Below are positions 1 to 64,000 of a stretch of 64,000 nt of DNA, in pieces. The position numbers were made by a program, and so were the translations under genes. The notes under the pieces were generated by a model. That model had not been told where the DNA came from and did no database searches. It saw only the letters and a program-made list of their open reading frames with translations. The stretch's first letter is position 1; the number at the start of each line of letters is the position of its first letter. Source of the DNA: Ralstonia sp. NFACC01 (lineage in GTDB: Bacteria > Pseudomonadota > Gammaproteobacteria > Burkholderiales > Burkholderiaceae); NCBI RefSeq assembly GCF_900115545.1, contig NZ_FOWV01000006.1, positions 111,235 through 175,234 on the forward strand, in the 5' to 3' direction.

Positions 1-144
1 CACGACCATGGCGGCGATGGCAACCACGGCGGTCATCACGACCATGGCGGCGATGGCAACCACGGTGGTGACCACGACCATGGCGAGAATGCCAACCACG
101 GTGGTGACCACGACCATGGCGAGAATGGCAACCACGGCGGCGAG
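1..144 (+). repeat. 36-bp tandem repeat, four copies, in frame
   Basis: Four consecutive 36-bp units begin with CACGACCATGGCG-type sequence at 1, 37, 73 and 109. Copies 1 and 2 are nearly identical; copies 3 and 4 share a GAGAAT replacement. Because 36 is divisible by three, gain or loss of a unit keeps the frame. More copies may lie to the left of the window. Confidence 0.85.
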
Positions 145-285
145 GGTGACGACTCAGGCGGGCACGGTCAGCATCACGGTCAGGACGATGGAGACCGCGG
201 CCAGAACGACAATCATCAAGGCAGCGAAGGCAGCAATACGCACGACAACGGCCAGCAACGCGGCGGTGATGGCGGGCACGACTGA
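1..285 (+). CDS. C-terminal part of a His/Gly/Asp-rich repeat protein (partial)
   Basis: The gene enters from the left edge in frame 1 and ends at TGA 283-285, leaving 94 visible residues. The first 48 are four 12-residue repeats of the type HDHGGDGNHGGH; the rest is a hydrophilic tail rich in Gly, Asp, Asn, Gln and His with no hydrophobic core, so it should be disordered. Clustered HxH patterns suggest divalent metal binding (Ni, Zn or Cu), which is inference from composition. A second frame over the same DNA starts at 8 and encodes an Ala/Thr/Met-rich polypeptide; I prefer frame 1 because its repeat and tail have one consistent composition and the stop is followed by a normal intergenic gap. 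I do not recognise the family. The N-terminus, including any signal peptide, is outside the window. Confidence 0.6.
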   Translation, partial: HDHGGDGNHGGHHDHGGDGNHGGDHDHGENANHGGDHDHGENGNHGGEGDDSGGHGQHHGQDDGDRGQNDNHQGSEGSNTHDNGQQRGGDGGHD

Positions 286-448
286 CCGCTACCCCTTCGG
301 CAGATCGCCCATCGTTGACGCGCCCGAACCCGGCCTCCATATGTGAAACAAGAAGCACTTCCGGAGGCTGGGCGGCCACCCCGCGTCATCGGGGCGGCAG
401 GGCTTTTGGTGTATGCTGGGCCGATGTTTAACGACGCGCGACCGCGCC

Positions 449-1342
449 ATGAATGATCCGTATCCCAGTCCGAAGCCAGCCGACAAACCCCGTACGCTGC
501 TGGAACGCCTGACCGACCTCATCTCGCCCGAGCCCGAATCGCGGGCCGAGCTGCTCGAAATCCTCCAAGACGCCCATGCGCGCAACCTGATCGACGCCGA
601 CTCCTTGTCGATGATCGAAGGCGTCTTCCAGGTCTCAGACCTGTGCGCGCGCGACATCATGATCCCGCGCGCGCAGATGGATGCGCTCAACATCGCCGAC
701 GCGCCGTCAGAATTCATCCCGTTCGTGCAGGAAGCCGCGCATTCGCGCTTCCCCGTCTACGAGGGCAGCCGCGACAACATCATCGGCATCCTGCTCGCCA
801 AGGACCTGCTGCGCTTCTACACCGACGAAGGCTTCGATGTGCGCGACATGCTGCGCCCGGCCGTGTTCATCCCCGAATCCAAGCGACTGAACGTGCTGCT
901 GCGCGACTTCCGCGTCAATCGCAACCACATCGCCATCGTCGTTGACGAATATGGCGGCGTGGCCGGCCTCATCACCATCGAAGATGTGCTCGAGCAGATC
1001 GTCGGCGACATCGAGGACGAATACGACTTCGACCAGGAAGAAGACAACATCCTGCCGACCGCCGATGGCCACATGCGCGTGCGCGGACTGACCGAAATCA
1101 GCCAGTTCAACGAAGCCTTCGGCACACATTTCTCCGACGAAGACGTCGATACCGTGGGCGGACTGCTGTCCAACCACCTGGGCCGCGTGCCACACCGGGG
1201 CGAGAAGATCGTCATGGGCACGCTGCAGTTCGACGTGCTGCGCGCCGATGCGCGCCAGGTGCAGGTGCTGCTCGTGCGCCGCCTCACCACGCCAGCCGGC
1301 GGCAATGCCACGGCCGACACCTCTGGTTCTCACCCCGCCTGA
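449..1342 (+). CDS. corC: CorC/YbeX-like CBS-domain protein
   Basis: A 297-residue cytosolic protein of the HlyC/CorC family, associated with magnesium/cobalt efflux and envelope homeostasis. A pair of CBS domains covers about residues 65-190 (DIMIPRAQMDAL near 69, then HIAIVVDEYGGVAGLITIEDV and the acidic EQIVGDIEDEYD), and a C-terminal CorC_HlyC domain follows at about 205-285. There is no transmembrane DUF21 part, as in E. coli CorC (YbeX). The ATG at 449 gives the family-like start MNDPYPSPK; an in-frame ATG at 413 would add 12 atypical residues. lnt begins 8 bases after the stop, the classical ybeX-lnt pairing, so co-transcription is likely. Confidence 0.93.
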   Translation: MNDPYPSPKPADKPRTLLERLTDLISPEPESRAELLEILQDAHARNLIDADSLSMIEGVFQVSDLCARDIMIPRAQMDALNIADAPSEFIPFVQEAAHSRFPVYEGSRDNIIGILLAKDLLRFYTDEGFDVRDMLRPAVFIPESKRLNVLLRDFRVNRNHIAIVVDEYGGVAGLITIEDVLEQIVGDIEDEYDFDQEEDNILPTADGHMRVRGLTEISQFNEAFGTHFSDEDVDTVGGLLSNHLGRVPHRGEKIVMGTLQFDVLRADARQVQVLLVRRLTTPAGGNATADTSGSHPA

Positions 1343-1349
1343 TCCTTCC

Positions 1350-2918
1350 GTGCCCGCTCAGTTCTCTTCCCCTGCCGCACCGTCCCGTCGGCAGGACGCC
1401 CAAGCTGTGCCGCTCGCGCGGCTGCGTTTTGCGATGCCGCTGGCAGCGCTGCTTGGCGTCATGCATACGCTGTCGTTCGCGCCGAACCACTGGTGGTGGC
1501 TGCAGATCCTCTCGCTGACGGGGCTGGCCGCGCTCGTGCAGCGCGCCCCGCGTTTGCGTGATGCAGCATGGGTTGGCTATGCGTTCGGGCTCGGCTGGTT
1601 CCTGTCGGGCGTCTGGTGGCTCTATATCAGCATGCACGTCTACGGCGACATGCCGGCATGGATGGCCGCGCTGGCCGTGCTGCTGTTCGCTGGCTATCTG
1701 GCGCTGCATCCGGCGCTGGCGGTGTGGGCATGGCAGTGGCTAACACGACGCGGACGGTGGTCCGGCACCGCATCCGCGCTGGTATTTGGCGCGGCATGGG
1801 CCGTCACGGAGTGGCTGCGCGGCACGGTCTGGACAGGCTTTCCCTGGATCAACGGCGGCTACGCGCACACCGATGGCCCACTGGCCGGTTATGCACCGCT
1901 GGTGGGCGTCTACGGCATCGTGCTGATCGCCGCAGTGCTGGCGGGTCTGCTGTGTGTCGCGGCCGAGCGCCGCCTGCACTGGCTGGCAGGCATCGCGGGT
2001 GCGCTTGTGCTGGTAGCGGGCTTGCCGCTGCACGGCATTGCGTGGACAGAACCCGTGGGCAAACCCATTTCCGTACGCCTCTTGCAGGGCAATGTGCCGC
2101 AGGACGTGAAGTTCCAGCAGACCGGCATCGAGCGCTCGCTGGAGCTGTACACCAAGATGGTCACCGCGAAGCCCGCGCAACTCGTGGTCACGCCCGAGAC
2201 GGCCTTCCCGATCATGATTCAGGAGATGCCGCAGGAGATCGCGCTGGCCATCCGTACCTACGTCGATACCACCGGCTCCAGCGTGCTCTTTGGAGCCGCC
2301 AGCGAGGACTCGCGTGTCGACTACACCAACAGCGTGTTCGGCGTCGGCCCGCAATTCCAAGGCGTCTACCGCTACAACAAGCACCACCTCGTGCCCTTCG
2401 GCGAGTTCATCCCCTTCGGTTTCCACTGGTTCGTCAACATGATGAACATGCCGCTGGGCGACTTCCGGCGCGGCCTGCCCGTGCAGCCGCCCATGGCGGT
2501 GGCCGACCAGCGTGTCGCGCCCAACATCTGCTACGAGGATTTGTTTGGCGAGGAAATTGCCGCCTCGCTGCGGCATGCGGATCAGCCCGCCACGATGCTC
2601 GCGAACGTGACGAATCTTGCGTGGTTTGGCGACACGATCGCGTTGGACCAGCACCTGCAGATCTCGCGCATGCGCGCACTGGAAACGGGCCGTCCGATGC
2701 TGCGCGCCACCAACACGGGGGCGACCGCCGTGGTGCGGCCCGACGGCAGCGTACAGGCCCGTCTGCCCGTCTTCACGCTTGGCACATTGCAGACCGACGT
2801 GCAAGGCACGCAAGGCCTGACGCCATTCGTGCGGACCGGCAACGCGCCCGCGCTGGGCCTGGGCGCGCTGGTTCTGCTGGTGGCATTCGTGCGCCGCCGC
2901 CGGGCTTCGGCAGATTGA
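1350..2918 (+). CDS. lnt: Apolipoprotein N-acyltransferase
   Basis: Inner-membrane enzyme that adds the third acyl chain to the N-terminal cysteine of lipoproteins, the last step of lipoprotein maturation. About 522 residues from the GTG at 1350, which lies 8 bases after the corC stop. The N-terminal half has roughly six hydrophobic membrane segments; the periplasmic nitrilase-like domain carries the expected catalytic triad Glu283 (TPETAFP), Lys344 ([12 protein letters not shown]) and Cys394 (NICYEDLFG), closely matching E267/K335/C387 of E. coli Lnt. A final hydrophobic helix precedes a basic RRRR tail. No ATG suits the family start, so the GTG is a choice; an upstream ATG at 1305 would overlap corC. 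Confidence 0.93.
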
Positions 2919-3093
2919 TCGTTCAGCGTCCGGAGGGCTTTCGAGCCACTTTCCGGAGTCGCTGACAAAAAACGCTAAAATTCAACGTTTTACGGCGGGC
3001 ACGGAGCCAGGCGCTTCTCGTGCCCGCCGCTGCATTCCACCGTCGCGCGGCGCAACGCACGTTCCGTGCCGCCGCGGACCAACGGGTACCACC

Positions 3094-4076
<983 letters not shown>

Positions 4077-4080
<4 letters not shown>

Positions 4081-4736
4081 CGGCCAACCGAGCACGGCGT
4101 GGCCTGGCGCTGCTGACGGCAGCGTCCATCGCCGCGCTGGCGCTACCGGCGAGCGTCGCGCAAGCGGCGCGGCATCGCACGTCCAAGGCGGCATCGACGG
4201 AGAAGGTTTTTGTCGTGCCCAGCACCCTGACGCAGCTTTGCGTGGCCGATTCCAAGCCGCTTCAGCAAGCGCTGAGCACAGCGTGGACGCCACCGCCGCC
4301 GTCGATCGATCAATGGACGAGCCTGGTGCGCACGATGGCCTGCGACCTGTCGGGCGCGCGTGACCTCGGCTGGCATCGCGTGCCGTTGCGCACGTATGCG
4401 ACGGCCCTGCGCTTCCCACTCACGTGGGTGGAGTGGCAAGGCACCGGCGCAAAGGCACAGCGCCGTGCGCGGGTGTTCCGCTCGGCGGGGCAACTGCCGA
4501 GCCGTCTGGAATTCAACGTATCCGGCACGCTGCAAGAGGTGCGTTACGACGCGCGCCGCGGCTTGCTGTCGGCCCGCTTCCTGCGCCGCGATGCGGCTGC
4601 GCCCGGCACCACCCCTGCGCCGATTGCACCGCCTCCGCCGCCGGGCCAGTGCGCCGGCACGCAATTGCAGTTCCAGCAGCAGAACGGCGTGTGGCTGCTG
4701 TCGGGTGTGGAGCCCGTGCCCGGCTCGCCCTGCTGA
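4077..4736 (+). CDS. Exported protein of unknown function between glyQ and glyS
   Basis: 219 residues starting at the ATG that overlaps the glyQ stop by four bases. The N-terminus is a signal peptide: basic MTANRARR, a hydrophobic stretch ([17 protein letters not shown]) and a likely cut after AQA. The mature part has no domain I recognise. It carries cysteines near residues 56, 88, 199 and at the very C-terminus, so periplasmic disulphides are possible, and a Pro-rich segment (PIAPPPPPG) before the last 30 residues. Location predicts periplasm or secretion, with no functional link to tRNA charging. The base composition matches its neighbours. Confidence 0.85.
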
Positions 4737-4822
4737 TCACTGAACCGAACAACACAACGTACCGCCGCAACTGATCTGAACACCAAGCGGCGCAGAACAA
4801 CGACGTCACCGATTCAAACGCT

Positions 4823-6916
4823 ATGTCCACCCTCCTGATCGAACTGCTGACCGAAGAACTGCCGCCCAAGGCACTGGCCCGCCTGGGCGAGGCGTTTGCG
4901 CGCGGCCTGTTTGACGGTCTGTCGGCACAAGGCCTGCTCGAAGAGGGCGCCGCCGTGGAAGGTTTTGCCACGCCGCGCCGCCTGGCCGCATCGATCACCG
5001 GCGTGCGCCGCACCGCGCCCGATCGCGAACTGCGCGAGAAGGTGCTGCCCGTGACCATCGCCTTCGATGCCGAGGGCAAACCCGCCGCGCCGCTCGTCAA
5101 GAAGCTGGCCGCGCTGGCCAAGACCGTGGGCGTGGACGCCATCGCCCCTGAATCGCTCGAACGCGCGCCTGACGGCAAGACCGAAGCGCTGTTCTATCGC
5201 TATACCGCGCGCGGCGCCGTGCTGGCCGACGGCCTGCAGACGGCACTGTCGCAGACCATCGCCAACCTTCCGATCCCGAAGGTGATGACGTATCAGCGCC
5301 CGAACGGCGAGAACGTTCAGTTCGTGCGCCCGGCGCACAAGCTGATCGCCCTGCTCGACAGCGAAGTCATCCCTGTCAGCGCATTTGGCCTGCAATCGGG
5401 CAACGTGACACTGGGCCACCGTTTCCTGTCGGCCGGCGAAATCGTCATCCAAAATGCCACGTCGTATGCGAGCACGCTGGAGTCGCAGGGCAAAGTCATC
5501 GCCAGCTATGGCAAGCGCAAGGAAGCCATCCGCGCCGAGCTGCTCAAGACCGCCGGCGCCGATACGGTGGTCATGCCCGAAGCGCTGCTCGACGAGGTGA
5601 ACGCGCTGGTCGAATGGCCCGTGGTCTACCCCTGCCATTTCGAGGAAGCGTTCCTCGCCGTGCCGCAGGAGTGCCTGATCCTGACCATGCAGACCAACCA
5701 GAAGTACTTTGCGCTGACCGATGCACAAGGCCACCTGCGCAACCGCTTCCTGATCGTCTCGAACATCGCCACGGGCACGCCCGAGGCCATCATTCAAGGC
5801 AACGAACGCGTGGTCCGCCCGCGCCTGGCCGACGCGCGCTTCTTCTTCGAGCAGGACAAGAAGAAGCCGCTGGCCGATCGCGTGCCGCTGCTCGCGCGCG
5901 TGGTCTATCACAACAAGATCGGCACGCAGCTTGAGCGCGTGTCGCGCCTGCAAGCCATCGCGGGCCAACTCGCGGAGAAGCTCGGTGCGGATGTAACACA
6001 CGCCTCGCGCGGCGCGTTGCTGGCCAAGGCCGATCTGCTGACCGACATGGTGGGCGAGTTCCCCGAGCTGCAGGGCACGATGGGCACCTACTACGCCCGC
6101 CACGACGGCGAACCCGACGACGTGGCGCTGGCCTGCTCCGAACACTACCAACCGCGCTTTGCCGGCGACGCGCTGCCCAGCACCGCCACCGGTACGGCGG
6201 TGGCATTGGCCGACAAGCTGGAAACGCTGGTTGGTATCTGGGGCATCGGCCTGCAACCCACGGGGGAGAAAGACCCGTTCGCGCTGCGCCGCCACGCCCT
6301 GGGCATCCTGCGCATGCTGATCGAGAAGCCGCTCGCGCTCACGATCGACGATGCCCTGCAGATTGCCGCTGCCAGCTTCGACGGCATCGCCGCTGTCAAA
6401 CCGGACCTGGCCGCCATCTCCGACTTCCTGTACGACCGCCTGCGCGGCTACCTGAAGGACAAGGGCTACAGCACCAACGAGGTGGAAGCCGTGGTGAGCC
6501 AGCGGCCGCAGCGCCTGGACGACATCGTTGCGCGCCTCGAAGCCGTGCGCGCCTTTGCTGCCCTGCCGCAGGCAGAAGCGCTGGCCGCCGCCAACAAGCG
6601 CATCACCAACATCCTGAAGAAAACCGACGTGGCCATTGGTGCCGTGCAGCCGCAACTGCTCAAGGAAGACGCCGAGCGTGCCCTGCACCAGGCCGTGGCC
6701 TTGTCGGAGCCGCAGGTGCACGATGCCTTCGCACGCGGCGATTTCACCACCGCGCTCAAGACGTTGGCCGGCCTGCGCGAAGCGGTCGACACGTTCTTCG
6801 ACGGCGTGATGGTGATGGCCGACGACACCGCGCTGCGCGACAACCGCCTCGCGCTGCTGGCTGAACTGCACGGACTGATGAACCGCGTGGCGGACATCTC
6901 CAAGCTGGCCGCCTGA
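4823..6916 (+). CDS. glyS: Glycyl-tRNA synthetase beta subunit
   Basis: tRNA-recognition subunit that pairs with GlyQ. 697 residues, the normal family length (~690). It opens with the characteristic [16 protein letters not shown] and contains blocks such as [35 protein letters not shown] and [19 protein letters not shown], with a DALR-like anticodon-binding region toward the C-terminus. It lies 86 bases after the unknown exported gene. gmhB follows after 31 bases. Confidence 0.97.
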
Positions 6917-6947
6917 TCGGCACCCCAAGCACCGTTCGGAGCCCACC

Positions 6948-7526
6948 ATGCCCCACGTTCCCAAACTGGTGATTCTCGACCGCGATGGCGTCATCAACCA
7001 CGACAGCGACCAGTTCATCAAGTCGCCTGACGAGTGGATCGCCCTCGACGGCAGCCTGGAAGCCATTGCCGAGCTGAATCAGGCCGGCTACCAGGTGGTG
7101 GTGGCAACTAACCAGTCGGGCATCGGACGCGGCCTGTTCGAGGCCGCCGCGCTCAACGCCATGCACGAGAAGATGTACAAGGCGCTGGCCACCTATGGTG
7201 GGCGCATCGACGCCGTCTTCTTCTGCCCGCACACCGCCGCCGATGCGTGCGAGTGCCGCAAGCCCAAGTCCGGCATGCTCCGCGAGATAGCACGCCGCTT
7301 CGACATGGACCTGACGGGCGTGCCGGTCGTGGGTGACTCACTGCGTGACCTGCAAGCCGGTGTCGAAGTTGGTGCCGTACCTCACCTCGTACTGACCGGC
7401 AAGGGCGCCAAGACCCGCGATGCCGGTGACCTGCCCCCAGGCACCCAGATTCATCAGGACTTGCGTGCGTTTGCGCGTGCGCTGCTATCCCCTGCGCCCC
7501 AGGGCACGCCCACGCGCGCCCCTTGA
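6948..7526 (+). CDS. gmhB: D-glycero-beta-D-manno-heptose 1,7-bisphosphate 7-phosphatase
   Basis: HAD-superfamily phosphatase of ADP-heptose synthesis for the LPS inner core. 192 residues. Motif I is LDRDGVIN with nucleophile Asp11 and acid/base Asp13; motif II is the Thr of VVATNQSG; motif IV is GDSLRDLQAG around Asp130. The zinc loop specific to GmhB is complete: Cys93-x-His95 ... Cys101-x-Cys103 (FFCPHTAADACECRKPKSG). It is followed at once by plsC, so two envelope-lipid genes are adjacent. The protein is cytosolic. Confidence 0.93.
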   Translation: MPHVPKLVILDRDGVINHDSDQFIKSPDEWIALDGSLEAIAELNQAGYQVVVATNQSGIGRGLFEAAALNAMHEKMYKALATYGGRIDAVFFCPHTAADACECRKPKSGMLREIARRFDMDLTGVPVVGDSLRDLQAGVEVGAVPHLVLTGKGAKTRDAGDLPPGTQIHQDLRAFARALLSPAPQGTPTRAP

Positions 7527-7537
7527 ATTCGCCCCCA

Positions 7538-8290
7538 ATGACTTTTATCCGTTCGCTGCTGTACCTGGTTTTCCTGATCGTATGGACACCGATTTACGCG
7601 GTGGCCTGCTTCATCGTCTTTCCGTTCATGAACCCGCACCGCCGTTTCTGGATGGTGTCCGGCTGGACGAAGTCTGCAATCTGGATGGCGCGCTGGCTGC
7701 TCGGCATCCGCTGGCAATACCAGGGCTGGGAGCACATCGAGGAAGCCGTCGCCACCAACAAGCAGGTGGTACTGCTTTCCAAGCATCAGTCAGCGTGGGA
7801 AACCATGGCCTTTGTCGCGACCATGCCGCGCCCGCTGTGCTACGTCTTCAAGCGCGAACTGCTGTATGTGCCGTTCTTTGGATGGGCGCTCGGCATGCTC
7901 AAAATGGTGCACATCAACCGCAAGGACGGCGCCAATGCGTTCACCTCGGTCGCGCGCCAGGGCAAAGAGCGCCTTGCAGACGGCGCATGGGTGATCATGT
8001 TTCCGGAGGGCACGCGCACGCGCTCGGGCGACCCCAAACCGCGCTACAAGAGCGGCGGCGCGCGCTTTGCCGTGGATACCGGCGCATGGGTCATCCCCAT
8101 CGCACACAACTCCGGCCGCGTGTGGCCGCGCAATTCGTTCCTGAAGCATCCGGGCTTGATCACCCTGTCGGTCGGGCCGGCCATTCCGAGCGCTGGCAAG
8201 ACCAGCGACGAGCTCAACCGCGAAGTCGAAGCGTGGATCGAAACAGAAATGCGTAGAATCGACGCCGATAGCTACCGCGAGCACGCATGA
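7538..8290 (+). CDS. plsC: 1-acyl-sn-glycerol-3-phosphate acyltransferase
   Basis: Membrane enzyme converting lysophosphatidate to phosphatidate in phospholipid synthesis. 250 residues with a strong N-terminal membrane helix (LLYLVFLIVWTPIYAVACFIVF). The acyltransferase motif is HQSAWE (His83, Glu88), so the usual HX4D is HX4E here. The phosphate-binding motif FPEGTRT is at 155-161. I chose ATG 7538, 11 bases after the gmhB stop; a TTG at 7523 overlapping gmhB is possible. The stop overlaps the next start (ATGA), which argues for translational coupling. Confidence 0.92.
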   Translation: MTFIRSLLYLVFLIVWTPIYAVACFIVFPFMNPHRRFWMVSGWTKSAIWMARWLLGIRWQYQGWEHIEEAVATNKQVVLLSKHQSAWETMAFVATMPRPLCYVFKRELLYVPFFGWALGMLKMVHINRKDGANAFTSVARQGKERLADGAWVIMFPEGTRTRSGDPKPRYKSGGARFAVDTGAWVIPIAHNSGRVWPRNSFLKHPGLITLSVGPAIPSAGKTSDELNREVEAWIETEMRRIDADSYREHA

Positions 8291-9165
8291 AACTGCTGCG
8301 CCCACCGACTTCGCCCACCCCCGCCGACAGCGTCCAACTCGAGCTGCCGCTGCTCGCGCCCGAAGCCCCGTCGCCATCGCAGCCGTCTGACGCGTCCCTC
8401 CTCGCCCCGCCCGCACTCGATTTTTCCACCGCACCGCTCGGCCCCAACCAGCGCCGGCTGACGCTGGGCGAGCGCGCGCTCATATATAACCTCAAGCGTT
8501 CGTCGCGGCGCACCATCGGCTTTGTCATCGATGACCGCGGCTTGTCGATCACGGCTCCGCGCTGGGTGACGCTCGCCGAGATCGAACACGCCATCGCCGA
8601 AAAGCAGAAGTGGATCTTCGCCAAGCTGGCCGAATGGCGCACGAGTGCCGCACGCCGCATGCTGCCGCCCATGGAGTGGCAGGACGGCGCCGCGCTGCCC
8701 TTCCTCGGCAAGACGATCACGCTCAAGCTGGAATCGCCCATCGGCGCATTGATGTTTGATGCCGACACCAGCGTGCTGCACCTGGGCCTGCCGCCCACCA
8801 CCACGGAGCAGCAGATCAAGGACCGCGTGCAAGGCTGGCTGCAGACGCAGGCTCGACGCCTTTTCGGCGAGCGCCTTGAGGTGTATGCCGAGCGCCTGGG
8901 CGTGCGGCATAGCGCGTATGCGCTGTCCTCCGCCGCCACGCGCTGGGGAAGCTGCACCGCTGACGGCAAGATCCGCCTGAACTGGCGCCTCGTGCATTTC
9001 CCGCTGAGCTTGATCGACTACGTGGTTGCGCACGAGCTGGCGCATCTCAAGGAGATGAACCACAGCCCGCGCTTCTGGGACACCGTGGAGTCGATCTTTC
9101 CTGAGTTTCGCGAGGCGCGGGAGCAGCTGCGCTCGCATCCGCCGGAATACTTGCCGGCGTTCTGA
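8287..9165 (+). CDS. YgjP-family (M48-like) zinc metallopeptidase
   Basis: A 292-residue predicted metallopeptidase of the YgjP/DUF45 family. The zinc site is HELAH at 249-253 with the third ligand in MNHSPRFW (His259), and it has the family RWGSC block at 219-223. The first ~50 residues are Pro/Ala/Ser-rich and look unstructured, an extension beyond the usual ~230-residue family. There is no signal peptide, so it is probably cytosolic. It overlaps plsC by four bases. The substrate of this family is not established. Confidence 0.88.
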
Positions 9166-9283
9166 CTCGCCCGCCGACGCCGCTGCCACGGATGCGTCGG
9201 CAGCAAAACATGCTTGCCCTGCAGGCTCCGCCACACCCCCCTACAATATTGCCTTCCCGCAGTTCTCCAGGAAGGAAACCCCC

Positions 9284-9691
9284 ATGCGAATGCTCCACAC
9301 CATGCTGCGCGTCGGCGACTTGCAGCGCTCGATCGACTTCTACACCAACGTGCTCGGCATGCAGCTGCTGCGCACCAGCGACAACCCTGAATACAAGTAC
9401 TCGCTGGCGTTCGTCGGTTACGGCCCGGAAGCCGGCAACACGGTCATCGAACTGACCTACAACTACGGCGTGAGCGAGTACGAACTCGGCACGGCATTTG
9501 GGCACCTGGCCATCGAGGTCGACAATGCCGCGCAGGCCTGCGACCAGATCCGCAACGCAGGCGGCAAGGTCACGCGTGAGGCGGGCCCGGTCAAGGGCGG
9601 CAGCACCATCATCGCGTTTGTGGAAGATCCGGACGGCTACAAGATCGAGCTGATTCAGGCGCGCTCGATGCCCGATGGCAACCGCCACTGA
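9284..9691 (+). CDS. gloA: Lactoylglutathione lyase (glyoxalase I)
   Basis: Isomerises the methylglyoxal-glutathione hemithioacetal to S-lactoylglutathione for methylglyoxal detoxification. 135 residues, the size of E. coli GloA. All four metal ligands are present at the E. coli positions: His5, Glu56, His74 and Glu122. A good ribosome-binding site (AGGAAGG) lies 9-15 bases upstream, and a TACAAT box at 9242-9247 may be the promoter -10. The last 17 bases overlap the start of the next gene. Confidence 0.96.
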
Positions 9692-10580
9692 CGCGATCCG
9701 CCGGCCGCTGGACGGCACCGCCATCGGCCTGATGGTGGTGCTGTGCATGTGCTGGGGCTTTCAGCAGGTCGCCATCAAGGTGGCCGCGCACGACGTGGGC
9801 CCCGTCATGCAGGCCGGTGTGCGCTCGGCCATCGCGTCGGTCCTGGTGTTCGCGTTTGCGCTCTGGCGCGGCACGTGCCTGTCGTTGCGCGACGGCACGC
9901 TGGCCGGCGGCCTGATGGCCGGCGTGCTGTTCGGCGTCGAGTTCCTGTGCATCTTCATCGGGCTGGGCTACACGACCGCCTCACGCATGGCGGTGTTCCT
10001 CTACACCGCGCCCATCTTCACCGCGCTCGGCCTGCATTTCTTTGTGCCGGGCGAGCACCTGCGCCCGCGGCAGTGGACGGGCATCGGCATTGCATTTGCG
10101 GGGATCGTGCTGGCGTTTGCCGATGGTGTCCTGCACCCGGCGGCCGGGCCGTCGACCTCGTTGGGTGACGCGCTGGGCGTGGTGGCGGGCGCGCTGTGGG
10201 GCGCGACGACCATCGTCGTGCGGGCAAGCAAGCTTTCCGAAGCACCGGCGGCGAAGACGCTGCTGTATCAGCTGGCCGTCTCGGCCGTGCTACTGCTGTT
10301 GATGGCCGCGGGCACTGGCCAGGCCTTTACCGCGAACCTCACACCAACCGCGCTGGCCAGCCTCGCCTACCAGTCCGTGCTGATTGCGTTCGCCAGTTAC
10401 CTGACATGGTTCTGGCTGCTGCGCCGTTACCTGGCGTCGCGGTTGTCCGTGTTCTCGTTCCTGACGCCGCTGTTTGGCGTGGCGTTTGGCGTGCTGCTGT
10501 TGCACGAGCCGGTGGGCCTGCGGTTTGCGCTGGCGGCAACGCTCGTGCTGTCGGGCATCCTGCTCGTCAATCTTCGCTAA
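9675..10580 (+). CDS. EamA/DMT-family membrane transporter
   Basis: A 301-residue inner-membrane protein of the drug/metabolite transporter superfamily, with about ten hydrophobic helices arranged as two EamA repeats (about 15-145 and 160-300). The substrate cannot be read from the sequence. The ATG at 9675 overlaps gloA by 17 bases; a later start near [10 protein letters not shown] would clip the first helix. It converges on rsmA, with a 14-base overlap of the 3' ends and no room for a terminator between them. Confidence 0.9.
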
Positions 10581-11412
10581 GGGCGGAAACGCTGCCGGCG
10601 ATGCGGTTGGCCGGCAGCGCATTCGCCACCGCCACGAAATCTTCTACCGGCACTTCTTCTGCGCGGCGGCCCAGATCAAAGCCAAGCGCTTCGAAATCGA
10701 TCACGTCGCGCAGCGCCCCCAGCGTGTTGCGCAGCACCTTGCGCCGCTGCGAAAACGCCATCGTCACCACCGTGCCGAGCGCGCGCATGTCGACCGGCGC
10801 ATACGGCGACTTGTCGGCCGGCCAAGGAATCATCCGCACCACCGCCGAATCCACCTTGGGCGGCGGGTTGAACGAGCCCGGCGGCACATCCAGCACCAGC
10901 TCCATGTAGTACCGCACCTGCAGCATCACCGACAGCCGGCTGAACGCCTTGCTGCCCGGCGCGGCCACCATGCGGTCGACCACCTCTTTCTGCAGCATGA
11001 AGTGCTGATCGCGCACGCGGTCGGCGAACGTGGCGAGGTGAAACAGCAGCGGGCTGGAGATGTTGTACGGCAGGTTGCCAACAATGCGCAGCGGCCGCCC
11101 AACCTCCACCAGCGAACCGAAATCGAACGCCAGCGCATCGCCTGCATGCACGATCAGCCGATCGCCGAAACGCTTCTGCAAGCGCGCGACGAGGTCACGA
11201 TCCAACTCGACCACCTGCAGCGTGCGCACGCGCTCCATGAGCGGCACGGTGAGCGCGCCGAGACCTGGGCCAATTTCGACGAGCACGTCGTCGGGCTTTG
11301 GATCAATGGCGGCAACGATGGCGTGGATCACGCCGTCATCGACCAGAAAGTTCTGGCCGAAGCGCTTGCGGGCTTGGTGCCCCTGGTGAACGCCGGTCGT
11401 GGATCGTGCCAT
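10567..11412 (-). CDS. rsmA: 16S rRNA (A1518/A1519) dimethyltransferase
   Basis: Dimethylates two adjacent adenines in the 3'-terminal hairpin of 16S rRNA using SAM (KsgA). 281 residues. Diagnostic blocks: KRFGQNFL near the N-terminus, the SAM-binding [10 protein letters not shown], and the catalytic NLPYNIS. It is the last gene of the lptD-surA-pdxA-rsmA cluster, 31 bases after pdxA, an arrangement shared with many proteobacteria. Confidence 0.97.
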
Positions 11413-11443
11413 TGCGAACTCGAAATCGAAAAGGTGAAGAAAC

Positions 11444-12460
11444 TCAGGAACGTGCCGTGTGCCGCGCCATGGCGATGGCGGTATCGATCGCCTCGATCAT
11501 GCTGCCGAACTCGGCGCGACCCGTGCCCGCCAAGTCCAGCGCCGTACCGTGGTCCACCGACGTGCGCACGAACGGCAGGCCCAGCGTGATGTTCACGCCA
11601 TGCCCGAAGGTGCCGTACTTGAGCGGCGCCAGACCTTGGTCGTGGTACATCGCCAGCACGCAATCGGCCTCGGCAAGAAGCCGCGGCTGGAACAGCGTGT
11701 CGGCCGGATACGGACCGCGCGCATCGATTCCGCGCGCACGCGCACGCGCGATGGCCGGCTCGATCACCTCGATCTCTTCGCGGCCGAGATGACCTGATTC
11801 ACCCGCATGTGGATTCAGCCCCGTCACGAGAATGCGCGGTGCGGTCAAGCCGAAGCGCGTGCGCAAATCACGTTGCACGATGTCGAGCGTTTCGTCGAGC
11901 ACTGCGGGTGTGATAGCGTCCGGCACCTCGCGCAACGGCAAATGCGTCGTGGCCAACGCCACGCGCAGCATGGTGTTGTCGTGTGCCGGCTGCGAGCCAG
12001 CGAGCATCATCACCACGCGCGGCGTGCGGCTGCGCTCTGCCAAGTATTCGGTATGGCCGGTAAACGGCACGCCTGCGTCGTTAATCGTGCTCTTCTGCAC
12101 CGGCGCTGTGACCATCGCGTCGTAACGGACGCCGTCCGCCGTGCCAATCTGGCAGCCATCGATGGCTGCGTCGAGCAGGCCAAGCACATAGCGGCCGTTG
12201 GCGGCATCGAGCACGCCAGCGCGCACCGGCGTACCCAGGGGGCGCTCCACAATAGTCAGCGCCGTGGAGGCAACACGCCAGAAATCGCCCTGCCCGATCG
12301 CGTCAGCGCGCGCCTGCAGCAATGCCGTATCGCCAATCACGTGCCACTGCACATCGGCGTAATGCGGCGACGCCTGACGCGCCAGGTGCAGCAACGCAGC
12401 CACGGTGATATCGGGGCCGATACCGGCAGGTTCTCCAGTGGTGATGGCAATGTTCAGCAT
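11444..12460 (-). CDS. pdxA: 4-hydroxythreonine-4-phosphate dehydrogenase
   Basis: NAD-dependent, divalent-metal enzyme of pyridoxal 5'-phosphate synthesis. 338 residues from the ATG that gives [17 protein letters not shown], the conserved start; an in-frame ATG 45 bases upstream would add a non-conserved extension. The metal-binding histidines lie in [20 protein letters not shown] and [10 protein letters not shown]. It lies between surA and rsmA, with 87 bases separating it from surA. Confidence 0.96.
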
Positions 12461-12502
12461 GCAGCGCTTTCCTGCGATGGTTTCCCGTTGGTCTAGAAAC
12501 GC

Positions 12503-12526
12503 CACGGCCGCCCGCAGGCGGCCGTG
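12503..12526 (-). terminator. GC-rich hairpin between surA and pdxA (attenuator candidate)
   Basis: A perfect 10-bp inverted repeat, CACGGCCGCC and GGCGGCCGTG, around a 4-base loop, starting 22 bases after the surA stop. There is no clear T-run behind it on the minus strand (only TTT), so full termination is doubtful. It may protect the lptD-surA part of the message or lower pdxA-rsmA expression. Confidence 0.4.
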
Positions 12527-12547
12527 AGCGATGCGGATGTCCGTAGC

Positions 12548-14050
12548 TTACTGCTGACGGTTCACCCGGTATTCCACGTGGGCCGAGTCGCGCAGCTCAC
12601 GCAGCCAATCTTCATAGGCGGCCTGCACCTTCTGCTCGCGGATCACCGAACGTGCGTAGTCGCGCTGGCGGTCTCCCGACACCTCTGCCTCACGACGACC
12701 TTCCACCTGGATCAGATGCACGCCGAACTGGCTCTGCACCGGCTGCGACACATCACCGGGCTTGAGCTGGTTCATCGCCTGCTCGAATTCCGGCACCAAC
12801 TGGCCCGGCGACACCCAGCCCAGCTCGCCGCCCGCACCGGCCGAACCGTCCTGTGAATACCGGCGAGCCGCGTCGCCAAAGTCATAGCCGTGCACGATCC
12901 GATCGCGCAGGCCCGCCAACTGGCGGCGCGCGTCTTCTGCCGACATCGTCGGACCGGTCTTGATCAGAATGTGGCGCACTTGCGTCTGCTGCACCTTGGC
13001 GGCAATCGCCGTACTCGGCGCGCGCTTCTCCAACAGCTTGATCACGTGATAACCAGCCGGGCTTTCGACCACTTGGCTCGCCACCTGGCCGGCCTTCATG
13101 TCGACCACGGCGTTGGCAAACACAGCCGGCAAGCGACCGATCGGACGCAGCCCAAGTTCGCCGCCTTGCGAGGCATCCTGGGCGCCCGAATTGTCACGCG
13201 CCAGCTTGGCGAAATCCGCACCGCCCTGTGCTTGTTTGAGCAGGGCTTCGGCCTTGCTGCGTGCTGCGGCCTTCTCGGCATCCGTGGCGCTTTCGGCGAC
13301 CGGCACGAGAATCTGCGCGACGTTGTATTGCTGCTCGCCAGCCGGAGCCGTGCCGCCACCCTGCTGCGCCAGATAGTTATCGATCTCGCCGTCGTAGACC
13401 TGCACCTTGGAGTCGACCTCGCGCTCGCGCAGGCGCGCCAGCAGGATTTCCTGACGCAGGTCGTCGCGGTACTTGTCGTACGTCATGCCGGCGTCCTTCA
13501 GCTTGCTCTTGAGCTGCGGGACGGACAGGTTGTTGCGCTGGGCCACGCTTTCCACCGCACGATCCACATCGGCGTCGGACACGCGGATGCCGCTTTCCTT
13601 GGCGGTCTGCGCCTGCACGCGCTCCAGGATCAGCTGCTCAAGCACTTCACCGAGCAAATCCGCACGCGGTGGCAGCGGACGGTTCTGCGCACGGAACGTG
13701 CGTTCGACCAAGTCGGCGCGGTTGAGCAGTTCGCGGCGTGTGATGACGTCGGTGTTGACCACGGCCACCACCTCGTCGACGAGCTGGCTACGCGGTGCGC
13801 CCGGTGCCGTCGGCTCCGGCAACGTGCCTTGCAGCAACGGCTGGCTCGGCGACGAACCCGGGTTGGCGAAGATGCCACGCACAGGAGCGCTCTTTTTTGC
13901 CGATTGCGCCTGCTGCGCGTGGACGGCTGGTGCCAGCGTGGTCCCCGCCATCAGCGCGACCAGCACGCTGGTGGCGACACGCAGGCGGCCCAGAGGAGCC
14001 ACACGCGTGGCGAAAGCGGTCGATTGGAAAGCCATGATGTCGTTATTCAT
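12548..14050 (-). CDS. surA: Periplasmic chaperone and peptidyl-prolyl isomerase SurA
   Basis: Periplasmic chaperone that delivers unfolded outer-membrane proteins, including LptD, to the Bam machine. 500 residues from the ATG at 14050, which overlaps the lptD stop by eight bases; the ATG at 14035 (MAFQSTAF) is equally possible. A signal peptide ends near AVHA-QQ. The N-terminal SurA domain (VDEVVAVVNTDVITRREL...) is followed by two parvulin domains, with the blocks QILVP...AKLARDNS and RHILIKTG...AARRYSQDGSAG...GELGWVSPGQLVPEFE. The direct overlap with lptD fits its client relationship. Confidence 0.95.
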   Translation of the reverse strand: MNNDIMAFQSTAFATRVAPLGRLRVATSVLVALMAGTTLAPAVHAQQAQSAKKSAPVRGIFANPGSSPSQPLLQGTLPEPTAPGAPRSQLVDEVVAVVNTDVITRRELLNRADLVERTFRAQNRPLPPRADLLGEVLEQLILERVQAQTAKESGIRVSDADVDRAVESVAQRNNLSVPQLKSKLKDAGMTYDKYRDDLRQEILLARLREREVDSKVQVYDGEIDNYLAQQGGGTAPAGEQQYNVAQILVPVAESATDAEKAAARSKAEALLKQAQGGADFAKLARDNSGAQDASQGGELGLRPIGRLPAVFANAVVDMKAGQVASQVVESPAGYHVIKLLEKRAPSTAIAAKVQQTQVRHILIKTGPTMSAEDARRQLAGLRDRIVHGYDFGDAARRYSQDGSAGAGGELGWVSPGQLVPEFEQAMNQLKPGDVSQPVQSQFGVHLIQVEGRREAEVSGDRQRDYARSVIREQKVQAAYEDWLRELRDSAHVEYRVNRQQ

Positions 14051-16484
14051 ATTGATCCAGCACGGACGGCGTGATCGGCTGCGCGGTCACCGGCTGGTAG
14101 CCGGGCACGTTCAGACGAATCACGTCGATCGGATTGTTCCCCACCTTCGACAAACCCTTGAACTCGATCTGGGCAAAGATATGCGTCGTATAGCCCGAAA
14201 CCGCATTGCTGTAGCGCTGTACCGCCAGTCGGCCGACCCAGCAGTCCGCCACATATTCCAGGCCAAGCAGCATATCCGACGGCTTACGCGCATCCAGGTC
14301 ATAACCGATGCGGCCCAGGCCGTACAGGCGCCGTGTGATCGGCCACTGCGTTGAGATATCGGCCTGTTCCAGCGGAAGCTGACCGGTATTCGCGTCTTGC
14401 CGGTAATAGCGGTAGCCGAGGTTGATCACCTTGTTGGCTTCCGGCTTCCAGCTGAATGCGACGGTCGAGCGCATGATGCGATCGATGTCCTGATTGTACT
14501 GAAGGTTCGTATCGAAAAAGATGCCGCGGAACATCTGGATCGTGGTCGCGCCCAGAAGGTCGGAATAGCGGCGCACCGACGTCGGTGCCGCACCCGCCAG
14601 CGTCACGCGCTGGCCTTCGAAATCGATACGCTGGGCGATCGTGGCACGCAGGCGTTCAATGCCCGATTCCGCTTCAATAAAGCGCGTGGTCACGCCCGCC
14701 GTCAGTTTGTTGTTGTCGGCAATGCGGTCATAACCCGTGTACGGATTTTCGGTAAAGATCTGGCCGAGGTTGTAGTCCGACTGACCGGTATCGAACAACG
14801 GAATTTGCGACTGATCACGATACGGCGTGTAGACGTAGAACACGCGCGGCTCCAGCGTCTGGATGTAACTCACGCCAAACAGTTTGGTGACCAGTGGCGC
14901 ATCGCGCTCAAAGGTCATGCCCGAATCGAGCGAGAACGTGGGCAGCGTGCGATTGATCTGCGTATCCTGCGTATCACCCGCCGGGCGGTCCAGGCGATAT
15001 GCGGTGGTATTCAGGATGAACTTCGGCGTGACGTACCAGCCGGGGCGGATGATCGGGTAGCTGATCGTCGGCTGCATGAACAAACGCTCGCCCTGGACGG
15101 TGTTGGCCGTGGGGATCGAGAACCGCGTGTAGTCGGTCAGGAAATTGATGTCAAAGCCACCAACGTCGTACCGGTTATACGTCAGGCTCAACTGCGGCAA
15201 ACGCTCGTAGGGCGCTGCCAGGGGCGTAGTGGCGGTCGACAGCGTCTGGAACTTCTGCACACGCGCCAGCGCAACCCAATCGCCGATCGAGTACGTGACG
15301 CCACCTTCCTGCACATACTGGCGCTGCGTCGCCGTGACAATGCTGCGGCCAAGGTCATCCGGATAGGTGTTATCCGAAACTTTGTTGTAGTTGATGTAGC
15401 CGGTCAGGCCAGGCGCCAAGCGCTGCGTGTGCACTGCCGAAATCGACCAGCGGTTGCGGCCCGCCTCACGATCATCCGGCAGGAATTCGCCACGCAGGAC
15501 GCCGCTGTACGACGTATCGAGATAGCGGTATTCGGCGCCGAGCTGCAGGCCGCGCTGACTCAGCAGACGCGGATACAACGTCAGATCGCGATTCGGCGCG
15601 ATGTTGAAGTAGTACGGCAGTGTGACGTCGGCCCCGCTGCGGCTGTTGTAGCCGAAGACCGGTGCCAGGAAACCGCTGCGGCGATCGTCATTGAGCGGGA
15701 AGTCCATGATCGGCGCGGCAAACACCGGCACGCCGAAGAAGTGCAGTACGCCGTTGCGGCCAGTGCCGACTTGGCGATCGCTGTCGATGTCGATGCGGCT
15801 CGCGCTGAAGTACCAGTCGACGTTGTCGGGCGAGCACGTGGTGTACGTACCGCGCGTGATGCGGCTGTTGTCCTTGTCGATAAAGTCGATGCGGTCTGCG
15901 GTGCCGCGGCCACCGGTCGAGTGGAACTCGTAGGTCGGCGTGCTGATGGTGCCTTCGTTGGCGGTGACTTTGAGCTTGGCATCCGGGCCGGTGACGAGCG
16001 TGCCGCCCTTGAACAAGCGCACGTTGCCGGTGGCCGTGGCCACGTCGGTGTCCTGGTTGTAGTCGAGGGTGTCGCCCTTGAGCACCGAACCGTTGCGGCG
16101 CAATTCGCCATTGCCGCGCAGGTGGATGTCTTCGTTGGTGCGGCCGTCCATCTTGTCGGCCGCGGTAAACGTGGGGACAGTGTTGTCCGGTCGCTGGACG
16201 GGCTCGGCCATCTTGGGCACCAGCGGACTGCCGCCAGGCGTGGTCGGGCCGGACGTGGCCAGCGCTGTCACCGACGAGGCCGGGGTAACGGCAGGCGCCG
16301 TCGCCTGCGTGGTGTCCGCGCTCTGCGCCGCGGACGTCGCCGTCCAGACACCGGCCACCGCGAACACCAGCGGGCGCAATGCCAGCGTGCCACGCCTGAT
16401 GGTGGCCAAGTCGGCGGGCCGCTGATCGGGCGCGGCAACAGCAGCGCGCTGCCGGTTTTTCCTGGCTCGGTTCGGTTCGGTCAT
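14043..16484 (-). CDS. lptD: LPS-assembly outer-membrane protein LptD
   Basis: Large beta-barrel that inserts LPS into the outer leaflet with LptE. 813 residues from ATG 16484; an ATG at 16553 would add 23 residues that do not look like a signal sequence. A rather long basic N-region precedes the hydrophobic segment LALRPLVFAVAGVW. An OstA/LptA-like periplasmic domain (LRGNGELRRNGSVLKGDTLDYNQDTDVATATGNVRL) is followed by the barrel, rich in alternating aromatic strands. Cysteines occur in TTCSPDN and VADCWVG, consistent with an inter-domain disulphide. First gene of the lptD-surA-pdxA-rsmA unit. Confidence 0.95.
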   Translation of the reverse strand: MTEPNRARKNRQRAAVAAPDQRPADLATIRRGTLALRPLVFAVAGVWTATSAAQSADTTQATAPAVTPASSVTALATSGPTTPGGSPLVPKMAEPVQRPDNTVPTFTAADKMDGRTNEDIHLRGNGELRRNGSVLKGDTLDYNQDTDVATATGNVRLFKGGTLVTGPDAKLKVTANEGTISTPTYEFHSTGGRGTADRIDFIDKDNSRITRGTYTTCSPDNVDWYFSASRIDIDSDRQVGTGRNGVLHFFGVPVFAAPIMDFPLNDDRRSGFLAPVFGYNSRSGADVTLPYYFNIAPNRDLTLYPRLLSQRGLQLGAEYRYLDTSYSGVLRGEFLPDDREAGRNRWSISAVHTQRLAPGLTGYINYNKVSDNTYPDDLGRSIVTATQRQYVQEGGVTYSIGDWVALARVQKFQTLSTATTPLAAPYERLPQLSLTYNRYDVGGFDINFLTDYTRFSIPTANTVQGERLFMQPTISYPIIRPGWYVTPKFILNTTAYRLDRPAGDTQDTQINRTLPTFSLDSGMTFERDAPLVTKLFGVSYIQTLEPRVFYVYTPYRDQSQIPLFDTGQSDYNLGQIFTENPYTGYDRIADNNKLTAGVTTRFIEAESGIERLRATIAQRIDFEGQRVTLAGAAPTSVRRYSDLLGATTIQMFRGIFFDTNLQYNQDIDRIMRSTVAFSWKPEANKVINLGYRYYRQDANTGQLPLEQADISTQWPITRRLYGLGRIGYDLDARKPSDMLLGLEYVADCWVGRLAVQRYSNAVSGYTTHIFAQIEFKGLSKVGNNPIDVIRLNVPGYQPVTAQPITPSVLDQYE

Positions 16485-16614
16485 GCAGATCGGGAACAGG
16501 GCCGCACGCGCAACGGCACGCACAGGCACAAAATCAGTCAGTACTGCGGTCAATCCCGCCGCCGGACGCGGCCTGGACAGGGCCGGCGCTCGCTCGCAGC
16601 GAAACTCGGTCGGG

Positions 16615-16621
16615 TATTATA
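16615..16621. promoter_or_regulatory. Candidate overlapping -10 boxes between lptD and amgK
   Basis: The 176-base divergent gap contains TATTATA at 16615-16621. It reads TATTAT on the plus strand (toward amgK) and a perfect TATAAT on the minus strand (toward lptD). No convincing -35 hexamer is visible in either direction, so this is a -10-only assignment. Confidence 0.35.
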
Positions 16622-16660
16622 CGGGGCTTCCTTCCAGCCTCATTCCAGCATTCTCTCAGC

Positions 16661-17722
16661 ATGGCTTCGACCCCTGGCGCCGCAGCAGGCGCAACCGACG
16701 CACGTCTCAGTCAACTGCGCGACTGGCTCGGCACATTGCCCGCCGCCCGCGGCCTGCGCATCGACACGCTGCAGCCCGCTTCGGCCGATGCCAGCTTCCG
16801 CCGTTATTTCCGCCTGGACAGCGCCCACGGCACGCTGGTCGTCATGGACGCCCCGCCGCCGCAGGAAGACTGCCGCCCGTTCGTCCATGTGGCGGGCCTG
16901 CTGAATGGCGCCGGCGTGCATGCACCTCAGGTGCTGGAGCAGGATCTCGCGCAGGGCTTCCTCCTGCTGACCGATCTGGGCCCGCAAACGTATCTGCAAT
17001 CGCTGCGCGAACGCGATTTCGACCTCGCCTACGCCAACACGCTGTTCCGCCCGGCCATCCATACCCTGGTGCGCTGGCAGTTGGCCTCACGTGAAGGAGA
17101 GCTGCCGCCGTACGACGAAGCGCTGCTGCGCCGCGAGCTGTCGCTGTTTCCCGACTGGTATGTCGATCGCCACCTGCAACGGCCCTTGGACGCCACGCAG
17201 CGCGAATCGCTCGACAAGGTCTTCAAGCTGCTGGTCGACAGCGCCCTGGCCCAGCCGCGCGTGTACGTCCATCGTGACTACATGCCGCGCAACCTGATGA
17301 TCAACGCGGCCGACCCGTCGCAGCCGGGCGTGCTGGATTTCCAGGACGCCGTCTACGGCCCGATCACCTACGACGCCGCCTCGCTGCTGCGCGACGCCTT
17401 CCTGTCGTGGGATGAAGAGCAGGAGCTGGATTGGGCCGTGCGCTATTGGGAAACGGCCCGCGCCGCCAAGCTGCCCGTGGATGACGACTTCGGCGAGTTC
17501 TACCGCGCCCTCGAATGGATGGGCGCGCAACGCCATCTGAAAGTGGCCGGCATCTTCGCGCGCCTGTGCTACCGAGACGGCAAGACCGGCTACGTGGAAG
17601 ACACCCCGCGCTTCATCGCCTACCTGCGCCGCGTGTGCAGCCGCTACAACGCGCTGGCACCGCTGGCCCGCCTGCTCGATCAACTCGAAGATCGCGCGCA
17701 GCAGATCGGCTACACGTTCTGA
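16661..17722 (+). CDS. amgK: Cell-wall sugar kinase AmgK (N-acetylmuramate/GlcNAc 1-kinase)
   Basis: Aminoglycoside-phosphotransferase-fold kinase, 353 residues. The catalytic Brenner motif is HRDYMPRN (His204, Asp206, Asn211) and the metal-binding motif is DFQDA at 226-230. In Pseudomonas, the homologue beside lptD phosphorylates MurNAc at C1 in the recycling route that bypasses de novo UDP-MurNAc synthesis and underlies intrinsic fosfomycin tolerance. The assignment rests on the fold, on the position next to lptD-surA-pdxA-rsmA, and on murU downstream. Here azlC and azlD separate amgK from murU; the stop and the azlC start share one base, so they are one transcript. Confidence 0.85.
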   Translation: MASTPGAAAGATDARLSQLRDWLGTLPAARGLRIDTLQPASADASFRRYFRLDSAHGTLVVMDAPPPQEDCRPFVHVAGLLNGAGVHAPQVLEQDLAQGFLLLTDLGPQTYLQSLRERDFDLAYANTLFRPAIHTLVRWQLASREGELPPYDEALLRRELSLFPDWYVDRHLQRPLDATQRESLDKVFKLLVDSALAQPRVYVHRDYMPRNLMINAADPSQPGVLDFQDAVYGPITYDAASLLRDAFLSWDEEQELDWAVRYWETARAAKLPVDDDFGEFYRALEWMGAQRHLKVAGIFARLCYRDGKTGYVEDTPRFIAYLRRVCSRYNALAPLARLLDQLEDRAQQIGYTF

Positions 17723-18450
17723 TGGTCTCTCCCCGCGCCGTTGAGTTTCGCGCCGGCATGCTGGCGCTCGCGCCCATGCTGCTGGGCGTGGTGCCGTTCG
17801 GCATGATCTACGGCGTGCTGGCCACGTCCGCCGGCATGCCCGCGTGGCTTGCCGTGGCGATGAGCGCTATCGTTTTCGGTGGCGCCTCGCAGATGATCCT
17901 CGTGCAGTTGTGGGCCGGTGGCGCGCCCGCGCTCGTGATTGCGGCGACAGTCTCGATGGTGAATCTGCGGCACGCGCTCTACTCAGCCAGCATTGCACCG
18001 ACGCTGGCGCACCTGCCGCGTCGCTGGAAATGGCTGATCGCCTATCTGCTGACCGACGAAGCGTTCGCCGCCATGAACCGCCGCGTTGTCACAGCACAGC
18101 CCGGCAGCGAGGAAACAGCCTACCGCCATTGGTATTTCCTTGGCGCTGGCGTGGCCCTGTGGTCGAGCTGGCAGGCGTCGACGATCGTTGGCGTGGTGCT
18201 GGGGGCCCAAGTGCCGACCTCGTGGCCGCTCGATTTCTTCCTGCCGCTCACGTTCATCGCCATCGTGGTGCCGGCGCTGCGCACGCGCGCACAACTGGCT
18301 GCAGCATTGGCCGGCGCCGCGCTGGCCGTGGCGTGGACAGGCTGGCCGCACAAGCTGGGGCTGATGAGCGCGGCGTGTGTCGGCATTGCCGTCGGCGCGC
18401 TGATTGAGCGCTTGCTGGCTCGGCCGTCCAACAAGGGGGCTGCTGCATGA
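17722..18450 (+). CDS. azlC: AzlC-family branched-chain amino acid exporter, large subunit
   Basis: 242-residue integral membrane protein with the AzlC signature PMLLGVVPFGMIYGVLA near the N-terminus and GGASQMILVQLWAGGA followed by MVNLRHALYSASI. With AzlD it forms a two-component exporter related to E. coli YgaZH (valine). The ATG shares its A with the TGA of amgK. The stop overlaps azlD (ATGA). No link to cell-wall recycling is known, so its place inside the amgK-murU unit is notable. Confidence 0.9.
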   Translation: MVSPRAVEFRAGMLALAPMLLGVVPFGMIYGVLATSAGMPAWLAVAMSAIVFGGASQMILVQLWAGGAPALVIAATVSMVNLRHALYSASIAPTLAHLPRRWKWLIAYLLTDEAFAAMNRRVVTAQPGSEETAYRHWYFLGAGVALWSSWQASTIVGVVLGAQVPTSWPLDFFLPLTFIAIVVPALRTRAQLAAALAGAALAVAWTGWPHKLGLMSAACVGIAVGALIERLLARPSNKGAAA

Positions 18451-18773
18451 AAGCCCTGATCCTCTTCGGCGTGCTGCTGATTGCCGGCGCGGCGACCTAC
18501 CTGATCCGTCTATCGTTCATCGCGCTGGAAGGGCGCATGAACCTGCCGATGTGGTTCCGCAACGCCCTGCCCTACGTGCCGGCCGCGATGCTGACCGCGC
18601 TGATCGCGCCCGACCTGCTGATGCGCGACGGCGCGCTCGCGGTGTCGGTCGACAACCCGCGCCTGCTTGCGGGCATCGTCGCCATCGTCATCGCACGGGT
18701 GACGAAGAGTGCGATGTGGACCATCGTCGGTGGCATGGCTGTGCTGTTGATTCTCATGAAGGTAATGACTTGA
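18447..18773 (+). CDS. azlD: AzlD-family exporter, small subunit
   Basis: 108-residue membrane protein with about four hydrophobic helices and the AzlD block YLIRLSFIALEG...PMWFRNALPYVPAAMLTALIAPDLL. Partner of AzlC, overlapping it by four bases at the 5' end and overlapping the preferred murU start by four bases at the 3' end. Confidence 0.9.
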   Translation: MKALILFGVLLIAGAATYLIRLSFIALEGRMNLPMWFRNALPYVPAAMLTALIAPDLLMRDGALAVSVDNPRLLAGIVAIVIARVTKSAMWTIVGGMAVLLILMKVMT

Positions 18774-19483
18774 ATTCCACGACGCGTGCCATGATTTTTG
18801 CGGCGGGCCGCGGCGACCGCATGCGCCCGCTGACCGACCACACGCCCAAGCCCCTGCTCAACGTGGGCGGTAAACCGCTGATCGTCTGGCAGATCGAGCG
18901 CCTGGCTGCGGCAGGCGTGCTCGACATTGTCATCAACCACGCGTGGCTCGGCGCGCAGATCGAAGCCACGCTCGGGGATGGCAGCACGTGGGGCGTGCGC
19001 CTCGCGTATTCACCGGAAGGGCAAGCGTTGGAAACGGCAGGCGGTGTCGCCCAGGCCATGCCGCTGCTGCATGCCGGCGATGGGCACAGCGTATTCATTG
19101 CCGTCAGCGGCGACGTGTTCTGCGATTACGATTACGCCGCACTGCGCGACCGAGCGCCCGCAATGGCTGCGCAGGCCGCGCCCAGCATGCACCTGGTGAT
19201 GGTGCCGAACCCGCCCTACCACCTTCGCGGCGATTTCGCCCTGGATAACGAAGGCGTGCTCCACGCGGACGGCCCCGAGCACCTCACGTTCGGCAACATC
19301 GGCTTGTACGACACGCGCCTATTTGCCGGCATCACGCCCGGCACGCGACTGGCGATGACGCCGCTCTACCACCAAGCCATCGCCGAAGGTCGCGCCACCG
19401 GTGAACGCTTCGACGGCCGCTGGGAAAACGTCGGCACGGCCGCCCAGCTGGCCGCACTCGACGCAGAACTCGCGGCGCGCTAA
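18770..19483 (+). CDS. murU: N-acetylmuramate-1-phosphate uridylyltransferase MurU
   Basis: Nucleotidyltransferase that makes UDP-MurNAc from MurNAc-1-phosphate, the step after AmgK. 237 residues from a TTG at 18770 (TTGA overlap with azlD). The first ATG, at 18791, would begin only two residues before the nucleotide-binding loop AAGRGDRM, which seems too short. Other motifs: TPKPLLNVGGKPLI, the metal-binding SGDVFCDYD and FDGRWENVGT. The length agrees with Pseudomonas MurU (~223). It ends four bases before the convergent MHYT-GGDEF-EAL gene. Confidence 0.85.
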   Translation: MNSTTRAMIFAAGRGDRMRPLTDHTPKPLLNVGGKPLIVWQIERLAAAGVLDIVINHAWLGAQIEATLGDGSTWGVRLAYSPEGQALETAGGVAQAMPLLHAGDGHSVFIAVSGDVFCDYDYAALRDRAPAMAAQAAPSMHLVMVPNPPYHLRGDFALDNEGVLHADGPEHLTFGNIGLYDTRLFAGITPGTRLAMTPLYHQAIAEGRATGERFDGRWENVGTAAQLAALDAELAAR

Positions 19484-19487
19484 GCGC

Positions 19488-21545
19488 TTACGCCATCGCC
19501 GCGCTCAATGATTCCGCCGTCATCGGGCGGCCAAGCAGGTAACCCTGCAGCGAGTGACAACCGAGCCGCGTCAGGAACGCCTGCTGCTCGGCCGTCTCCA
19601 CACCTTCTGCGACGATGCGCAGGTTCAGCGTCTGGCCCAGCGCCACGATGGCCGAGACGATGGCTGCGTCTTCCGTGTCGTGCGCCAGGTCGCGCACGAA
19701 ACCGCGGTCGATCTTCAGCTCGCTGGCAGGCAGACGCTTGAGATACAGCAGGCTGGAATAGCCGGTGCCAAAATCGTCGATCGAAATCCGCACGCCCATC
19801 GCGTCGAGCTGCTGCAGGATCTGCAGGCTCGCATCGACATCGCGCATGGCGGTCGACTCCGTAATCTCCAGCGTCAGACTGCGCGGGTCCAGCGCATGGC
19901 GCGCGAGCGTGTCGCGCACGGTGTCGATGAGTGCGGCATGACCAAACTGCAGCGCGGAGAGATTCACGGCGACGGTCCAGCCAGTGCGCCCCTCGCGGTG
20001 CCATTGCGCCATCTGGCGACAGGCTTCGTCCAGCACCCACGCGCCCAGCGGCACGATCAGACCCGTCTTTTCGGCCAGCGGGATGAACTCGTCGGCGGGC
20101 ACCAAACCGCGCTGGGGATGCTGCCAGCGCACCAGCGCCTCCACGCCCATGATCGGCCCATTGGGCGCGTTGAACTTGGGCTGGTAGTGCAGCACGAGTT
20201 CGTTGCGCTCGACCGCGCGGCGCAAGTCCTGCGCGAGCTGCAACTGGTGATGCACGTCGGCGTTCATCGAGGGTTCGAAGAAACTGTAGGCGTTCCGGCC
20301 CAAACCCTTCGCGTGATACATCGCTGCATCGGCATTGGTGAGCAGATCGTGTTGGTTGTCGCCGTTGCCGGGGTAGATCGCGATGCCGATGCTGGTAGAA
20401 ACACGCAACTCGTGACCGCCAGCCATGAAGGGCTCGCGCACCACTTCCAGCAGCGCGTCGGCCAGGGTGCCGGCGTCTTCCGGATCGTCCACGTAGGCGA
20501 GCACAACAAATTCATCGCCGCCGACACGCGCCACGGTGTCCTGCTGGCGCACCCGTGCACCGATGCGCTGTGCGACGTCGATCAGCAGCAGATCGCCCAC
20601 ATGGTGGCCATAGACATCGTTGACGGCCTTGAAGCCATCCAGGTCCATGAACATGAGAGCGAAGCGGCGCTTCTCGCGTTCAGCCGTGCGGATCGCCTGG
20701 GTCAGGCGGTCTTCCAGCAGCACGCGGTTGGAAAGCTTGGTCAGGTTGTCGTGCAGCGCAAGGTAGGCCAGCTCCTTGTTGGCCGCGGCCAGTGAGTTCG
20801 CCAGTAAGGCGGTGCGCGCTTCCATGCGCAAGTCCAGCACCGAGATGATCAGCGCGATGGCCAGCACCGCCAGCGTCACGATGATGATGACCAGCGCCAG
20901 CCATTCGGCACTCGCACCGGTATGCGCAGCCCCGCACACACTGCCGAATGGAAACGATGCCGCCGACATGCCCATGTAATGCATGCCAACGATGGCCACG
21001 CCCATCACCACCGCCGAACCGGCACGCAGTGCACGAACGCGTCGCGACTGCCGCCTCAGGCGAAAGGCGATCCACAGCGCCACGCCAGAGGCCAGCACCG
21101 CAATCACGATCGACAGCGCAAACCTCGCGGGGTCATATTGGATGCCGGGGTTCATGCGCAGCGCGGCCATGCCGGTGTAGTGCATGCCCGCGACGCCCGC
21201 GCCCATGAGCAGCGCGCCGCCCGCCAGACGCGGCCACGGCAATTCACGCCGGCTGACCAGCCACAACGCAAACATCGACGCCCCAATACCGATGGCGAGC
21301 GAGGTGAGCGTGATTCCGACGTCATATCCAACCGGAATCGGCAGGTTCAGCGCCAGCATGCCGACAAAGTGCATCGACCAGATGCCCAGCCCCATGGCCG
21401 AGGCGCCGCCGATGAGCCACGACAACGCCGCGCGGCCGTGTGCGGTGACGACACGTCCCGCCATATCCAGCGCCGTATACGACGCCAGGATGGCCACGAA
21501 GAGGGAAAGCAGGACGAGAAGAGGGTTGTAACTGCTGGCGAGCAT
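19488..21545 (-). CDS. MHYT-GGDEF-EAL membrane cyclic-di-GMP enzyme
   Basis: 685 residues from ATG 21545, which has an AGGAGA ribosome-binding site 5 bases upstream. The N-terminal ~240 residues form a seven-helix MHYT sensor with three repeats (SMHFVGM near 57, GMHYTGM near 120, GMHYMGM near 187), thought to hold a metal such as copper and sense a diatomic gas or oxygen. A diguanylate cyclase domain has an intact GGDEF (342-346) and the inhibitory RQQD site just before it. The phosphodiesterase domain keeps EAL (469-471) and DDFGTGYSS (590-598). Both activities are therefore plausible; the net direction cannot be read from sequence. Resembles Pseudomonas MucR/NbdA. Confidence 0.95.
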   Translation of the reverse strand: MLASSYNPLLVLLSLFVAILASYTALDMAGRVVTAHGRAALSWLIGGASAMGLGIWSMHFVGMLALNLPIPVGYDVGITLTSLAIGIGASMFALWLVSRRELPWPRLAGGALLMGAGVAGMHYTGMAALRMNPGIQYDPARFALSIVIAVLASGVALWIAFRLRRQSRRVRALRAGSAVVMGVAIVGMHYMGMSAASFPFGSVCGAAHTGASAEWLALVIIIVTLAVLAIALIISVLDLRMEARTALLANSLAAANKELAYLALHDNLTKLSNRVLLEDRLTQAIRTAEREKRRFALMFMDLDGFKAVNDVYGHHVGDLLLIDVAQRIGARVRQQDTVARVGGDEFVVLAYVDDPEDAGTLADALLEVVREPFMAGGHELRVSTSIGIAIYPGNGDNQHDLLTNADAAMYHAKGLGRNAYSFFEPSMNADVHHQLQLAQDLRRAVERNELVLHYQPKFNAPNGPIMGVEALVRWQHPQRGLVPADEFIPLAEKTGLIVPLGAWVLDEACRQMAQWHREGRTGWTVAVNLSALQFGHAALIDTVRDTLARHALDPRSLTLEITESTAMRDVDASLQILQQLDAMGVRISIDDFGTGYSSLLYLKRLPASELKIDRGFVRDLAHDTEDAAIVSAIVALGQTLNLRIVAEGVETAEQQAFLTRLGCHSLQGYLLGRPMTAESLSAAMA

Positions 21546-21771
21546 CGGTTCTCCTGGGCAGGCCGATCCAATGCGGCCAATCCACTGCAGGCGGAGGTCG
21601 CAACCGGGATACAAAACAGGTCAGTATTAACGGCGGCCGCCGCCCGAGACTTTAGGAGAGGCCGTCCGCACCGCACAAGTCTCCTTTTGGGTGTGGCCAT
21701 GCCCCTCCCCGAATGCCCACCAAGCGCGGCGTTACAATCCACGCATCCTTTCTGCCGCTGGAAAACACGCC

Positions 21772-23151
21772 ATGTCCGCCACCGAACTCGCTTTCCTCCA
21801 GACCTATCGCCAGCGCCGCGAGCGCGTCGTGCAGTGGCTGCGCGCGGCGGGGGGCGGGGTCGCCATCGTGCCGACCGCGCCCGAAGCGATGCGCAACCGC
21901 GACAGCGACTATCCCTACCGGCACGACAGTTACTTCTATTACCTGACCGGCTTTACCGAGCCCGAAGCGGTGCTCGCCATCGTGGTCCCCGCAGCCAGCG
22001 CGCCCGCGCGCAGCGTGCTGTTCTGTCGCCCGAAGCATGAAGAGCGCGAAATCTGGGACGGCTTCCGCTTCGGCCCCGAAGCCGCGAAGGAAGCTTTCGG
22101 CCTGGATGAGGCGCATTCGGTGGAAGAAATCGACGCGACGCTGCCCAAGCTGCTCGCCAACGCTGCCGCCGTGGCATATCCGCTGGCTGAAAGCGGCACG
22201 TTCGACCGCCGCATGCGCCGCTGGCTCGACGCGGTGCGCATGCAGGGCCGCGCGGGGGTGTCGTCGCCGCACCAGGCGCTGGACGTGCGCGCCATCCTCG
22301 ACGAGCTGCGCTTGTTCAAAGACCCGAACGAGCTCGACATCATGCGCCGCGCCGGACGCATCTCCGCAGGAGCCCACGTGCGCGCCATGCAAACCTCGCG
22401 TGCCGGGCTGCGTGAATACCATCTCGAAGCCGAGCTGCTGTACGAATTCCGCCGCCACGGTGCGCAAAGCGTCGCCTACAACTCCATCGTGGCGACGGGC
22501 CCCAACGCGTGCGTGCTGCACTACCGCGCGGGCAACGCCGAACTGCGCGACGGCGATCTCTGCCTGATCGATGCCGGCTGCGAGCTGGACGGCTACGCGT
22601 CGGACATCACCCGCACGTTTCCCGTCAATGGCCGCTTTACCGGCCCGCAACGCGAGCTGTATGAGCTTGTGGTTGCGGCGCAGGAAGCCGCCCTTGCCGA
22701 AACACGCCCGGGCGTGCCGTACAACGTGCCGCACGATGCTGCCACGCGCGTGCTGGCGCAAGGCATGCTCGACACCGGCCTGCTCGACGCCAACGAGGTC
22801 GGCACGCTCGACGACGTGATCGCCGGCGGCCAATACCGTCAGTTCTACATGCACCGCACAGGCCACTGGCTCGGCATGGACGTGCACGACGTGGGCGAAT
22901 ACCGTACGCCCGGCACCGCCGCACCGGCCGAAGGCGAACGCCCGTGGCGCCCGCTGGAAGCCGGCATGGTGCTGACCGTCGAACCCGGCATCTACGTGCG
23001 CCCCGCGCCCGGCGTGCCGGAAAAATATTGGCACATCGGTATCCGCATTGAAGACGACGCCATCGTCACGCCCGAAGGCTGCGAAATCATCACGCGCGAC
23101 GTGCCCGTGGCCCCGGACGAAATCGAACTGGTGATGCGGAGCCAGGCATGA
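21772..23151 (+). CDS. pepP: Xaa-Pro aminopeptidase II
   Basis: Cytosolic Mn-dependent peptidase that removes N-terminal residues preceding proline. 459 residues. The five pita-bread metal ligands are visible: Asp267 and Asp278 (IDAGCELDGYASDITRTF), His365 (HRTGHWLGMDVHD), Glu404 (LTVEPGIYVRP) and Glu427 (IRIEDD). ATG 21772 gives MSATELAFLQTYRQRR, which fits the family. A TACAAT box at 21733-21738 may be the promoter -10. It overlaps the next gene by four bases, the common pepP-ubiH arrangement. Confidence 0.95.
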   Translation: MSATELAFLQTYRQRRERVVQWLRAAGGGVAIVPTAPEAMRNRDSDYPYRHDSYFYYLTGFTEPEAVLAIVVPAASAPARSVLFCRPKHEEREIWDGFRFGPEAAKEAFGLDEAHSVEEIDATLPKLLANAAAVAYPLAESGTFDRRMRRWLDAVRMQGRAGVSSPHQALDVRAILDELRLFKDPNELDIMRRAGRISAGAHVRAMQTSRAGLREYHLEAELLYEFRRHGAQSVAYNSIVATGPNACVLHYRAGNAELRDGDLCLIDAGCELDGYASDITRTFPVNGRFTGPQRELYELVVAAQEAALAETRPGVPYNVPHDAATRVLAQGMLDTGLLDANEVGTLDDVIAGGQYRQFYMHRTGHWLGMDVHDVGEYRTPGTAAPAEGERPWRPLEAGMVLTVEPGIYVRPAPGVPEKYWHIGIRIEDDAIVTPEGCEIITRDVPVAPDEIELVMRSQA

Positions 23152-24383
23152 CCGACAGCATCACAGCGAACAGCGCGGCGCCGGACTGCGACGTCGCCAT
23201 CGTCGGCGCGGGGCCTGTCGGGCTGGCGCTGGCGAACTGGCTGCTGCGCGACACCGACTGGCGCATCGCCCTGTTCGATGCGCGCGATGCTGAAGCCGCC
23301 GCGCGAGACCCGCGCTCGCTGGCGCTCTCGCATGGCTCGCGCGTGCTGCTGCAGGAGATTGGCGGCTGGCCCACGCGCGCCACGCCGATCACGCACATCC
23401 ATGTCTCGCAGCGCGGTCACTTCGGGCAGGCGCATATCTGCCGTGAAGACTACGATGTCCCCGCGCTCGGCCACGTCGTGCAATACGGCGACCTGAGCGC
23501 CGCGCTCAACGCCGCACTTGCCACGCAGATGGCGCGCTACCCGAATCGCCTCACCCGCTACGACCACACGCCCGTGGAGCGCGTCGAGCAACTGCCACGT
23601 GCTGACGGCACCGTCGCGCCCGCCCGCGTGCGCGCGCTACGCGAAGGGCGTCATCCGCTGGCCATCGAAACGGAAGTCGTCATCCAGGCCGAAGGCGGCT
23701 TGTTCGACAACGCACGCAAGCAGCAAGGCGGTATCGGCCACGCGCGGCGCCGCGATTACGGCCAGACCGCCATCGTCGCGCACGTGCGCTGCAGCGCGCC
23801 GCTGGAAGGCTGGGCGTGGGAGCGCTTCACACCCCAAGGCCCACTCGCATTGCTGCCGCAGGATGACGCGCAAGGTCCCGGCTATGCGCTCGTCTGGTGC
23901 TGCGCGCCCGACGAAGCACGCCGACGCGCAACGTTGCCTGACGACGCCTTCCTCGCTGAACTGGGCGCTGCCTTTGGCGAGCGCATGGGCCGCTTCACGC
24001 ACGCCAGCCCGCGCCATACGTTCGCGCTCGGGCTGCACGCACAGCGCATTCCGGTCGACCGCCGCGTCGCCGCCATCGGCAATGCCGCGCAGACGATCCA
24101 CCCCGTGGCGGGCCAGGGCTTCAACCTCGGCCTGCGCGATGCGTTCGAAATGGCACGTGCGCTTCGGGATGGGGCAACGGCAGCCGCCCTCGCCCGTTTC
24201 GCCCGCGAACGCGCGTTTGACCGCGCCGTCACCATCGGCCTGACCGATTTGCTGCCGCGCGCGTTTGCCGTGCCGGGCCGGCCCTTTGGCCACCTGCGCG
24301 GCGCGGCGCTGACGCTGCTGGAATGTCTGCCGCCGCTCAAGCACGGACTGGCCCGGCAGATGATGTTCGGGCAGCGGGGCTAA
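23148..24383 (+). CDS. ubiH: UbiH/UbiF-family FAD monooxygenase (ubiquinone biosynthesis)
   Basis: 411-residue flavoprotein hydroxylase acting on the ubiquinone ring. The dinucleotide motif VGAGPVGLALANWLL is at the N-terminus, and the FAD/ribityl motif RVAAIGNAAQTIHPVAGQGFNLGLRDAFEMA lies near residue 310. Position after pepP, as in many proteobacteria, supports UbiH, but UbiF, UbiI and UbiM paralogues share these motifs, so the ring carbon it hydroxylates is uncertain. Overlaps pepP by four bases. Confidence 0.87.
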   Translation: MTDSITANSAAPDCDVAIVGAGPVGLALANWLLRDTDWRIALFDARDAEAAARDPRSLALSHGSRVLLQEIGGWPTRATPITHIHVSQRGHFGQAHICREDYDVPALGHVVQYGDLSAALNAALATQMARYPNRLTRYDHTPVERVEQLPRADGTVAPARVRALREGRHPLAIETEVVIQAEGGLFDNARKQQGGIGHARRRDYGQTAIVAHVRCSAPLEGWAWERFTPQGPLALLPQDDAQGPGYALVWCCAPDEARRRATLPDDAFLAELGAAFGERMGRFTHASPRHTFALGLHAQRIPVDRRVAAIGNAAQTIHPVAGQGFNLGLRDAFEMARALRDGATAAALARFARERAFDRAVTIGLTDLLPRAFAVPGRPFGHLRGAALTLLECLPPLKHGLARQMMFGQRG

Positions 24384-24386
24384 CGC

Positions 24387-25670
24387 GTGGCAACTCCCGA
24401 GGTCAGCGCTGCTGGCGATCGCCAGCAGATCACGGTGGTAGGCGCTGGCATTGTCGGCACGGCGTGCGCGCTACAACTGCAACGGGAAGGCCATCAGGTC
24501 ACGCTGCTCGATCAGACCGGCATTGGCGAAGGCTGCTCATTCGGCAACGCCGGCTGCCTGAGCGTGGCATCGGTCGTGCCGATGGCGCTGCCCGGCATGC
24601 TCAAGCAGGTGCCCAAATGGCTGGCCGATCCGATGGGTCCGCTGACGGTGCGTTGGCCCTATCTGCCGCGCGCGCTGCCGTGGCTGCTGCAATGGGTGCT
24701 TGCGGGCAACGAGGCGCAGGCCCGTGCAACGGCGCAGCCGCTGGCGAGTCTTTTCAGCGCGACCTTCCCCGGTTATCGCGACCTGCTCGACGCCGCGCAA
24801 TACGACGGCCTGATCCGTCAGAGCGGCCATCTGTATGTGTGGCGCACACTGGCGCGCTCGTCGGGCGATGTGCTGGCGCAAGCCATTCGCGATGCCACCG
24901 GCGTACGCTCGCAAGCCCTGAGCGCCGGTGAAACACGCGAACTGGAACCGGTGCTGGCCGCCGACATCCAATCCGGTCTGCTGCTGCCCGACAACGGCTT
25001 CACGGTGAACCCGGAACGGCTGGTCAAGACGCTGGCAGCCAACTTCATGGCGGCGGGCGGCACCTTCCTGCGCCGCAAGGTGCTGGACGTGGAGTTCGGC
25101 CGAAGCGACTACGGCGGCCCAACGAGACTGCACACCGATTGCGGCACGCTGCCCGTGTCGAAACTGGTGCTGTGCGCGGGCGCGTGGTCGATGCGGCTGG
25201 GCGCGAAGCTCACCAGCATCCGCATTCCGCTCGACACCGAACGCGGCTATCACGCCACGCTGCGCGCGCCCAGCGTGCAGCCCTCGCGGCCGATCATGGA
25301 TTGCGAGCGCAAGTTCATCGCCACACCCATGGAAGGCGGCTTGCGCATTGCCGGCACCGTGGAAATCGGCGGACTGGACGCGTCGCCCGATTACCGCCGC
25401 GCGCGCATCCTCATGCAGCAGGGCCAGCAGCTCTTTCCGGACCTCAGATTCTCGGATGACAGCCAGTGGATGGGCCATCGGCCCTCTCTACCCGACAGCC
25501 TGCCCGTGATCGACCGCTCGGAGCGCCACCGCAACGTGTTTTTCGCGTTCGGGCACGGCCATTTGGGCATGACGGGCGCGCCGGGCACCGCCCGACTCAT
25601 CGCCGATCTGGTCAGCGAGCGCCGGCCCTTCATCGACGCACGCGCCTACGGGCTGCAACGGTTCCGCTAG
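24387..25670 (+). CDS. DadA-like FAD-dependent D-amino acid dehydrogenase
   Basis: 427-residue DAO-family oxidoreductase. The FAD motif VVGAGIVGTACALQLQREGH is near residue 17, followed by the DadA-like CSFGNAGCLSVASVVPMALPGML; the C-terminal FAD block FAFGHGHLGMTGAPGTARLIADLV is complete. It should oxidise D-amino acids to keto acids and pass electrons to the respiratory chain. The GTG at 24387, 3 bases after the ubiH-like stop, is the only sensible start before the FAD motif. Nothing nearby (no alanine racemase) pins down the substrate. Confidence 0.85.
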   Translation: MATPEVSAAGDRQQITVVGAGIVGTACALQLQREGHQVTLLDQTGIGEGCSFGNAGCLSVASVVPMALPGMLKQVPKWLADPMGPLTVRWPYLPRALPWLLQWVLAGNEAQARATAQPLASLFSATFPGYRDLLDAAQYDGLIRQSGHLYVWRTLARSSGDVLAQAIRDATGVRSQALSAGETRELEPVLAADIQSGLLLPDNGFTVNPERLVKTLAANFMAAGGTFLRRKVLDVEFGRSDYGGPTRLHTDCGTLPVSKLVLCAGAWSMRLGAKLTSIRIPLDTERGYHATLRAPSVQPSRPIMDCERKFIATPMEGGLRIAGTVEIGGLDASPDYRRARILMQQGQQLFPDLRFSDDSQWMGHRPSLPDSLPVIDRSERHRNVFFAFGHGHLGMTGAPGTARLIADLVSERRPFIDARAYGLQRFR

Positions 25671-25864
25671 CGCCAGCCACGGCAAGAACCCGGCCGCCGA
25701 CCGCACTGCCGCATAGTTTGTGCACAACATTTAGGCAATCCGGCGGTTTGGCGGTAAAATCTCGTCCTCGCATTTTTCACTCCCGTCGCTCCGCCCGATC
25801 GTCATCCGACGCTGGGCGGAAGGGGTGATTTTTCGTTTCTTTCAGCCGCTTCTCCTCGCCAGCC

Positions 25865-26932
25865 TTGCAGATCGGACCGCATATCCTCCGCAACAACCTG
25901 TTCGTCGCCCCCATGGCGGGCGTGACGGACCGCCCGTTCCGTCAGCTGTGCAAACGGCTGGGCGCGGGCTATGCGGTGTCGGAAATGGTCGCGTCCAACG
26001 CGCAGCTGTGGAAAAGCGAGAAGACGATGCGGCGCGCCAACCACACGGGCGAGGTCGAGCCGATCGCCGTGCAGATTGCCGGCGCCGAGCCGATGATGAT
26101 GGCCGAAGCCGCGCGCTACAACGTCGATCGCGGCGCGCAGATCATCGATATCAACATGGGCTGCCCGGCCAAGAAGGTGTGCAACGTGGCCGCCGGTTCT
26201 GCCCTGCTGCAGAACGAGCCGCTGGTCCAGCGCATTGTCGAGGCCGTGGTCGGCGCAGTCGGCGATCGCGTGCCTGTGACGCTGAAGATCCGCACCGGGT
26301 GGGACCGCGAACACCGCAACGCATTGAGCGTGGCGCGCATTGCGGAGGATGCCGGTATCAGCATGCTGACCGTGCACGGCCGCACGCGCGCCGATCTGTA
26401 TCACGGTGATGCTGAATACGACACCATCGCCGCGGTCAAGGCATCGGTGCGCATTCCGGTGGTCGCCAACGGCGATATCACCACGCCGGCCAAGGCCAAG
26501 CACGTGCTGGCCGTGACCGGAGCGGACGCCATCATGATCGGCCGCGCGGCGCAGGGGCGCCCGTGGCTGTTCCGCGAGATCGAGCATTTCCTGCACACCG
26601 GCACGCTGCTGCCGGCGCCGGAAGTGGAAGAGATTCGCGGCATCATGAATGCGCATCTGGAAGAGCACTACGCGTTCTATGGCGAATACACCGGCGTGCG
26701 CACCGCACGCAAGCACATCGCCTGGTACACGCGCGGGTTGGCGGGGGCCAACCTGTTCCGCCACCGCATGAACACCATCGAGGACACCGCGGCCCAGTTA
26801 GCCGCCGTCAACGCGTTCTTCGACGAGCAGCGTGCGCTGTCCGACCGTCTGGTCTACGAAGACCAAGCCAGCGGTGGCGACCACCCCACGACGGGCAACA
26901 ACGACAATAACAAGGAACTGCTTGCCGCATGA
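25865..26932 (+). CDS. dusB: tRNA-dihydrouridine synthase B
   Basis: FMN enzyme that reduces U17 of tRNAs. The catalytic Cys100 is in NMGCPAKKVC; the N-terminus NLFVAPMAGVTDRPFR and the phosphate-binding IGRAAQGRPWLF are standard. 355 residues from a TTG at 25865, the only initiation codon between an upstream in-frame TGA (25826) and the first beta strand; it aligns with the family start. The 194-base upstream gap holds a TAAAAT box at 25755-25760. It overlaps fis by four bases, the classical dusB-fis operon, here autoregulated perhaps by Fis. Confidence 0.95.
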   Translation: MQIGPHILRNNLFVAPMAGVTDRPFRQLCKRLGAGYAVSEMVASNAQLWKSEKTMRRANHTGEVEPIAVQIAGAEPMMMAEAARYNVDRGAQIIDINMGCPAKKVCNVAAGSALLQNEPLVQRIVEAVVGAVGDRVPVTLKIRTGWDREHRNALSVARIAEDAGISMLTVHGRTRADLYHGDAEYDTIAAVKASVRIPVVANGDITTPAKAKHVLAVTGADAIMIGRAAQGRPWLFREIEHFLHTGTLLPAPEVEEIRGIMNAHLEEHYAFYGEYTGVRTARKHIAWYTRGLAGANLFRHRMNTIEDTAAQLAAVNAFFDEQRALSDRLVYEDQASGGDHPTTGNNDNNKELLAA

Positions 26933-27162
26933 GCCGCAATCCGATCGAACGTTGCATCCGCGACAGCCTGGATGCGTATTACCGTGACCTGGACGGCGAG
27001 AACCCGTCCAATGTCTACGACATGGTGCTGCAGGCCATTGAACGGCCGCTCCTGGAAACCGTGATGGGATGGGCTTCCAACAACCAGTCGCAGGCGGCCG
27101 ACTACCTCGGCATCAACCGAAACACGCTGCGCAAGAAGTTGCAGCAGCACGGCCTCATCTGA
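26929..27162 (+). CDS. fis: DNA-binding protein Fis
   Basis: Nucleoid-associated DNA-bending protein. 77 residues, shorter than the 98 of E. coli because the N-terminal beta-hairpin arm that contacts recombinases such as Hin is absent; this is normal for beta-proteobacteria. The C-terminal helix-turn-helix SQAADYLGINRNTLRKKLQQHGL is intact. Start overlaps the dusB stop (ATGA). Confidence 0.95.
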   Translation: MSRNPIERCIRDSLDAYYRDLDGENPSNVYDMVLQAIERPLLETVMGWASNNQSQAADYLGINRNTLRKKLQQHGLI

Positions 27163-27258
27163 GGTCGCAGGCCGGCCTTTGAACCGATTTCCTTTCTGAC
27201 GGCGCCTCCTGCCAACTCGGCAAACCCAGCGCCACACCCGCCCACCGGCGTTTCCACC

Positions 27259-28833
27259 ATGATCCAGCAAGCCCTGCTTTCCGTTTCCGACAAGACCGGC
27301 ATCGTCGACTTTGCCCGTGCCCTGCACGAGCGCGGCGTCAAGCTCCTCTCCACCGGCGGCACCGCCAAGCTGCTCGCCGAGTCCGGCCTGCCCGTGACGG
27401 AAGTGGCGGACTACACCGGCTTTCCGGAAATGCTCGACGGCCGCGTCAAGACGCTGCACCCGAAGGTGCACGGCGGCATCCTGGCCCGCCGCGACCTGCC
27501 CGAGCACATGGCCGCGCTGTCCGAACACAGCATCCCAACCATCGACCTGCTGGTGGTGAACCTGTACCCGTTCCAGCAGACGGTCGCCAAGGACGAATGC
27601 ACTCTGGCCGACGCCATCGAGAACATCGACATCGGCGGCCCGACCATGCTGCGCTCGGCGGCCAAGAACCATCGCGACGTGACGGTCATCGTTGACCCGG
27701 CCGACTACGCCACCGTGCTGGCCGAAATGCAGGCCAACAACAACACGGTCGGCTACGAAACCAACTTCATGCTGGCGAAGAAGGTGTTCGCGCACACCGC
27801 GCAGTACGACGGCGCCATCACGAACTACCTGACGAGCCTCGGCGCCGACAAGTCGCACAGCACGCGCAGCGTCTATCCGCAAACGCTGAACCTGGCCTTC
27901 GAGAAGGTGCAGGAAATGCGCTACGGCGAGAACCCGCACCAATCCGCAGCTTTCTACCGCGACCTCAAGGCCACGGACGGCGCGCTGGCAGCCTACAAGC
28001 AGCTGCAGGGCAAGGAGCTGTCGTACAACAACATCGCCGACGCCGACGCCGCGTGGGAATGCGTGAAGTCGTTCGACCCGGCCAAGGGCGCGGCATGCGT
28101 GATCATCAAGCACGCCAACCCGTGCGGCGTGGCCATCGGCGGCACCGCGCAAGAGGCGTATGAGAAGGCCTTCAAGACCGACTCGACCTCGGCCTTCGGC
28201 GGCATCATCGCCTTCAACGTGCCGCTGGATGAAGCCGCGGCGCACATCGTCGCCAAGCAGTTCGTCGAAGTGCTGATCGCCCCGGGCTTCTCGGAAGGCG
28301 CACGTGCCGTGTTCGCAGGCAAGCAGAACGTGCGTGTGCTGGAGATTCCGCTGGGAAAGGGCGTGAACGCGTACGACTTCAAGCGCGTTGGCGGCGGCCT
28401 TCTGGTGCAGAGCCCGGATGCCAAGAACGTGCAGCCGAGCGAGCTGCGCGTTGTCACCAAGCGCCACCCGACGCCGAAGGAAATGGACGACCTGATGTTT
28501 GCCTGGCGCGTGGCCAAGTTCGTCAAGTCGAACGCCATCGTGTTCTGCGGCGGCGGCATGACGCTGGGCGTGGGCGCCGGCCAGATGAGTCGTGTGGACT
28601 CCGCACGCATCGCCAGCATCAAGGCGCAGAACGCGGGCCTGACGCTGGCCGGTTCGGCCGTGGCGTCCGATGCGTTCTTCCCGTTCCGCGACGGTCTGGA
28701 TGTGGTGGTCGATGCGGGCGCCTCGTGCGTGATCCAGCCGGGCGGCTCGGTGCGCGACGATGAAGTGATCGCCGCTGCGGACGAGCGCAACGTGGCGATG
28801 ATCTTCACTGGCACTCGCCACTTCCGCCACTAA
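27259..28833 (+). CDS. purH: Bifunctional AICAR transformylase/IMP cyclohydrolase
   Basis: Catalyses the last two steps of IMP synthesis. 524 residues. The N-terminal MGS-like cyclohydrolase domain has [13 protein letters not shown] and [16 protein letters not shown]; the transformylase domain has [21 protein letters not shown] and the catalytic IKHANPCG. Its 3' end is followed by a strong terminator 26 bases downstream. It lies 96 bases after fis and is probably a separate transcript. Confidence 0.97.
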
Positions 28834-28858
28834 ACGGCACGGTCGATCGACCGATCAG

Positions 28859-28895
28859 CGGGGCAAGGCGTAGACTGGCGCCTGCCCCGTTTTTC
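28859..28895 (+). terminator. Rho-independent terminator of purH
   Basis: Stem CGGGGCAAGGCG against CGCCTGCCCCG with one bulged A, 8-base loop, followed by TTTTTCTTTT. It ends just before ruvC, so ruvC is transcribed separately or by read-through. Confidence 0.85.
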
Positions 28896-28916
28896 TTTTC
28901 TGCTCAGCTCCATTTC

Positions 28917-29462
28917 ATGCGCATCCTCGGCATCGACCCCGGCCTTCGCACCACGGGTTTCGGCGTGCTCGAACGGCACGGCCACAAGCTCGTCTACGTG
29001 GCCTCGGGCACGATCAAGAGCAACGGCAATGCCGACCTGCCCAGTCGCCTGAAGACGCTGTACGACGGCGTCTCTGAACTGGTGAGCACATACCGGCCGG
29101 ACTGCGCTTCCATCGAAAAGGTGTTCGTCAACGTCAACCCTCAATCGACCCTGCTGCTGGGCCAGGCCCGCGGCGCGGTGATCTGCGGCCTGATGAGCGG
29201 CGACCTGCCCGTATTCGAATACACGGCGCTGCAATTGAAGCAGGCCGTGGTTGGCTACGGCCGCGCCAACAAGGATCAGGTGCAGGAAATGGTCGTGCGC
29301 TTGCTCAACCTCGAGGGCAAACCCGGGGCGGATGCATCTGACGCGCTGGGCGTGGCGATCTGCCATGCGCACGGCGGCGAGACGCTGGCTGCCATGGCCG
29401 GGCTGGCGCCGCAGCTTGCGCAAAAGGGCTTGCGCGTGCGGCGCGGGCGCCTCGTCGGCTGA
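28917..29462 (+). CDS. ruvC: Holliday-junction resolvase RuvC
   Basis: Endonuclease that resolves Holliday junctions with RuvAB. 181 residues. The four catalytic acidic residues are Asp7 (GIDPG), Glu67 (SIEKVF), Asp139 and Asp142 ([15 protein letters not shown]). Here a glycerophosphodiesterase gene separates ruvC from ruvA and ruvB. Confidence 0.96.
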
Positions 29463-29537
29463 CAGGATTCTTAAAGACGGCGGGTAGCTGCACCCACACG
29501 CGGCGACTACCATGCGGGGTACCCGTCTTCAGGATTC
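29463..29537. repeat. Inverted repeat flanked by 8-bp direct repeats, between ruvC and glpQ-like
   Basis: CAGGATTC occurs at 29463-29470 and again at 29530-29537. Inside lie the inverted repeats AAGACGG (29474-29480) and CCGTCTT (29523-29529), and a nested pair GGTAG and CTACC. The unit begins directly after the ruvC stop and ends just before the ribosome-binding site (CAGGAG) of the next gene. It could fold as a leader hairpin of the glycerophosphodiesterase message, or be the scar of a small insertion. Confidence 0.5.
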
Positions 29538-29549
29538 AGGAGCCCCCCG

Positions 29550-30692
29550 ATGCTGTGCCGTCTCATCCTGCTGAGCCCGTTCGTCTTGAGTGCATCGCTG
29601 GTGTTGTCCGCCTGCCGGCTGGAATACAACCACGGTGGCGGCAACGGCGGTGGCAACACCACACCCATCGCCACCGTCCAGGTGATCGGCCACCGCGGTG
29701 CGCCTGCGTTGCGGCCTGAGCACACGCTGGCCTCGTACCAGAAGGCCATCGACGACGGCGCGGACATCATCGAGCCGGATCTCGTCTCCACCAAAGACGG
29801 CGTGCTGGTTGCGCGCCACGAGAACGAAATCTCTGGCACGACCAATGTGGCCGACGTCGCCACGTTTGCCGGCCGCAAGACCACCAAGACGATCGATGGC
29901 CAGAGCGTCACGGGCTGGTTTACCGAAGACTTCACGCTGGGTGAATTGAAAACGCTGCGCGCACGCGAACGCATCCCGAACATCCGCCCCGACAACGTCG
30001 CTTACAACGATCAGTTCGACATCCCCACACTCGACGAGATCATCGCGCTGGCGCGTGACCAATCCGCCAGGCTCGGCCGCAACATCGGCATCTATCCGGA
30101 GACGAAACACCCGACGTACTTCCAGTCGATCGGTCTGCCGCTCGAAGACAGGCTGATCGACGGCCTGCGCCGCGACGCCTTCACGGCCAGCCGCACGACG
30201 GTCTACATCCAGTCGTTCGAAGTCGCCAACCTCAAGGCCATCCGCAACAAGATCGGCAGCAGCCAGCCAAACTGGAAGCTCGTGCAGCTGATGGGCACAT
30301 CCGGACGACAGCCCTACGACTTTGTGGTCGCCAAAGACAGCCGCACCTTCGGCGACATGATGACGAGCCAGGGCATGCGCGACATTGCCGCATACGCCAA
30401 TGGCGTCGGCCCGGACAAGGGCAGCATCATGGGCCTCGACGCGAACGGCAAGCTGCCCGACCCGACGGACCTGATCCGCAACGCGCACAACGCCGGGCTG
30501 CTCGTCCATCCGTACACGTTCCGACCAGAGAACACCTTTTTGCCGCCGTCGCTGCGCAGCGGTGCGGACAACACACGCAACGTCAACGGCTCGATTACGG
30601 AGATTCAGGCATTCTTGCGCGCGGGCGTTGACGGCTTCTTCACCGACGATCCTGCCGTCGGGCGGCAAGCCGTGTCGACCTTCAAACGCTAG
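29550..30692 (+). CDS. glpQ: Glycerophosphodiester phosphodiesterase, predicted lipoprotein
   Basis: Hydrolyses glycerophosphodiesters (deacylated phospholipids) to glycerol-3-phosphate and an alcohol. 380 residues. A lipoprotein signal ends at the lipobox LSAC (Cys22), followed by a Gly/Asn-rich linker, so it is membrane-anchored in the periplasm or outer membrane. The GDPD site is complete: GHRGAPALRPEHT (His48, Arg49), EPDLVSTKDGVLVARHE (Glu75, Asp77, His90). Its ribosome-binding site CAGGAG is 8-13 bases upstream. It lies between ruvC and ruvA without functional relation to them. No glycerol-3-phosphate permease is beside it. Confidence 0.93.
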   Translation: MLCRLILLSPFVLSASLVLSACRLEYNHGGGNGGGNTTPIATVQVIGHRGAPALRPEHTLASYQKAIDDGADIIEPDLVSTKDGVLVARHENEISGTTNVADVATFAGRKTTKTIDGQSVTGWFTEDFTLGELKTLRARERIPNIRPDNVAYNDQFDIPTLDEIIALARDQSARLGRNIGIYPETKHPTYFQSIGLPLEDRLIDGLRRDAFTASRTTVYIQSFEVANLKAIRNKIGSSQPNWKLVQLMGTSGRQPYDFVVAKDSRTFGDMMTSQGMRDIAAYANGVGPDKGSIMGLDANGKLPDPTDLIRNAHNAGLLVHPYTFRPENTFLPPSLRSGADNTRNVNGSITEIQAFLRAGVDGFFTDDPAVGRQAVSTFKR

Positions 30693-30791
30693 TCTTCGCG
30701 CATCGAAACCGTAGCGAGCGGCTGAACCCGGATCGGCCGCGCGGTAGGTTTGGGCTACACTGCGTCCCGTTTTGGAGGAGGAACCCCACCC

Positions 30792-31373
30792 ATGATCGGA
30801 CGCATCGCCGGGACGCTGATCGAAAAGAACCCGCCGCACCTGCTGGTCGATTGCCACGGCGTCGGCTATGAGATCGACGTGCCGATGAGCACGTTCTATA
30901 ACCTGCCCGCCACCGGCGAAAAGGTCGTCCTGCTCACGCAGCAGATCGTGCGTGAGGACGCCCACCTGCTCTACGGTTTCGGCACCGCGGCCGAGCGTGA
31001 AACCTTCCGTCAGCTCATCAAGATTTCGGGCATCGGCGCCCGCATCGCGCTGGCGGTGTTGTCGGGCATGTCGGTGGCCGAACTCGCGCAAGCCGTGACG
31101 CTGCAGGAAGCCGGGCGGCTGACGCGCATTCCGGGCATTGGCAAGAAGACGGCCGAGCGGCTGCTGCTTGAACTCAAGGGCAAACTTGGCGCCGACCTGG
31201 GCGCAGTGCCGGGCGGCCCAGCTGTGTCGGACGACGCGGTCGACGTGCTCAATGCCCTGCTCGCGCTGGGCTATTCCGACAAGGAAGCGGCGCTGGCCAT
31301 CAAGCAAGTGCCGGCCGGCACAGGTGTCTCCGAAGGCATCAAGCTGGCGCTCAAGGCGCTGTCCAAAGGCTGA
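30792..31373 (+). CDS. ruvA: Holliday-junction branch-migration protein RuvA
   Basis: Tetrameric junction-binding protein that loads the RuvB motor. 193 residues. N-terminal OB fold starts [15 protein letters not shown]; helix-hairpin-helix motifs follow ([16 protein letters not shown] and [17 protein letters not shown]); domain III ends the protein ([18 protein letters not shown]). A strong ribosome-binding site GGAGGAGG lies 7-17 bases upstream, which decides for ATG 30792 over the one at 30750. TACACT at about 30756 may be a -10. Confidence 0.97.
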
Positions 31374-31437
31374 CGCTCCGGGCGCGGCGAGACGGTAGAA
31401 TGGCCTGCTCGCGCCGTCCCGGCGCCGTCTGCCCGTC

Positions 31438-32511
31438 ATGATCGAAACCGACAAGCTCGCCGCCAAGGCTGTCTCTGCTGAGCGCATCATCTCAGCCTCC
31501 CCCGCCTCCCCCAACGAGGAGGCGTTCGAGCGCGCACTGCGCCCCAAGCTGCTCGACGAATACGTCGGCCAGGAAAAGGTGCGCGGCCAGCTCGACATTT
31601 TCATGACCGCGGCCAAGAACCGCAGCGAAGCGCTGGACCACGTGCTGCTGTTCGGCCCGCCGGGTCTCGGCAAGACGACGCTGGCGCACATCATCGCGCG
31701 CGAGATGGGCGTCAACCTGCGCCAGACCTCGGGCCCCGTCCTGGAGCGCCCGGGCGACCTGGCCGCGCTGCTCACAAACCTCGAAGCCAACGACGTCCTC
31801 TTCATCGACGAGATTCACCGGCTCTCGCCCGTGGTGGAAGAAATCCTGTACCCGGCGCTGGAGGACTACCAGATCGACATCATGATCGGCGAGGGCCCGG
31901 CGGCGCGCTCGGTCAAGCTCGATCTGCAGCCGTTCACGCTGGTGGGCGCCACCACCCGCGCCGGCATGCTGACCAATCCGCTGCGCGACCGTTTCGGTAT
32001 CGTTGCCCGGCTGGAGTTTTATACGCCCGCCGAGCTGGCGAAGATCGTCATGCGCTCGTCGGGCCTGCTAAACGCCCACATCGTCGACGAGGGCGCGCTG
32101 GAAATCGCCAAACGCTCACGCGGCACCCCGCGTATCGCCAACCGCCTGCTGCGCCGCGTGCGCGATTATGCCGAGGTCAAGGCCGACGGCATCATCACAC
32201 GAGAAGTCGCCGATGCCGCGCTGGCGATGCTCGATGTGGATGCAGTCGGCTTCGACCTGATGGATCGCAAGCTGCTCGAAGCGATCCTGCACAAGTTCAA
32301 CGGCGGCCCGGTCGGTATCGACAACCTGGCGGCCGCCATCGGCGAGGAGCGCGACACGATTGAAGACGTGCTCGAGCCCTATCTGATCCAGCAAGGCTAC
32401 CTGCAGCGCACGCCACGCGGACGCGTGGCAACAGCCTCGGCATACCAGCACTTCGGGCTGGGTGCCCCCAAGAGCGGGCCGGTGCGAGAGCTCTGGGACG
32501 ACAATCAATAA
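31438..32511 (+). CDS. ruvB: Holliday-junction DNA helicase RuvB
   Basis: AAA+ motor that drives branch migration. 357 residues. Walker A is GPPGLGKT (73-80), Walker B is LFIDEIHR (121-128), and sensor 1 lies in VGATTRAG. The C-terminal winged-helix domain ([22 protein letters not shown]) is complete. 64 bases after ruvA, same transcript probable. Confidence 0.97.
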
Positions 32512-32538
32512 GCTTCCACCAGCGCCGCCCGCCCCGAC

Positions 32539-33255
32539 ATGTCCGCCGCCCCGCACCACCCGAACCGCACGTTCCGCTACTACGACTTCGTCATGGCAGC
32601 CTTTGTCACGGTGCTGCTGTGCTCGAACCTGATCGGCGCGGCCAAGGCGGCGCAGGTCACACTGCCGATCATCGGGCCGGTCACGTTTGGCGCTGGTGTG
32701 CTGTTCTTCCCGATCTCGTACATCTTTGGCGACATCCTTACCGAGGTGTACGGCTACGGGCGCGACCGGCGCGTGGTGTGGGCGGGCTTTGCCGCACTGA
32801 TCTTCGCGTCGTTCATGTCGCTGGTCGTGCTGGCGCTACCGGTAGCGCCATTCATGGCGGACTACCAGAAGAGCCTGAACGACGTGTTCGGCAACACACC
32901 CCGCATCGTCGCCGGGTCGCTGATTGCGTTCTGGTGTGGCAGCTTTGCCAACAGCTACACGTTGGCGAAGATGAAGATCGCTACGGAAGGAAAATGGCTG
33001 TGGACGCGCATTGTCGGGTCCACGGTGGTGGGCGAGGCGGTCGACTCTTCGCTGTTCTACGTGATCGCCTTCTACGGCATCTGGCCGCACGAACAGGTGC
33101 TGCGCGTGGCCATCGCGCAATACATCCTCAAGACCGGCTGGGAGATTGTCGCAACGCCGCTCACCTACCGCGTCGTCGCCTTCCTCAAGCGCACTGAAAA
33201 TGAGGATTACTACGACCGCGATACGAACTTCACGCCGTTCCGGCTGAAGGTTTAA
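32539..33255 (+). CDS. Queuosine precursor transporter (YhhQ/DUF165)
   Basis: 238-residue inner-membrane protein of the QPTR family, which imports preQ0/preQ1 for queuosine modification of tRNA. It shows the family blocks LLCSNLIGAAKAAQ and FPISYIFGDILTEVYGYGR, and about six hydrophobic helices. The assignment follows the family; the transported base is not determined by the sequence. It follows ruvB after 27 bases and ends with a 4-base overlap with the convergent phosphatase gene. Confidence 0.88.
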   Translation: MSAAPHHPNRTFRYYDFVMAAFVTVLLCSNLIGAAKAAQVTLPIIGPVTFGAGVLFFPISYIFGDILTEVYGYGRDRRVVWAGFAALIFASFMSLVVLALPVAPFMADYQKSLNDVFGNTPRIVAGSLIAFWCGSFANSYTLAKMKIATEGKWLWTRIVGSTVVGEAVDSSLFYVIAFYGIWPHEQVLRVAIAQYILKTGWEIVATPLTYRVVAFLKRTENEDYYDRDTNFTPFRLKV

Positions 33256-33932
33256 GGGACGCGGCGGTCCACCTCGTCGAGCACCAGCAAATCCAGGTGC
33301 GCGACATCCCCCCATTGCAGTACGGTCAGTTGATGGCCGTCGGATGAGAGCCGGTTGATGCTCGCGTTGCGCAGCTCATGCTGGCGCGGCTCGGTGAGCG
33401 TCATGGCGTTGGCCTGGCGATACAGGCAATCGAGTACGCCGCCATGGCTGACCAGCGCGATGCGCTCGCCGGGGTGGCGACGGATCAGGCGAAGCGCAGT
33501 CTCGACCGCACGTTCGTGGAATTCAGTGAGGGTCTCGCCGCCGGGCGGGGCAAATTCGGGCACACGATTTTGCCAGGCATCAAAGTCTGCTGGATGCTGT
33601 GCGGCGACTTCAGCGTAGGTCAGGCCTTCAAACTCGCCGTAGCAGCGCTCGCGCAAACCGGCGTCGTCGCGCACGGTCACACCCACTTCATCTGCCAGGG
33701 CCTGCGCCGTCTGCTTAGCCCGCGACAGATCGCTCGCATAGACCGCATCGAACTGCTCGCGCGCGAGTGCCTTGCCCAACTGCGCCGCTTGCTCGAGCCC
33801 TTGCATGTTCAGCGGTACGTCGAGCTGGCCTTGCAGGCGGCGTTCACGGTTCCAGTCGGTCTCGCCGTGGCGGATCAGCACGATGTGCGTGATCTGCGGC
33901 ATCGGCAGGGGGATGGCGGCGGCGCGTGGCAT
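33252..33932 (-). CDS. Histidine-phosphatase family protein (GpmB-like)
   Basis: 226 residues from ATG 33932 (an ATG at 33902 gives MPQITHIVLIRHGE and is equally likely). The branch-1 signature RHGETDWN contains the nucleophile His22; a second His lies in LVSHGGVLD; ERCYGEFEGLTY matches the family block. It is a cytosolic phosphatase of the cofactor-dependent phosphoglycerate-mutase superfamily. GpmB-type proteins act on varied phosphate esters, so no substrate can be assigned. It lies 19 bases downstream of dtd. Confidence 0.88.
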   Translation of the reverse strand: MPRAAAIPLPMPQITHIVLIRHGETDWNRERRLQGQLDVPLNMQGLEQAAQLGKALAREQFDAVYASDLSRAKQTAQALADEVGVTVRDDAGLRERCYGEFEGLTYAEVAAQHPADFDAWQNRVPEFAPPGGETLTEFHERAVETALRLIRRHPGERIALVSHGGVLDCLYRQANAMTLTEPRQHELRNASINRLSSDGHQLTVLQWGDVAHLDLLVLDEVDRRVP

Positions 33933-33951
33933 CACAGGGTTCCCGATCGAA

Positions 33952-34464
33952 TCAGACAGATTTGGCCGCTTCCGGCGTGGCAGTCTTGGCAACAGACGCA
34001 GCGGCTTGCGGCGCCACCTGAAGCCAGAATGTGACCGGGCCATCGTTGACTAGCGACACCTTCATGTCGGCGCCAAACTCGCCGGTCGCCACGATGGGGT
34101 GCTGTGCACGGGCGCGCGCCACGAAGTGTTCGTACAGGCGGCGGCCATCTTCCGGCGCAGCAGCGGGCGTGAAGCTCGGCCGCGTGCCAGACTTGGTGTC
34201 AGCCGCCAGCGTGAACTGCGATACCACCAGCAAGCCACCTGCCTGCCCGTTGCCGTCGATGTTGCGCACGGGCAGGTTCATCTTGCCCTGCGCGTCGGAG
34301 AACACGCGGTAGTTGAGCAGCTTCTCCAGCAGACGATCGGCCTCGGCGGCGGTGTCACCGCGTTCGGCACAGACAAGCGCCAGCAGCCCGGGGCCAATCT
34401 CGCCGACGACGCGGCCGTCCACACGGACAGCCGCTTCAGACACACGCTGGATCAGTCCAATCAC
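33952..34464 (-). CDS. dtd: D-aminoacyl-tRNA deacylase
   Basis: Removes D-amino acids and glycine mis-charged onto tRNAs. 170 residues from a GTG that overlaps the tyrS stop by four bases (GTGA). The two active-site motifs are SQFTLA (82-87) and NDGPVT (140-145). The last ~20 residues (Ala/Pro/Thr-rich) extend beyond the ordinary ~150-residue enzyme. Being coupled to tyrS makes sense because D-Tyr-tRNA-Tyr is its best-known substrate. Confidence 0.94.
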
Positions 34465-35726
34465 TTCAACACCACGCGCGCAAAGCGACGCTTGCCGACC
34501 TGCATCACGAAGGTGCCGGCTTCCACCTTCAGGCCCTTGTCGCTGACGACGGTGCCGTCGATCTTCACACCGCCCTGCTCGATATTGCGGTTGGCATCTG
34601 AGGTGGACGGGCAAAGGCCAGCCTGCTTGAGCAGCTGCGCAATGCCCAGCGGCGCGCCTGCCAGCTCGATCTGCGGAATATCGTCCGGCACACCACCGCG
34701 CGCGCGGTGGTTGAAATCTTCGAGCGCGCGTTCGGCATCGGCCTGACTGTGGAAGCGGGCAACGATCTCCTGCGCCAGCAGCACCTTGCAATCGCGCGGG
34801 TTGCGGCCCAGCGCAATCTCTTGCTTCATCAAATCGATCTCGGCCAGCGGGCGGAACGACAGCAGCGTGTAGTACGTCCACATCAGGTCGTCGGAAATGC
34901 TCATCAGCTTGCCGAACATCTCGTTCGGCGCCTCGCTGATACCAACGTAGTTGCCCTTGGACTTGGACATCTTCTCCACGCCGTCCAGGCCAACCAGCAA
35001 CGGCATCGTCAAAATGCACTGCGGCTCCTGGCCGTATTCCTTCTGCAATTCGCGGCCGACCAGCAGGTTGAATTTCTGATCGGTGCCGCCCAGCTCCAGG
35101 TCGGATTTGAGCGCGACCGAGTCGTAGCCCTGCATCAGCGGGTAGAGGAATTCGTGCACCGAAATCGGCACGCCGGCCTTGTAGCGCTTGGTGAAATCGT
35201 CGCGTTCCATCATGCGGGCGACGGTGTACTTGGCGGCAAGCTGGATGATGCCGCGCGCGCCCAGCGGGTCGCACCATTCGCTGTTGTAGCGAATTTCAGT
35301 CTTGCTCGGATCCAGCACCATGCTGGCCTGACGGTAATAAGTCTGCGCGTTGGTCTCGATCTGCTCGCGCGTGAGCGGCGGGCGCGTGGCATTGCGGCCG
35401 GACGGGTCACCGATCGTCGAGGTGAAATCGCCGATCAGGAAGATCACTTGGTGCCCCAGGTCCTGCAACTGACGCATCTTATTGAGCACCACGGTGTGGC
35501 CGATGTGGATATCAGGCGCCGTCGGATCCAGGCCCAGCTTGATGCGCAGCGGCACGCCGGTCGCAGCGCTCTTGGCCAGCTTCTGCTCCCACTCGGCAGC
35601 AATCAACAGTTCGTCGCAGCCGCGCAGCGACACTTCCATCGCGTGCGCCACCTCCGGGGTCACCGGGTACTTGGGTTTGGCCGGCGTGGCGTTATCGGAA
35701 GCGGCGGAAGTGTCAGGTGCAGTCAT
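34461..35726 (-). CDS. tyrS: Tyrosyl-tRNA synthetase
   Basis: Class I synthetase charging tRNA-Tyr. 421 residues. HIGH motif at 74-77 ([12 protein letters not shown]), KMSKSKGN near residue 255, and the C-terminal S4 RNA-binding domain ([16 protein letters not shown]). ATG 35726 is preferred to an upstream ATG at 35783 that lacks family similarity. The first ~20 residues are Ala/Ser/Pro-rich and probably unstructured. Confidence 0.96.
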
Positions 35727-35902
35727 GGCAAAAAGAAAGGTCACCGCGCCGCACATTGGAAAACGGCGCGAACGGATCAACAATCAGGGAAACGGTGCGT
35801 GCGCGATGACCGACATCGATTGAACCGTGCCGGCCGCGCAATCCGGGGATTTTACCGTGATGTGTCCATTTGGCCCGCCATTGCGCTGGTAAGCTGTCGC
35901 GC

Positions 35903-37057
35903 ATGAGCTATCCCAACCACACCGCACTCCCCAGCGACCGCTACATCGGCTTGATGTCGGGCACCAGCCTGGACGGCGTCGATGGCGTGCTGGCGGACTT
36001 TTCCGGCGAACACCCGGCCGTCCTCGCCGACGCCTACATGCCCTTCTCGCCCGAACTGCGCCAGCGCTTTCTAGACCTGCAACACGCCGGCCACGACGAG
36101 ATCCATCGCGAGGCGCTGGCCGCCAATGCCCTGGCCATGGCCTACGCCGACTGCGTTGCCCAGCTGCTTGCTGCCGCCGGTCTGGCAGCGCGCGACGTGC
36201 AGGCCATCGGCGCCCATGGGCAGACGATTCGCCATCAGCCCGGCACGCACGATGGCATCGGTTACACGCGCCAAACCCAGCACCCGGCGGTGTTGGCTGA
36301 ACGCACTGGCATCGACGTCATTGCCGATTTCCGCAGCCGCGACATCGCCGCCGGAGGCCAAGGGGCGCCGCTCGTCCCGGCGCTGCATCGCGCGCTGTTC
36401 GGCCTGCCTGATGCATGGCGTGTGGTCTGCAACATCGGGGGCATCGCCAACCTCACCGTCTTGCCGCCGCAGGCCTCCGACGCGCGCGACGCTGTACTCG
36501 GCTTCGACTGTGGCCCCGGCAACGCGTTGATGGACTACTGGGTCCACACGCACCGCGATACCCGCTACGACGCCGACGGCGCCTGGGCTCGCACTGGACG
36601 CGTCGACGAAGCCCGACTCGCTCGTTTGAAGGCCGAGCCGTTCTTTGCCACGCCGCCGCCCAAGAGCACCGGCCGCGACCTGTTCAACCCTGCGTGGCTG
36701 CAACAAACCCTCGGCGATGCGCTGAACACGGCTCGCCCCGAAGATGTTCAAGCCACGCTGCTCGCCCTCACCGCTGACACCATCACTGATGCCGTACGTG
36801 CCCATGCGCCGCAGGCCGCGTCAGTGCTGGTCTGCGGCGGCGGTGCCCGCAATGGCGCACTCATGGCACGTATCGCGCAGCAATTGCCGGCCGTGCGAGT
36901 CGCCCCGACAGATGACTTCGGCGTGCCCGCGCATCAGGTGGAGGCCCTCGCTTTCGCATGGCTCGCGCGCCAGTGCGTGCTCCGTGCCCACGGCAATCTG
37001 CACACCGCGACCGGCGCATCGGGCGGTCGCATCCTCGGCGCGATCTACCCCGCTTGA
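35903..37057 (+). CDS. anmK: Anhydro-N-acetylmuramic acid kinase
   Basis: Opens the 1,6-anhydro ring of anhMurNAc from recycled peptidoglycan and phosphorylates it to MurNAc-6-phosphate. 384 residues. Signature GLMSGTSLDGVDGV at 16-29, then GAHGQTIRH, DFRSRDIAAGGQGAPLVPA and the C-terminal VCGGGARN. It is divergent from tyrS with a 176-base gap. Together with amgK and murU 16-19 kb away it supplies the AmgK/MurU recycling route; the required MurNAc-6-P phosphatase (MupP) is not in the window. Confidence 0.95.
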   Translation: MSYPNHTALPSDRYIGLMSGTSLDGVDGVLADFSGEHPAVLADAYMPFSPELRQRFLDLQHAGHDEIHREALAANALAMAYADCVAQLLAAAGLAARDVQAIGAHGQTIRHQPGTHDGIGYTRQTQHPAVLAERTGIDVIADFRSRDIAAGGQGAPLVPALHRALFGLPDAWRVVCNIGGIANLTVLPPQASDARDAVLGFDCGPGNALMDYWVHTHRDTRYDADGAWARTGRVDEARLARLKAEPFFATPPPKSTGRDLFNPAWLQQTLGDALNTARPEDVQATLLALTADTITDAVRAHAPQAASVLVCGGGARNGALMARIAQQLPAVRVAPTDDFGVPAHQVEALAFAWLARQCVLRAHGNLHTATGASGGRILGAIYPA

Positions 37058-37079
37058 GCGCACAATTTGCAGGCAACAA

Positions 37080-37106
37080 AAAAGCGCACCGAAGTGCGCT
37101 TTTTCT
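37080..37106. terminator. Bidirectional terminator between anmK and erpA
   Basis: Ten-base stem AAAAGCGCAC and GTGCGCTTTT around the tetraloop CGAA, with A-rich and T-rich flanks, so it can stop transcripts of both convergent genes. Confidence 0.9.
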
Positions 37107-37123
37107 TTGACATCGATGCGGCG

Positions 37124-37498
37124 TCAGACCGAGAACGACGAGCCGCAACCACACGTGGTCGAAGCATTCGGGTTCTTGATGACGAACTGCGCGCCGTTGA
37201 TGTCCTCCTTATAGTCGATCTCGGCGCCCACCAGGTATTGGTAGCTCATCGAGTCGATCAAGAGCGACACGCCATTCTTGGTCATGGTCGTATCGTCTTC
37301 GTTGGTCTCTTCGTCAAAGGTGAAGCCGTACTGGAAGCCCGAGCACCCGCCGCCTTGCACGAACACGCGCAGCTTCAACTCCGGGTTGCCTTCTTCTTCA
37401 ATCAGTTGCTTGACCTTGTCCGCAGCGCTGTCGGTAAAGACCAGCGGAGCCGGAACCTCGTTCACATCGGGCGTGGCTGCCTGCGCGACTGCGTTCAT
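37124..37498 (-). CDS. erpA: A-type iron-sulfur cluster carrier ErpA
   Basis: Carries and inserts Fe-S clusters into apoproteins. 124 residues. The three cluster cysteines are Cys52 ([11 protein letters not shown]) and Cys116/Cys118 (TTCGCGSSF). A good ribosome-binding site AGGAGA is 6-11 bases upstream. No isc or suf genes are adjacent, as is usual for erpA. Confidence 0.95.
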
Positions 37499-37624
37499 GA
37501 AAATCTCCTGTGGGAACGTCTGAAACTTGCTTGTATTTTAAGCGCAAGCTGCAAATCGTGCCGAAGCCTTGCGTTTCAAGTGGGCATTGTGCGGTGCGGC
37601 AGCAACGGCCAGCGCGCGATGTGA

Positions 37625-38029
37625 TCAATCCTGATTGGACGCCAGCTTCAGATTGGGCAGCAACTTCACATCGCCAGGTGCCGCGTGCGTCAGCATGCCC
37701 ATGACGACCGCGCCCTGGTGCATTTCCAACGCCGCATATTGCACATTGCCCTCAATGCGTGCCTTCGGCTGCAACTCCAGCAGCTCCGCCACATGCACCG
37801 GGCCAACCACGGTGCCGTTCAGGATCAGATGCCCGACATGCACCTCGCCCTCGACGCGTGCGCTATCGGTAATCACCAGCATGCTGGGCTTGTCGGGATC
37901 GCCGTAAATGTTGCCCTTAATCTCGCCGTCGATCCGCAGACCGCCTGAGAAGCGCAGATCCCCCTCCAGCTTGGTGCGGGCGCCCAGTAGCGTTTCGATC
38001 GCCAGCCCTTTCTTCTTGCCAAACAGCAT
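37625..38029 (-). CDS. Bactofilin family cytoskeletal protein
   Basis: 134-residue protein of the bactofilin (DUF583) family, which polymerises into filaments that position cell-wall or polar machinery. The central beta-helical repeats are visible as GGLRIDGEIKGNIYG, ARVEGEVHVGHLILNGTVVG and ARIEGNVQYAALEMHQGA. The MLFGKKKG start is a possible membrane-binding patch. The ribosome-binding site GAGGAG is 6-11 bases upstream. It lies 43 bases after the gene for a membrane coiled-coil protein, likely a partner. Family members near cell-wall hydrolases affect shape; none is adjacent here. Confidence 0.92.
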   Translation of the reverse strand: MLFGKKKGLAIETLLGARTKLEGDLRFSGGLRIDGEIKGNIYGDPDKPSMLVITDSARVEGEVHVGHLILNGTVVGPVHVAELLELQPKARIEGNVQYAALEMHQGAVVMGMLTHAAPGDVKLLPNLKLASNQD

Positions 38030-38072
38030 CGTCGACTCCTCTGTGTACGGATCCTCGACAGGACAACGCCCG

Positions 38073-38828
38073 TCAGATGGAAAAACTCTGGCTCGCTTTG
38101 ATCTTGCCGTTCTGCATCACTTTCACCATCACCGATTGCACCGTGGTGCCGGGGGGCACGTCCACCCAGCCCTCGAGGCGCTGGTAGTGCGTGAGCTTGA
38201 CGCGGGCGCTGGTAACGGGTGATCCGCTGGCCGCCGTGCCCGGGAAATCGATCGTAGCAGCTTTGCCACCCTGCACCACGTTCAGCGTGAGCGCCAGTTG
38301 CCCCTCGAATTCGGAGACCGGTGCAAAGGCTTTGCCGCCGCCTTGCATCAGCAGAACACGGAACCGCATGCGTGTCGGCTGTGCCTCGTCCGGTGCGATG
38401 CGGAAGCTGCGCACGTAGATACCGGCGGAATTGGTAGGTGCGGGCAACAAACTGTCAAAGAAGGCCAAGTCCTCTTTCAGCTGTGCGTTCTCGGTTTCCA
38501 GCGCCTTGAGTTGCTCGGCCATCTGCGCCTGTGCACCTTCGGCAATCCCGAGACGGGCATCCACCGTGCCGGCCGATGCGGAAAGCTTGTCTCGCTCGGC
38601 CTGTACGGCGGCCAACTTGGCAGTCAACTCACGATTCATAGCACGCAAATCGGAGTCGTGCGGGCCCGTCAGACGGCGCCCTTCTTCAAACGCCCACAGC
38701 GCGGCAGCTGCCGCAAGCCCAAATACCACCGCAATCAACAACACCGTGACCGGCCAAGGCAGGCGCGAACGTACGGTGACGTTCGGGGCAAGCAGGGAAG
38801 CACGACGCAACAAGCGACGCGCCTTCAT
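38073..38828 (-). CDS. Membrane-anchored coiled-coil protein (DUF6776-like)
   Basis: 251 residues. A basic N-terminus is followed by one transmembrane helix (PVTVLLIAVVFGLAAAAALW), then a coiled coil at about 60-125 (MNRELTAKLAAVQAERDKL... LKALETENAQLKEDLAFFD), then a C-terminal beta-rich domain (IYVRSFRIAPDEAQPTRMRFRVLLMQG...). The layout matches a family of beta-proteobacterial proteins that I know as DUF6776; that number is from memory. Ribosome-binding site AGGAGG 9-14 bases upstream. Probably co-transcribed with the bactofilin gene and perhaps its periplasmic or membrane adaptor. Confidence 0.85.
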   Translation of the reverse strand: MKARRLLRRASLLAPNVTVRSRLPWPVTVLLIAVVFGLAAAAALWAFEEGRRLTGPHDSDLRAMNRELTAKLAAVQAERDKLSASAGTVDARLGIAEGAQAQMAEQLKALETENAQLKEDLAFFDSLLPAPTNSAGIYVRSFRIAPDEAQPTRMRFRVLLMQGGGKAFAPVSEFEGQLALTLNVVQGGKAATIDFPGTAASGSPVTSARVKLTHYQRLEGWVDVPPGTTVQSVMVKVMQNGKIKASQSFSI

Positions 38829-39006
38829 GCGCCCGCCTCCTGATCCGCGTGGCGAATCAGAATCGGATTAGGAGAAACAGTGGATTGCATCATACGGACC
38901 GAACGCTAACGAAATGTGAATTGTAGTCTCGCAGACATGTCGGAGCTGTTGCAAAGGGTAAGCGAGGCGCTGAAGACATCACACCGTTTGGTTCGAACCC
39001 TCAAAA

Positions 39007-39036
39007 CAAAAAACCACACCCAAGGGTGTGGCTTTT
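39007..39036. terminator. Terminator after rpsI
   Basis: Eight-base stem CCACACCC and GGGTGTGG with a tight loop, flanked by AAAAAA on one side and CTTTTT on the other. On the minus strand it ends in TTTTTTG and serves the rplM-rpsI operon, 28 bases after the rpsI stop. Confidence 0.88.
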
Positions 39037-39058
39037 TGCTGAAGCAGCAGGAAACGAA

Positions 39059-39451
39059 TTAACGCTTCGAGAACTGCTTGGCGCGGCGGGCCTTGCGCAG
39101 ACCAACCTTCTTACGCTCGACTTCACGTGCATCGCGCGTCACCAGACCGGCCTTCGACAGGGCGGGCTTGAGCGTTGCATCGTAATCGATCAGGGCACGG
39201 GTGATGCCGTGACGCACCGCACCGGCTTGGCCGGTTTCACCGCCGCCGACCACGTTCACCTTGATGTCGAACGTAGCTGCGTGGTTGGTCAGTTCCAGCG
39301 GCTGACGCACGATCATCAGCGAGGTTTCACGAGCAAAGTACTCGTTGATGGCCTTGCCGTTGACGATGATGTCGCCCTTGCCGGACTTGATGAAGACACG
39401 TGCCACAGCGCTCTTGCGGCGGCCGGTGCCATAGTTCCAGTTTCCGATCAT
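39059..39451 (-). CDS. rpsI: 30S ribosomal protein S9
   Basis: 130 residues, the normal length. Starts [19 protein letters not shown] and ends with the basic [14 protein letters not shown] tail that reaches the P-site tRNA. 12 bases after rplM, the universal L13-S9 operon. Confidence 0.98.
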
Positions 39452-39463
39452 GGATTAGGCCCC

Positions 39464-39892
39464 TTAGATTTCCAGCGCTTTCGGCTGCTGAGCTTCGTGC
39501 GGATGCGAGCCTTCGGCGTAAACCTTCAGCTTCTTGATCATCGCGTAGCCCAGCGGACCCTTCGGCAGCATGCCCTTCACAGCCTTCTCCAGGGCGCGGC
39601 CCGGGAAACGCTGCTGCATCTTGCCAAACGTCGTTTCGTAGATACCGCCCGGGTAACCCGAGTGGCGATAGTACTTCTTGTCGGTCGTCTTGGCGCCCGT
39701 CACACGCAGCTTGGCTGCGTTGATAACGATGATGAAATCGCCGGTATCGACGTGCGGAGTGAATTCGGGCTTGTGCTTGCCGCGCAGTCGGTGTGCCACT
39801 TCGCTGGCGACACGCCCGAGGACCTTGTCCGTCGCGTCAATCACGTACCAATCGCGCTTCACCTCATGGGGCTTTGCGGAAAAGGTCTTCAT
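39464..39892 (-). CDS. rplM: 50S ribosomal protein L13
   Basis: 142 residues, matching E. coli L13. Starts [30 protein letters not shown] and contains [18 protein letters not shown] and [12 protein letters not shown]. First gene of the rplM-rpsI operon, preceded by a long structured leader. Confidence 0.98.
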
Positions 39893-40080
39893 GATTTTTC
39901 CAAATATTGAGTCAGTGCCCGAGTGGACCCGTATCGCGCTGAGAACTTGCGTTCAAACTGATCACGAACGGATCGTCTTGCGGACGCCTGCGCAACCCCA
40001 TGCGAGGTCATCGCCGGCCCGCCTTCCCGCTTGTTGGTGCGGGCTCTCTGGATTTCTTTTCCGCGGGCAATCCGGAAAAG
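39893..40080 (-). promoter_or_regulatory. Structured 5' leader of the rplM-rpsI mRNA
   Basis: About 188 bases separate the predicted transcription start from the rplM ATG. The leader should begin with a perfect 8-bp hairpin, CTTTTCCG and CGGAAAAG (40056-40080), directly at the 5' end, followed by a second GC-rich hairpin built from CCCGC and GCGGG near 40030-40050. Feedback control of rplM by L13 is known in E. coli; that this leader is its target is inference. A 75-codon reading frame over this leader lacks a plausible protein and is left out. Confidence 0.5.
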
Positions 40081-40086
40081 ATTTCG

Positions 40087-40116
40087 ATTGTACCCCGCAC
40101 AGACTCCTTGACACAA
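40087..40116 (-). promoter_or_regulatory. rplM: Predicted sigma-70 promoter of rplM-rpsI
   Basis: On the minus strand: TTGTGT (40116-40111), 18-base spacer, TACAAT (40092-40087). The GGGG before the -10 and the hairpin starting about 7 bases after it fit a strong ribosomal promoter. Confidence 0.6.
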
Positions 40117-40145
40117 GGAAAAAGGCGCGAGCGGGCTTTACAAGC

Positions 40146-40177
40146 GAAAAAAAACCCAAGCCATCAAGCTTGGGTTT
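40146..40177 (-). terminator. Intrinsic terminator of the candidate small RNA
   Basis: Ten-base stem AAACCCAAGC and GCTTGGGTTT, 6-base loop, then a run of eight T on the minus strand. The run is on the minus side only, so it serves a minus-strand transcript, and the only promoter upstream before rnpB is the one at 40265-40292. Confidence 0.9.
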
Positions 40178-40259
40178 GAATCCACCAAAGGAGGAGGGTG
40201 GAGGAGACACCTGCTGATCGTTGACTTGGTGGGTTGCACCGCATCAGCCGATCCAATGG
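40148..40259 (-). ncRNA. Candidate small RNA with looped anti-Shine-Dalgarno motifs
   Basis: A free-standing unit of about 110 nt on the minus strand, between the rplM promoter and the OsmC-like gene. It has its own promoter (40292-40265) and an intrinsic terminator. In transcript order: a 5' segment with GCTGAT, able to pair with ATCAGC downstream; CCACCAA (40232-40226) pairing with TTGGTGG (40188-40182); then the terminator stem. The 37-base loop of the middle stem contains CTCCTCC (40206-40200) and CCCTCCTCC (40198-40190), which continues as CCTCCTTT, matching the anti-Shine-Dalgarno tail of 16S rRNA (ACCUCCUUA in E. coli). Alpha-proteobacterial sRNAs with CCUCCUCCC loops (CcsR and cuckoo types) are known precedents. 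No protein-coding frame is visible. Confidence 0.6.
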
Positions 40260-40264
40260 TGCAA

Positions 40265-40292
40265 ATTATACCCATTTCTGGGGCACACGCAA
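40265..40292 (-). promoter_or_regulatory. Promoter of the candidate small RNA
   Basis: Minus strand: TTGCGT (40292-40287), 16-base spacer, perfect TATAAT (40270-40265). Start expected at 40258-40260. The spacing is one base below optimum and only TTG of the -35 matches consensus. Confidence 0.65.
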
Positions 40293-40592
40293 GGAAATTT
40301 GCACTACGAAATCTCATTTCGTAATACGGAAAGAAAGTCAAGGACCGAAAAATCACGATATCCATTTTCAAATCAATTACTTACGCATCTCCTGTACTCA
40401 ACCGCTTGCTTTCCGCTAGAGATATTCCTCGAATTTCCGCGCGATTTCGGTGCAAGAAAGTCGGGTTGCACCTTTTCGGGCGGGTGTCACTGTCAAGCCG
40501 CGTTGACCCTAAGGTGTCAACGCGCGCGAGGACCGATGACTACAATGTGGCTTTTCGTCGGCGATCGTCGACCCTCTGCACAAGGATTGGAC
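40293..40592. other. 300-base AT-richer intergenic stretch before the OsmC-like gene
   Basis: This stretch, particularly 40300-40430, is visibly richer in A and T than its surroundings and contains no reading frame that resembles a gene. It should hold the promoter of the OsmC-like gene, but I cannot single out a hexamer pair. Confidence 0.5.
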
Positions 40593-41039
40593 ATGGATTG
40601 CACAGTGAGCTGGACTGGCCCGGATGGGATGGCCTTTTTGGCGGAAACCGGCAGCGGCCATCTCGTCACGATGGATGGCGCACCCGACGGCGGCGGCCGC
40701 AACCTTGCACCGCGCCCGATGGAAATGGTCTTGCTAGGCACCGGTGGCTGCACCGCCTATGACGTGGTGCTGATTCTCAAGCGAGGCCGCCAGGACGTGC
40801 AAGGTTGCAGCGTCAAGCTGCATGCCGACCGCGCCGAGACCGATCCGAAGGTCTTCACGCGCATCCACTTCACCTTCACGGTGACGGGGCGCAAGCTGAA
40901 GCGGGAAACGGTCGAACGCGCCGTGCAGCTTTCGCACGAGAAGTACTGCTCAGCGTCGATCATGCTGGCCAAGACGGCCGAGATCACGCACTCGTTGGAA
41001 CTGGTGGACTTGGCCACGCAGCCGACGGCATCGGAATAA
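40593..41039 (+). CDS. OsmC/YhfA-family redox protein
   Basis: 148 residues of the OsmC/Ohr superfamily, which reduces organic hydroperoxides through two cysteines. Both are present: Cys53 (GTGGCTAYDVV) and Cys119 (EKYCSASIML). The order and spacing fit the YhfA-like subgroup, whose physiological substrate is less certain than for Ohr. ATG 40593 is supported by AAGGA 6-10 bases upstream. The reading frame is open far upstream, but that part shows no family similarity. Its stop is only five bases from the 3' end of the convergent RNase P RNA gene. Confidence 0.9.
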   Translation: MDCTVSWTGPDGMAFLAETGSGHLVTMDGAPDGGGRNLAPRPMEMVLLGTGGCTAYDVVLILKRGRQDVQGCSVKLHADRAETDPKVFTRIHFTFTVTGRKLKRETVERAVQLSHEKYCSASIMLAKTAEITHSLELVDLATQPTASE

Positions 41040-41044
41040 GAAGC

Positions 41045-41382
41045 GAAGCAGACCGATAAGCCGGATTCTGTGCGCCGCGTGGCCGAAACCAGCGGCGTGA
41101 CAACCATTCCTCTAGACCGGCTGTTGCCAGCCGGCTCAAGCTCCCTACCCGCAGGCTCAGCGAGCCGCTTCATCGCCTGCTTACTTGGGATTGCTCCGGG
41201 TGGAGGTTACCGCGTTTCACCCTTCGCCCTGACCGAAGCCGGGGCGAAGACTCGTCTCTGTGGCCCTATTCCGCACGTCACCGTGGATGGTCGTTAGCCA
41301 TCACCCTGCTCTATGGAGTCCGGACTTTCCTCCCCTTCCACTCGCACGAGGCGGCGGAAGCAGCGGTTGTCTGGTCCGCTTC
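41045..41382 (-). ncRNA. rnpB: RNase P RNA (class A)
   Basis: Catalytic RNA of RNase P, which trims tRNA 5' leaders. On the minus strand the P1 strands GAAGCGGACC (5' end, 41382) and GGTCTGCTTC (3' end, 41045) pair. The universally conserved GAGGAAAGTCCGGACTCC, CAGGGTGATGG, GGGTGAAACGCGG, the GAATGG-type joiner and the 3' block AGAATCCGGCTTATCGG are all present in order. About 338 nt. It is convergent with the OsmC-like gene. Confidence 0.96.
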
Positions 41383-41392
41383 GCGAGGCGCG

Positions 41393-41398
41393 AGTCTA
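41393..41398 (-). promoter_or_regulatory. rnpB: Probable extended -10 of rnpB
   Basis: TGCTAGACT on the minus strand: TAGACT (41398-41393) preceded by an extended TGC, 10 bases before the RNA 5' end. No good -35 is visible. The box includes the TAG stop of the upstream DUF3025 gene, so the promoter lies within that gene's 3' end. Confidence 0.5.
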
Positions 41399-42193
41399 GC
41401 ACTGTTCCGGCAAAAATCGCCGCCGGCCCGGGCGAAAGACGGTCGTATCCAGATAGAAGCCGGCGTCCTCATTGGCATCGCACCACCCCGGAATGCCCAT
41501 GACAGGCAACGGACGGAAGCTGCTGGGTGCCAGATCGATGTGCAAGAGCATCTCTGCCAGCGCACCATCGAGCGAAGTACGATCCGCTGGTAACGCAGCC
41601 ACGTGCAGCGGCCACGCATGTGCAGTGATCGCCTTGTACGGCGCAACCAACTTTTCCAGCAGCGCATGGCCGAACGGCAGAACGGCGCAGGTTGTGCCCC
41701 ACGCTGCCCTGCCCTCGACGAACAAGCCACGCCAATCGAACCCGGACAGGCTTCGCTCGGGTGCGTCTTTGGTGTGCAGGAAGATGAGGGCGTTCTCGTC
41801 GAACAGCGTGGCGGCATCGCGAACGGTGCCGCGTGCCGCGCCAATTCCGTCCCGCGTAATCGCCCGCGCCTGGCGCGCATTGAGCGCTGCCTTGGCAAGC
41901 GGCCAATGCAGCCAGATCAGTGCGTTGAAGAAATCGTGGAGATTGTCCCGCGTCGGCACCCGGCCGGTGGCGGCGACGTGTGCTTCATAGGCCGTGCCGG
42001 CCGGTAGCGCATCTTGCGGGATGAAGCGCAGCGTATGGCCGCCGGAGGTGCGAATTGCCTGCGCAGCCGGATGCGCGTTCAGGGCGTCTCGAAGATCGGC
42101 GCCGCCCTCAATCGCGCGTGCAATTGGGGCGCCGACCGCTGCCAGCGGTGCGAACGCTGGATGGCTCCAGTCGACCGCACCCAAACATTCCAC
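41396..42193 (-). CDS. DUF3025 domain protein
   Basis: 265 residues if started at GTG 42193; a TTG at 42199 is an alternative, both just after the pyrC stop. It has the DUF3025 features: HPAFAPLAAVGAPIA near the N-terminus, NLHDFFNALIWLHWPLAKAALN, and DIAPSSFRPLPVMGIPGWCDANED-type text near the C-terminus. The function of this family is unknown. Co-transcription with pyrC is likely, because only seven bases or fewer separate them. Confidence 0.85.
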   Translation of the reverse strand: MECLGAVDWSHPAFAPLAAVGAPIARAIEGGADLRDALNAHPAAQAIRTSGGHTLRFIPQDALPAGTAYEAHVAATGRVPTRDNLHDFFNALIWLHWPLAKAALNARQARAITRDGIGAARGTVRDAATLFDENALIFLHTKDAPERSLSGFDWRGLFVEGRAAWGTTCAVLPFGHALLEKLVAPYKAITAHAWPLHVAALPADRTSLDGALAEMLLHIDLAPSSFRPLPVMGIPGWCDANEDAGFYLDTTVFRPGRRRFLPEQC

Positions 42194-42200
42194 CGCCAAA

Positions 42201-43235
42201 TCAGACGGACTTCCAGCGCAGCATCTCGCCGCCGCGCAACGGCACCAGCGTCTGCTCGCCGAACGGGACTTCGGCGGGAAGCTGCCATTGCGAGCGCGTG
42301 AGCGTGAGCGTGCCGGCGTTGCGCGGCAGGCCGTAGAAATCCGGCCCGTGCAGGCTCGCAAAGCCTTCGAGCTTGTCGAGCGCGTTGGCGTCTTCAAAGG
42401 CCTCGGCGTACAGCTCCATGGCGTGCAGCGCGGTGTAGCAGCCGGCGCAACCGCAGGCGTGTTCCTTCACACCCTTGGCATGCGGCGCGCTGTCGGTACC
42501 GAGGAAGAAGCGAGGGTGGCCCGAGGTAGCCGCGGCCACCAGCGCCAGGCGGTGCGTTTCGCGCTTGAGCACCGGCAGGCAGTAGTAATGCGGGCGGATG
42601 CCGCCGACAAACAGCGCATTGCGGTTGTACAACAGATGATGCGCGGTGATGGTCGCGCCGACCGGGCCTTCCGCATCGCGCACGTATTCGGCCGCGTGTT
42701 TGGTGGTGATGTGCTCGAACACGACCTTCAGCGCGGGGAAGTCGCGGCGCAGCGGCAGCATCACCGTGTCGATGAAGACGGCCTCGCGGTCGAAGATGTC
42801 GACGGTCGGGTCGGTCACTTCGCCGTGCACGAGCAGCGGCATACCGACTTCCTGCATGGCTTCCAGCGTCTTGGCGCAGCGGCGCAGGTCGGTGACGCCG
42901 GCATCGCTGTTGGTGGTGGCGCCGGCGGGGTACAGCTTGACACCGTGCACGAAGCCGCTGGCTTTGGCCTCGCGAATGACGTCGGGCGAGGTGTTATCAG
43001 TCAGGTACAGCGTCATCAGCGGCTCGAACTGCGTGCCGGCTGGCAACGCGGCGAGAATACGCTCGCGGTAGGCGCGCGCCTGTGCAGTGGTGGTCACCGG
43101 CGGCTTGAGGTTGGGCATGATGATCGCCCGGCCGAACTGGCGCGCGGTGTCGCACACCACATCGGCGAGAGCATCGCCGTCGCGCAGGTGCAGGTGCCAG
43201 TCATCGGGGCGGACGATCGTAAGAGTGTCAGTCAT
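42201..43235 (-). CDS. pyrC: Dihydroorotase (class II)
   Basis: Cyclises N-carbamoyl-L-aspartate to dihydroorotate in pyrimidine synthesis. 344 residues, the size of E. coli PyrC. Zinc ligands His14 and His16 are in WHLHLRDG; the carboxylated lysine is in [14 protein letters not shown] near residue 100. Further ligands lie in LLVHGEV and EHITTKHA, and the final Asp in [12 protein letters not shown] 43235 is preferred over an ATG 24 bases upstream. Confidence 0.96.
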
Positions 43236-43268
43236 GGTGCGTGCGGAAGCGGTCAGCAAAAACGTGAA

Positions 43269-44567
43269 TCAGAGAATGAGGATGACGCGGTAGTCGTTGA
43301 CGTTGGTGCGCGTCGGGCCGGTGACGATCAGGTCATCGGCAGCGGCAAAGCAACCGTAGGCGTCGTGGGCGTCGAGCGCGGCGCGGGCGGCGATGCCCTT
43401 AGCGGCGGCGCGGGCGATGGAGTCGGGGTCAAGCAGCGCACCCGCATTGTCCTCCGATCCGTCGATGCCGTCTGTATCGGCAGCGAGCGCATACACATCG
43501 CCCATGTCTTCGAGCGAGATGCCGAGCGAGAGCAGGAACTCCGCGCAGCGTCCGCCGCGGCCGCCGGCCAGGCTCGGCGGAATCGTCACAGTGCATTCGC
43601 CGCCGGAGATGAGTGCTACCGGCGCCACAAACGGGGCGCCATGCTGGCGAACCTGCCGCGCCAGCGCACCGTATACCTGGGCGACTTCGCGCGCCTCGCC
43701 AGTCACCGTGTCGCCAAGGATGGCCGTGTGGATACCGCGCGCCGCAAATACCCGCGCACCGGCCTGGAGGCTCTGTTGCGCAGTGGCGATGACGTGATTG
43801 GTCACGCGTGCAAAGCAGGCGTCGCCCGGCTTGGGCGTTTCGGCAATCTCGCCGCGCACGCCACGTTCGAGGTGTGCGCGCACGGTGTCCGGCATGTGAG
43901 CGCCCCAGCGTTTGAGGATGGCGAGCGCATCGGCGTAGGTGCTCGCATCCGGCACGGTCGGGCCGCTGGCAATGGCGCTCGGATCGTCGCCAGCCACGTC
44001 CGAAACGATCAGCGTCGTGACCGACGCCCGTGATGCAGCAGCGAGCCGCCCGCCTTGAATACGCGACAGGTGCTTGCGCACGATGTTCATGTCGGTGATG
44101 GGCGCGCCGCAGCGCAGCAGCTCGCGCGTCACGGCTTTCAGGTCGACCATCGGGATGCCCTCGGCGGGCAGGGACAGCAGACTGGAGCCGCCGCCCGAGA
44201 CCAGCACGATGAGGCGGTCGTTTTCAGTAAGCGCGCAAACGCGATCCAGGATTTCCCGCGCGGCTTGTTCGCCCGCCTCGTCCGGCACCGGGTGCCCAGC
44301 CTCGATGACGCGGATATGCTCGGTCGGCAGCCCATGCGCATAGCGCGTGACGACCACGCCCTCGATCTGTGCGCGGCCAGCATAGGCCTGCTCGACAGCC
44401 AGCGCCATCGACGCGGCCGCCTTTCCGGCGCCAACCACCAGGGTTTTGCCGCCGGCATGCGGCGGCGGGAGGAAGTTTGCGACGATTTTTAGCGGATCGG
44501 CCGCGCCCACGGCGGCGGCATAGCTCTCCAGCAGGAGGGCGCGGGCGGCGGTGCGGTCAAGCTTCAT
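43269..44567 (-). CDS. ttuD: Glycerate 2-kinase, MOFRL family (TtuD/GckA type)
   Basis: Phosphorylates D-glycerate to 2-phosphoglycerate, linking glyoxylate or tartrate breakdown to glycolysis; older annotations call it hydroxypyruvate reductase. 432 residues. N-terminal DUF4147 domain with GGKTLVVGAGKAAASMA and LIVLVSGGGSSLLSLP; C-terminal MOFRL domain with LISGGECTVTI and AADTDGIDGSEDNAGAL. No glyoxylate carboligase or tartronate semialdehyde reductase is beside it. 33 bases upstream of pyrC. Confidence 0.9.
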   Translation of the reverse strand: MKLDRTAARALLLESYAAAVGAADPLKIVANFLPPPHAGGKTLVVGAGKAAASMALAVEQAYAGRAQIEGVVVTRYAHGLPTEHIRVIEAGHPVPDEAGEQAAREILDRVCALTENDRLIVLVSGGGSSLLSLPAEGIPMVDLKAVTRELLRCGAPITDMNIVRKHLSRIQGGRLAAASRASVTTLIVSDVAGDDPSAIASGPTVPDASTYADALAILKRWGAHMPDTVRAHLERGVRGEIAETPKPGDACFARVTNHVIATAQQSLQAGARVFAARGIHTAILGDTVTGEAREVAQVYGALARQVRQHGAPFVAPVALISGGECTVTIPPSLAGGRGGRCAEFLLSLGISLEDMGDVYALAADTDGIDGSEDNAGALLDPDSIARAAAKGIAARAALDAHDAYGCFAAADDLIVTGPTRTNVNDYRVILIL

Positions 44568-44662
44568 GGGAATGGCTTCCGGTTAAGGCAGTCTGAAGAC
44601 GGTTGCGTGCAGCATGTGCGCAACGCCCGCCCCCAGGCGCGGCGCGGTGAAGACGAAGGCGC

Positions 44663-44697
44663 TTGGCACCCCCGGCGGCCGGCAGGATAATGATTAT
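44663..44697 (+). promoter_or_regulatory. Sigma-70 promoter with overlapping Fur-like palindrome
   Basis: TTGGCA (44663-44668), 17-base spacer, GATAAT (44686-44691), about 30 bases before the amidotransferase ATG. The -10 is part of GATAATGATTAT, a dyad of ATAAT and ATTAT that matches the first nine bases of the Fur consensus (GATAATGAT) but only about 13 of 19 overall. The promoter is convincing; Fur control is speculative. Confidence 0.6.
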
Positions 44698-44724
44698 TTT
44701 ATTGCATCCGACTTTTTCCCCACC

Positions 44725-45555
44725 ATGTGCCAGCTGCTGGGCATGAACTGCGCTGAACCGACCGATGTGACGTTCTCGTTCACGGGGTTCGCCGCGCGCG
44801 GTGGCGTGACCGACCACCATGCCGACGGCTTCGGCGTCGCCTTCTTCGAAGACAAGGCATGCCGCCTGTTCATCGACAACCAGTCTGCCGGTACCTCGCC
44901 GGTAGCGGAACTGGTCAAGCGCTACCCGATCAAGTCCAAGAACGTCATCTCGCACATTCGCAAGGCGACGCAGGGCACGGTGCGGCTGGAAAACTGCCAC
45001 CCCTTTATGCGCGAGCTGTGGGGCAGGCACTGGATCTTTGCCCACAACGGCGACCTGAAGAACTTCTCGCCGTTCCTCTCCGGCGTCTACCAGCCCGTGG
45101 GCGATACCGACAGCGAACTCGCCTTCTGTTTCATCATGCAGGCGCTGCGCAAGCGCTTTCCGGGTTCGCAGCCGCCGCTCAACGAGCTGTTCTACGCGCT
45201 GTCTGACATCACCAAGGAAATTACCCGCTACGGCGTGTTCAATTTCCTGCTGTGTAACGGGCAGGCGCAGTTCGCGCATTGCTCGACGCGGCTGTATTAC
45301 ATCGTGCGGCAGTGGCCGTTCTCGACGGCGCATTTGATCGATGCCGACATGACGATCGACTTCGCCAAATACACGACGCCAGCCGACCGCGTGGCTGTCA
45401 TTGCCACCGCGCCGCTCACCGACAACGAAGTCTGGACGCAGTTCGTGCCGGGCGAGCTGCTGATGTTCGAATCGGGTCAGGCCACGATGGCAACCAAGGT
45501 GCCGATTCCGGAAGCCGTGCAAATCGCCAACGCTGCCAACACCGCCTGCACCTGA
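44725..45555 (+). CDS. Class II glutamine amidotransferase (YafJ-like)
   Basis: 276 residues beginning MCQLLGMNC; after removal of Met, Cys2 is the Ntn-hydrolase nucleophile, which fixes ATG 44725 as the start. Blocks HADGFGVAFFED, SHIRKATQGTV, FAHNGDLKNF and DTDSELAFCFIM match glutaminase domains. There is no synthase domain, so the ammonia acceptor is unknown; YafJ/YafF relatives share this. It is monocistronic between its own promoter and a bidirectional terminator. Confidence 0.9.
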   Translation: MCQLLGMNCAEPTDVTFSFTGFAARGGVTDHHADGFGVAFFEDKACRLFIDNQSAGTSPVAELVKRYPIKSKNVISHIRKATQGTVRLENCHPFMRELWGRHWIFAHNGDLKNFSPFLSGVYQPVGDTDSELAFCFIMQALRKRFPGSQPPLNELFYALSDITKEITRYGVFNFLLCNGQAQFAHCSTRLYYIVRQWPFSTAHLIDADMTIDFAKYTTPADRVAVIATAPLTDNEVWTQFVPGELLMFESGQATMATKVPIPEAVQIANAANTACT

Positions 45556-45570
45556 CGCCGCGTCGCCCAC

Positions 45571-45603
45571 AAAAAAAAAGCCGCTCTCGAAAGAGCGGCT
45601 TTT
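45571..45603. terminator. Bidirectional terminator between amidotransferase and gltL
   Basis: Stem GCCGCTCT and AGAGCGGC extended by AAA/TTT, loop CGAA, nine A before and TTT after. On the minus strand it ends the glt operon with a run of nine T. Confidence 0.93.
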
Positions 45604-45621
45604 GTTGCCGGGAACCGTCGA

Positions 45622-46356
45622 TCAATGCGACAGGATCTTCGACAGGAACTGCTTGGCGCGGTCGGAACGAGCATCGATGTTGCCGAAAAACTCTTCCTTC
45701 TCGCAGTCTTCAACGATGCGGCCTTGGTCCATGAAGATCACGCGGTTGGCAACCTTCCGCGCGAAGCCCATTTCGTGGGTCACGCACATCATCGTCATGC
45801 CTTCCTTGGCCAGTTCCACCATCACGTCGAGCACTTCGTTGACCATTTCCGGGTCCAGCGCGGAGGTCGGCTCGTCGAACAGCATGCAGATCGGGTCCAT
45901 CGACAGCGCGCGTGCGATTGCCACGCGCTGCTGCTGACCGCCCGACAGTTGGCCCGGGTACTTGGCCGCGTGCGCCTTCAGGCCCACGCGGTCCAGATAC
46001 TTCAGGCCCTTGGCCATGGCTTCTTCTTTCGAGCGGCCCAGCACCTTTTGCTGTGCGATCGTCAGGTTTTCGGTAATCGACAGGTGCGGGAACAACTCGA
46101 AGTTCTGGAACACCATGCCCACGCGCGAACGCAGCTTCGGCAGGTTAGTGCTCTTGGCGCCCACCGAGGTGCCGTCGACGAGGATGTCGCCCTTCTGGAA
46201 CGGCTCCAGCGCATTGACAGTCTTGATGAGCGTGGACTTGCCCGAACCCGACGGGCCGCACACCACCACCACCTCGCTCTTCTTCACGCTGGTGGTGCAG
46301 TCGGTCAGCACCTGGAACTGGCCGTACCACTTGGAAACGTTCTTGATCTCGATCAT
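45622..46356 (-). CDS. gltL: Glutamate/aspartate ABC transporter ATPase
   Basis: 244-residue ATPase of the polar amino acid ABC importer. Walker A GPSGSGKS at 34-41, signature [14 protein letters not shown] near 135, Walker [12 protein letters not shown] near 157, H-loop [13 protein letters not shown] 46356 overlaps the gltK stop (ATGA). The order gltI-gltJ-gltK-gltL is that of E. coli. Confidence 0.95.
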
Positions 46357-47036
46357 TGGGTCACCTTCTTCTGAAGTCGCTTCACCAGCACGGAGGCGCC
46401 GAAGCAGATCACGAAATAGCACAAGCCGGCAAACAGCAGCAGCTCGACGATACGGCCGTCGCGCTCACCGATGTTGTATGCCTGGGTAAAGAAGTCCGAC
46501 AGCGCGCTCACATACACCAGCGACGTATCCTGGAACAGGACGATGGCCTGGGTGAGCAGCAGCGGAATCATGTTGCGGAATGCCTGCGGCAGGATCACCA
46601 GACGCATGGCCTGGCCATACGTCATGCCCATCGCGTAGGCCGCGAACATCTGTCCGCGCGACACGCTCTGGATACCGGCGCGGATGATTTCCGAGTAATA
46701 CGCCGCTTCAAACAGCGCGAAAGCGACCAGCGCAGACGTCATGCGCATGTCGGTTGCCGGCGACAGATCGAAGATCCGCTGCAGCACCTGCGGCACGATC
46801 AGGAAGAACCACAGCAGCACCATCACCAGCGGGATGGACCGGAAGAGGTTCACGTACGCCTGCCCGAACCACTGCAGCGGCTTGATGCCAGAGAGGCGCA
46901 TCATCGCGAGCAGCGTGCCCCAGACGATGCCGACCAGGATGGCCGTACCCGTGATCTCGAGCGAGAGAACCATCCCCTCGCCGAGCACGCGCATGTTGTC
47001 GACATTGATGGACGAGAAATCGAATTGATAAGCCAT
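46353..47036 (-). CDS. gltK: Glutamate/aspartate ABC transporter permease GltK
   Basis: 227-residue inner-membrane permease of the HisM/GltK type with about five helices. The coupling loop that contacts GltL is the EAA-like block [30 protein letters not shown]. 17 bases after gltJ. Confidence 0.94.
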
Positions 47037-47053
47037 GAAGAGTCCTCGTCCGA

Positions 47054-47782
47054 TTACTTGCCACCGATGAAGCCAGGCAACCGGGAACGTGCTTCCACCC
47101 AGCGCATCAAGCCCATTACGGTCAGGTTGATCAGCATGTACATCAGCGTCACGGCGATGAACGATTCGTACGGCTGCGCGGTGTAGTCAACCAGCTGGCG
47201 GCCCTGTGCGGCAAGCTCCAGCAAACCGATGGTCGATGCCACGGCCGAGTTCTTGAAGATGTTCAGGAACTCCGACGTGAGCGGCGGCACGATGATGCGG
47301 AACGACATCGGCAGCATCACGTAGCGGTACGTCTGCGCCAGCGTGAAGCCCATGGCCAGTCCGGCGTTGCGCTGCCCGCGCGGCAGCGAATTGATACCCG
47401 AGCGCACCTGCTCGCAGACACGCGCCGCGGTAAAGGTACCGAGACACAGCATCGCGCACAGGAACATCGCCGTATTGGGGTTCATCTGCTTGATGTAGTC
47501 GCCGCCCGGCACGAGCTCGGGCATGACGAAGTACCAGATGAAGAGCTGCACGATCAGCGGAATGTTGCGGAACAGCTCCACGTACGCTGCGGCAAGGCCC
47601 GACAGCCACTTGTTCGGCACCGTACGGAGCACGCCCAGCACGGAGCCGATGACGAGCGCGATGATCCAGGAAGACAGGCCGAGCACGACGGTGGTCTTCA
47701 ACCCCGCCAGCAGCCAGTCCAGATAGGTCTGATTCTGGGCGGCTTCCGAAAAGAAGACGCCCCAGTTCCAGTGGTAATTCAT
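47054..47782 (-). CDS. gltJ: Glutamate/aspartate ABC transporter permease GltJ
   Basis: 242-residue permease, partner of GltK. The EAA loop is [32 protein letters not shown]; it starts [25 protein letters not shown] like its E. coli counterpart. It is separated from gltI by 98 bases holding a strong hairpin. Confidence 0.94.
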
Positions 47783-47794
47783 GATGGTTCCCTC

Positions 47795-47846
47795 AAAAAG
47801 AAACGGAAGGGAGAAGACCTGTTAACCGGCCTTTGCCTTCCGTTTC
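47795..47846 (-). terminator. Partial terminator/attenuator between gltI and gltJ
   Basis: A perfect 11-bp inverted repeat, GAAACGGAAGG (47846-47836) and CCTTCCGTTTC (47810-47800), 25-base loop, followed on the minus strand by TTTTTG. It lies 35 bases after gltI. Such a structure would leave more gltI message than permease message, as expected for a binding protein needed in excess. Confidence 0.75.
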
Positions 47847-47880
47847 GTGACGCTTGTATCAGGCCCGTTGAGGGAGCCGA

Positions 47881-48789
47881 TCAGTCAAGAGCCTTGTCGT
47901 TCGGGTTCTTGATCAGCGCCTTCATGTCGTCCGACAGCGGGAACTCCATGTTCACGCCCTTGGGCGGAACCGGCTGCTCGAACCACTTCTTGTACTCGGC
48001 TGCGATCGAGCCATCCTTCATCATGCCGGCGATGGTCTTGTCGGCCAGGGTCTTGAACGGCTTGTCGTCCTTGCGAACCATACAGCCGTAGGCTTCGCGC
48101 GATTGCGGCTTGGCCACGACCACCCAGTCAGCCGGGTTCTTGGCCTTGGCGCGCTCGCCGTACAGCAGGGCGTCGTCCATCATGAACGCAACAGCGCGGC
48201 CCGATTCCAGCGTCAGGAACGACTGGCCGTGGTCCTTCGTGCTGATGATGTTCATGCCCATCTGCTTGTCATCATTCATCTTGCGCAGCAGGCGTTCCGA
48301 CGTCGTGCCAGCGGTGGTCACAACGTTCTTGCCTTTGAGCTGTGCCCAATCGCTGATGCCCGAATCCTTCTTCACCATGATGCGCGTGCCGATGATGAAG
48401 ATGGTGTTCGTGAACGATGCTTGCTTCTGGCGCTCGAGGTTGTTCGTGGTCGAACCGCACTCCAGATCGATGGTGCCGTTCTGCAGCAGCGTGATGCGGT
48501 TTTGCGAAGTGACCGGAATCTCGTTGATCTTCAGATCCTTCAGGCCGAGCTGCTTCTTCACGTCCTCAGCAATCTTGGTGGCGACGTCGTACGAATAGCC
48601 GATCGTGCGGACACCGCCGACGTTGTAGCTGAACGGAATCGACGAATCGCGCACGCCCAGCGTGATGGTGCCGGTGTCTTTGATCTTCTTGAGCGTACCA
48701 GTCAGCTCTTCTGCGTGGGCAACGCTGCCGAAGGCACCAACGGCGACACCAACGGCTGCAACCACGGTTGCCAGCTTGGCGAGGTTCAT
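47881..48789 (-). CDS. gltI: Glutamate/aspartate periplasmic binding protein
   Basis: 302-residue solute-binding protein of family 3. A signal peptide of about 26 residues ends AHA-EE. The mature start LTGTLKKIKDTGTITLGVRDSSIPFSYN and the block QNRITLLQNGTIDLECGSTTNN match GltI. ATG 48789 has AGGAGA 8-13 bases upstream. It feeds GltJKL, and the imported glutamate can be used by the adjacent gdhA. Confidence 0.95.
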   Translation of the reverse strand: MNLAKLATVVAAVGVAVGAFGSVAHAEELTGTLKKIKDTGTITLGVRDSSIPFSYNVGGVRTIGYSYDVATKIAEDVKKQLGLKDLKINEIPVTSQNRITLLQNGTIDLECGSTTNNLERQKQASFTNTIFIIGTRIMVKKDSGISDWAQLKGKNVVTTAGTTSERLLRKMNDDKQMGMNIISTKDHGQSFLTLESGRAVAFMMDDALLYGERAKAKNPADWVVVAKPQSREAYGCMVRKDDKPFKTLADKTIAGMMKDGSIAAEYKKWFEQPVPPKGVNMEFPLSDDMKALIKNPNDKALD

Positions 48790-49310
48790 GAAAGTCTCCT
48801 TTTGACCATGAAAGAGAAAGACGGGACTGTACCAAAAAACGTTTGGCGACAGTATTGGTGTTGCCACTAAATCGTTGAATCCAACGGAGTTTTTCCTCTG
48901 GCGCGGACCCTGCCGCAACCGCGCTTTCCAAGCAACCGGATACCTTACGTTGTGCTTTTCCGAAAATCCGGAAAAGACACGCAGCACCAGACACGGCAAC
49001 GCTTTGCAACATCGGCACGCATGCCAGATTGCTTGAGCGGACGACCGCCAATTGCTAAGGAAAACAAGGGGAAATAAAGCCCGCCCGATGTGCGCTCTCT
49101 GTCGCTTAACGAACCCGACTTGAGGATGGGAAGGACGACGATGATGCTATCGCCCTTCTCATGGTGCGGCGCTGCGGAACGTTATGGTTCGTCCCATGAG
49201 CACCGGCTTTCTTCAACCGTCGCGCATGGCCGCCTGATCGGCAGCAACGCGATAGACCAGAGCGGCGCCCTGTTGGAGCACCGCGCCGGTATTGACCAGC
49301 GCGTTGCCGA
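48790..49310. other. 521-base intergenic region between gdhA and gltI
   Basis: No gene is recognisable on either strand. The left half (49080-49310) stays GC-rich and has an open minus-strand frame in a register different from gdhA, without a ribosome-binding site or family resemblance. The part next to gltI should hold the glt promoter; I see a TACAGT at about 48827-48832 on the minus strand but no matching -35, and no sigma-54 site. Confidence 0.6.
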
Positions 49311-50612
49311 TCAGGGGTACAGACCGCGCTCTTGGCGGGCCTGCAGAATCCGCGTACAGGCGATGATGAACGCCGCCGTACGCAGAGTAACCTTGTTGTC
49401 CTGCGCCACTTGCCAGACGCCACGGAAGGCGTCTTGCATGATCCGTACCAGGCGCTGATTGATCTCGTCTTCGGTCCAGAAGAAGCTCGAGAAATCCTGC
49501 ACCCATTCGAAATAGCTGACCGTCACGCCGCCGGCGTTGGCAATCACGTCCGGGCAGACCAGGATGCCGCGGTCGCGCAGGATGTCGTCCGCCTCAGGCG
49601 TCGTGGGGCCATTTGCACCTTCCACGACAATCTTTGCCTTGATATGGGGCGCGTTCTTCGCAGTGATCTGGCCTTCCAGTGCAGCCGGAATCAGGAATTC
49701 GCAGTCCAGAGCCCAGAAATCGTCTTGCGAGACGGTCTCTGCAGCAAAGCCGGCCACGCTGCCATTGTGGTCAACGTGCTTGATGAGCGCGTCGACGTCC
49801 AGGCCGTTGCCATTGAACACGATGCCCTTGTGGTCTTGCACGGCAATGACCTTGGCGCCGGCGTCGTGGAACAGCTTGGCGGCCACGCTGCCCACATTGC
49901 CGAAGCCCTGCACCACCACGCGCGCGCCCTTGACGTCGATACCGAGGTTGCGCGCGGCTTCGCTGCCGACCACGAACACGCCGCGGCCAGTGGCTTCGCG
50001 ACGGCCCAGGCTGCCGCCCAGGGCGATCGGCTTGCCGGTCACCACGCCGGTGGCCGTGGAGCCTTCATTCATGGAGTACGTGTCCATCATCCACGCCATG
50101 ATCTGCGCGTTGGTGTTCACGTCCGGGGCCGGAATGTCCTTGTTCGGGCCGATGATGATGCCGATCTCGCTGGTGTAGCGGCGGGTCAGGCGTTCGAGTT
50201 CACCGGAAGACAGCTTGCGTGGGTCGACGCGGATACCGCCCTTGGCACCGCCGTACGGCACGTTCACGGCCGCGTTCTTCACCGACATCCATGCAGACAG
50301 CGCCATCACTTCCGACAGCGTCACGTCCTGGTGGAAGCGCACGCCGCCCTTGCCCGGGCCGCGCGACGTGTTGTGCTGCACGCGGTAGCCCTCGAAGTGG
50401 GCGATGCGGCCGTCGTCCATCTGGATCGGCACATCGACGATCAGCGCGCGCTTGGGGCGCTTGAGCGTTTCAACCCAACGTGCGAGCGAGCCGAGATAGG
50501 GGGTGACCCGATCGACCTGCTGCAGATAGATGCCCCACGGGCCGAGATTGTCGGCCGGCAGATAGGACGGGATGGCGTGCTGGAGTGTCGACGGAGATGC
50601 GACATTGGACAT
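49311..50612 (-). CDS. gdhA: Glutamate dehydrogenase
   Basis: Interconverts glutamate and 2-oxoglutarate plus ammonia. 433 residues, hexameric type. The catalytic Lys124 is in [13 protein letters not shown]; the substrate site is [11 protein letters not shown]; the dinucleotide fold has QGFGNVGS followed by VIAVQDHKG, whose Asp suggests NAD rather than NADP. Ribosome-binding site AAGGAAG upstream of ATG 50612. It lies beside gltIJKL on the same strand and downstream of a LysR gene. Confidence 0.96.
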
Positions 50613-50715
50613 GGCTGTCTTCCTTTTTTGGGCCTTGGTAAGGCCCTTCAAGTCCCACAAAATGCCCGCCAGCTTAGGGACCGCCCAGAACGAAATCCAA
50701 TGCCGTTTTTACATC

Positions 50716-50740
50716 GGGTTATGCATTGAACGCATAACCC
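50716..50740. promoter_or_regulatory. Perfect 9-bp dyad, candidate LysR-type operator for gdhA
   Basis: GGGTTATGC (50716-50724) and GCATAACCC (50732-50740) around the 7-base ATTGAAC. It contains the T-N11-A pattern typical of LysR-type sites. It lies 104 bases upstream of the gdhA ATG and 24 bases past the LysR stop. No T-run follows on the minus strand, so it does not look like the LysR terminator. Confidence 0.55.
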
Positions 50741-50763
50741 CCTACCAGAATCCGAGGCGCCGT

Positions 50764-51708
50764 TCAGCCGGCCAACGCGCTCCATAACGTGTCGATCAGC
50801 TCGCGTTTCCGCTTGGACTGGGGGTGCCGGCGGTCGTGTGCGCCGCTTTGTGGGTGCTCACGATAGAGCCGGATTTCCATCTCGATCGACAACGTACCGC
50901 CGCCCTTGCCTTCCGCGCGCACGAGGCGTCCGGCGGCCACGTCCTCCCGCACCGCGCTCTCCGGCAGAAAGGCCACGCCATGGCCAGCCAGCGCCATCAC
51001 CTTGAGCGCCTCGGCCATGTCGGTTTCGTAGCACTTGTCGAGCAACGGTGCCACGGGCGAGTTTTCCAGCAGCACATCCACCATGCGGCCCAGAAAGGCA
51101 TTGGGCGTGTAGCTAAGGTAGGCGATCGGCTTGCGCGCCGTGGGAACGAGCCGATAAATCGGCCGCCCGCTTGCATCAGGCTTGGAAAACGGCGAAAGCC
51201 GCTCGGTGCCCAGCACCAGCATGTCGTAGCGCGTGGGGTCAAGCTGGATCATCTGCCGCGCGTGGTGATAAACCATCACGAGATCGCAGCCGCCCTCCAC
51301 CAGCGTCATCACCGCATCGTGCACGTTGAGCGCGCGCAGCCGACATTGCAGCTTGCCGATCTTCTCTTCCACCTGCGCGAGCCAGCCAGGGAAGAACGTC
51401 AGCGAGAGCGTATGCGGCACAGCAAAGTCGATCGTCGACGCGCTGGCCGGGCGCTGGCCGCGCATCAGCGCGCGCGTCTCACTCACTTGGGCGAGCATCG
51501 CCAACGCCTGTTCGTAGAACACTTCGCCGGCGGGCGTGAGGCGTGTGGGGTAGCTTGATCGGTCGATCAGCTCGTTGCCGAGCCACGCCTCAAGCGATTG
51601 AATGCGTCGCGAAAACGCCGGCTGCGTCACGTGCCTTAATTCGGCCGAGCGCGAAAAGCTGCGCGTCTCGGCCAGGCTGATGAAGTCTTCCAGCCATTTG
51701 AGTTCCAT
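50764..51708 (-). CDS. LysR-family regulator, HypT/YjiE-like
   Basis: 314 residues. The N-terminal winged helix-turn-helix is RSFSRSAELRHVTQPAFSRRIQSLE (17-41). The effector domain has the layout I associate with E. coli HypT (YjiE), including PNAFLGRMVDVLL, MAEALKVMALAGHGVAFLPE and a C-terminal basic segment. HypT responds to hypochlorite through methionine oxidation; whether that applies here is open. A second possibility is that it controls gdhA, since a dyad lies between them. 15 bases downstream of the ABC exporter. Confidence 0.88.
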   Translation of the reverse strand: MELKWLEDFISLAETRSFSRSAELRHVTQPAFSRRIQSLEAWLGNELIDRSSYPTRLTPAGEVFYEQALAMLAQVSETRALMRGQRPASASTIDFAVPHTLSLTFFPGWLAQVEEKIGKLQCRLRALNVHDAVMTLVEGGCDLVMVYHHARQMIQLDPTRYDMLVLGTERLSPFSKPDASGRPIYRLVPTARKPIAYLSYTPNAFLGRMVDVLLENSPVAPLLDKCYETDMAEALKVMALAGHGVAFLPESAVREDVAAGRLVRAEGKGGGTLSIEMEIRLYREHPQSGAHDRRHPQSKRKRELIDTLWSALAG

Positions 51709-51723
51709 CGCGTTGTCTCTCCC

Positions 51724-53562
51724 TCAACCTGCTCGGGTGTCTTCTGTTTCTTCGGCGACGCGTTCGGGCTCGCGTGCCTGCATGCGCCACATCTGCGCGT
51801 AACGGCCTTCCGCACGCAACAACGATTCATGCGTGCCGCGCTCGATGATGCGGCCGTGTTCCATCACCAGAATCTGGTGCGCACGCACGATGGTCGACAA
51901 CCGATGTGCAACAACCAGCGTGGTGTGGTTCTGCGCAAGCCGCATCAGCTCTTCTTGGATGGCGTGCTCGGTGCGCGAGTCGAGTGCCGACGTCGCTTCA
52001 TCAAACACAAGGATTGGCGGGCGCTTGAGCAAGGTACGTGCGATCGCCACACGCTGCTTCTCGCCGCCGGAGAGCTTCAGGCCGCGCTCGCCGACTTGCG
52101 TCTCGTAGCCATCAGGCAGCGATTCGACAAAGTGGTGGATTTGCGCCGCGCGGGCGGCTTCGATCACCTCTTCGCGGCTCGCATCGGGGCGGCCGTAGGC
52201 GATGTTGTAATAGATGCTGTCGTTGAAGAGCACCGTGTCTTGCGGAACGATGCCGATGGCGGAGCGCACGCTGGATTGCGTGACATCGCGCAGGTCCTGA
52301 CCGTCGATCTGGATGGCGCCGGACTTCACGTCATAGAAGCGGAACAGCAGGCGCGCCAGCGTCGACTTGCCCGAGCCGCTCTGCCCAACGACGGCGGTGG
52401 TTGTGCCGGCCGGAATCGTGAAATCCACGTCGAACAGAATCTGGCGATTGGCCTCGTAGCTGAAGTCGACATGCGCGAAGCGCACTTCGCCCGCGTGCAC
52501 CGCCAACGGTTTGGCGTCGGGCTTGTCGGCCACTTCGCGGTTGGTCTGCAGCAGGTTGAACATGCGGTCCATGTCGGTTACCGCCTGCTTCAGCTCACGG
52601 TAGATCACGCCCAGGAAGTTGAGCGGAATGTAGATCTGCAGCATCAGCGTGTTGACGAGTACAAGATCGCCCAGCGTCATGTGCCCCGCCGCCACACCCT
52701 GCGTGGCGCGATACAGAATCAGGATGAGCGCCGTGGCGACGATGAACTGTTGGCCGAAGTTCAGCACCGACAACGAGTTCTGTGAGCGGATGGCCGCGGC
52801 GCGGTAGTGCTTCAGGTTCTCGTCGTAGCGACGTGCTTCGTAGTCTTCGTTGCCAAAGTACTTGACCGTCTCGAAGTTGAGCAGCGAATCGATTGCCTTC
52901 TGGTTGGCGCGCGAATCCAGCTCGTTCATCTTGCGGCGGAAGTGCGTGCGCCAGTTCGTCACCGTCACCGTAAAGACGATGTAGCTGACCAGCGCGCAGA
53001 ACGTGATGAGCGCGAACCACACGTCGTACTTCACGAAGAAATACGTGATGACAAGGCCGACTTCCACCAGCGTCGGCAGGATGCTGTACAGCGAATACGA
53101 AATGAGCGACTGGATGCCGCGCGTGCCGCGCTCGATGTCGCGGCTCATGCCACCGGTCTGGCGCTCCAAATGGAAGCGCAGCGACAGCGCATGCAGATGG
53201 CGGAACACCTGCAGTGCGAGCGTGCGCACCGAACTCTCTGTGACCTTCGCAAACAGGATTTCGCGCAGCTCCGAGAACAGCGACGTCGACAGCCGCAGCA
53301 GCCCGTAGCCGAGGATGATGCCCACCGGCACCACCAGCAGAGCGCGTGGATCGGACGGCGACACGTTCATCGAATCGATCAGCCGTTTCATGACCATCGG
53401 CACACCAAGGTTTGCCACCTTGGCCGCGATCAGGAACGACAGCGCCAGTGCCACACGCCACCTGTAGGCCATCAGATACGGCAGCAGGCTCTTGATGGTG
53501 CGCCAGTCGCCGCGGGCAGCCCCCGGCGGAGGCGGTTCGGAAGAGGCGGGAAAGCGGCGCAT
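51724..53562 (-). CDS. ATM1-type ABC exporter
   Basis: 612 residues from ATG 53562; a GTG at 53601 with AGGTGA upstream would add 13 residues. Fused transmembrane domain (six helices, about 20-310) and ATPase. Walker A GQSGSGKST, signature LKLSGGEKQRVAIARTLLK, Walker B ILVFDEATSALD and the H-loop VVAHRLSTI are intact. The membrane part, with LLNFETVKYFGNEDYEARRYDENL, is the hallmark of the ATM1/HMT1 branch. Relatives export glutathione conjugates or polysulphides and confer metal tolerance. Its substrate is not known from the context. Confidence 0.92.
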   Translation of the reverse strand: MRRFPASSEPPPPGAARGDWRTIKSLLPYLMAYRWRVALALSFLIAAKVANLGVPMVMKRLIDSMNVSPSDPRALLVVPVGIILGYGLLRLSTSLFSELREILFAKVTESSVRTLALQVFRHLHALSLRFHLERQTGGMSRDIERGTRGIQSLISYSLYSILPTLVEVGLVITYFFVKYDVWFALITFCALVSYIVFTVTVTNWRTHFRRKMNELDSRANQKAIDSLLNFETVKYFGNEDYEARRYDENLKHYRAAAIRSQNSLSVLNFGQQFIVATALILILYRATQGVAAGHMTLGDLVLVNTLMLQIYIPLNFLGVIYRELKQAVTDMDRMFNLLQTNREVADKPDAKPLAVHAGEVRFAHVDFSYEANRQILFDVDFTIPAGTTTAVVGQSGSGKSTLARLLFRFYDVKSGAIQIDGQDLRDVTQSSVRSAIGIVPQDTVLFNDSIYYNIAYGRPDASREEVIEAARAAQIHHFVESLPDGYETQVGERGLKLSGGEKQRVAIARTLLKRPPILVFDEATSALDSRTEHAIQEELMRLAQNHTTLVVAHRLSTIVRAHQILVMEHGRIIERGTHESLLRAEGRYAQMWRMQAREPERVAEETEDTRAG

Positions 53563-53670
53563 GTGCGGTGCAATAAAATGGCGGATTGTGTATTCTCCCA
53601 CCGATCACCTGCGCGCGCCCTGGGCTCGCTGGTGGGCCCTCCCTCCGCTTCAATGCTGCCCTGCATCATC

Positions 53671-54090
53671 ATGTCCGATACCCAAGCCACCACTGAAACC
53701 GTCACGCTGCCCGCCGACAAGCAGCCCGCCGTGCGCGTGATGCCCATGCCCTCCGACGCTAACGTCCACGGCGATGTGTTTGGCGGCTGGATCATGTCGC
53801 AGGTGGACATCGCCGGGTCGATTCCCGCCGTGGTGCGCGCCAACGGCCGCGTGGCCACAATCGCGGTCAACTCCTTCGTCTTCAAGCAGCCCGTGTACGT
53901 GGGCGATCTGGTGAGCTTCTACGCCAACGTGGTCAAGACGGGGCGCACGTCGATTACCGTGGACGTGGAGGTCTACGCGCAGCGCATGCACGCCAATGGC
54001 AGCCACGCCACCGTCAAGGTGACGGAAGCCACCCTCACCTACGTGGCCACCGACGAGACGCGCAAGCCGCGCGTGCTGCCGCCGCTCTGA
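53671..54090 (+). CDS. Acyl-CoA thioesterase, YciA-like hotdog fold
   Basis: 139 residues from ATG 53671 (an ATG at 53653 is possible). The hotdog signature is NVHGDVFGGWIMSQVDIAG with the catalytic Asp, then VATIAVNSFVFKQPVYVGDLVSFYANVVKTGRTS. It hydrolyses acyl-CoA to free acid and CoA in the cytosol. It is divergent from the ATM1 exporter, and its 3' end meets a terminator shared with the convergent isomerase gene. Located near but outside the fatty-acid operon. Confidence 0.92.
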   Translation: MSDTQATTETVTLPADKQPAVRVMPMPSDANVHGDVFGGWIMSQVDIAGSIPAVVRANGRVATIAVNSFVFKQPVYVGDLVSFYANVVKTGRTSITVDVEVYAQRMHANGSHATVKVTEATLTYVATDETRKPRVLPPL

Positions 54091-54106
54091 ACCGGCAACG
54101 CTCAAC

Positions 54107-54137
54107 AAAAAACCCGGCCTCGCGCCGGGTTTTCTTT
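54107..54137. terminator. Bidirectional terminator between thioesterase and isomerase genes
   Basis: Ten-base stem AAAACCCGGC and GCCGGGTTTT, loop CTCGC, then CTTTT; A-rich on the other side. Serves both convergent transcripts. Confidence 0.9.
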
Positions 54138-54155
54138 TGCGTATGAACGCCTCGC

Positions 54156-54920
54156 TCAGTTGAACTTGGAAAAGTCTGGGCGGCGCTTTTCGAAGAACGC
54201 CGTGAACGCCTCGCGCGCTTCCGGTGCGCGCAGCATCTCGCCGAACTGGTTGCCTTCGATCGACATGCGCTCCGCGATCTGCGACGTGGCACCTTCCTTC
54301 ATCAAGCGCTTGGTGGCGCGCAGCGATGCGGGCGGCAACAACGTCAGCTTGCGCGCCTGCGTACGCACGAAGGCATCCAGCTCCCCGGCCGGCAGCACGC
54401 GGTTAACCAGGCCCAGTTCGCGCGCTTCGTGCGCGTCAAATGGCTCACCGAAGAGCAGCTTGTCCGCCGCGCGGTGATAGCCGGCCAGTTGCGGCAACAG
54501 CAAGCTTGATGCGGCTTCCGGGCAAAGGCCCAGCTGCGCGAATGGCATCGACAACTTGGCCGTCTCGGATGCATAGACCAAGTCGCAGTGCAGCAGCATC
54601 GTTGTGCCCACGCCGACAGCCGCGCCGCTCACCGAGGCAATCAGCGGCTTGGTCGCTGTGCTGATTGCCTTCAGGAACTGGTGCACGGGGGCGCTCTCGT
54701 CCTTTGGCGGATTCTTCATGAAGTCTTCGAGATCGTTGCCCGCCGTGAATACGCTCTCGTGGCCGGCCAGCACAATCACGCGGACGGTGTGATCAGTCTC
54801 GGCGGCCACCAGGGCATCGGCCAACGTTTGATACATCGCGGCCGTGATGGCGTTCTTGCGGTCCAGACGATCAAAGGTCAGCGTCAGGACGCCGTCTGCG
54901 GTCTCGGTACGAATCGACAT
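54156..54920 (-). CDS. Enoyl-CoA hydratase/isomerase family protein
   Basis: 254-residue crotonase-fold enzyme. The oxyanion-hole region SVFTAGNDLEDF and GAAVGVGTTMLLHCDL are standard, but the first hydratase glutamate (usually in GGGCELA) is Thr/Met here, while the second position carries Glu135 in GLCPEAASSLLLP. This resembles delta3,delta2-enoyl-CoA isomerases (PEGCSS in ECI2). I therefore expect an isomerase for unsaturated fatty acid oxidation more than a hydratase. GGAG precedes ATG 54920. Confidence 0.88.
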   Translation of the reverse strand: MSIRTETADGVLTLTFDRLDRKNAITAAMYQTLADALVAAETDHTVRVIVLAGHESVFTAGNDLEDFMKNPPKDESAPVHQFLKAISTATKPLIASVSGAAVGVGTTMLLHCDLVYASETAKLSMPFAQLGLCPEAASSLLLPQLAGYHRAADKLLFGEPFDAHEARELGLVNRVLPAGELDAFVRTQARKLTLLPPASLRATKRLMKEGATSQIAERMSIEGNQFGEMLRAPEAREAFTAFFEKRRPDFSKFN

Positions 54921-54946
54921 GAAAACTCCAGGTAAAACCTGCGCCG

Positions 54947-55912
54947 CTAGATGGGCACAGGAGAGTCAGATAGATAACCGACGGAAAACGCGTTGGCCCC
55001 CACGTTCAACGCCACGGTCAGGCTCATCGGCGCGAGCAGCACTTCCACGCCGTGATCCTGTGCGGTTCGCATCAACGCTTGTACCGGCTCCATGCGGCGC
55101 ACGGTGTCGAGCGAACCGGAATACGTGATCGCCACCACGGGCGTGGCCAGACGCTCCTCGGCGATCATGGTTTCGGTATGCGCAAGCAGGCGGCGAATCC
55201 CCTCGTCGGAACCGCGCACCTTGGCAATGGCTTCTGTCTCGCCTCGGTGCATATGGATGAGCGGACGCACGTTGAACGCCGTGCCCATCATGTAGCGGCT
55301 CCAGGTGATGCTCTTCTCGCCTTTCTGCTTGGCGCGCGTGTACATGTACAGCAACTCGTCGGGGACGAGGTAGACGTGCGAAGCGTCGCGCAGGCGGCTC
55401 TCGATCACATGCACGACGTCACGCACCTCCGCGCCTTCACGCAGCATGCGCGCGGCTTCGTGCACCATCAGCGCCTGGCCGGGGCCAATGGCGCCGGTGT
55501 CCACCACCGTCAACTCGAACAGGCCGGAGCGGCCGGCATCCTTGCGTGGCTTGAAACTCTTGGCGGTGGTGCCCACCACCGCGCCGGTTGCGTGGCTGTA
55601 GAAATGGCTGCGCGAACTGGCAATCGTCAGCAGCAAGGCGCGGTCGTGCTGCGTGACCACGTGCTTGAGCAGGTAGTCTTCGATCTCGCGTTCAAGCAGC
55701 GGAATCGATTCGGCATAGTGATCCTGTTTGTCGACGAGGTACTTGCGATAGAGCTGCGGCAGGGCCGCCTCATCGCGGCGGTCTTCCACAAACAATTCGC
55801 CCGCACGAATGCGGAACGGCACCACGCCCAACCCCAGCTGATCGATCATCGAGCGTGGCATGTCGCATGCCGCGTCGGTCAATACGATTGTGTCGCCGAT
55901 AGCGTTGCCCAT
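54947..55912 (-). CDS. DegV family fatty-acid-binding protein
   Basis: 321 residues. The N-terminal DegV block DTIVLTDAACDMP and the central TIASSRSHFYSHATGA with later MHRGET are recognisable. DegV proteins bind a fatty acid; in Firmicutes FakB presents it to the kinase FakA. No FakA/DhaK-like gene is visible in the window, so the role here is unclear. AGGAGG 8-13 bases upstream of ATG 55912. 26 bases upstream of the isomerase gene, with which it is probably co-transcribed. Confidence 0.85.
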   Translation of the reverse strand: MGNAIGDTIVLTDAACDMPRSMIDQLGLGVVPFRIRAGELFVEDRRDEAALPQLYRKYLVDKQDHYAESIPLLEREIEDYLLKHVVTQHDRALLLTIASSRSHFYSHATGAVVGTTAKSFKPRKDAGRSGLFELTVVDTGAIGPGQALMVHEAARMLREGAEVRDVVHVIESRLRDASHVYLVPDELLYMYTRAKQKGEKSITWSRYMMGTAFNVRPLIHMHRGETEAIAKVRGSDEGIRRLLAHTETMIAEERLATPVVAITYSGSLDTVRRMEPVQALMRTAQDHGVEVLLAPMSLTVALNVGANAFSVGYLSDSPVPI

Positions 55913-56092
55913 CGCGCGCCCTCCTCTTGGTGCACCGCCGGTGGCCCGGTGGTGTGTCTCCTCTGTTGCGGAATCGTGGCTCCGCTTCTATTGCGATACC
56001 GGCTTGGTGCCGGCCGCATTCTTCGGCGCGTTTGTCTGGAACGACTGCGCGCCTGCGCAACTATGCGTGGTGAGACGGGCGATTAGCAAGCA

Positions 56093-56127
56093 GGGGAAGG
56101 CCCTAAAAAGCTACCTGAGCCTTCCCC
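56093..56127 (-). terminator. Hairpin after the thiolase gene
   Basis: Nine-base stem GGGGAAGGC and GCCTTCCCC around 17 bases, 12 bases after the thiolase stop. No T-run follows on the minus strand, so it is a weaker or Rho-assisted end of the fatty-acid operon. Confidence 0.5.
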
Positions 56128-56138
56128 CTTGCGTGGGG

Positions 56139-57338
56139 TCACATGCGTTCGAAAATGCCTGCAGCACCCATGCCGGTGCCGACGCACATCGTCACCATGC
56201 CGTACTTCTGGTTGCGACGGCGCAGGCCGTGCACCACCGTGGCCGCACGAATGGCGCCGGTCGCACCAAGCGGGTGGCCCAGCGCAATCGCGCCGCCAAG
56301 GGGGTTGATTTTGCTGGTGTCCAGGCCCAGGTCCTGGATCACGGCCAGCGACTGCGCAGCAAACGCTTCGTTCAGTTCGATCCAGTCGATCTGATCTTGC
56401 GTCAGGCCGCCAGCCTTCAGCGCGGCAGGAATCGCTTCCTTCGGGCCGATACCCATGATTTCCGGCGGGACGCCGCGCACTGCAAACGATACGAAGCGCG
56501 CCAGCGGCACCAGGTTGAACTGCTTCAGGATCTTTTCCGACACGAGGATCAGCGCGCCCGACCCGTCCGAGGTCTGCGAGCTGTTGCCGGCGGTCACGCT
56601 GCCCTTGTTGGCGAACACGGCGCGCAGCTTGCCCAGGCCTTCAACCGACGTATCGGCACGCGGGCCTTCATCCAGCGACATCGTGCGCGTCTTGATGTCG
56701 ATCGCGCCCGTGCCCAGGTTCGGGAACTTCTCGATGATCTCGATCGGGGTGATCTCGTCCTTGAACTCGCCGGCTTGCTGTGCGGCCAGTGCCTTCTGGT
56801 GCGAAGCCAGTGAGAAGGCATCCTGCGCCTCGCGCGAAATCTTCCACTGCTGGGCGACCTTCTCGGCCGTCAAGCCCATGCCATAGGCGATGCCGACGTT
56901 CTCGTCACGCGTGAAGATCTCGGGCGACATCGACGGCGAGTTGCCCATCATCGGCACCATGCTCATCGATTCCACACCGGCGGCGATCATCACGTCGGAT
57001 TCGCCCACGCGGATGCGGTCGGCAGCCATCGCCACGGCGGTCAGTCCCGAGGCGCAGAAACGGTTGACGGTCACGCCGCCCACGGTGTTGGGCAGGCCGG
57101 CCAGCAGCGCGCCGATACGCGCCACGTTCAGGCCCTGCTGCGCTTCGGGGATCGCGCAGCCGACGATGGCGTCTTCGATCAGCGCCGGGTCCAGGTTCGG
57201 CACCTGGGCGACGGCGCTCTTGAGGATGGTCGCCAGCAGGTCGTCCGGGCGCAGGTTCTTGAGCGTGCCCTTGGGTGCCTTGCCGATCGGGGAACGCGTC
57301 GCGGCGACGATGTAGGCGTCTTGCAGTTGCTTGGTCAT
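56139..57338 (-). CDS. Acetyl-CoA C-acyltransferase (3-ketoacyl-CoA thiolase)
   Basis: Final step of beta-oxidation, releasing acetyl-CoA. 399 residues. Catalytic Cys95 (NRFCASGLTAVAMA), His355 (GGAIALGHPLGATG) and Cys385 (CVGTGMGAAG) are all present. It corresponds to FadA/FadI; the partner is the fadN-like gene 33 bases upstream. AGGAG precedes ATG 57338. Confidence 0.95.
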   Translation of the reverse strand: MTKQLQDAYIVAATRSPIGKAPKGTLKNLRPDDLLATILKSAVAQVPNLDPALIEDAIVGCAIPEAQQGLNVARIGALLAGLPNTVGGVTVNRFCASGLTAVAMAADRIRVGESDVMIAAGVESMSMVPMMGNSPSMSPEIFTRDENVGIAYGMGLTAEKVAQQWKISREAQDAFSLASHQKALAAQQAGEFKDEITPIEIIEKFPNLGTGAIDIKTRTMSLDEGPRADTSVEGLGKLRAVFANKGSVTAGNSSQTSDGSGALILVSEKILKQFNLVPLARFVSFAVRGVPPEIMGIGPKEAIPAALKAGGLTQDQIDWIELNEAFAAQSLAVIQDLGLDTSKINPLGGAIALGHPLGATGAIRAATVVHGLRRRNQKYGMVTMCVGTGMGAAGIFERM

Positions 57339-57371
57339 GATGAAACTCCTGTTTCTCTGTCGTCGCGGCAA

Positions 57372-59852
57372 TTAGTTACGCACCGGCTTGCCGGTCTGCA
57401 GCATGCCCATGATGCGTTCCTGGGTCTTGGAGCTGCCCAGCAGATCCACGAAGGCCTTGCGCTCCAGCGCCAGCAGCCATTCTTCGTCCACCAGCGCGCC
57501 GGCTTCGACATCACCGCCGCACACGGCTTCAGCGATGCGCGAGGCGATCGTGAAGTCGTGCTGCGAGATAAAGCCGCCATCACGCATGTTCACCAGCGAA
57601 GCCTTGATCGTGGCGATGCCCGAACGGCCCGCCACCGGAATGCCCACCGGACGCAGCGGTGCGCGGTAGCCAGAATCGGACAGCGCACGCACTTCGTTGC
57701 GTGCAACGTGCAGCAATTCATGCACATTGAAGACGATGGTGTCGGTCGGCTGCAGGTAGCCGATCTTCTGCGCGTCCAGCGCAGACGACGACACCTTGGC
57801 CATGGCCGCCGCCTGGAAGCGGTTGGTCAGGAACTGCAGGATGTTGGTGCTGCCTGCTGCCTGTGCAGCCTTGGCTGCCGCCAGAGCCGCCTCCTTCAGG
57901 CCACCACCTGCCGGCACGAGGCCCACGCCCACTTCCACCAGACCGATGTACGTTTCCAGCGCAGCCACACGCTTGGCCGAGTGCAGCAGCAGCTCGCAGC
58001 CGCCACCCAGTGCGATGCCCGACGCAGCGGACACAACCGGCACGCCGGCGTACTTCACGCGCATCATGCCGTCCTGGAACTTCTTGACGAACGGCTCGAT
58101 GCCCTTGGCGCCGCCCATCATGAAAGCCGGCATGGCTTCTTCCAGGTTTGCACCGGCCGAGAACGGACCACCCGGTGCGCCCAGCTTGAGCGATGTAGGC
58201 TGCCACACCACCAGACCCTTGTAGCCAGCTTCCGCCAGATCAACCGCGCGCGTCAGACCGTCGATGACGCTCGGTCCGATCGTGTTCATCTTGCTCTTGA
58301 ACGAGACGATCAGCACGTCGTCCTGGCCGGCCGCGTCGTCCACCCAGATGCGCACGGCATCGGTCTCTTCGATCGTCTTGCCATATGTGAGCGGGTTCAC
58401 CGCGGTCGCACCCTTGATCGGTGCACGGAACACCTGGCGGCCGTACACCGGCAGCGTGCTGCGTTGCAGGAACGTGCCCTGCTTGGCCGACCACGAACCC
58501 TGTGCTGAATGCACACCGCCGTTGTCCGCGACCGGACCGGAGAACACCCACTGCGGCAGCACCGCGTTCGACAACGCCTTGCCGGCTTCGATATCTTCCT
58601 TCACCCACTCGGCGACTTGCTTCCAGCCGGCCTCTTGCCAGTCTTCAAACGGGCCGCTGTTCCAGCCGAAGCCCCAGCGGATCGCCAGATCAACTTCCGC
58701 AGCGGAATCCGCAATCTGCTCCAGATACACAGCGATGTAATGGAACACGTCGCGGAAGACGGCCCACAGAAATTGCGCCTGCGGGTTGGTCGATTCGCGC
58801 AGCAGCTTCAGGCGCTCGGCGGGCTCCTTCTTCAGGATGCGCACGACGATGTCATCCGCCTTCTTGCCACTCGGGCCGTACTGGCCGCTTTGCGGGTCCA
58901 GCACCTTGATTTCCTTGCCTTCTTTCTTGTAGAAACCGGCGCCTGCCTTCTGGCCCAGGGCACCCGCTTCCACCAGCTTGGCCAGCACGGGCGGCGTGGC
59001 GTAGACCGGGGCGAACGGATCGTCCTTCAGGTTGTCCTGCATCGTCTTGATGACGTGCGCCATGGTGTCCAGACCCACCACGTCGGCCGTGCGGAACGTC
59101 GCCGACTTGGCGCGGCCCAGCTTCGAGCCCGTCAGGTCGTCCACCACGTCAAACGGAATGCCGTACTTGGCCGATTCCGCAAACACGGCCAGGATCGAGA
59201 AGATGCCGACGCGGTTGGCGATGAAGTTGGGCGTGTCCTTCGCGCGCACCACGCCTTTGCCGAGCGCGGAGGTCAGGAACGTTTCCAGCTTGTCGAGGAT
59301 GTCGCCGCGCGTGTGCGCGGTCGGGATCAGCTCGACCAGATGCATGTACCGCGGCGGGTTGAAGAAGTGCACGCCGCAGAAGCGCGACTTCAGCTCGGCA
59401 TCAAAGCCGTCTGACAGTTCGGTAATCGACAGGCCCGAGGTGTTCGATGCGAAGATCGCGTGCGGAGCAATGTGCGGCGCGACCTTCTTGTACAGGTCAT
59501 GCTTCCAGTCCATGCGTTCGGCAATGGCCTCGATGACGAGGTCGCAGTCGCGCAGGCGCTCGATGTCGTCTTCGTAGTTGGCAGCCTGGATCAGGTTCGC
59601 GTCGTCCTTGATGCCCAGCGGCGCCGGCGACAGCTTCTTCAGGTTTTCAATGGCCTTGAGCACGATGCCGTTCTTCGGGCCTTCCTTGGCCGGAAGATCG
59701 AACAGCGTGACGGGAACCTTGGCGTTGACCAAGTGCGCGGCGATCTGCGCGCCCATCACGCCGGCGCCCAGCACAGCAACACGCCGGACGAGGAAGTTGG
59801 AGCGCTGGCCGGCCTGCGGCTGCGCGCTGGTGGAGAGTTCAGTGCGGGTCAT
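57372..59852 (-). CDS. fadN: Bifunctional 3-hydroxyacyl-CoA dehydrogenase/enoyl-CoA hydratase, FadN-like
   Basis: 826 residues. The dehydrogenase comes first (NAD motif VAVLGAGVMGAQIA, GAGVMG at 29-34; catalytic HFFNPPRYMHLVELI) and the crotonase domain last (ALGGGCELLLHSAKRVA and GLVEVGVGLVPAGGGLKEA, both catalytic glutamates present). This is the reverse of E. coli FadB/FadJ and matches Bacillus FadN. It should perform hydration and NAD-dependent oxidation in beta-oxidation. GAGGAC precedes ATG 59852. Between the acyl-CoA dehydrogenase and thiolase genes. Confidence 0.94.
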   Translation of the reverse strand: MTRTELSTSAQPQAGQRSNFLVRRVAVLGAGVMGAQIAAHLVNAKVPVTLFDLPAKEGPKNGIVLKAIENLKKLSPAPLGIKDDANLIQAANYEDDIERLRDCDLVIEAIAERMDWKHDLYKKVAPHIAPHAIFASNTSGLSITELSDGFDAELKSRFCGVHFFNPPRYMHLVELIPTAHTRGDILDKLETFLTSALGKGVVRAKDTPNFIANRVGIFSILAVFAESAKYGIPFDVVDDLTGSKLGRAKSATFRTADVVGLDTMAHVIKTMQDNLKDDPFAPVYATPPVLAKLVEAGALGQKAGAGFYKKEGKEIKVLDPQSGQYGPSGKKADDIVVRILKKEPAERLKLLRESTNPQAQFLWAVFRDVFHYIAVYLEQIADSAAEVDLAIRWGFGWNSGPFEDWQEAGWKQVAEWVKEDIEAGKALSNAVLPQWVFSGPVADNGGVHSAQGSWSAKQGTFLQRSTLPVYGRQVFRAPIKGATAVNPLTYGKTIEETDAVRIWVDDAAGQDDVLIVSFKSKMNTIGPSVIDGLTRAVDLAEAGYKGLVVWQPTSLKLGAPGGPFSAGANLEEAMPAFMMGGAKGIEPFVKKFQDGMMRVKYAGVPVVSAASGIALGGGCELLLHSAKRVAALETYIGLVEVGVGLVPAGGGLKEAALAAAKAAQAAGSTNILQFLTNRFQAAAMAKVSSSALDAQKIGYLQPTDTIVFNVHELLHVARNEVRALSDSGYRAPLRPVGIPVAGRSGIATIKASLVNMRDGGFISQHDFTIASRIAEAVCGGDVEAGALVDEEWLLALERKAFVDLLGSSKTQERIMGMLQTGKPVRN

Positions 59853-59926
59853 GGTGTCCTCGCGGGGAGAGAGGAAGAGACGAGGGGGCGACGCTTGCAC
59901 ACGTCGCCCCAAGAGAATGCGGCTGT

Positions 59927-61714
<1,788 letters not shown>

Positions 61715-61765
61715 CTTGCAACTCCTTGGTGTGTACTGCGCGACCGCTAGGTGTGCGATGCCGCG

Positions 61766-62407
61766 TCAGGTTCGGTAAGACTGAATGAGTTTGTTAAGCG
61801 CCACCATGGCCAGTTCGGCACTGTTCGGCAACCGCAGGAAACGCGCATCGTGATGCAGACCCAGCTCCAGGCTGTACATCTCGAAGAGCATCAATTGCGG
61901 GTCCGCTTCTGCACGCAGGTGGCCTTCTTCCTTTGCCTGTGCGATCGCGCGAGCCAAGGCTGCACGCCAGATCGTCACGCTCTTGACGAGTTCGTCGCGC
62001 ACCGGGCTTTCGGCACGATCGTCGTACTCCACCGCGCCGCTGATGTAGATGCAGCCCGTGGTCACTTCCTGAATGCGACGCTCCATCCAGCGTCGCACCA
62101 TGCTCCACAGGCGCGGCAGACCGCGCGGTTCCGTCAAGCTCGGGTAGAAGACTTCCTGCTCGAACCGTTTGTGATACTCGCGAACCACTTCCACCTGCAG
62201 ATCCTCACGCGAGCCGAAGTGTGCGAACACCCCGCTCTTGCTCATCTGCATGCGCTCCGCGAGCACACCGATCGTCAATCCTTCCAGTCCGTCGCGCGAA
62301 GCCAATTCCAGCGCGGCATCGAGAATCGCTGCACGCGTCAGTTCGCCCTTGCGCATCGGCGTGGCTGCTGCGTGATTTGATTCGAGACGAGCGGTCGGGT
62401 GACGCAT
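61766..62407 (-). CDS. TetR-family regulator of the fatty-acid oxidation operon
   Basis: 213 residues from ATG 62407, with GGAGAG upstream. The N-terminal helix-turn-helix lies at about 44-66 (LTIGVLAERMQMSKSGVFAHFG). The C-terminal part (YHKRFEQEVFYPSLTEPRGL) is of the TetR_C_33-like kind. It precedes acyl-CoA dehydrogenase, fadN-like and thiolase genes on the same strand. A TetR regulator of fatty-acid degradation called FadP has been proposed for beta-proteobacteria; I think this is it, but the name is not proved. Its own promoter overlaps a palindrome, consistent with autorepression by an acyl-CoA-sensitive repressor. Confidence 0.88.
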   Translation of the reverse strand: MRHPTARLESNHAAATPMRKGELTRAAILDAALELASRDGLEGLTIGVLAERMQMSKSGVFAHFGSREDLQVEVVREYHKRFEQEVFYPSLTEPRGLPRLWSMVRRWMERRIQEVTTGCIYISGAVEYDDRAESPVRDELVKSVTIWRAALARAIAQAKEEGHLRAEADPQLMLFEMYSLELGLHHDARFLRLPNSAELAMVALNKLIQSYRT

Positions 62408-62513
62408 GATGATTTCTCTCCGTTCTTTTCTGGGGCGTGACACGCGAGAAAATTGGCTTCTTGCAGGGCGCCTTTCGCGTGCCGGGCAGGACTGTAAACC
62501 AGCCTGCGCGAAC

Positions 62514-62545
62514 ACTCTAGCCCAAAATCGAACGGTCGTTCAATT
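62514..62545 (-). promoter_or_regulatory. tetR promoter overlapped by its probable operator
   Basis: Minus strand: TTGAAC (62543-62538), 18-base spacer, TAGAGT (62519-62514). The palindrome with half-sites AAT-GAACG and CGTTC-ATT covers 62526-62545, so it spans the -35 and spacer. The rest of the 353-base gap between tetR and the CoA-transferase gene (62408-62760) shows no gene. Confidence 0.6.
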
Positions 62546-62760
62546 ATTTACAGGGGCACTTGGAGCGGCAAGTGTTTTATTAGAAAGCGGCGTCTAAATG
62601 GCGGCCCCGATTTGCAACCTTCCGCGGTGCAGCGCGAATCCCACAAACCCTTTATATGAAAGGCTTTTCAGGGTGTGCGCCGCACCTATAAAACGGGTGC
62701 GCCACAGCATAGCGGATGGATTTTCTAGTGCTACCCATCAGTAAATAAACAGCCCGTAAA

Positions 62761-64000
62761 TCAGACCGGCGTGATGCCTGAGCACATGGCACCACGGCGG
62801 AAGATGCGGGCGTCCATTTCACGCAGGTCGGCTGCCACGGCAACCTCTGCGGCACACTGGTCCAGTACATCGCGCTGCAGGTCGATACCAGGAGCGATTT
62901 CAGTCAGCGTGAGGCGCCGTGCGCCGTGGCCATCGTCACGCATTTCGAAGACAGCGCGCTCGGTCACGTAGCGCACGGGAATGCCCGATTGCGCCGCATA
63001 CTCACCGTTGAAGGTCAGATGGGACACGGCCGGCACGATCTTCTTGAGCCGCCCTTCGCGCACGATGCGCAGCTTGCCGTCTTCGGCTTCGACCTGCAGG
63101 CCGCCAGCGGTGAGCGTGCCCATGAACACGACCGAGCGTGCGCTCTGCGTGATGTTGATGAAGCCGCCGACGCCCGCGACGACGGTGTCGCCACCCTCGC
63201 CAAACAGGCTGACGTTGACGTTGCCGGCGCCGTCCAGTTCTGCCAGGCCGAGGATGGCGAGATCGATGCCGCCACCTTCGTAGAAGTCGAACTGCGCTGG
63301 CTGGTCCACCACGGTTTCAGGATAGGCCGAGGCGCCGAAGCTGAGGCCATCTGCCGGCGTGCCGCCAATCGGGCCTGCCTCCACGGTAAGAGTGAAGCCG
63401 CGCGCGCCTTCTTGCTCAGCCAGGGCGCCGACGGCCGCGGGCATGCCCACGCCGAGGTTCACGACCCGCGGCTGCTGCGCGATCAGTTCCAGCACGGCGC
63501 GGCGCTGCACCAGCGTGCGGGCGTCGAGCGCTCCGTGCTGATTCGCCTCCAGCGCCTCGCTCGATTCGATGACGTCTTGCTTGAGCTGGATCGCCTCGCC
63601 TTGCCAGGGGCGAATGTAGGTCGGGTTGAACGCCTCGCCGAAGGTCATCTGGTGTTCGGCTTCATCGTCGGCAACGACCACGTAATCGACGAGGATGCCC
63701 GGCACGTGGATCGCCTGCAGGTTGTCGTGCCGATCGACGAGCCGACGCACTTGCGCGATGACGATGCCACCCGAGTTGCGTGCGGCCTGCGCCATGGCCA
63801 GCAGTTCGTGATGAAAGGCTTCTTCGTGCGTGCTGATATTGCCGCGCGGGTCGGCGGACGTGCCGCGCAGGAAGACGCAGTGCAGCGGAAAACTGGGGTA
63901 GAAGAGATAGTCTTCGCCGCGAAAGCGTTCGTACTCGACCCACGAGGCCGTGCCTGCAGCGCGCGCCGCCTTGGCGCGGGCATTGATGGCGCCACCGTGG
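62761..64000 (-). CDS. Acyl-CoA:acetate/propionate CoA-transferase (partial)
   Basis: The gene runs off the right edge; 412 residues are visible and the frame is open to the last base, so the N-terminus (perhaps 120 residues) is missing. The family I CoA-transferase fold of the Pct/YdiF type is visible: NLGVGMPAAVGAL, the catalytic Glu in TVEAGPIGGTPADGLSFGAS, and GGFINITQSARSVVFMGTL. It moves CoA between short-chain acids. It lies upstream of tetR on the same strand, but the promoter between them suggests a separate unit. Confidence 0.9.
   Translation of the reverse strand, partial: HGGAINARAKAARAAGTASWVEYERFRGEDYLFYPSFPLHCVFLRGTSADPRGNISTHEEAFHHELLAMAQAARNSGGIVIAQVRRLVDRHDNLQAIHVPGILVDYVVVADDEAEHQMTFGEAFNPTYIRPWQGEAIQLKQDVIESSEALEANQHGALDARTLVQRRAVLELIAQQPRVVNLGVGMPAAVGALAEQEGARGFTLTVEAGPIGGTPADGLSFGASAYPETVVDQPAQFDFYEGGGIDLAILGLAELDGAGNVNVSLFGEGGDTVVAGVGGFINITQSARSVVFMGTLTAGGLQVEAEDGKLRIVREGRLKKIVPAVSHLTFNGEYAAQSGIPVRYVTERAVFEMRDDGHGARRLTLTEIAPGIDLQRDVLDQCAAEVAVAADLREMDARIFRRGAMCSGITPV

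What the first reader, a model, noticed from the sequence alone, without database searches (positions are those of the whole stretch)
40148..40259. Free-standing ~110-nt RNA displaying anti-Shine-Dalgarno motifs in a stem-loop
Seen: perfect TATAAT, a terminator with eight T, and between them a 7-bp stem CCACCAA/TTGGTGG enclosing CTCCTCC and CCCTCCTCC, the latter running into CCTCCTTT, which resembles the 16S 3' tail. A competing GCTGAT/ATCAGC pairing could open or close the loop. Known: alpha-proteobacterial CcsR and cuckoo sRNAs carry CCUCCUCCC loops. Inference: an sRNA that pairs with ribosome-binding sites of many mRNAs, or sequesters a protein such as Hfq. Its position between rnpB and the rplM-rpsI promoter, both translation-related, is suggestive.
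Basis: partly seen in the sequence, partly recalled or inferred. Interest (0 to 1): 0.8.

Follow-up and report, generated by a model that had tools for sequence, protein, structure and literature searches.

The report
Known anti-ribosome-site RNA, perhaps storage-controlled
The stretch encodes a member of an already known family of small bacterial RNAs that block the start sites of many messenger RNAs, and comparison across relatives suggests that the family is switched by PhaR, the protein that senses stored bioplastic (polyhydroxybutyrate).

Summary
In detail: a minus-strand RNA gene at 40147-40258 with a perfect TATAAT, anti-Shine-Dalgarno repeats and a terminator. It is not new: it scores 71.3 bits (cut-off 50) as Rfam RF02278, 'Betaproteobacteria toxic small RNA'. 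Synteny (osmC-sRNA-rplM) and the predicted length of its Burkholderia counterparts make it the Ralstonia orthologue of ncS27. The window is about 95% identical to R. pickettii over one 8-kb locus. The relative S17 is a published, Hfq-dependent repressor at ribosome-binding sites. Here, complementary sites lie before transporter and catabolic genes.

The new part is the promoter. RF02278 promoters carry TGCRNYGCA, the published operator core of PhaR, the repressor titrated by polyhydroxybutyrate granules. It lies within 150 nt upstream in 59 of 77 phaR+ genomes and 1 of 29 phaR- genomes, often at the -35 box. This predicts a link from carbon storage to shutdown of carbon uptake, and a candidate for the unidentified repressor of Bordetella S17. 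The window's own copy has lost the -35 operator and keeps an intact core only in its leader, so its control by PhaR is uncertain.

The parts
40147..40258 (-). sRNA gene (Ralstonia orthologue of ncS27), predicted primary transcript of 112 nt
   Evidence: TATAAT ends 6 nt before 40258; conserved CATTGG start; a start at the same CATTGG gives 92 nt in two Burkholderia and one Paraburkholderia locus, the published ncS27 length
40146..40209 (-). Rfam RF02278 match; about the expected processed form (first base near 40208-40209)
   Evidence: 71.3 bits, gathering 50; the published S17 cleavage site GU|GU has the same letters here; processing not tested
40265..40270 (-). -10 box TATAAT
   Evidence: kept in 16 of 16 same-genus orthologues
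40278..40292 (-). -35 region TTGCGTGTGCCCCAG, read here as a decayed PhaR operator (inference)
   Evidence: Cupriavidus gilardii L202 has TTGCGTCGCACAA at the corresponding place; Pandoraea 12 of 12 and Paraburkholderia 2 of 2 keep the core, Cupriavidus 1 of 10 and Burkholderia 0 of 2; same-genus forms
40231..40247 (-). candidate PhaR site in the leader, CTGATGCGGTGCAACCC (core TGCRNYGCA intact, 15 of 17 letters of the published palindrome)
   Evidence: core kept in 13 of 16 orthologues; not beyond chance on its own
40211..40258 (-). 5' leader with predicted hairpin SL1
   Evidence: RNA fold; a leader hairpin of different sequence is predicted in two Burkholderia and one Paraburkholderia orthologue
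40200..40209 (-). anti-Shine-Dalgarno site 1, UGUCUCCUCC
   Evidence: nearly invariant in 32 copies aligned
40181..40202 (-). hairpin SL2 UCCACC/GGUGGA with loop CUCCUCCUUU (anti-SD site 2, includes the 16S-tail-like CCUCCUUU)
   Evidence: five pairs counted: 154 of 154 cells paired, 13 cells changed on both sides, in 2 of the 5 pairs
40147..40177 (-). intrinsic terminator SL3 with eight T
39464..39892 (-). rplM (ribosomal protein L13), conserved downstream neighbour
   Evidence: Pfam PF00572; synteny
40593..41039 (+). OsmC-like gene, conserved divergent neighbour
   Evidence: Pfam PF02566; synteny

Best explanation
The feature is a Ralstonia member of the RF02278 'toxic'/double-hairpin sRNA family, the orthologue of ncS27. 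A sigma-70 promoter makes a 112-nt RNA; cleavage before GUCUCC probably gives a stable RNA of about 63 nt with two single-stranded CU-rich sites that pair, probably with Hfq, with ribosome-binding sites of transporter and catabolic mRNAs and block their translation. Shown here: family membership, synteny, hairpin covariation, operator motif and its co-occurrence with phaR, complementary sites before metabolic genes. Inferred: processing, Hfq, pairing, PhaR binding and its sign. For the window's own copy the -35 operator is absent, and PhaR control would have to act through the leader site or be lost.
For: Membership: (16 of 16 genomes of the genus). Synteny: both rplM and the OsmC-like gene in 16 of 16 genus loci and 18 of 22 named Burkholderiaceae loci. 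Hairpin. PhaR motif: TGCRNYGCA within 150 nt upstream in 59 of 77 phaR+ and 1 of 29 phaR- genomes; shuffles mean 2.5, maximum 6 of 77; 8 of 394 background windows; best of 128 palindromes, next best 6; of 64 such sites, 44 have a -10-like hexamer downstream and 31 of these at exactly 17 nt (38 at 16-18); 18 of 18 phaR+ families; families of one state 14 of 14 against 0 of 6, within-family randomisation P 0.012. Named loci with the exact 30-nt core: 87 of 115. The motif is the published PhaR/PhbF site and sits twice at one own-genome phasin promoter. Second copy in the genus: 14 of 14 loci fetched. Three double-hairpin RNAs rise 4.3- to 8.0-fold in glucose medium. Precedent: PhaR (AniA) represses sRNA MmgR in S. 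meliloti. Targets.
Against: No transcript, binding or regulation was measured here. 18 of 77 phaR+ genomes and 28 of 115 named loci lack the motif within 150 nt. In the window copy the -35 operator is gone and the leader match has no significance by itself: matches to the full consensus with up to 3 mismatches are as frequent as in shuffles (96 against 100). At this locus 9 of 10 Cupriavidus and 2 of 2 Burkholderia named loci lack the core within 220 nt. The second phasin gene of the own genome shows no core within its 3.3-kb locus. The within-family test rests on 7 phaR- genomes in three families, plus one 85% complete genome that keeps the motif. With one mismatch allowed the motif no longer separates the groups (4 of 18 against 5 of 28 motif-negative loci). 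An unrelated regulator that co-occurs with phaR is not excluded. Two of the five hairpin measures do not stand out from shuffles (pairs changed on both sides 130 of 500, further pair types 39 of 500). GGAGGAGAC is itself a strong Shine-Dalgarno sequence, so part of the target signal is expected anyway.
Confidence: 0.8

Rival explanations
1. An RF02278 sRNA controlled mainly by another signal (for instance ppGpp, or a regulator at the conserved palindrome 40305-40323), with PhaR control lost in the rplM-linked copy of Ralstonia, Burkholderia and most Cupriavidus.
For: No intact -35 operator in 16 of 16 genus orthologues, 9 of 10 Cupriavidus and 2 of 2 Burkholderia named loci; a palindrome around TACGAAAT-N3-ATTTCGTA is conserved just upstream. 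NmsR of Neisseria depends on relA.
Against: An intact PhaR core in the leader in 13 of 16; Pandoraea 12 of 12, Paraburkholderia 2 of 2 and C. gilardii keep the core.
Confidence: 0.45
2. The upstream motif is only a promoter element (-35 of TTGC type), not an operator.
For: 31 of 44 scored sites lie exactly 17 nt before a -10-like hexamer.
Against: Palindromic extension beyond the hexamer, identity with a published PhaR site and a footprinted PhbF site, near-absence in phaR- genomes that keep the sRNA (1 of 29), sites at a phasin promoter.
Confidence: 0.08
3. A protein sponge (for Hfq or another protein) or an RNA that acts on the ribosome itself, not an mRNA-pairing regulator.
For: CCUCCUUU resembles the 16S tail (recalled); overexpressed ncS27 slows growth.
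Against: In S17, compensatory mutations in sRNA and target restored repression; sites 1 and 2 conserved as sequence, with complementary RBSs.
Confidence: 0.07
4. One reading: a 7-bp CCACCAA/TTGGTGG stem with a GCTGAT/ATCAGC switch.
For: The letters can pair; 98.9% and 93.6% of cells pair, mostly because the region hardly varies.
Against: No compensatory change; competes with the conserved SL2; the Burkholderia, Paraburkholderia, Pandoraea and Cupriavidus leaders printed do not carry CCACCAA.
Confidence: 0.04

Closest known systems
ncS27 and the double-hairpin RNAs ncS03/ncS05/ncS62 of Burkholderia cenocepacia (Rfam RF02278, Betaproteobacteria toxic sRNA)
   Same: Same Rfam family, same two CU-rich sites and hairpins; rplM-linked locus and 92-nt prediction in two other Burkholderia match ncS27
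   Different: Ralstonia leader is 20 nt longer (112 nt); a PhaR operator, not named in the 2017 paper's main text, is here proposed for the family. The J2315 sequence was not fetched
S17 of Bordetella pertussis
   Same: Published 27-nt region conserved across Betaproteobacteria, RNase E site GU|GU, anti-RBS sites; published promoter TTGCAT-17-TACTAT, found with the PhaR core in named Bordetella hinzii and genomosp. 1 loci
   Different: Other leader and genome place; high in the Bvg+ mode, repressor unidentified. The B. pertussis sequence was not fetched
NmsR / NgncR_162-163 of Neisseria (RF02877)
   Same: Three stem-loops with UC-rich sites complementary to Shine-Dalgarno sequences; metabolic targets; E. 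coli growth defect
   Different: Window scores 30.4, below the cut-off of 52; tandem genes; stringent control
MmgR of Sinorhizobium meliloti
   Same: An sRNA repressed by PhaR/AniA, as reported in PMC12542648 and PMC8401924 (passages)
   Different: Alphaproteobacterial; reported to lower phasin levels; homology not tested

Membership tests
RF02278 Betaproteobacteria toxic sRNA | Covariance score above the curated cut-off | tested here: met
   71.3 against 50 bits, positions 1-64 of 64
RF02278 Betaproteobacteria toxic sRNA | Two hairpins with CU-rich anti-RBS stretches and a terminator | tested here: met
RF02278 Betaproteobacteria toxic sRNA | Growth inhibition of E. coli when cloned | not testable with these tools
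   published for relatives; S17 was not clearly toxic
ncS27 orthologue | Place between osmC-like gene and rplM | tested here: met
   both genes in 16 of 16 genus loci and 18 of 22 named Burkholderiaceae loci (same locus, up to 8 kb)
ncS27 orthologue | Own promoter and 92-nt transcript in Burkholderia | tested here: met
   two Burkholderia and one Paraburkholderia locus predicted at 92 nt, published 92 nt; the J2315 sequence itself was not fetched
NmsRb RF02877 | Score above the cut-off | tested here: not met
   30.4 against 52 bits
PhaR regulon | phaR in the genome | tested here: met
   PF07879, 111.7 bits
PhaR regulon | PhaR operator in the promoter, this copy | tested here: inconclusive
   no -35 site; leader core intact in 13 of 16, 15 of 17 consensus letters
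PhaR regulon | PhaR operator in promoters of the sRNA family | tested here: met
   59 of 77 phaR+ against 1 of 29 phaR- genomes
PhaR regulon | PhaR binds and the level responds to polyhydroxybutyrate | not testable with these tools
   bench work
CcsR / cuckoo sRNAs | Homology to alphaproteobacterial CCUCCUCCC-loop sRNAs | tested here: inconclusive
   no such family among the hits; whether Rfam holds them was not checked

The most novel reading that the evidence does not exclude
The whole RF02278 family is a polyhydroxybutyrate-responsive regulon arm: PhaR sits on the promoters of these sRNA genes, mostly at the -35 box, in most phaR-bearing Burkholderiales; storage granules remove it, and the released anti-Shine-Dalgarno RNAs shut down import and catabolism of many carbon sources. 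PhaR would then also be the unidentified repressor of S17 in Bordetella, and lineages that lost phaR kept the sRNA but lost the operator.
Probability: 0.72. Interest if true: 0.72.

Novelty: new member of a known kind. Interest (0 to 1): 0.55.

Why it matters
The RNA itself belongs to a described family. What would matter is its control: a widespread set of RNAs that block many ribosome-binding sites, whose inducing signal is left open in the papers seen here, would gain a defined sensor (granule-bound PhaR) and a simple logic, storing carbon while closing the intake. It makes the unidentified repressor of one studied member directly testable, and would add a post-transcriptional arm to storage-polymer regulation; a 2021 review calls riboregulation of this process in Cupriavidus necator undeciphered (PMC8401924, passage).

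Tried and rejected
Rejected: the 7-bp CCACCAA/TTGGTGG stem and the GCTGAT/ATCAGC switch. Rejected: membership of NmsRb, anti-hemB, ncS16 and ar14, all below cut-off. Set aside: the third own-genome hit at C12 (31.7 bits, below cut-off), which I take for a terminator look-alike without testing it. Led nowhere: the full 17-letter PhaR consensus with 3 mismatches does not discriminate in the window. The first OsmC query was read one base out of frame; repeated in frame. Start sites of the Pandoraea and Cupriavidus leaders rest on poor -10 picks (3-4 of 6) and are not used.

Papers: PMC11722255 (abstract, outline, Results, Discussion); passages found by term in PMC5688073, PMC4603805, PMC10987360, PMC7011215, PMC12849132, PMC12542648, PMC3206438, PMC5362039, PMC9049629, PMC8401924 and PMC11332829; others as search listings only. 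The 2012 paper that named the toxic RNAs is not held; the 2019 NcS27 paper was seen only as cited in a review. That PhaR has not been tied to these RNAs in print rests on (20 of 792 papers listed; 3 of 3; 12 of 12) and on term searches of six papers, in an open-access library only; supplements were not read, and the 2017 paper's Fig. S3, which shows the 'common upstream motif', was not seen.

Rows left out of counts: order-level test, 106 of the 114 genomes over the cut-off (rows beyond its listing were not fetched), one locus each; four extra loci (L198-L201) were fetched and not counted. That searches drew the same 300 genomes is inferred from their handles. Named loci: all 120 that the capped scan brought in are held; one search counted the 80 printed (59 of 76), all 120 (87 of 115, 5 with under 150 nt upstream dropped). 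Pair count: 32 copies chosen by hand from the 137 printed.

Full report
What is there. On the minus strand, between a divergent OsmC-like gene (40593-41039, +; PF02566) and rplM-rpsI (39464-39892 and 39059-39451, -), lies a gene for a small RNA. TATAAT is at 40265-40270, the predicted start at 40258, anti-Shine-Dalgarno site 1 at 40200-40209, hairpin SL2 at 40181-40202 and the terminator at 40147-40177 with eight T. rnpB is at 41041-41382 (-).

What it is. Rfam assigns it to RF02278, Betaproteobacteria toxic small RNA, at 71.3 bits against a cut-off of 50. The own genome holds a second copy over the cut-off (C10, 54.9 bits) and a weak third match (31.7 bits). In the genus, 16 of 16 genomes have both a copy like the window's and the second copy; in the family 133 of 150, and in the order 114 of 300 genomes exceed the cut-off; 0 of 14 control genomes do. 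The window is about 95% identical to Ralstonia pickettii SSH4 over one 8-kb locus.

Orthology. Both rplM and the OsmC-like gene lie in the same locus in 16 of 16 loci of the genus, in 18 of 22 named Ralstonia, Cupriavidus, Pandoraea, Burkholderia and Paraburkholderia loci, and in 14 of 26 order loci outside the family (an earlier run, used an out-of-frame OsmC query). Two Burkholderia loci and one Paraburkholderia locus predict a 92-nt RNA, the published length of ncS27, whose neighbours are given as BCAL3348a and BCAL3349. That BCAL3348 is rplM is recalled, not looked up.

Structure. Five pairs of hairpin UCCACC/GGUGGA were counted on 32 copies chosen by hand: 154 of 154 cells pair, 13 cells are changed on both sides (0 of 500 shuffles reach this), all in 2 of the 5 pairs, the other 3 never varying; the number of pairs changed on both sides (130 of 500) and of pair types (39 of 500) does not stand out. 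RNAalifold on the same alignment predicts 13 pairs, 10 with at least one change on both sides, seven of these in the terminator, where many cells are broken or misaligned. The single-strand fold prefers a leader hairpin, SL2 and the terminator.

How relatives work (published). Three double-hairpin RNAs of B. cenocepacia rise in glucose medium (4.3- to 8.0-fold), biofilm and starvation; overexpressed ncS27 slows growth (PMC5688073, passages). S17 of B. pertussis is cut by RNase E, depends on Hfq, and represses a target through site 1, restored by compensatory mutations; the authors postulate an unidentified repressor of its promoter (PMC11722255, Results and Discussion). NmsR of Neisseria pairs with Shine-Dalgarno regions of TCA-cycle genes (PMC5362039, passages).

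Targets here. GGAGGAGAC followed within 10 nt by ATG gives 21 matches (18 sites) in the own genome, against 1 for the reversed pattern and 7 when AC is swapped to CA. The 18 genes were scanned with NCBIfam and, for ten, Pfam: four MFS transporters, a citrate:proton symporter, a sugar-binding protein, two branched-chain or urea-type ABC transporter parts, PaaG, acetoacetate-CoA ligase, a fatty acid-CoA ligase, a PaaZ-like dehydratase-type protein, a tannase-family esterase, an iron-sulphur subunit of a xanthine dehydrogenase-like enzyme, a hydrolase, a TonB receptor, a DUF2957 protein, and one site inside a chemotaxis receptor gene. Many NCBIfam scores are below the curated cut-offs, so names are approximate; PaaG, acetoacetate-CoA ligase, citMHS and the D-galactonate-type transporter pass theirs. 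No list of all genes was scanned as a background, so enrichment for transport is an impression.

The promoter. Reading upstream regions showed TTGC-N-GCA palindromes at one fixed place in many copies: 26 of 30 family loci and 14 of 14 second-copy loci of the genus, 35-36 nt before the core, about where -35 lies. The published PhaR palindrome of R. eutropha is YTKNTGCRNYGCANMAR (PMC12849132, passages), and H. seropedicae PhbF protects a region with TG[N]TGC[N]3GCAA (PMC3206438, passages). The own genome has phaR; one of its two phasin genes has two such sites at its promoter, the other none in its locus. Genome-wide, TTGCRNYGCANNA has 127 matches against 61 for the reversed pattern.

Test. Among 106 order genomes with one sRNA locus each, TGCRNYGCA lies within 150 nt upstream in 59 of 77 with phaR (PF07879) and 1 of 29 without. 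The one exception, G271, is an 85% complete genome; the two other members of its family in the sample, G186 and G230, have phaR. Controls: 2.5 on average and at most 6 in shuffles; 8 of 394 windows elsewhere in the same loci; best of 128 palindromes of that form, the next at 6; of 64 sites (counted), 44 have a -10-like hexamer and 31 of these a 17-nt spacer. By family: 18 of 18 phaR+ families have it at least once; families of one state give 14 of 14 against 0 of 6; randomising within mixed families gives P 0.012. Against: 18 phaR+ genomes lack it within 150 nt; with one mismatch allowed, 4 of these 18 and 5 of 28 phaR- loci show something similar, so the weak form is uninformative. In named loci with the exact 30-nt core (120 from a scan that stopped at its limit), 87 of 115 with enough upstream sequence have the core within 150 nt.

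The window's own copy. At -35 it reads TTGCGTGTGCCCCAG where C. gilardii reads TTGCGTCGCACAA. At this locus the intact core is kept in 12 of 12 Pandoraea and 2 of 2 Paraburkholderia, but only 1 of 10 Cupriavidus and 0 of 2 Burkholderia named loci (within 220 nt), so loss at the rplM-linked copy is common in this family; decay rather than gain is my inference. The core TGCRNYGCA occurs in the leader at 40231-40247 in 13 of 16 orthologues, downstream of the start. That match is not beyond chance on its own. PhaR control of this copy is therefore open, while the second copy in this genome has the standard site.

Link to S17. Eight of eight order-sample f4 genomes with phaR and 8 of 8 named Bordetella loci (one record is a MAG labelled B. 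parapertussis) carry the PhaR core upstream. The published S17 elements, TTGCAT-17-TACTAT, occur exactly in order loci L071 and L077 and in 8 of the 120 named loci, among them Bordetella hinzii and genomosp. 1, where TTGCAT is the first half of TTGCATCGCACAA. B. pertussis itself was not fetched, and phaR was not sought in these named genomes. PhaR is thus a candidate for the postulated repressor.

Verdict. The predicted control of the family by PhaR is the part worth testing. Searches and six papers searched by term did not show it in print; supplements and subscription papers were not seen. The 2017 paper mentions 'a common upstream motif' in three of four homologues without naming it in its main text.

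Noticed in passing
window 40305-40323 (-) and the 15 genus orthologues: A conserved palindrome around TACGAAAT-N3-ATTTCGTA, followed by GTGCAAATT, lies just upstream of the sRNA promoter; related forms are seen in Cupriavidus gilardii and Paraburkholderia. Its binding protein is unknown.
   Followed up: partly
L280 298-327 and 675-704; rows G355:C10 and G384:C1: Two nearby copies of the sRNA in Pigmentiphaga and in two order genomes, recalling the neisserial siblings.
   Followed up: no
L174, L183, L197: Three small-genome relatives (g13) with one copy whose SL2 loop has lost the CCUCC repeat (CCCAAACAT), leaving only site 1.
   Followed up: no
G000:C16:637326-637338 and C16:608121-608133: PhaR-type sites about 350 nt before the phaR domain start and at one phasin promoter of the own genome.
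   Followed up: partly
L122, L127, L134, L142, L150, L167, L185, L192: Copies from phaR-less genomes score partly, below cut-off, against NmsRb, anti-hemB or ar14 as well as RF02278, which suggests that these Rfam families shade into each other.
   Followed up: partly
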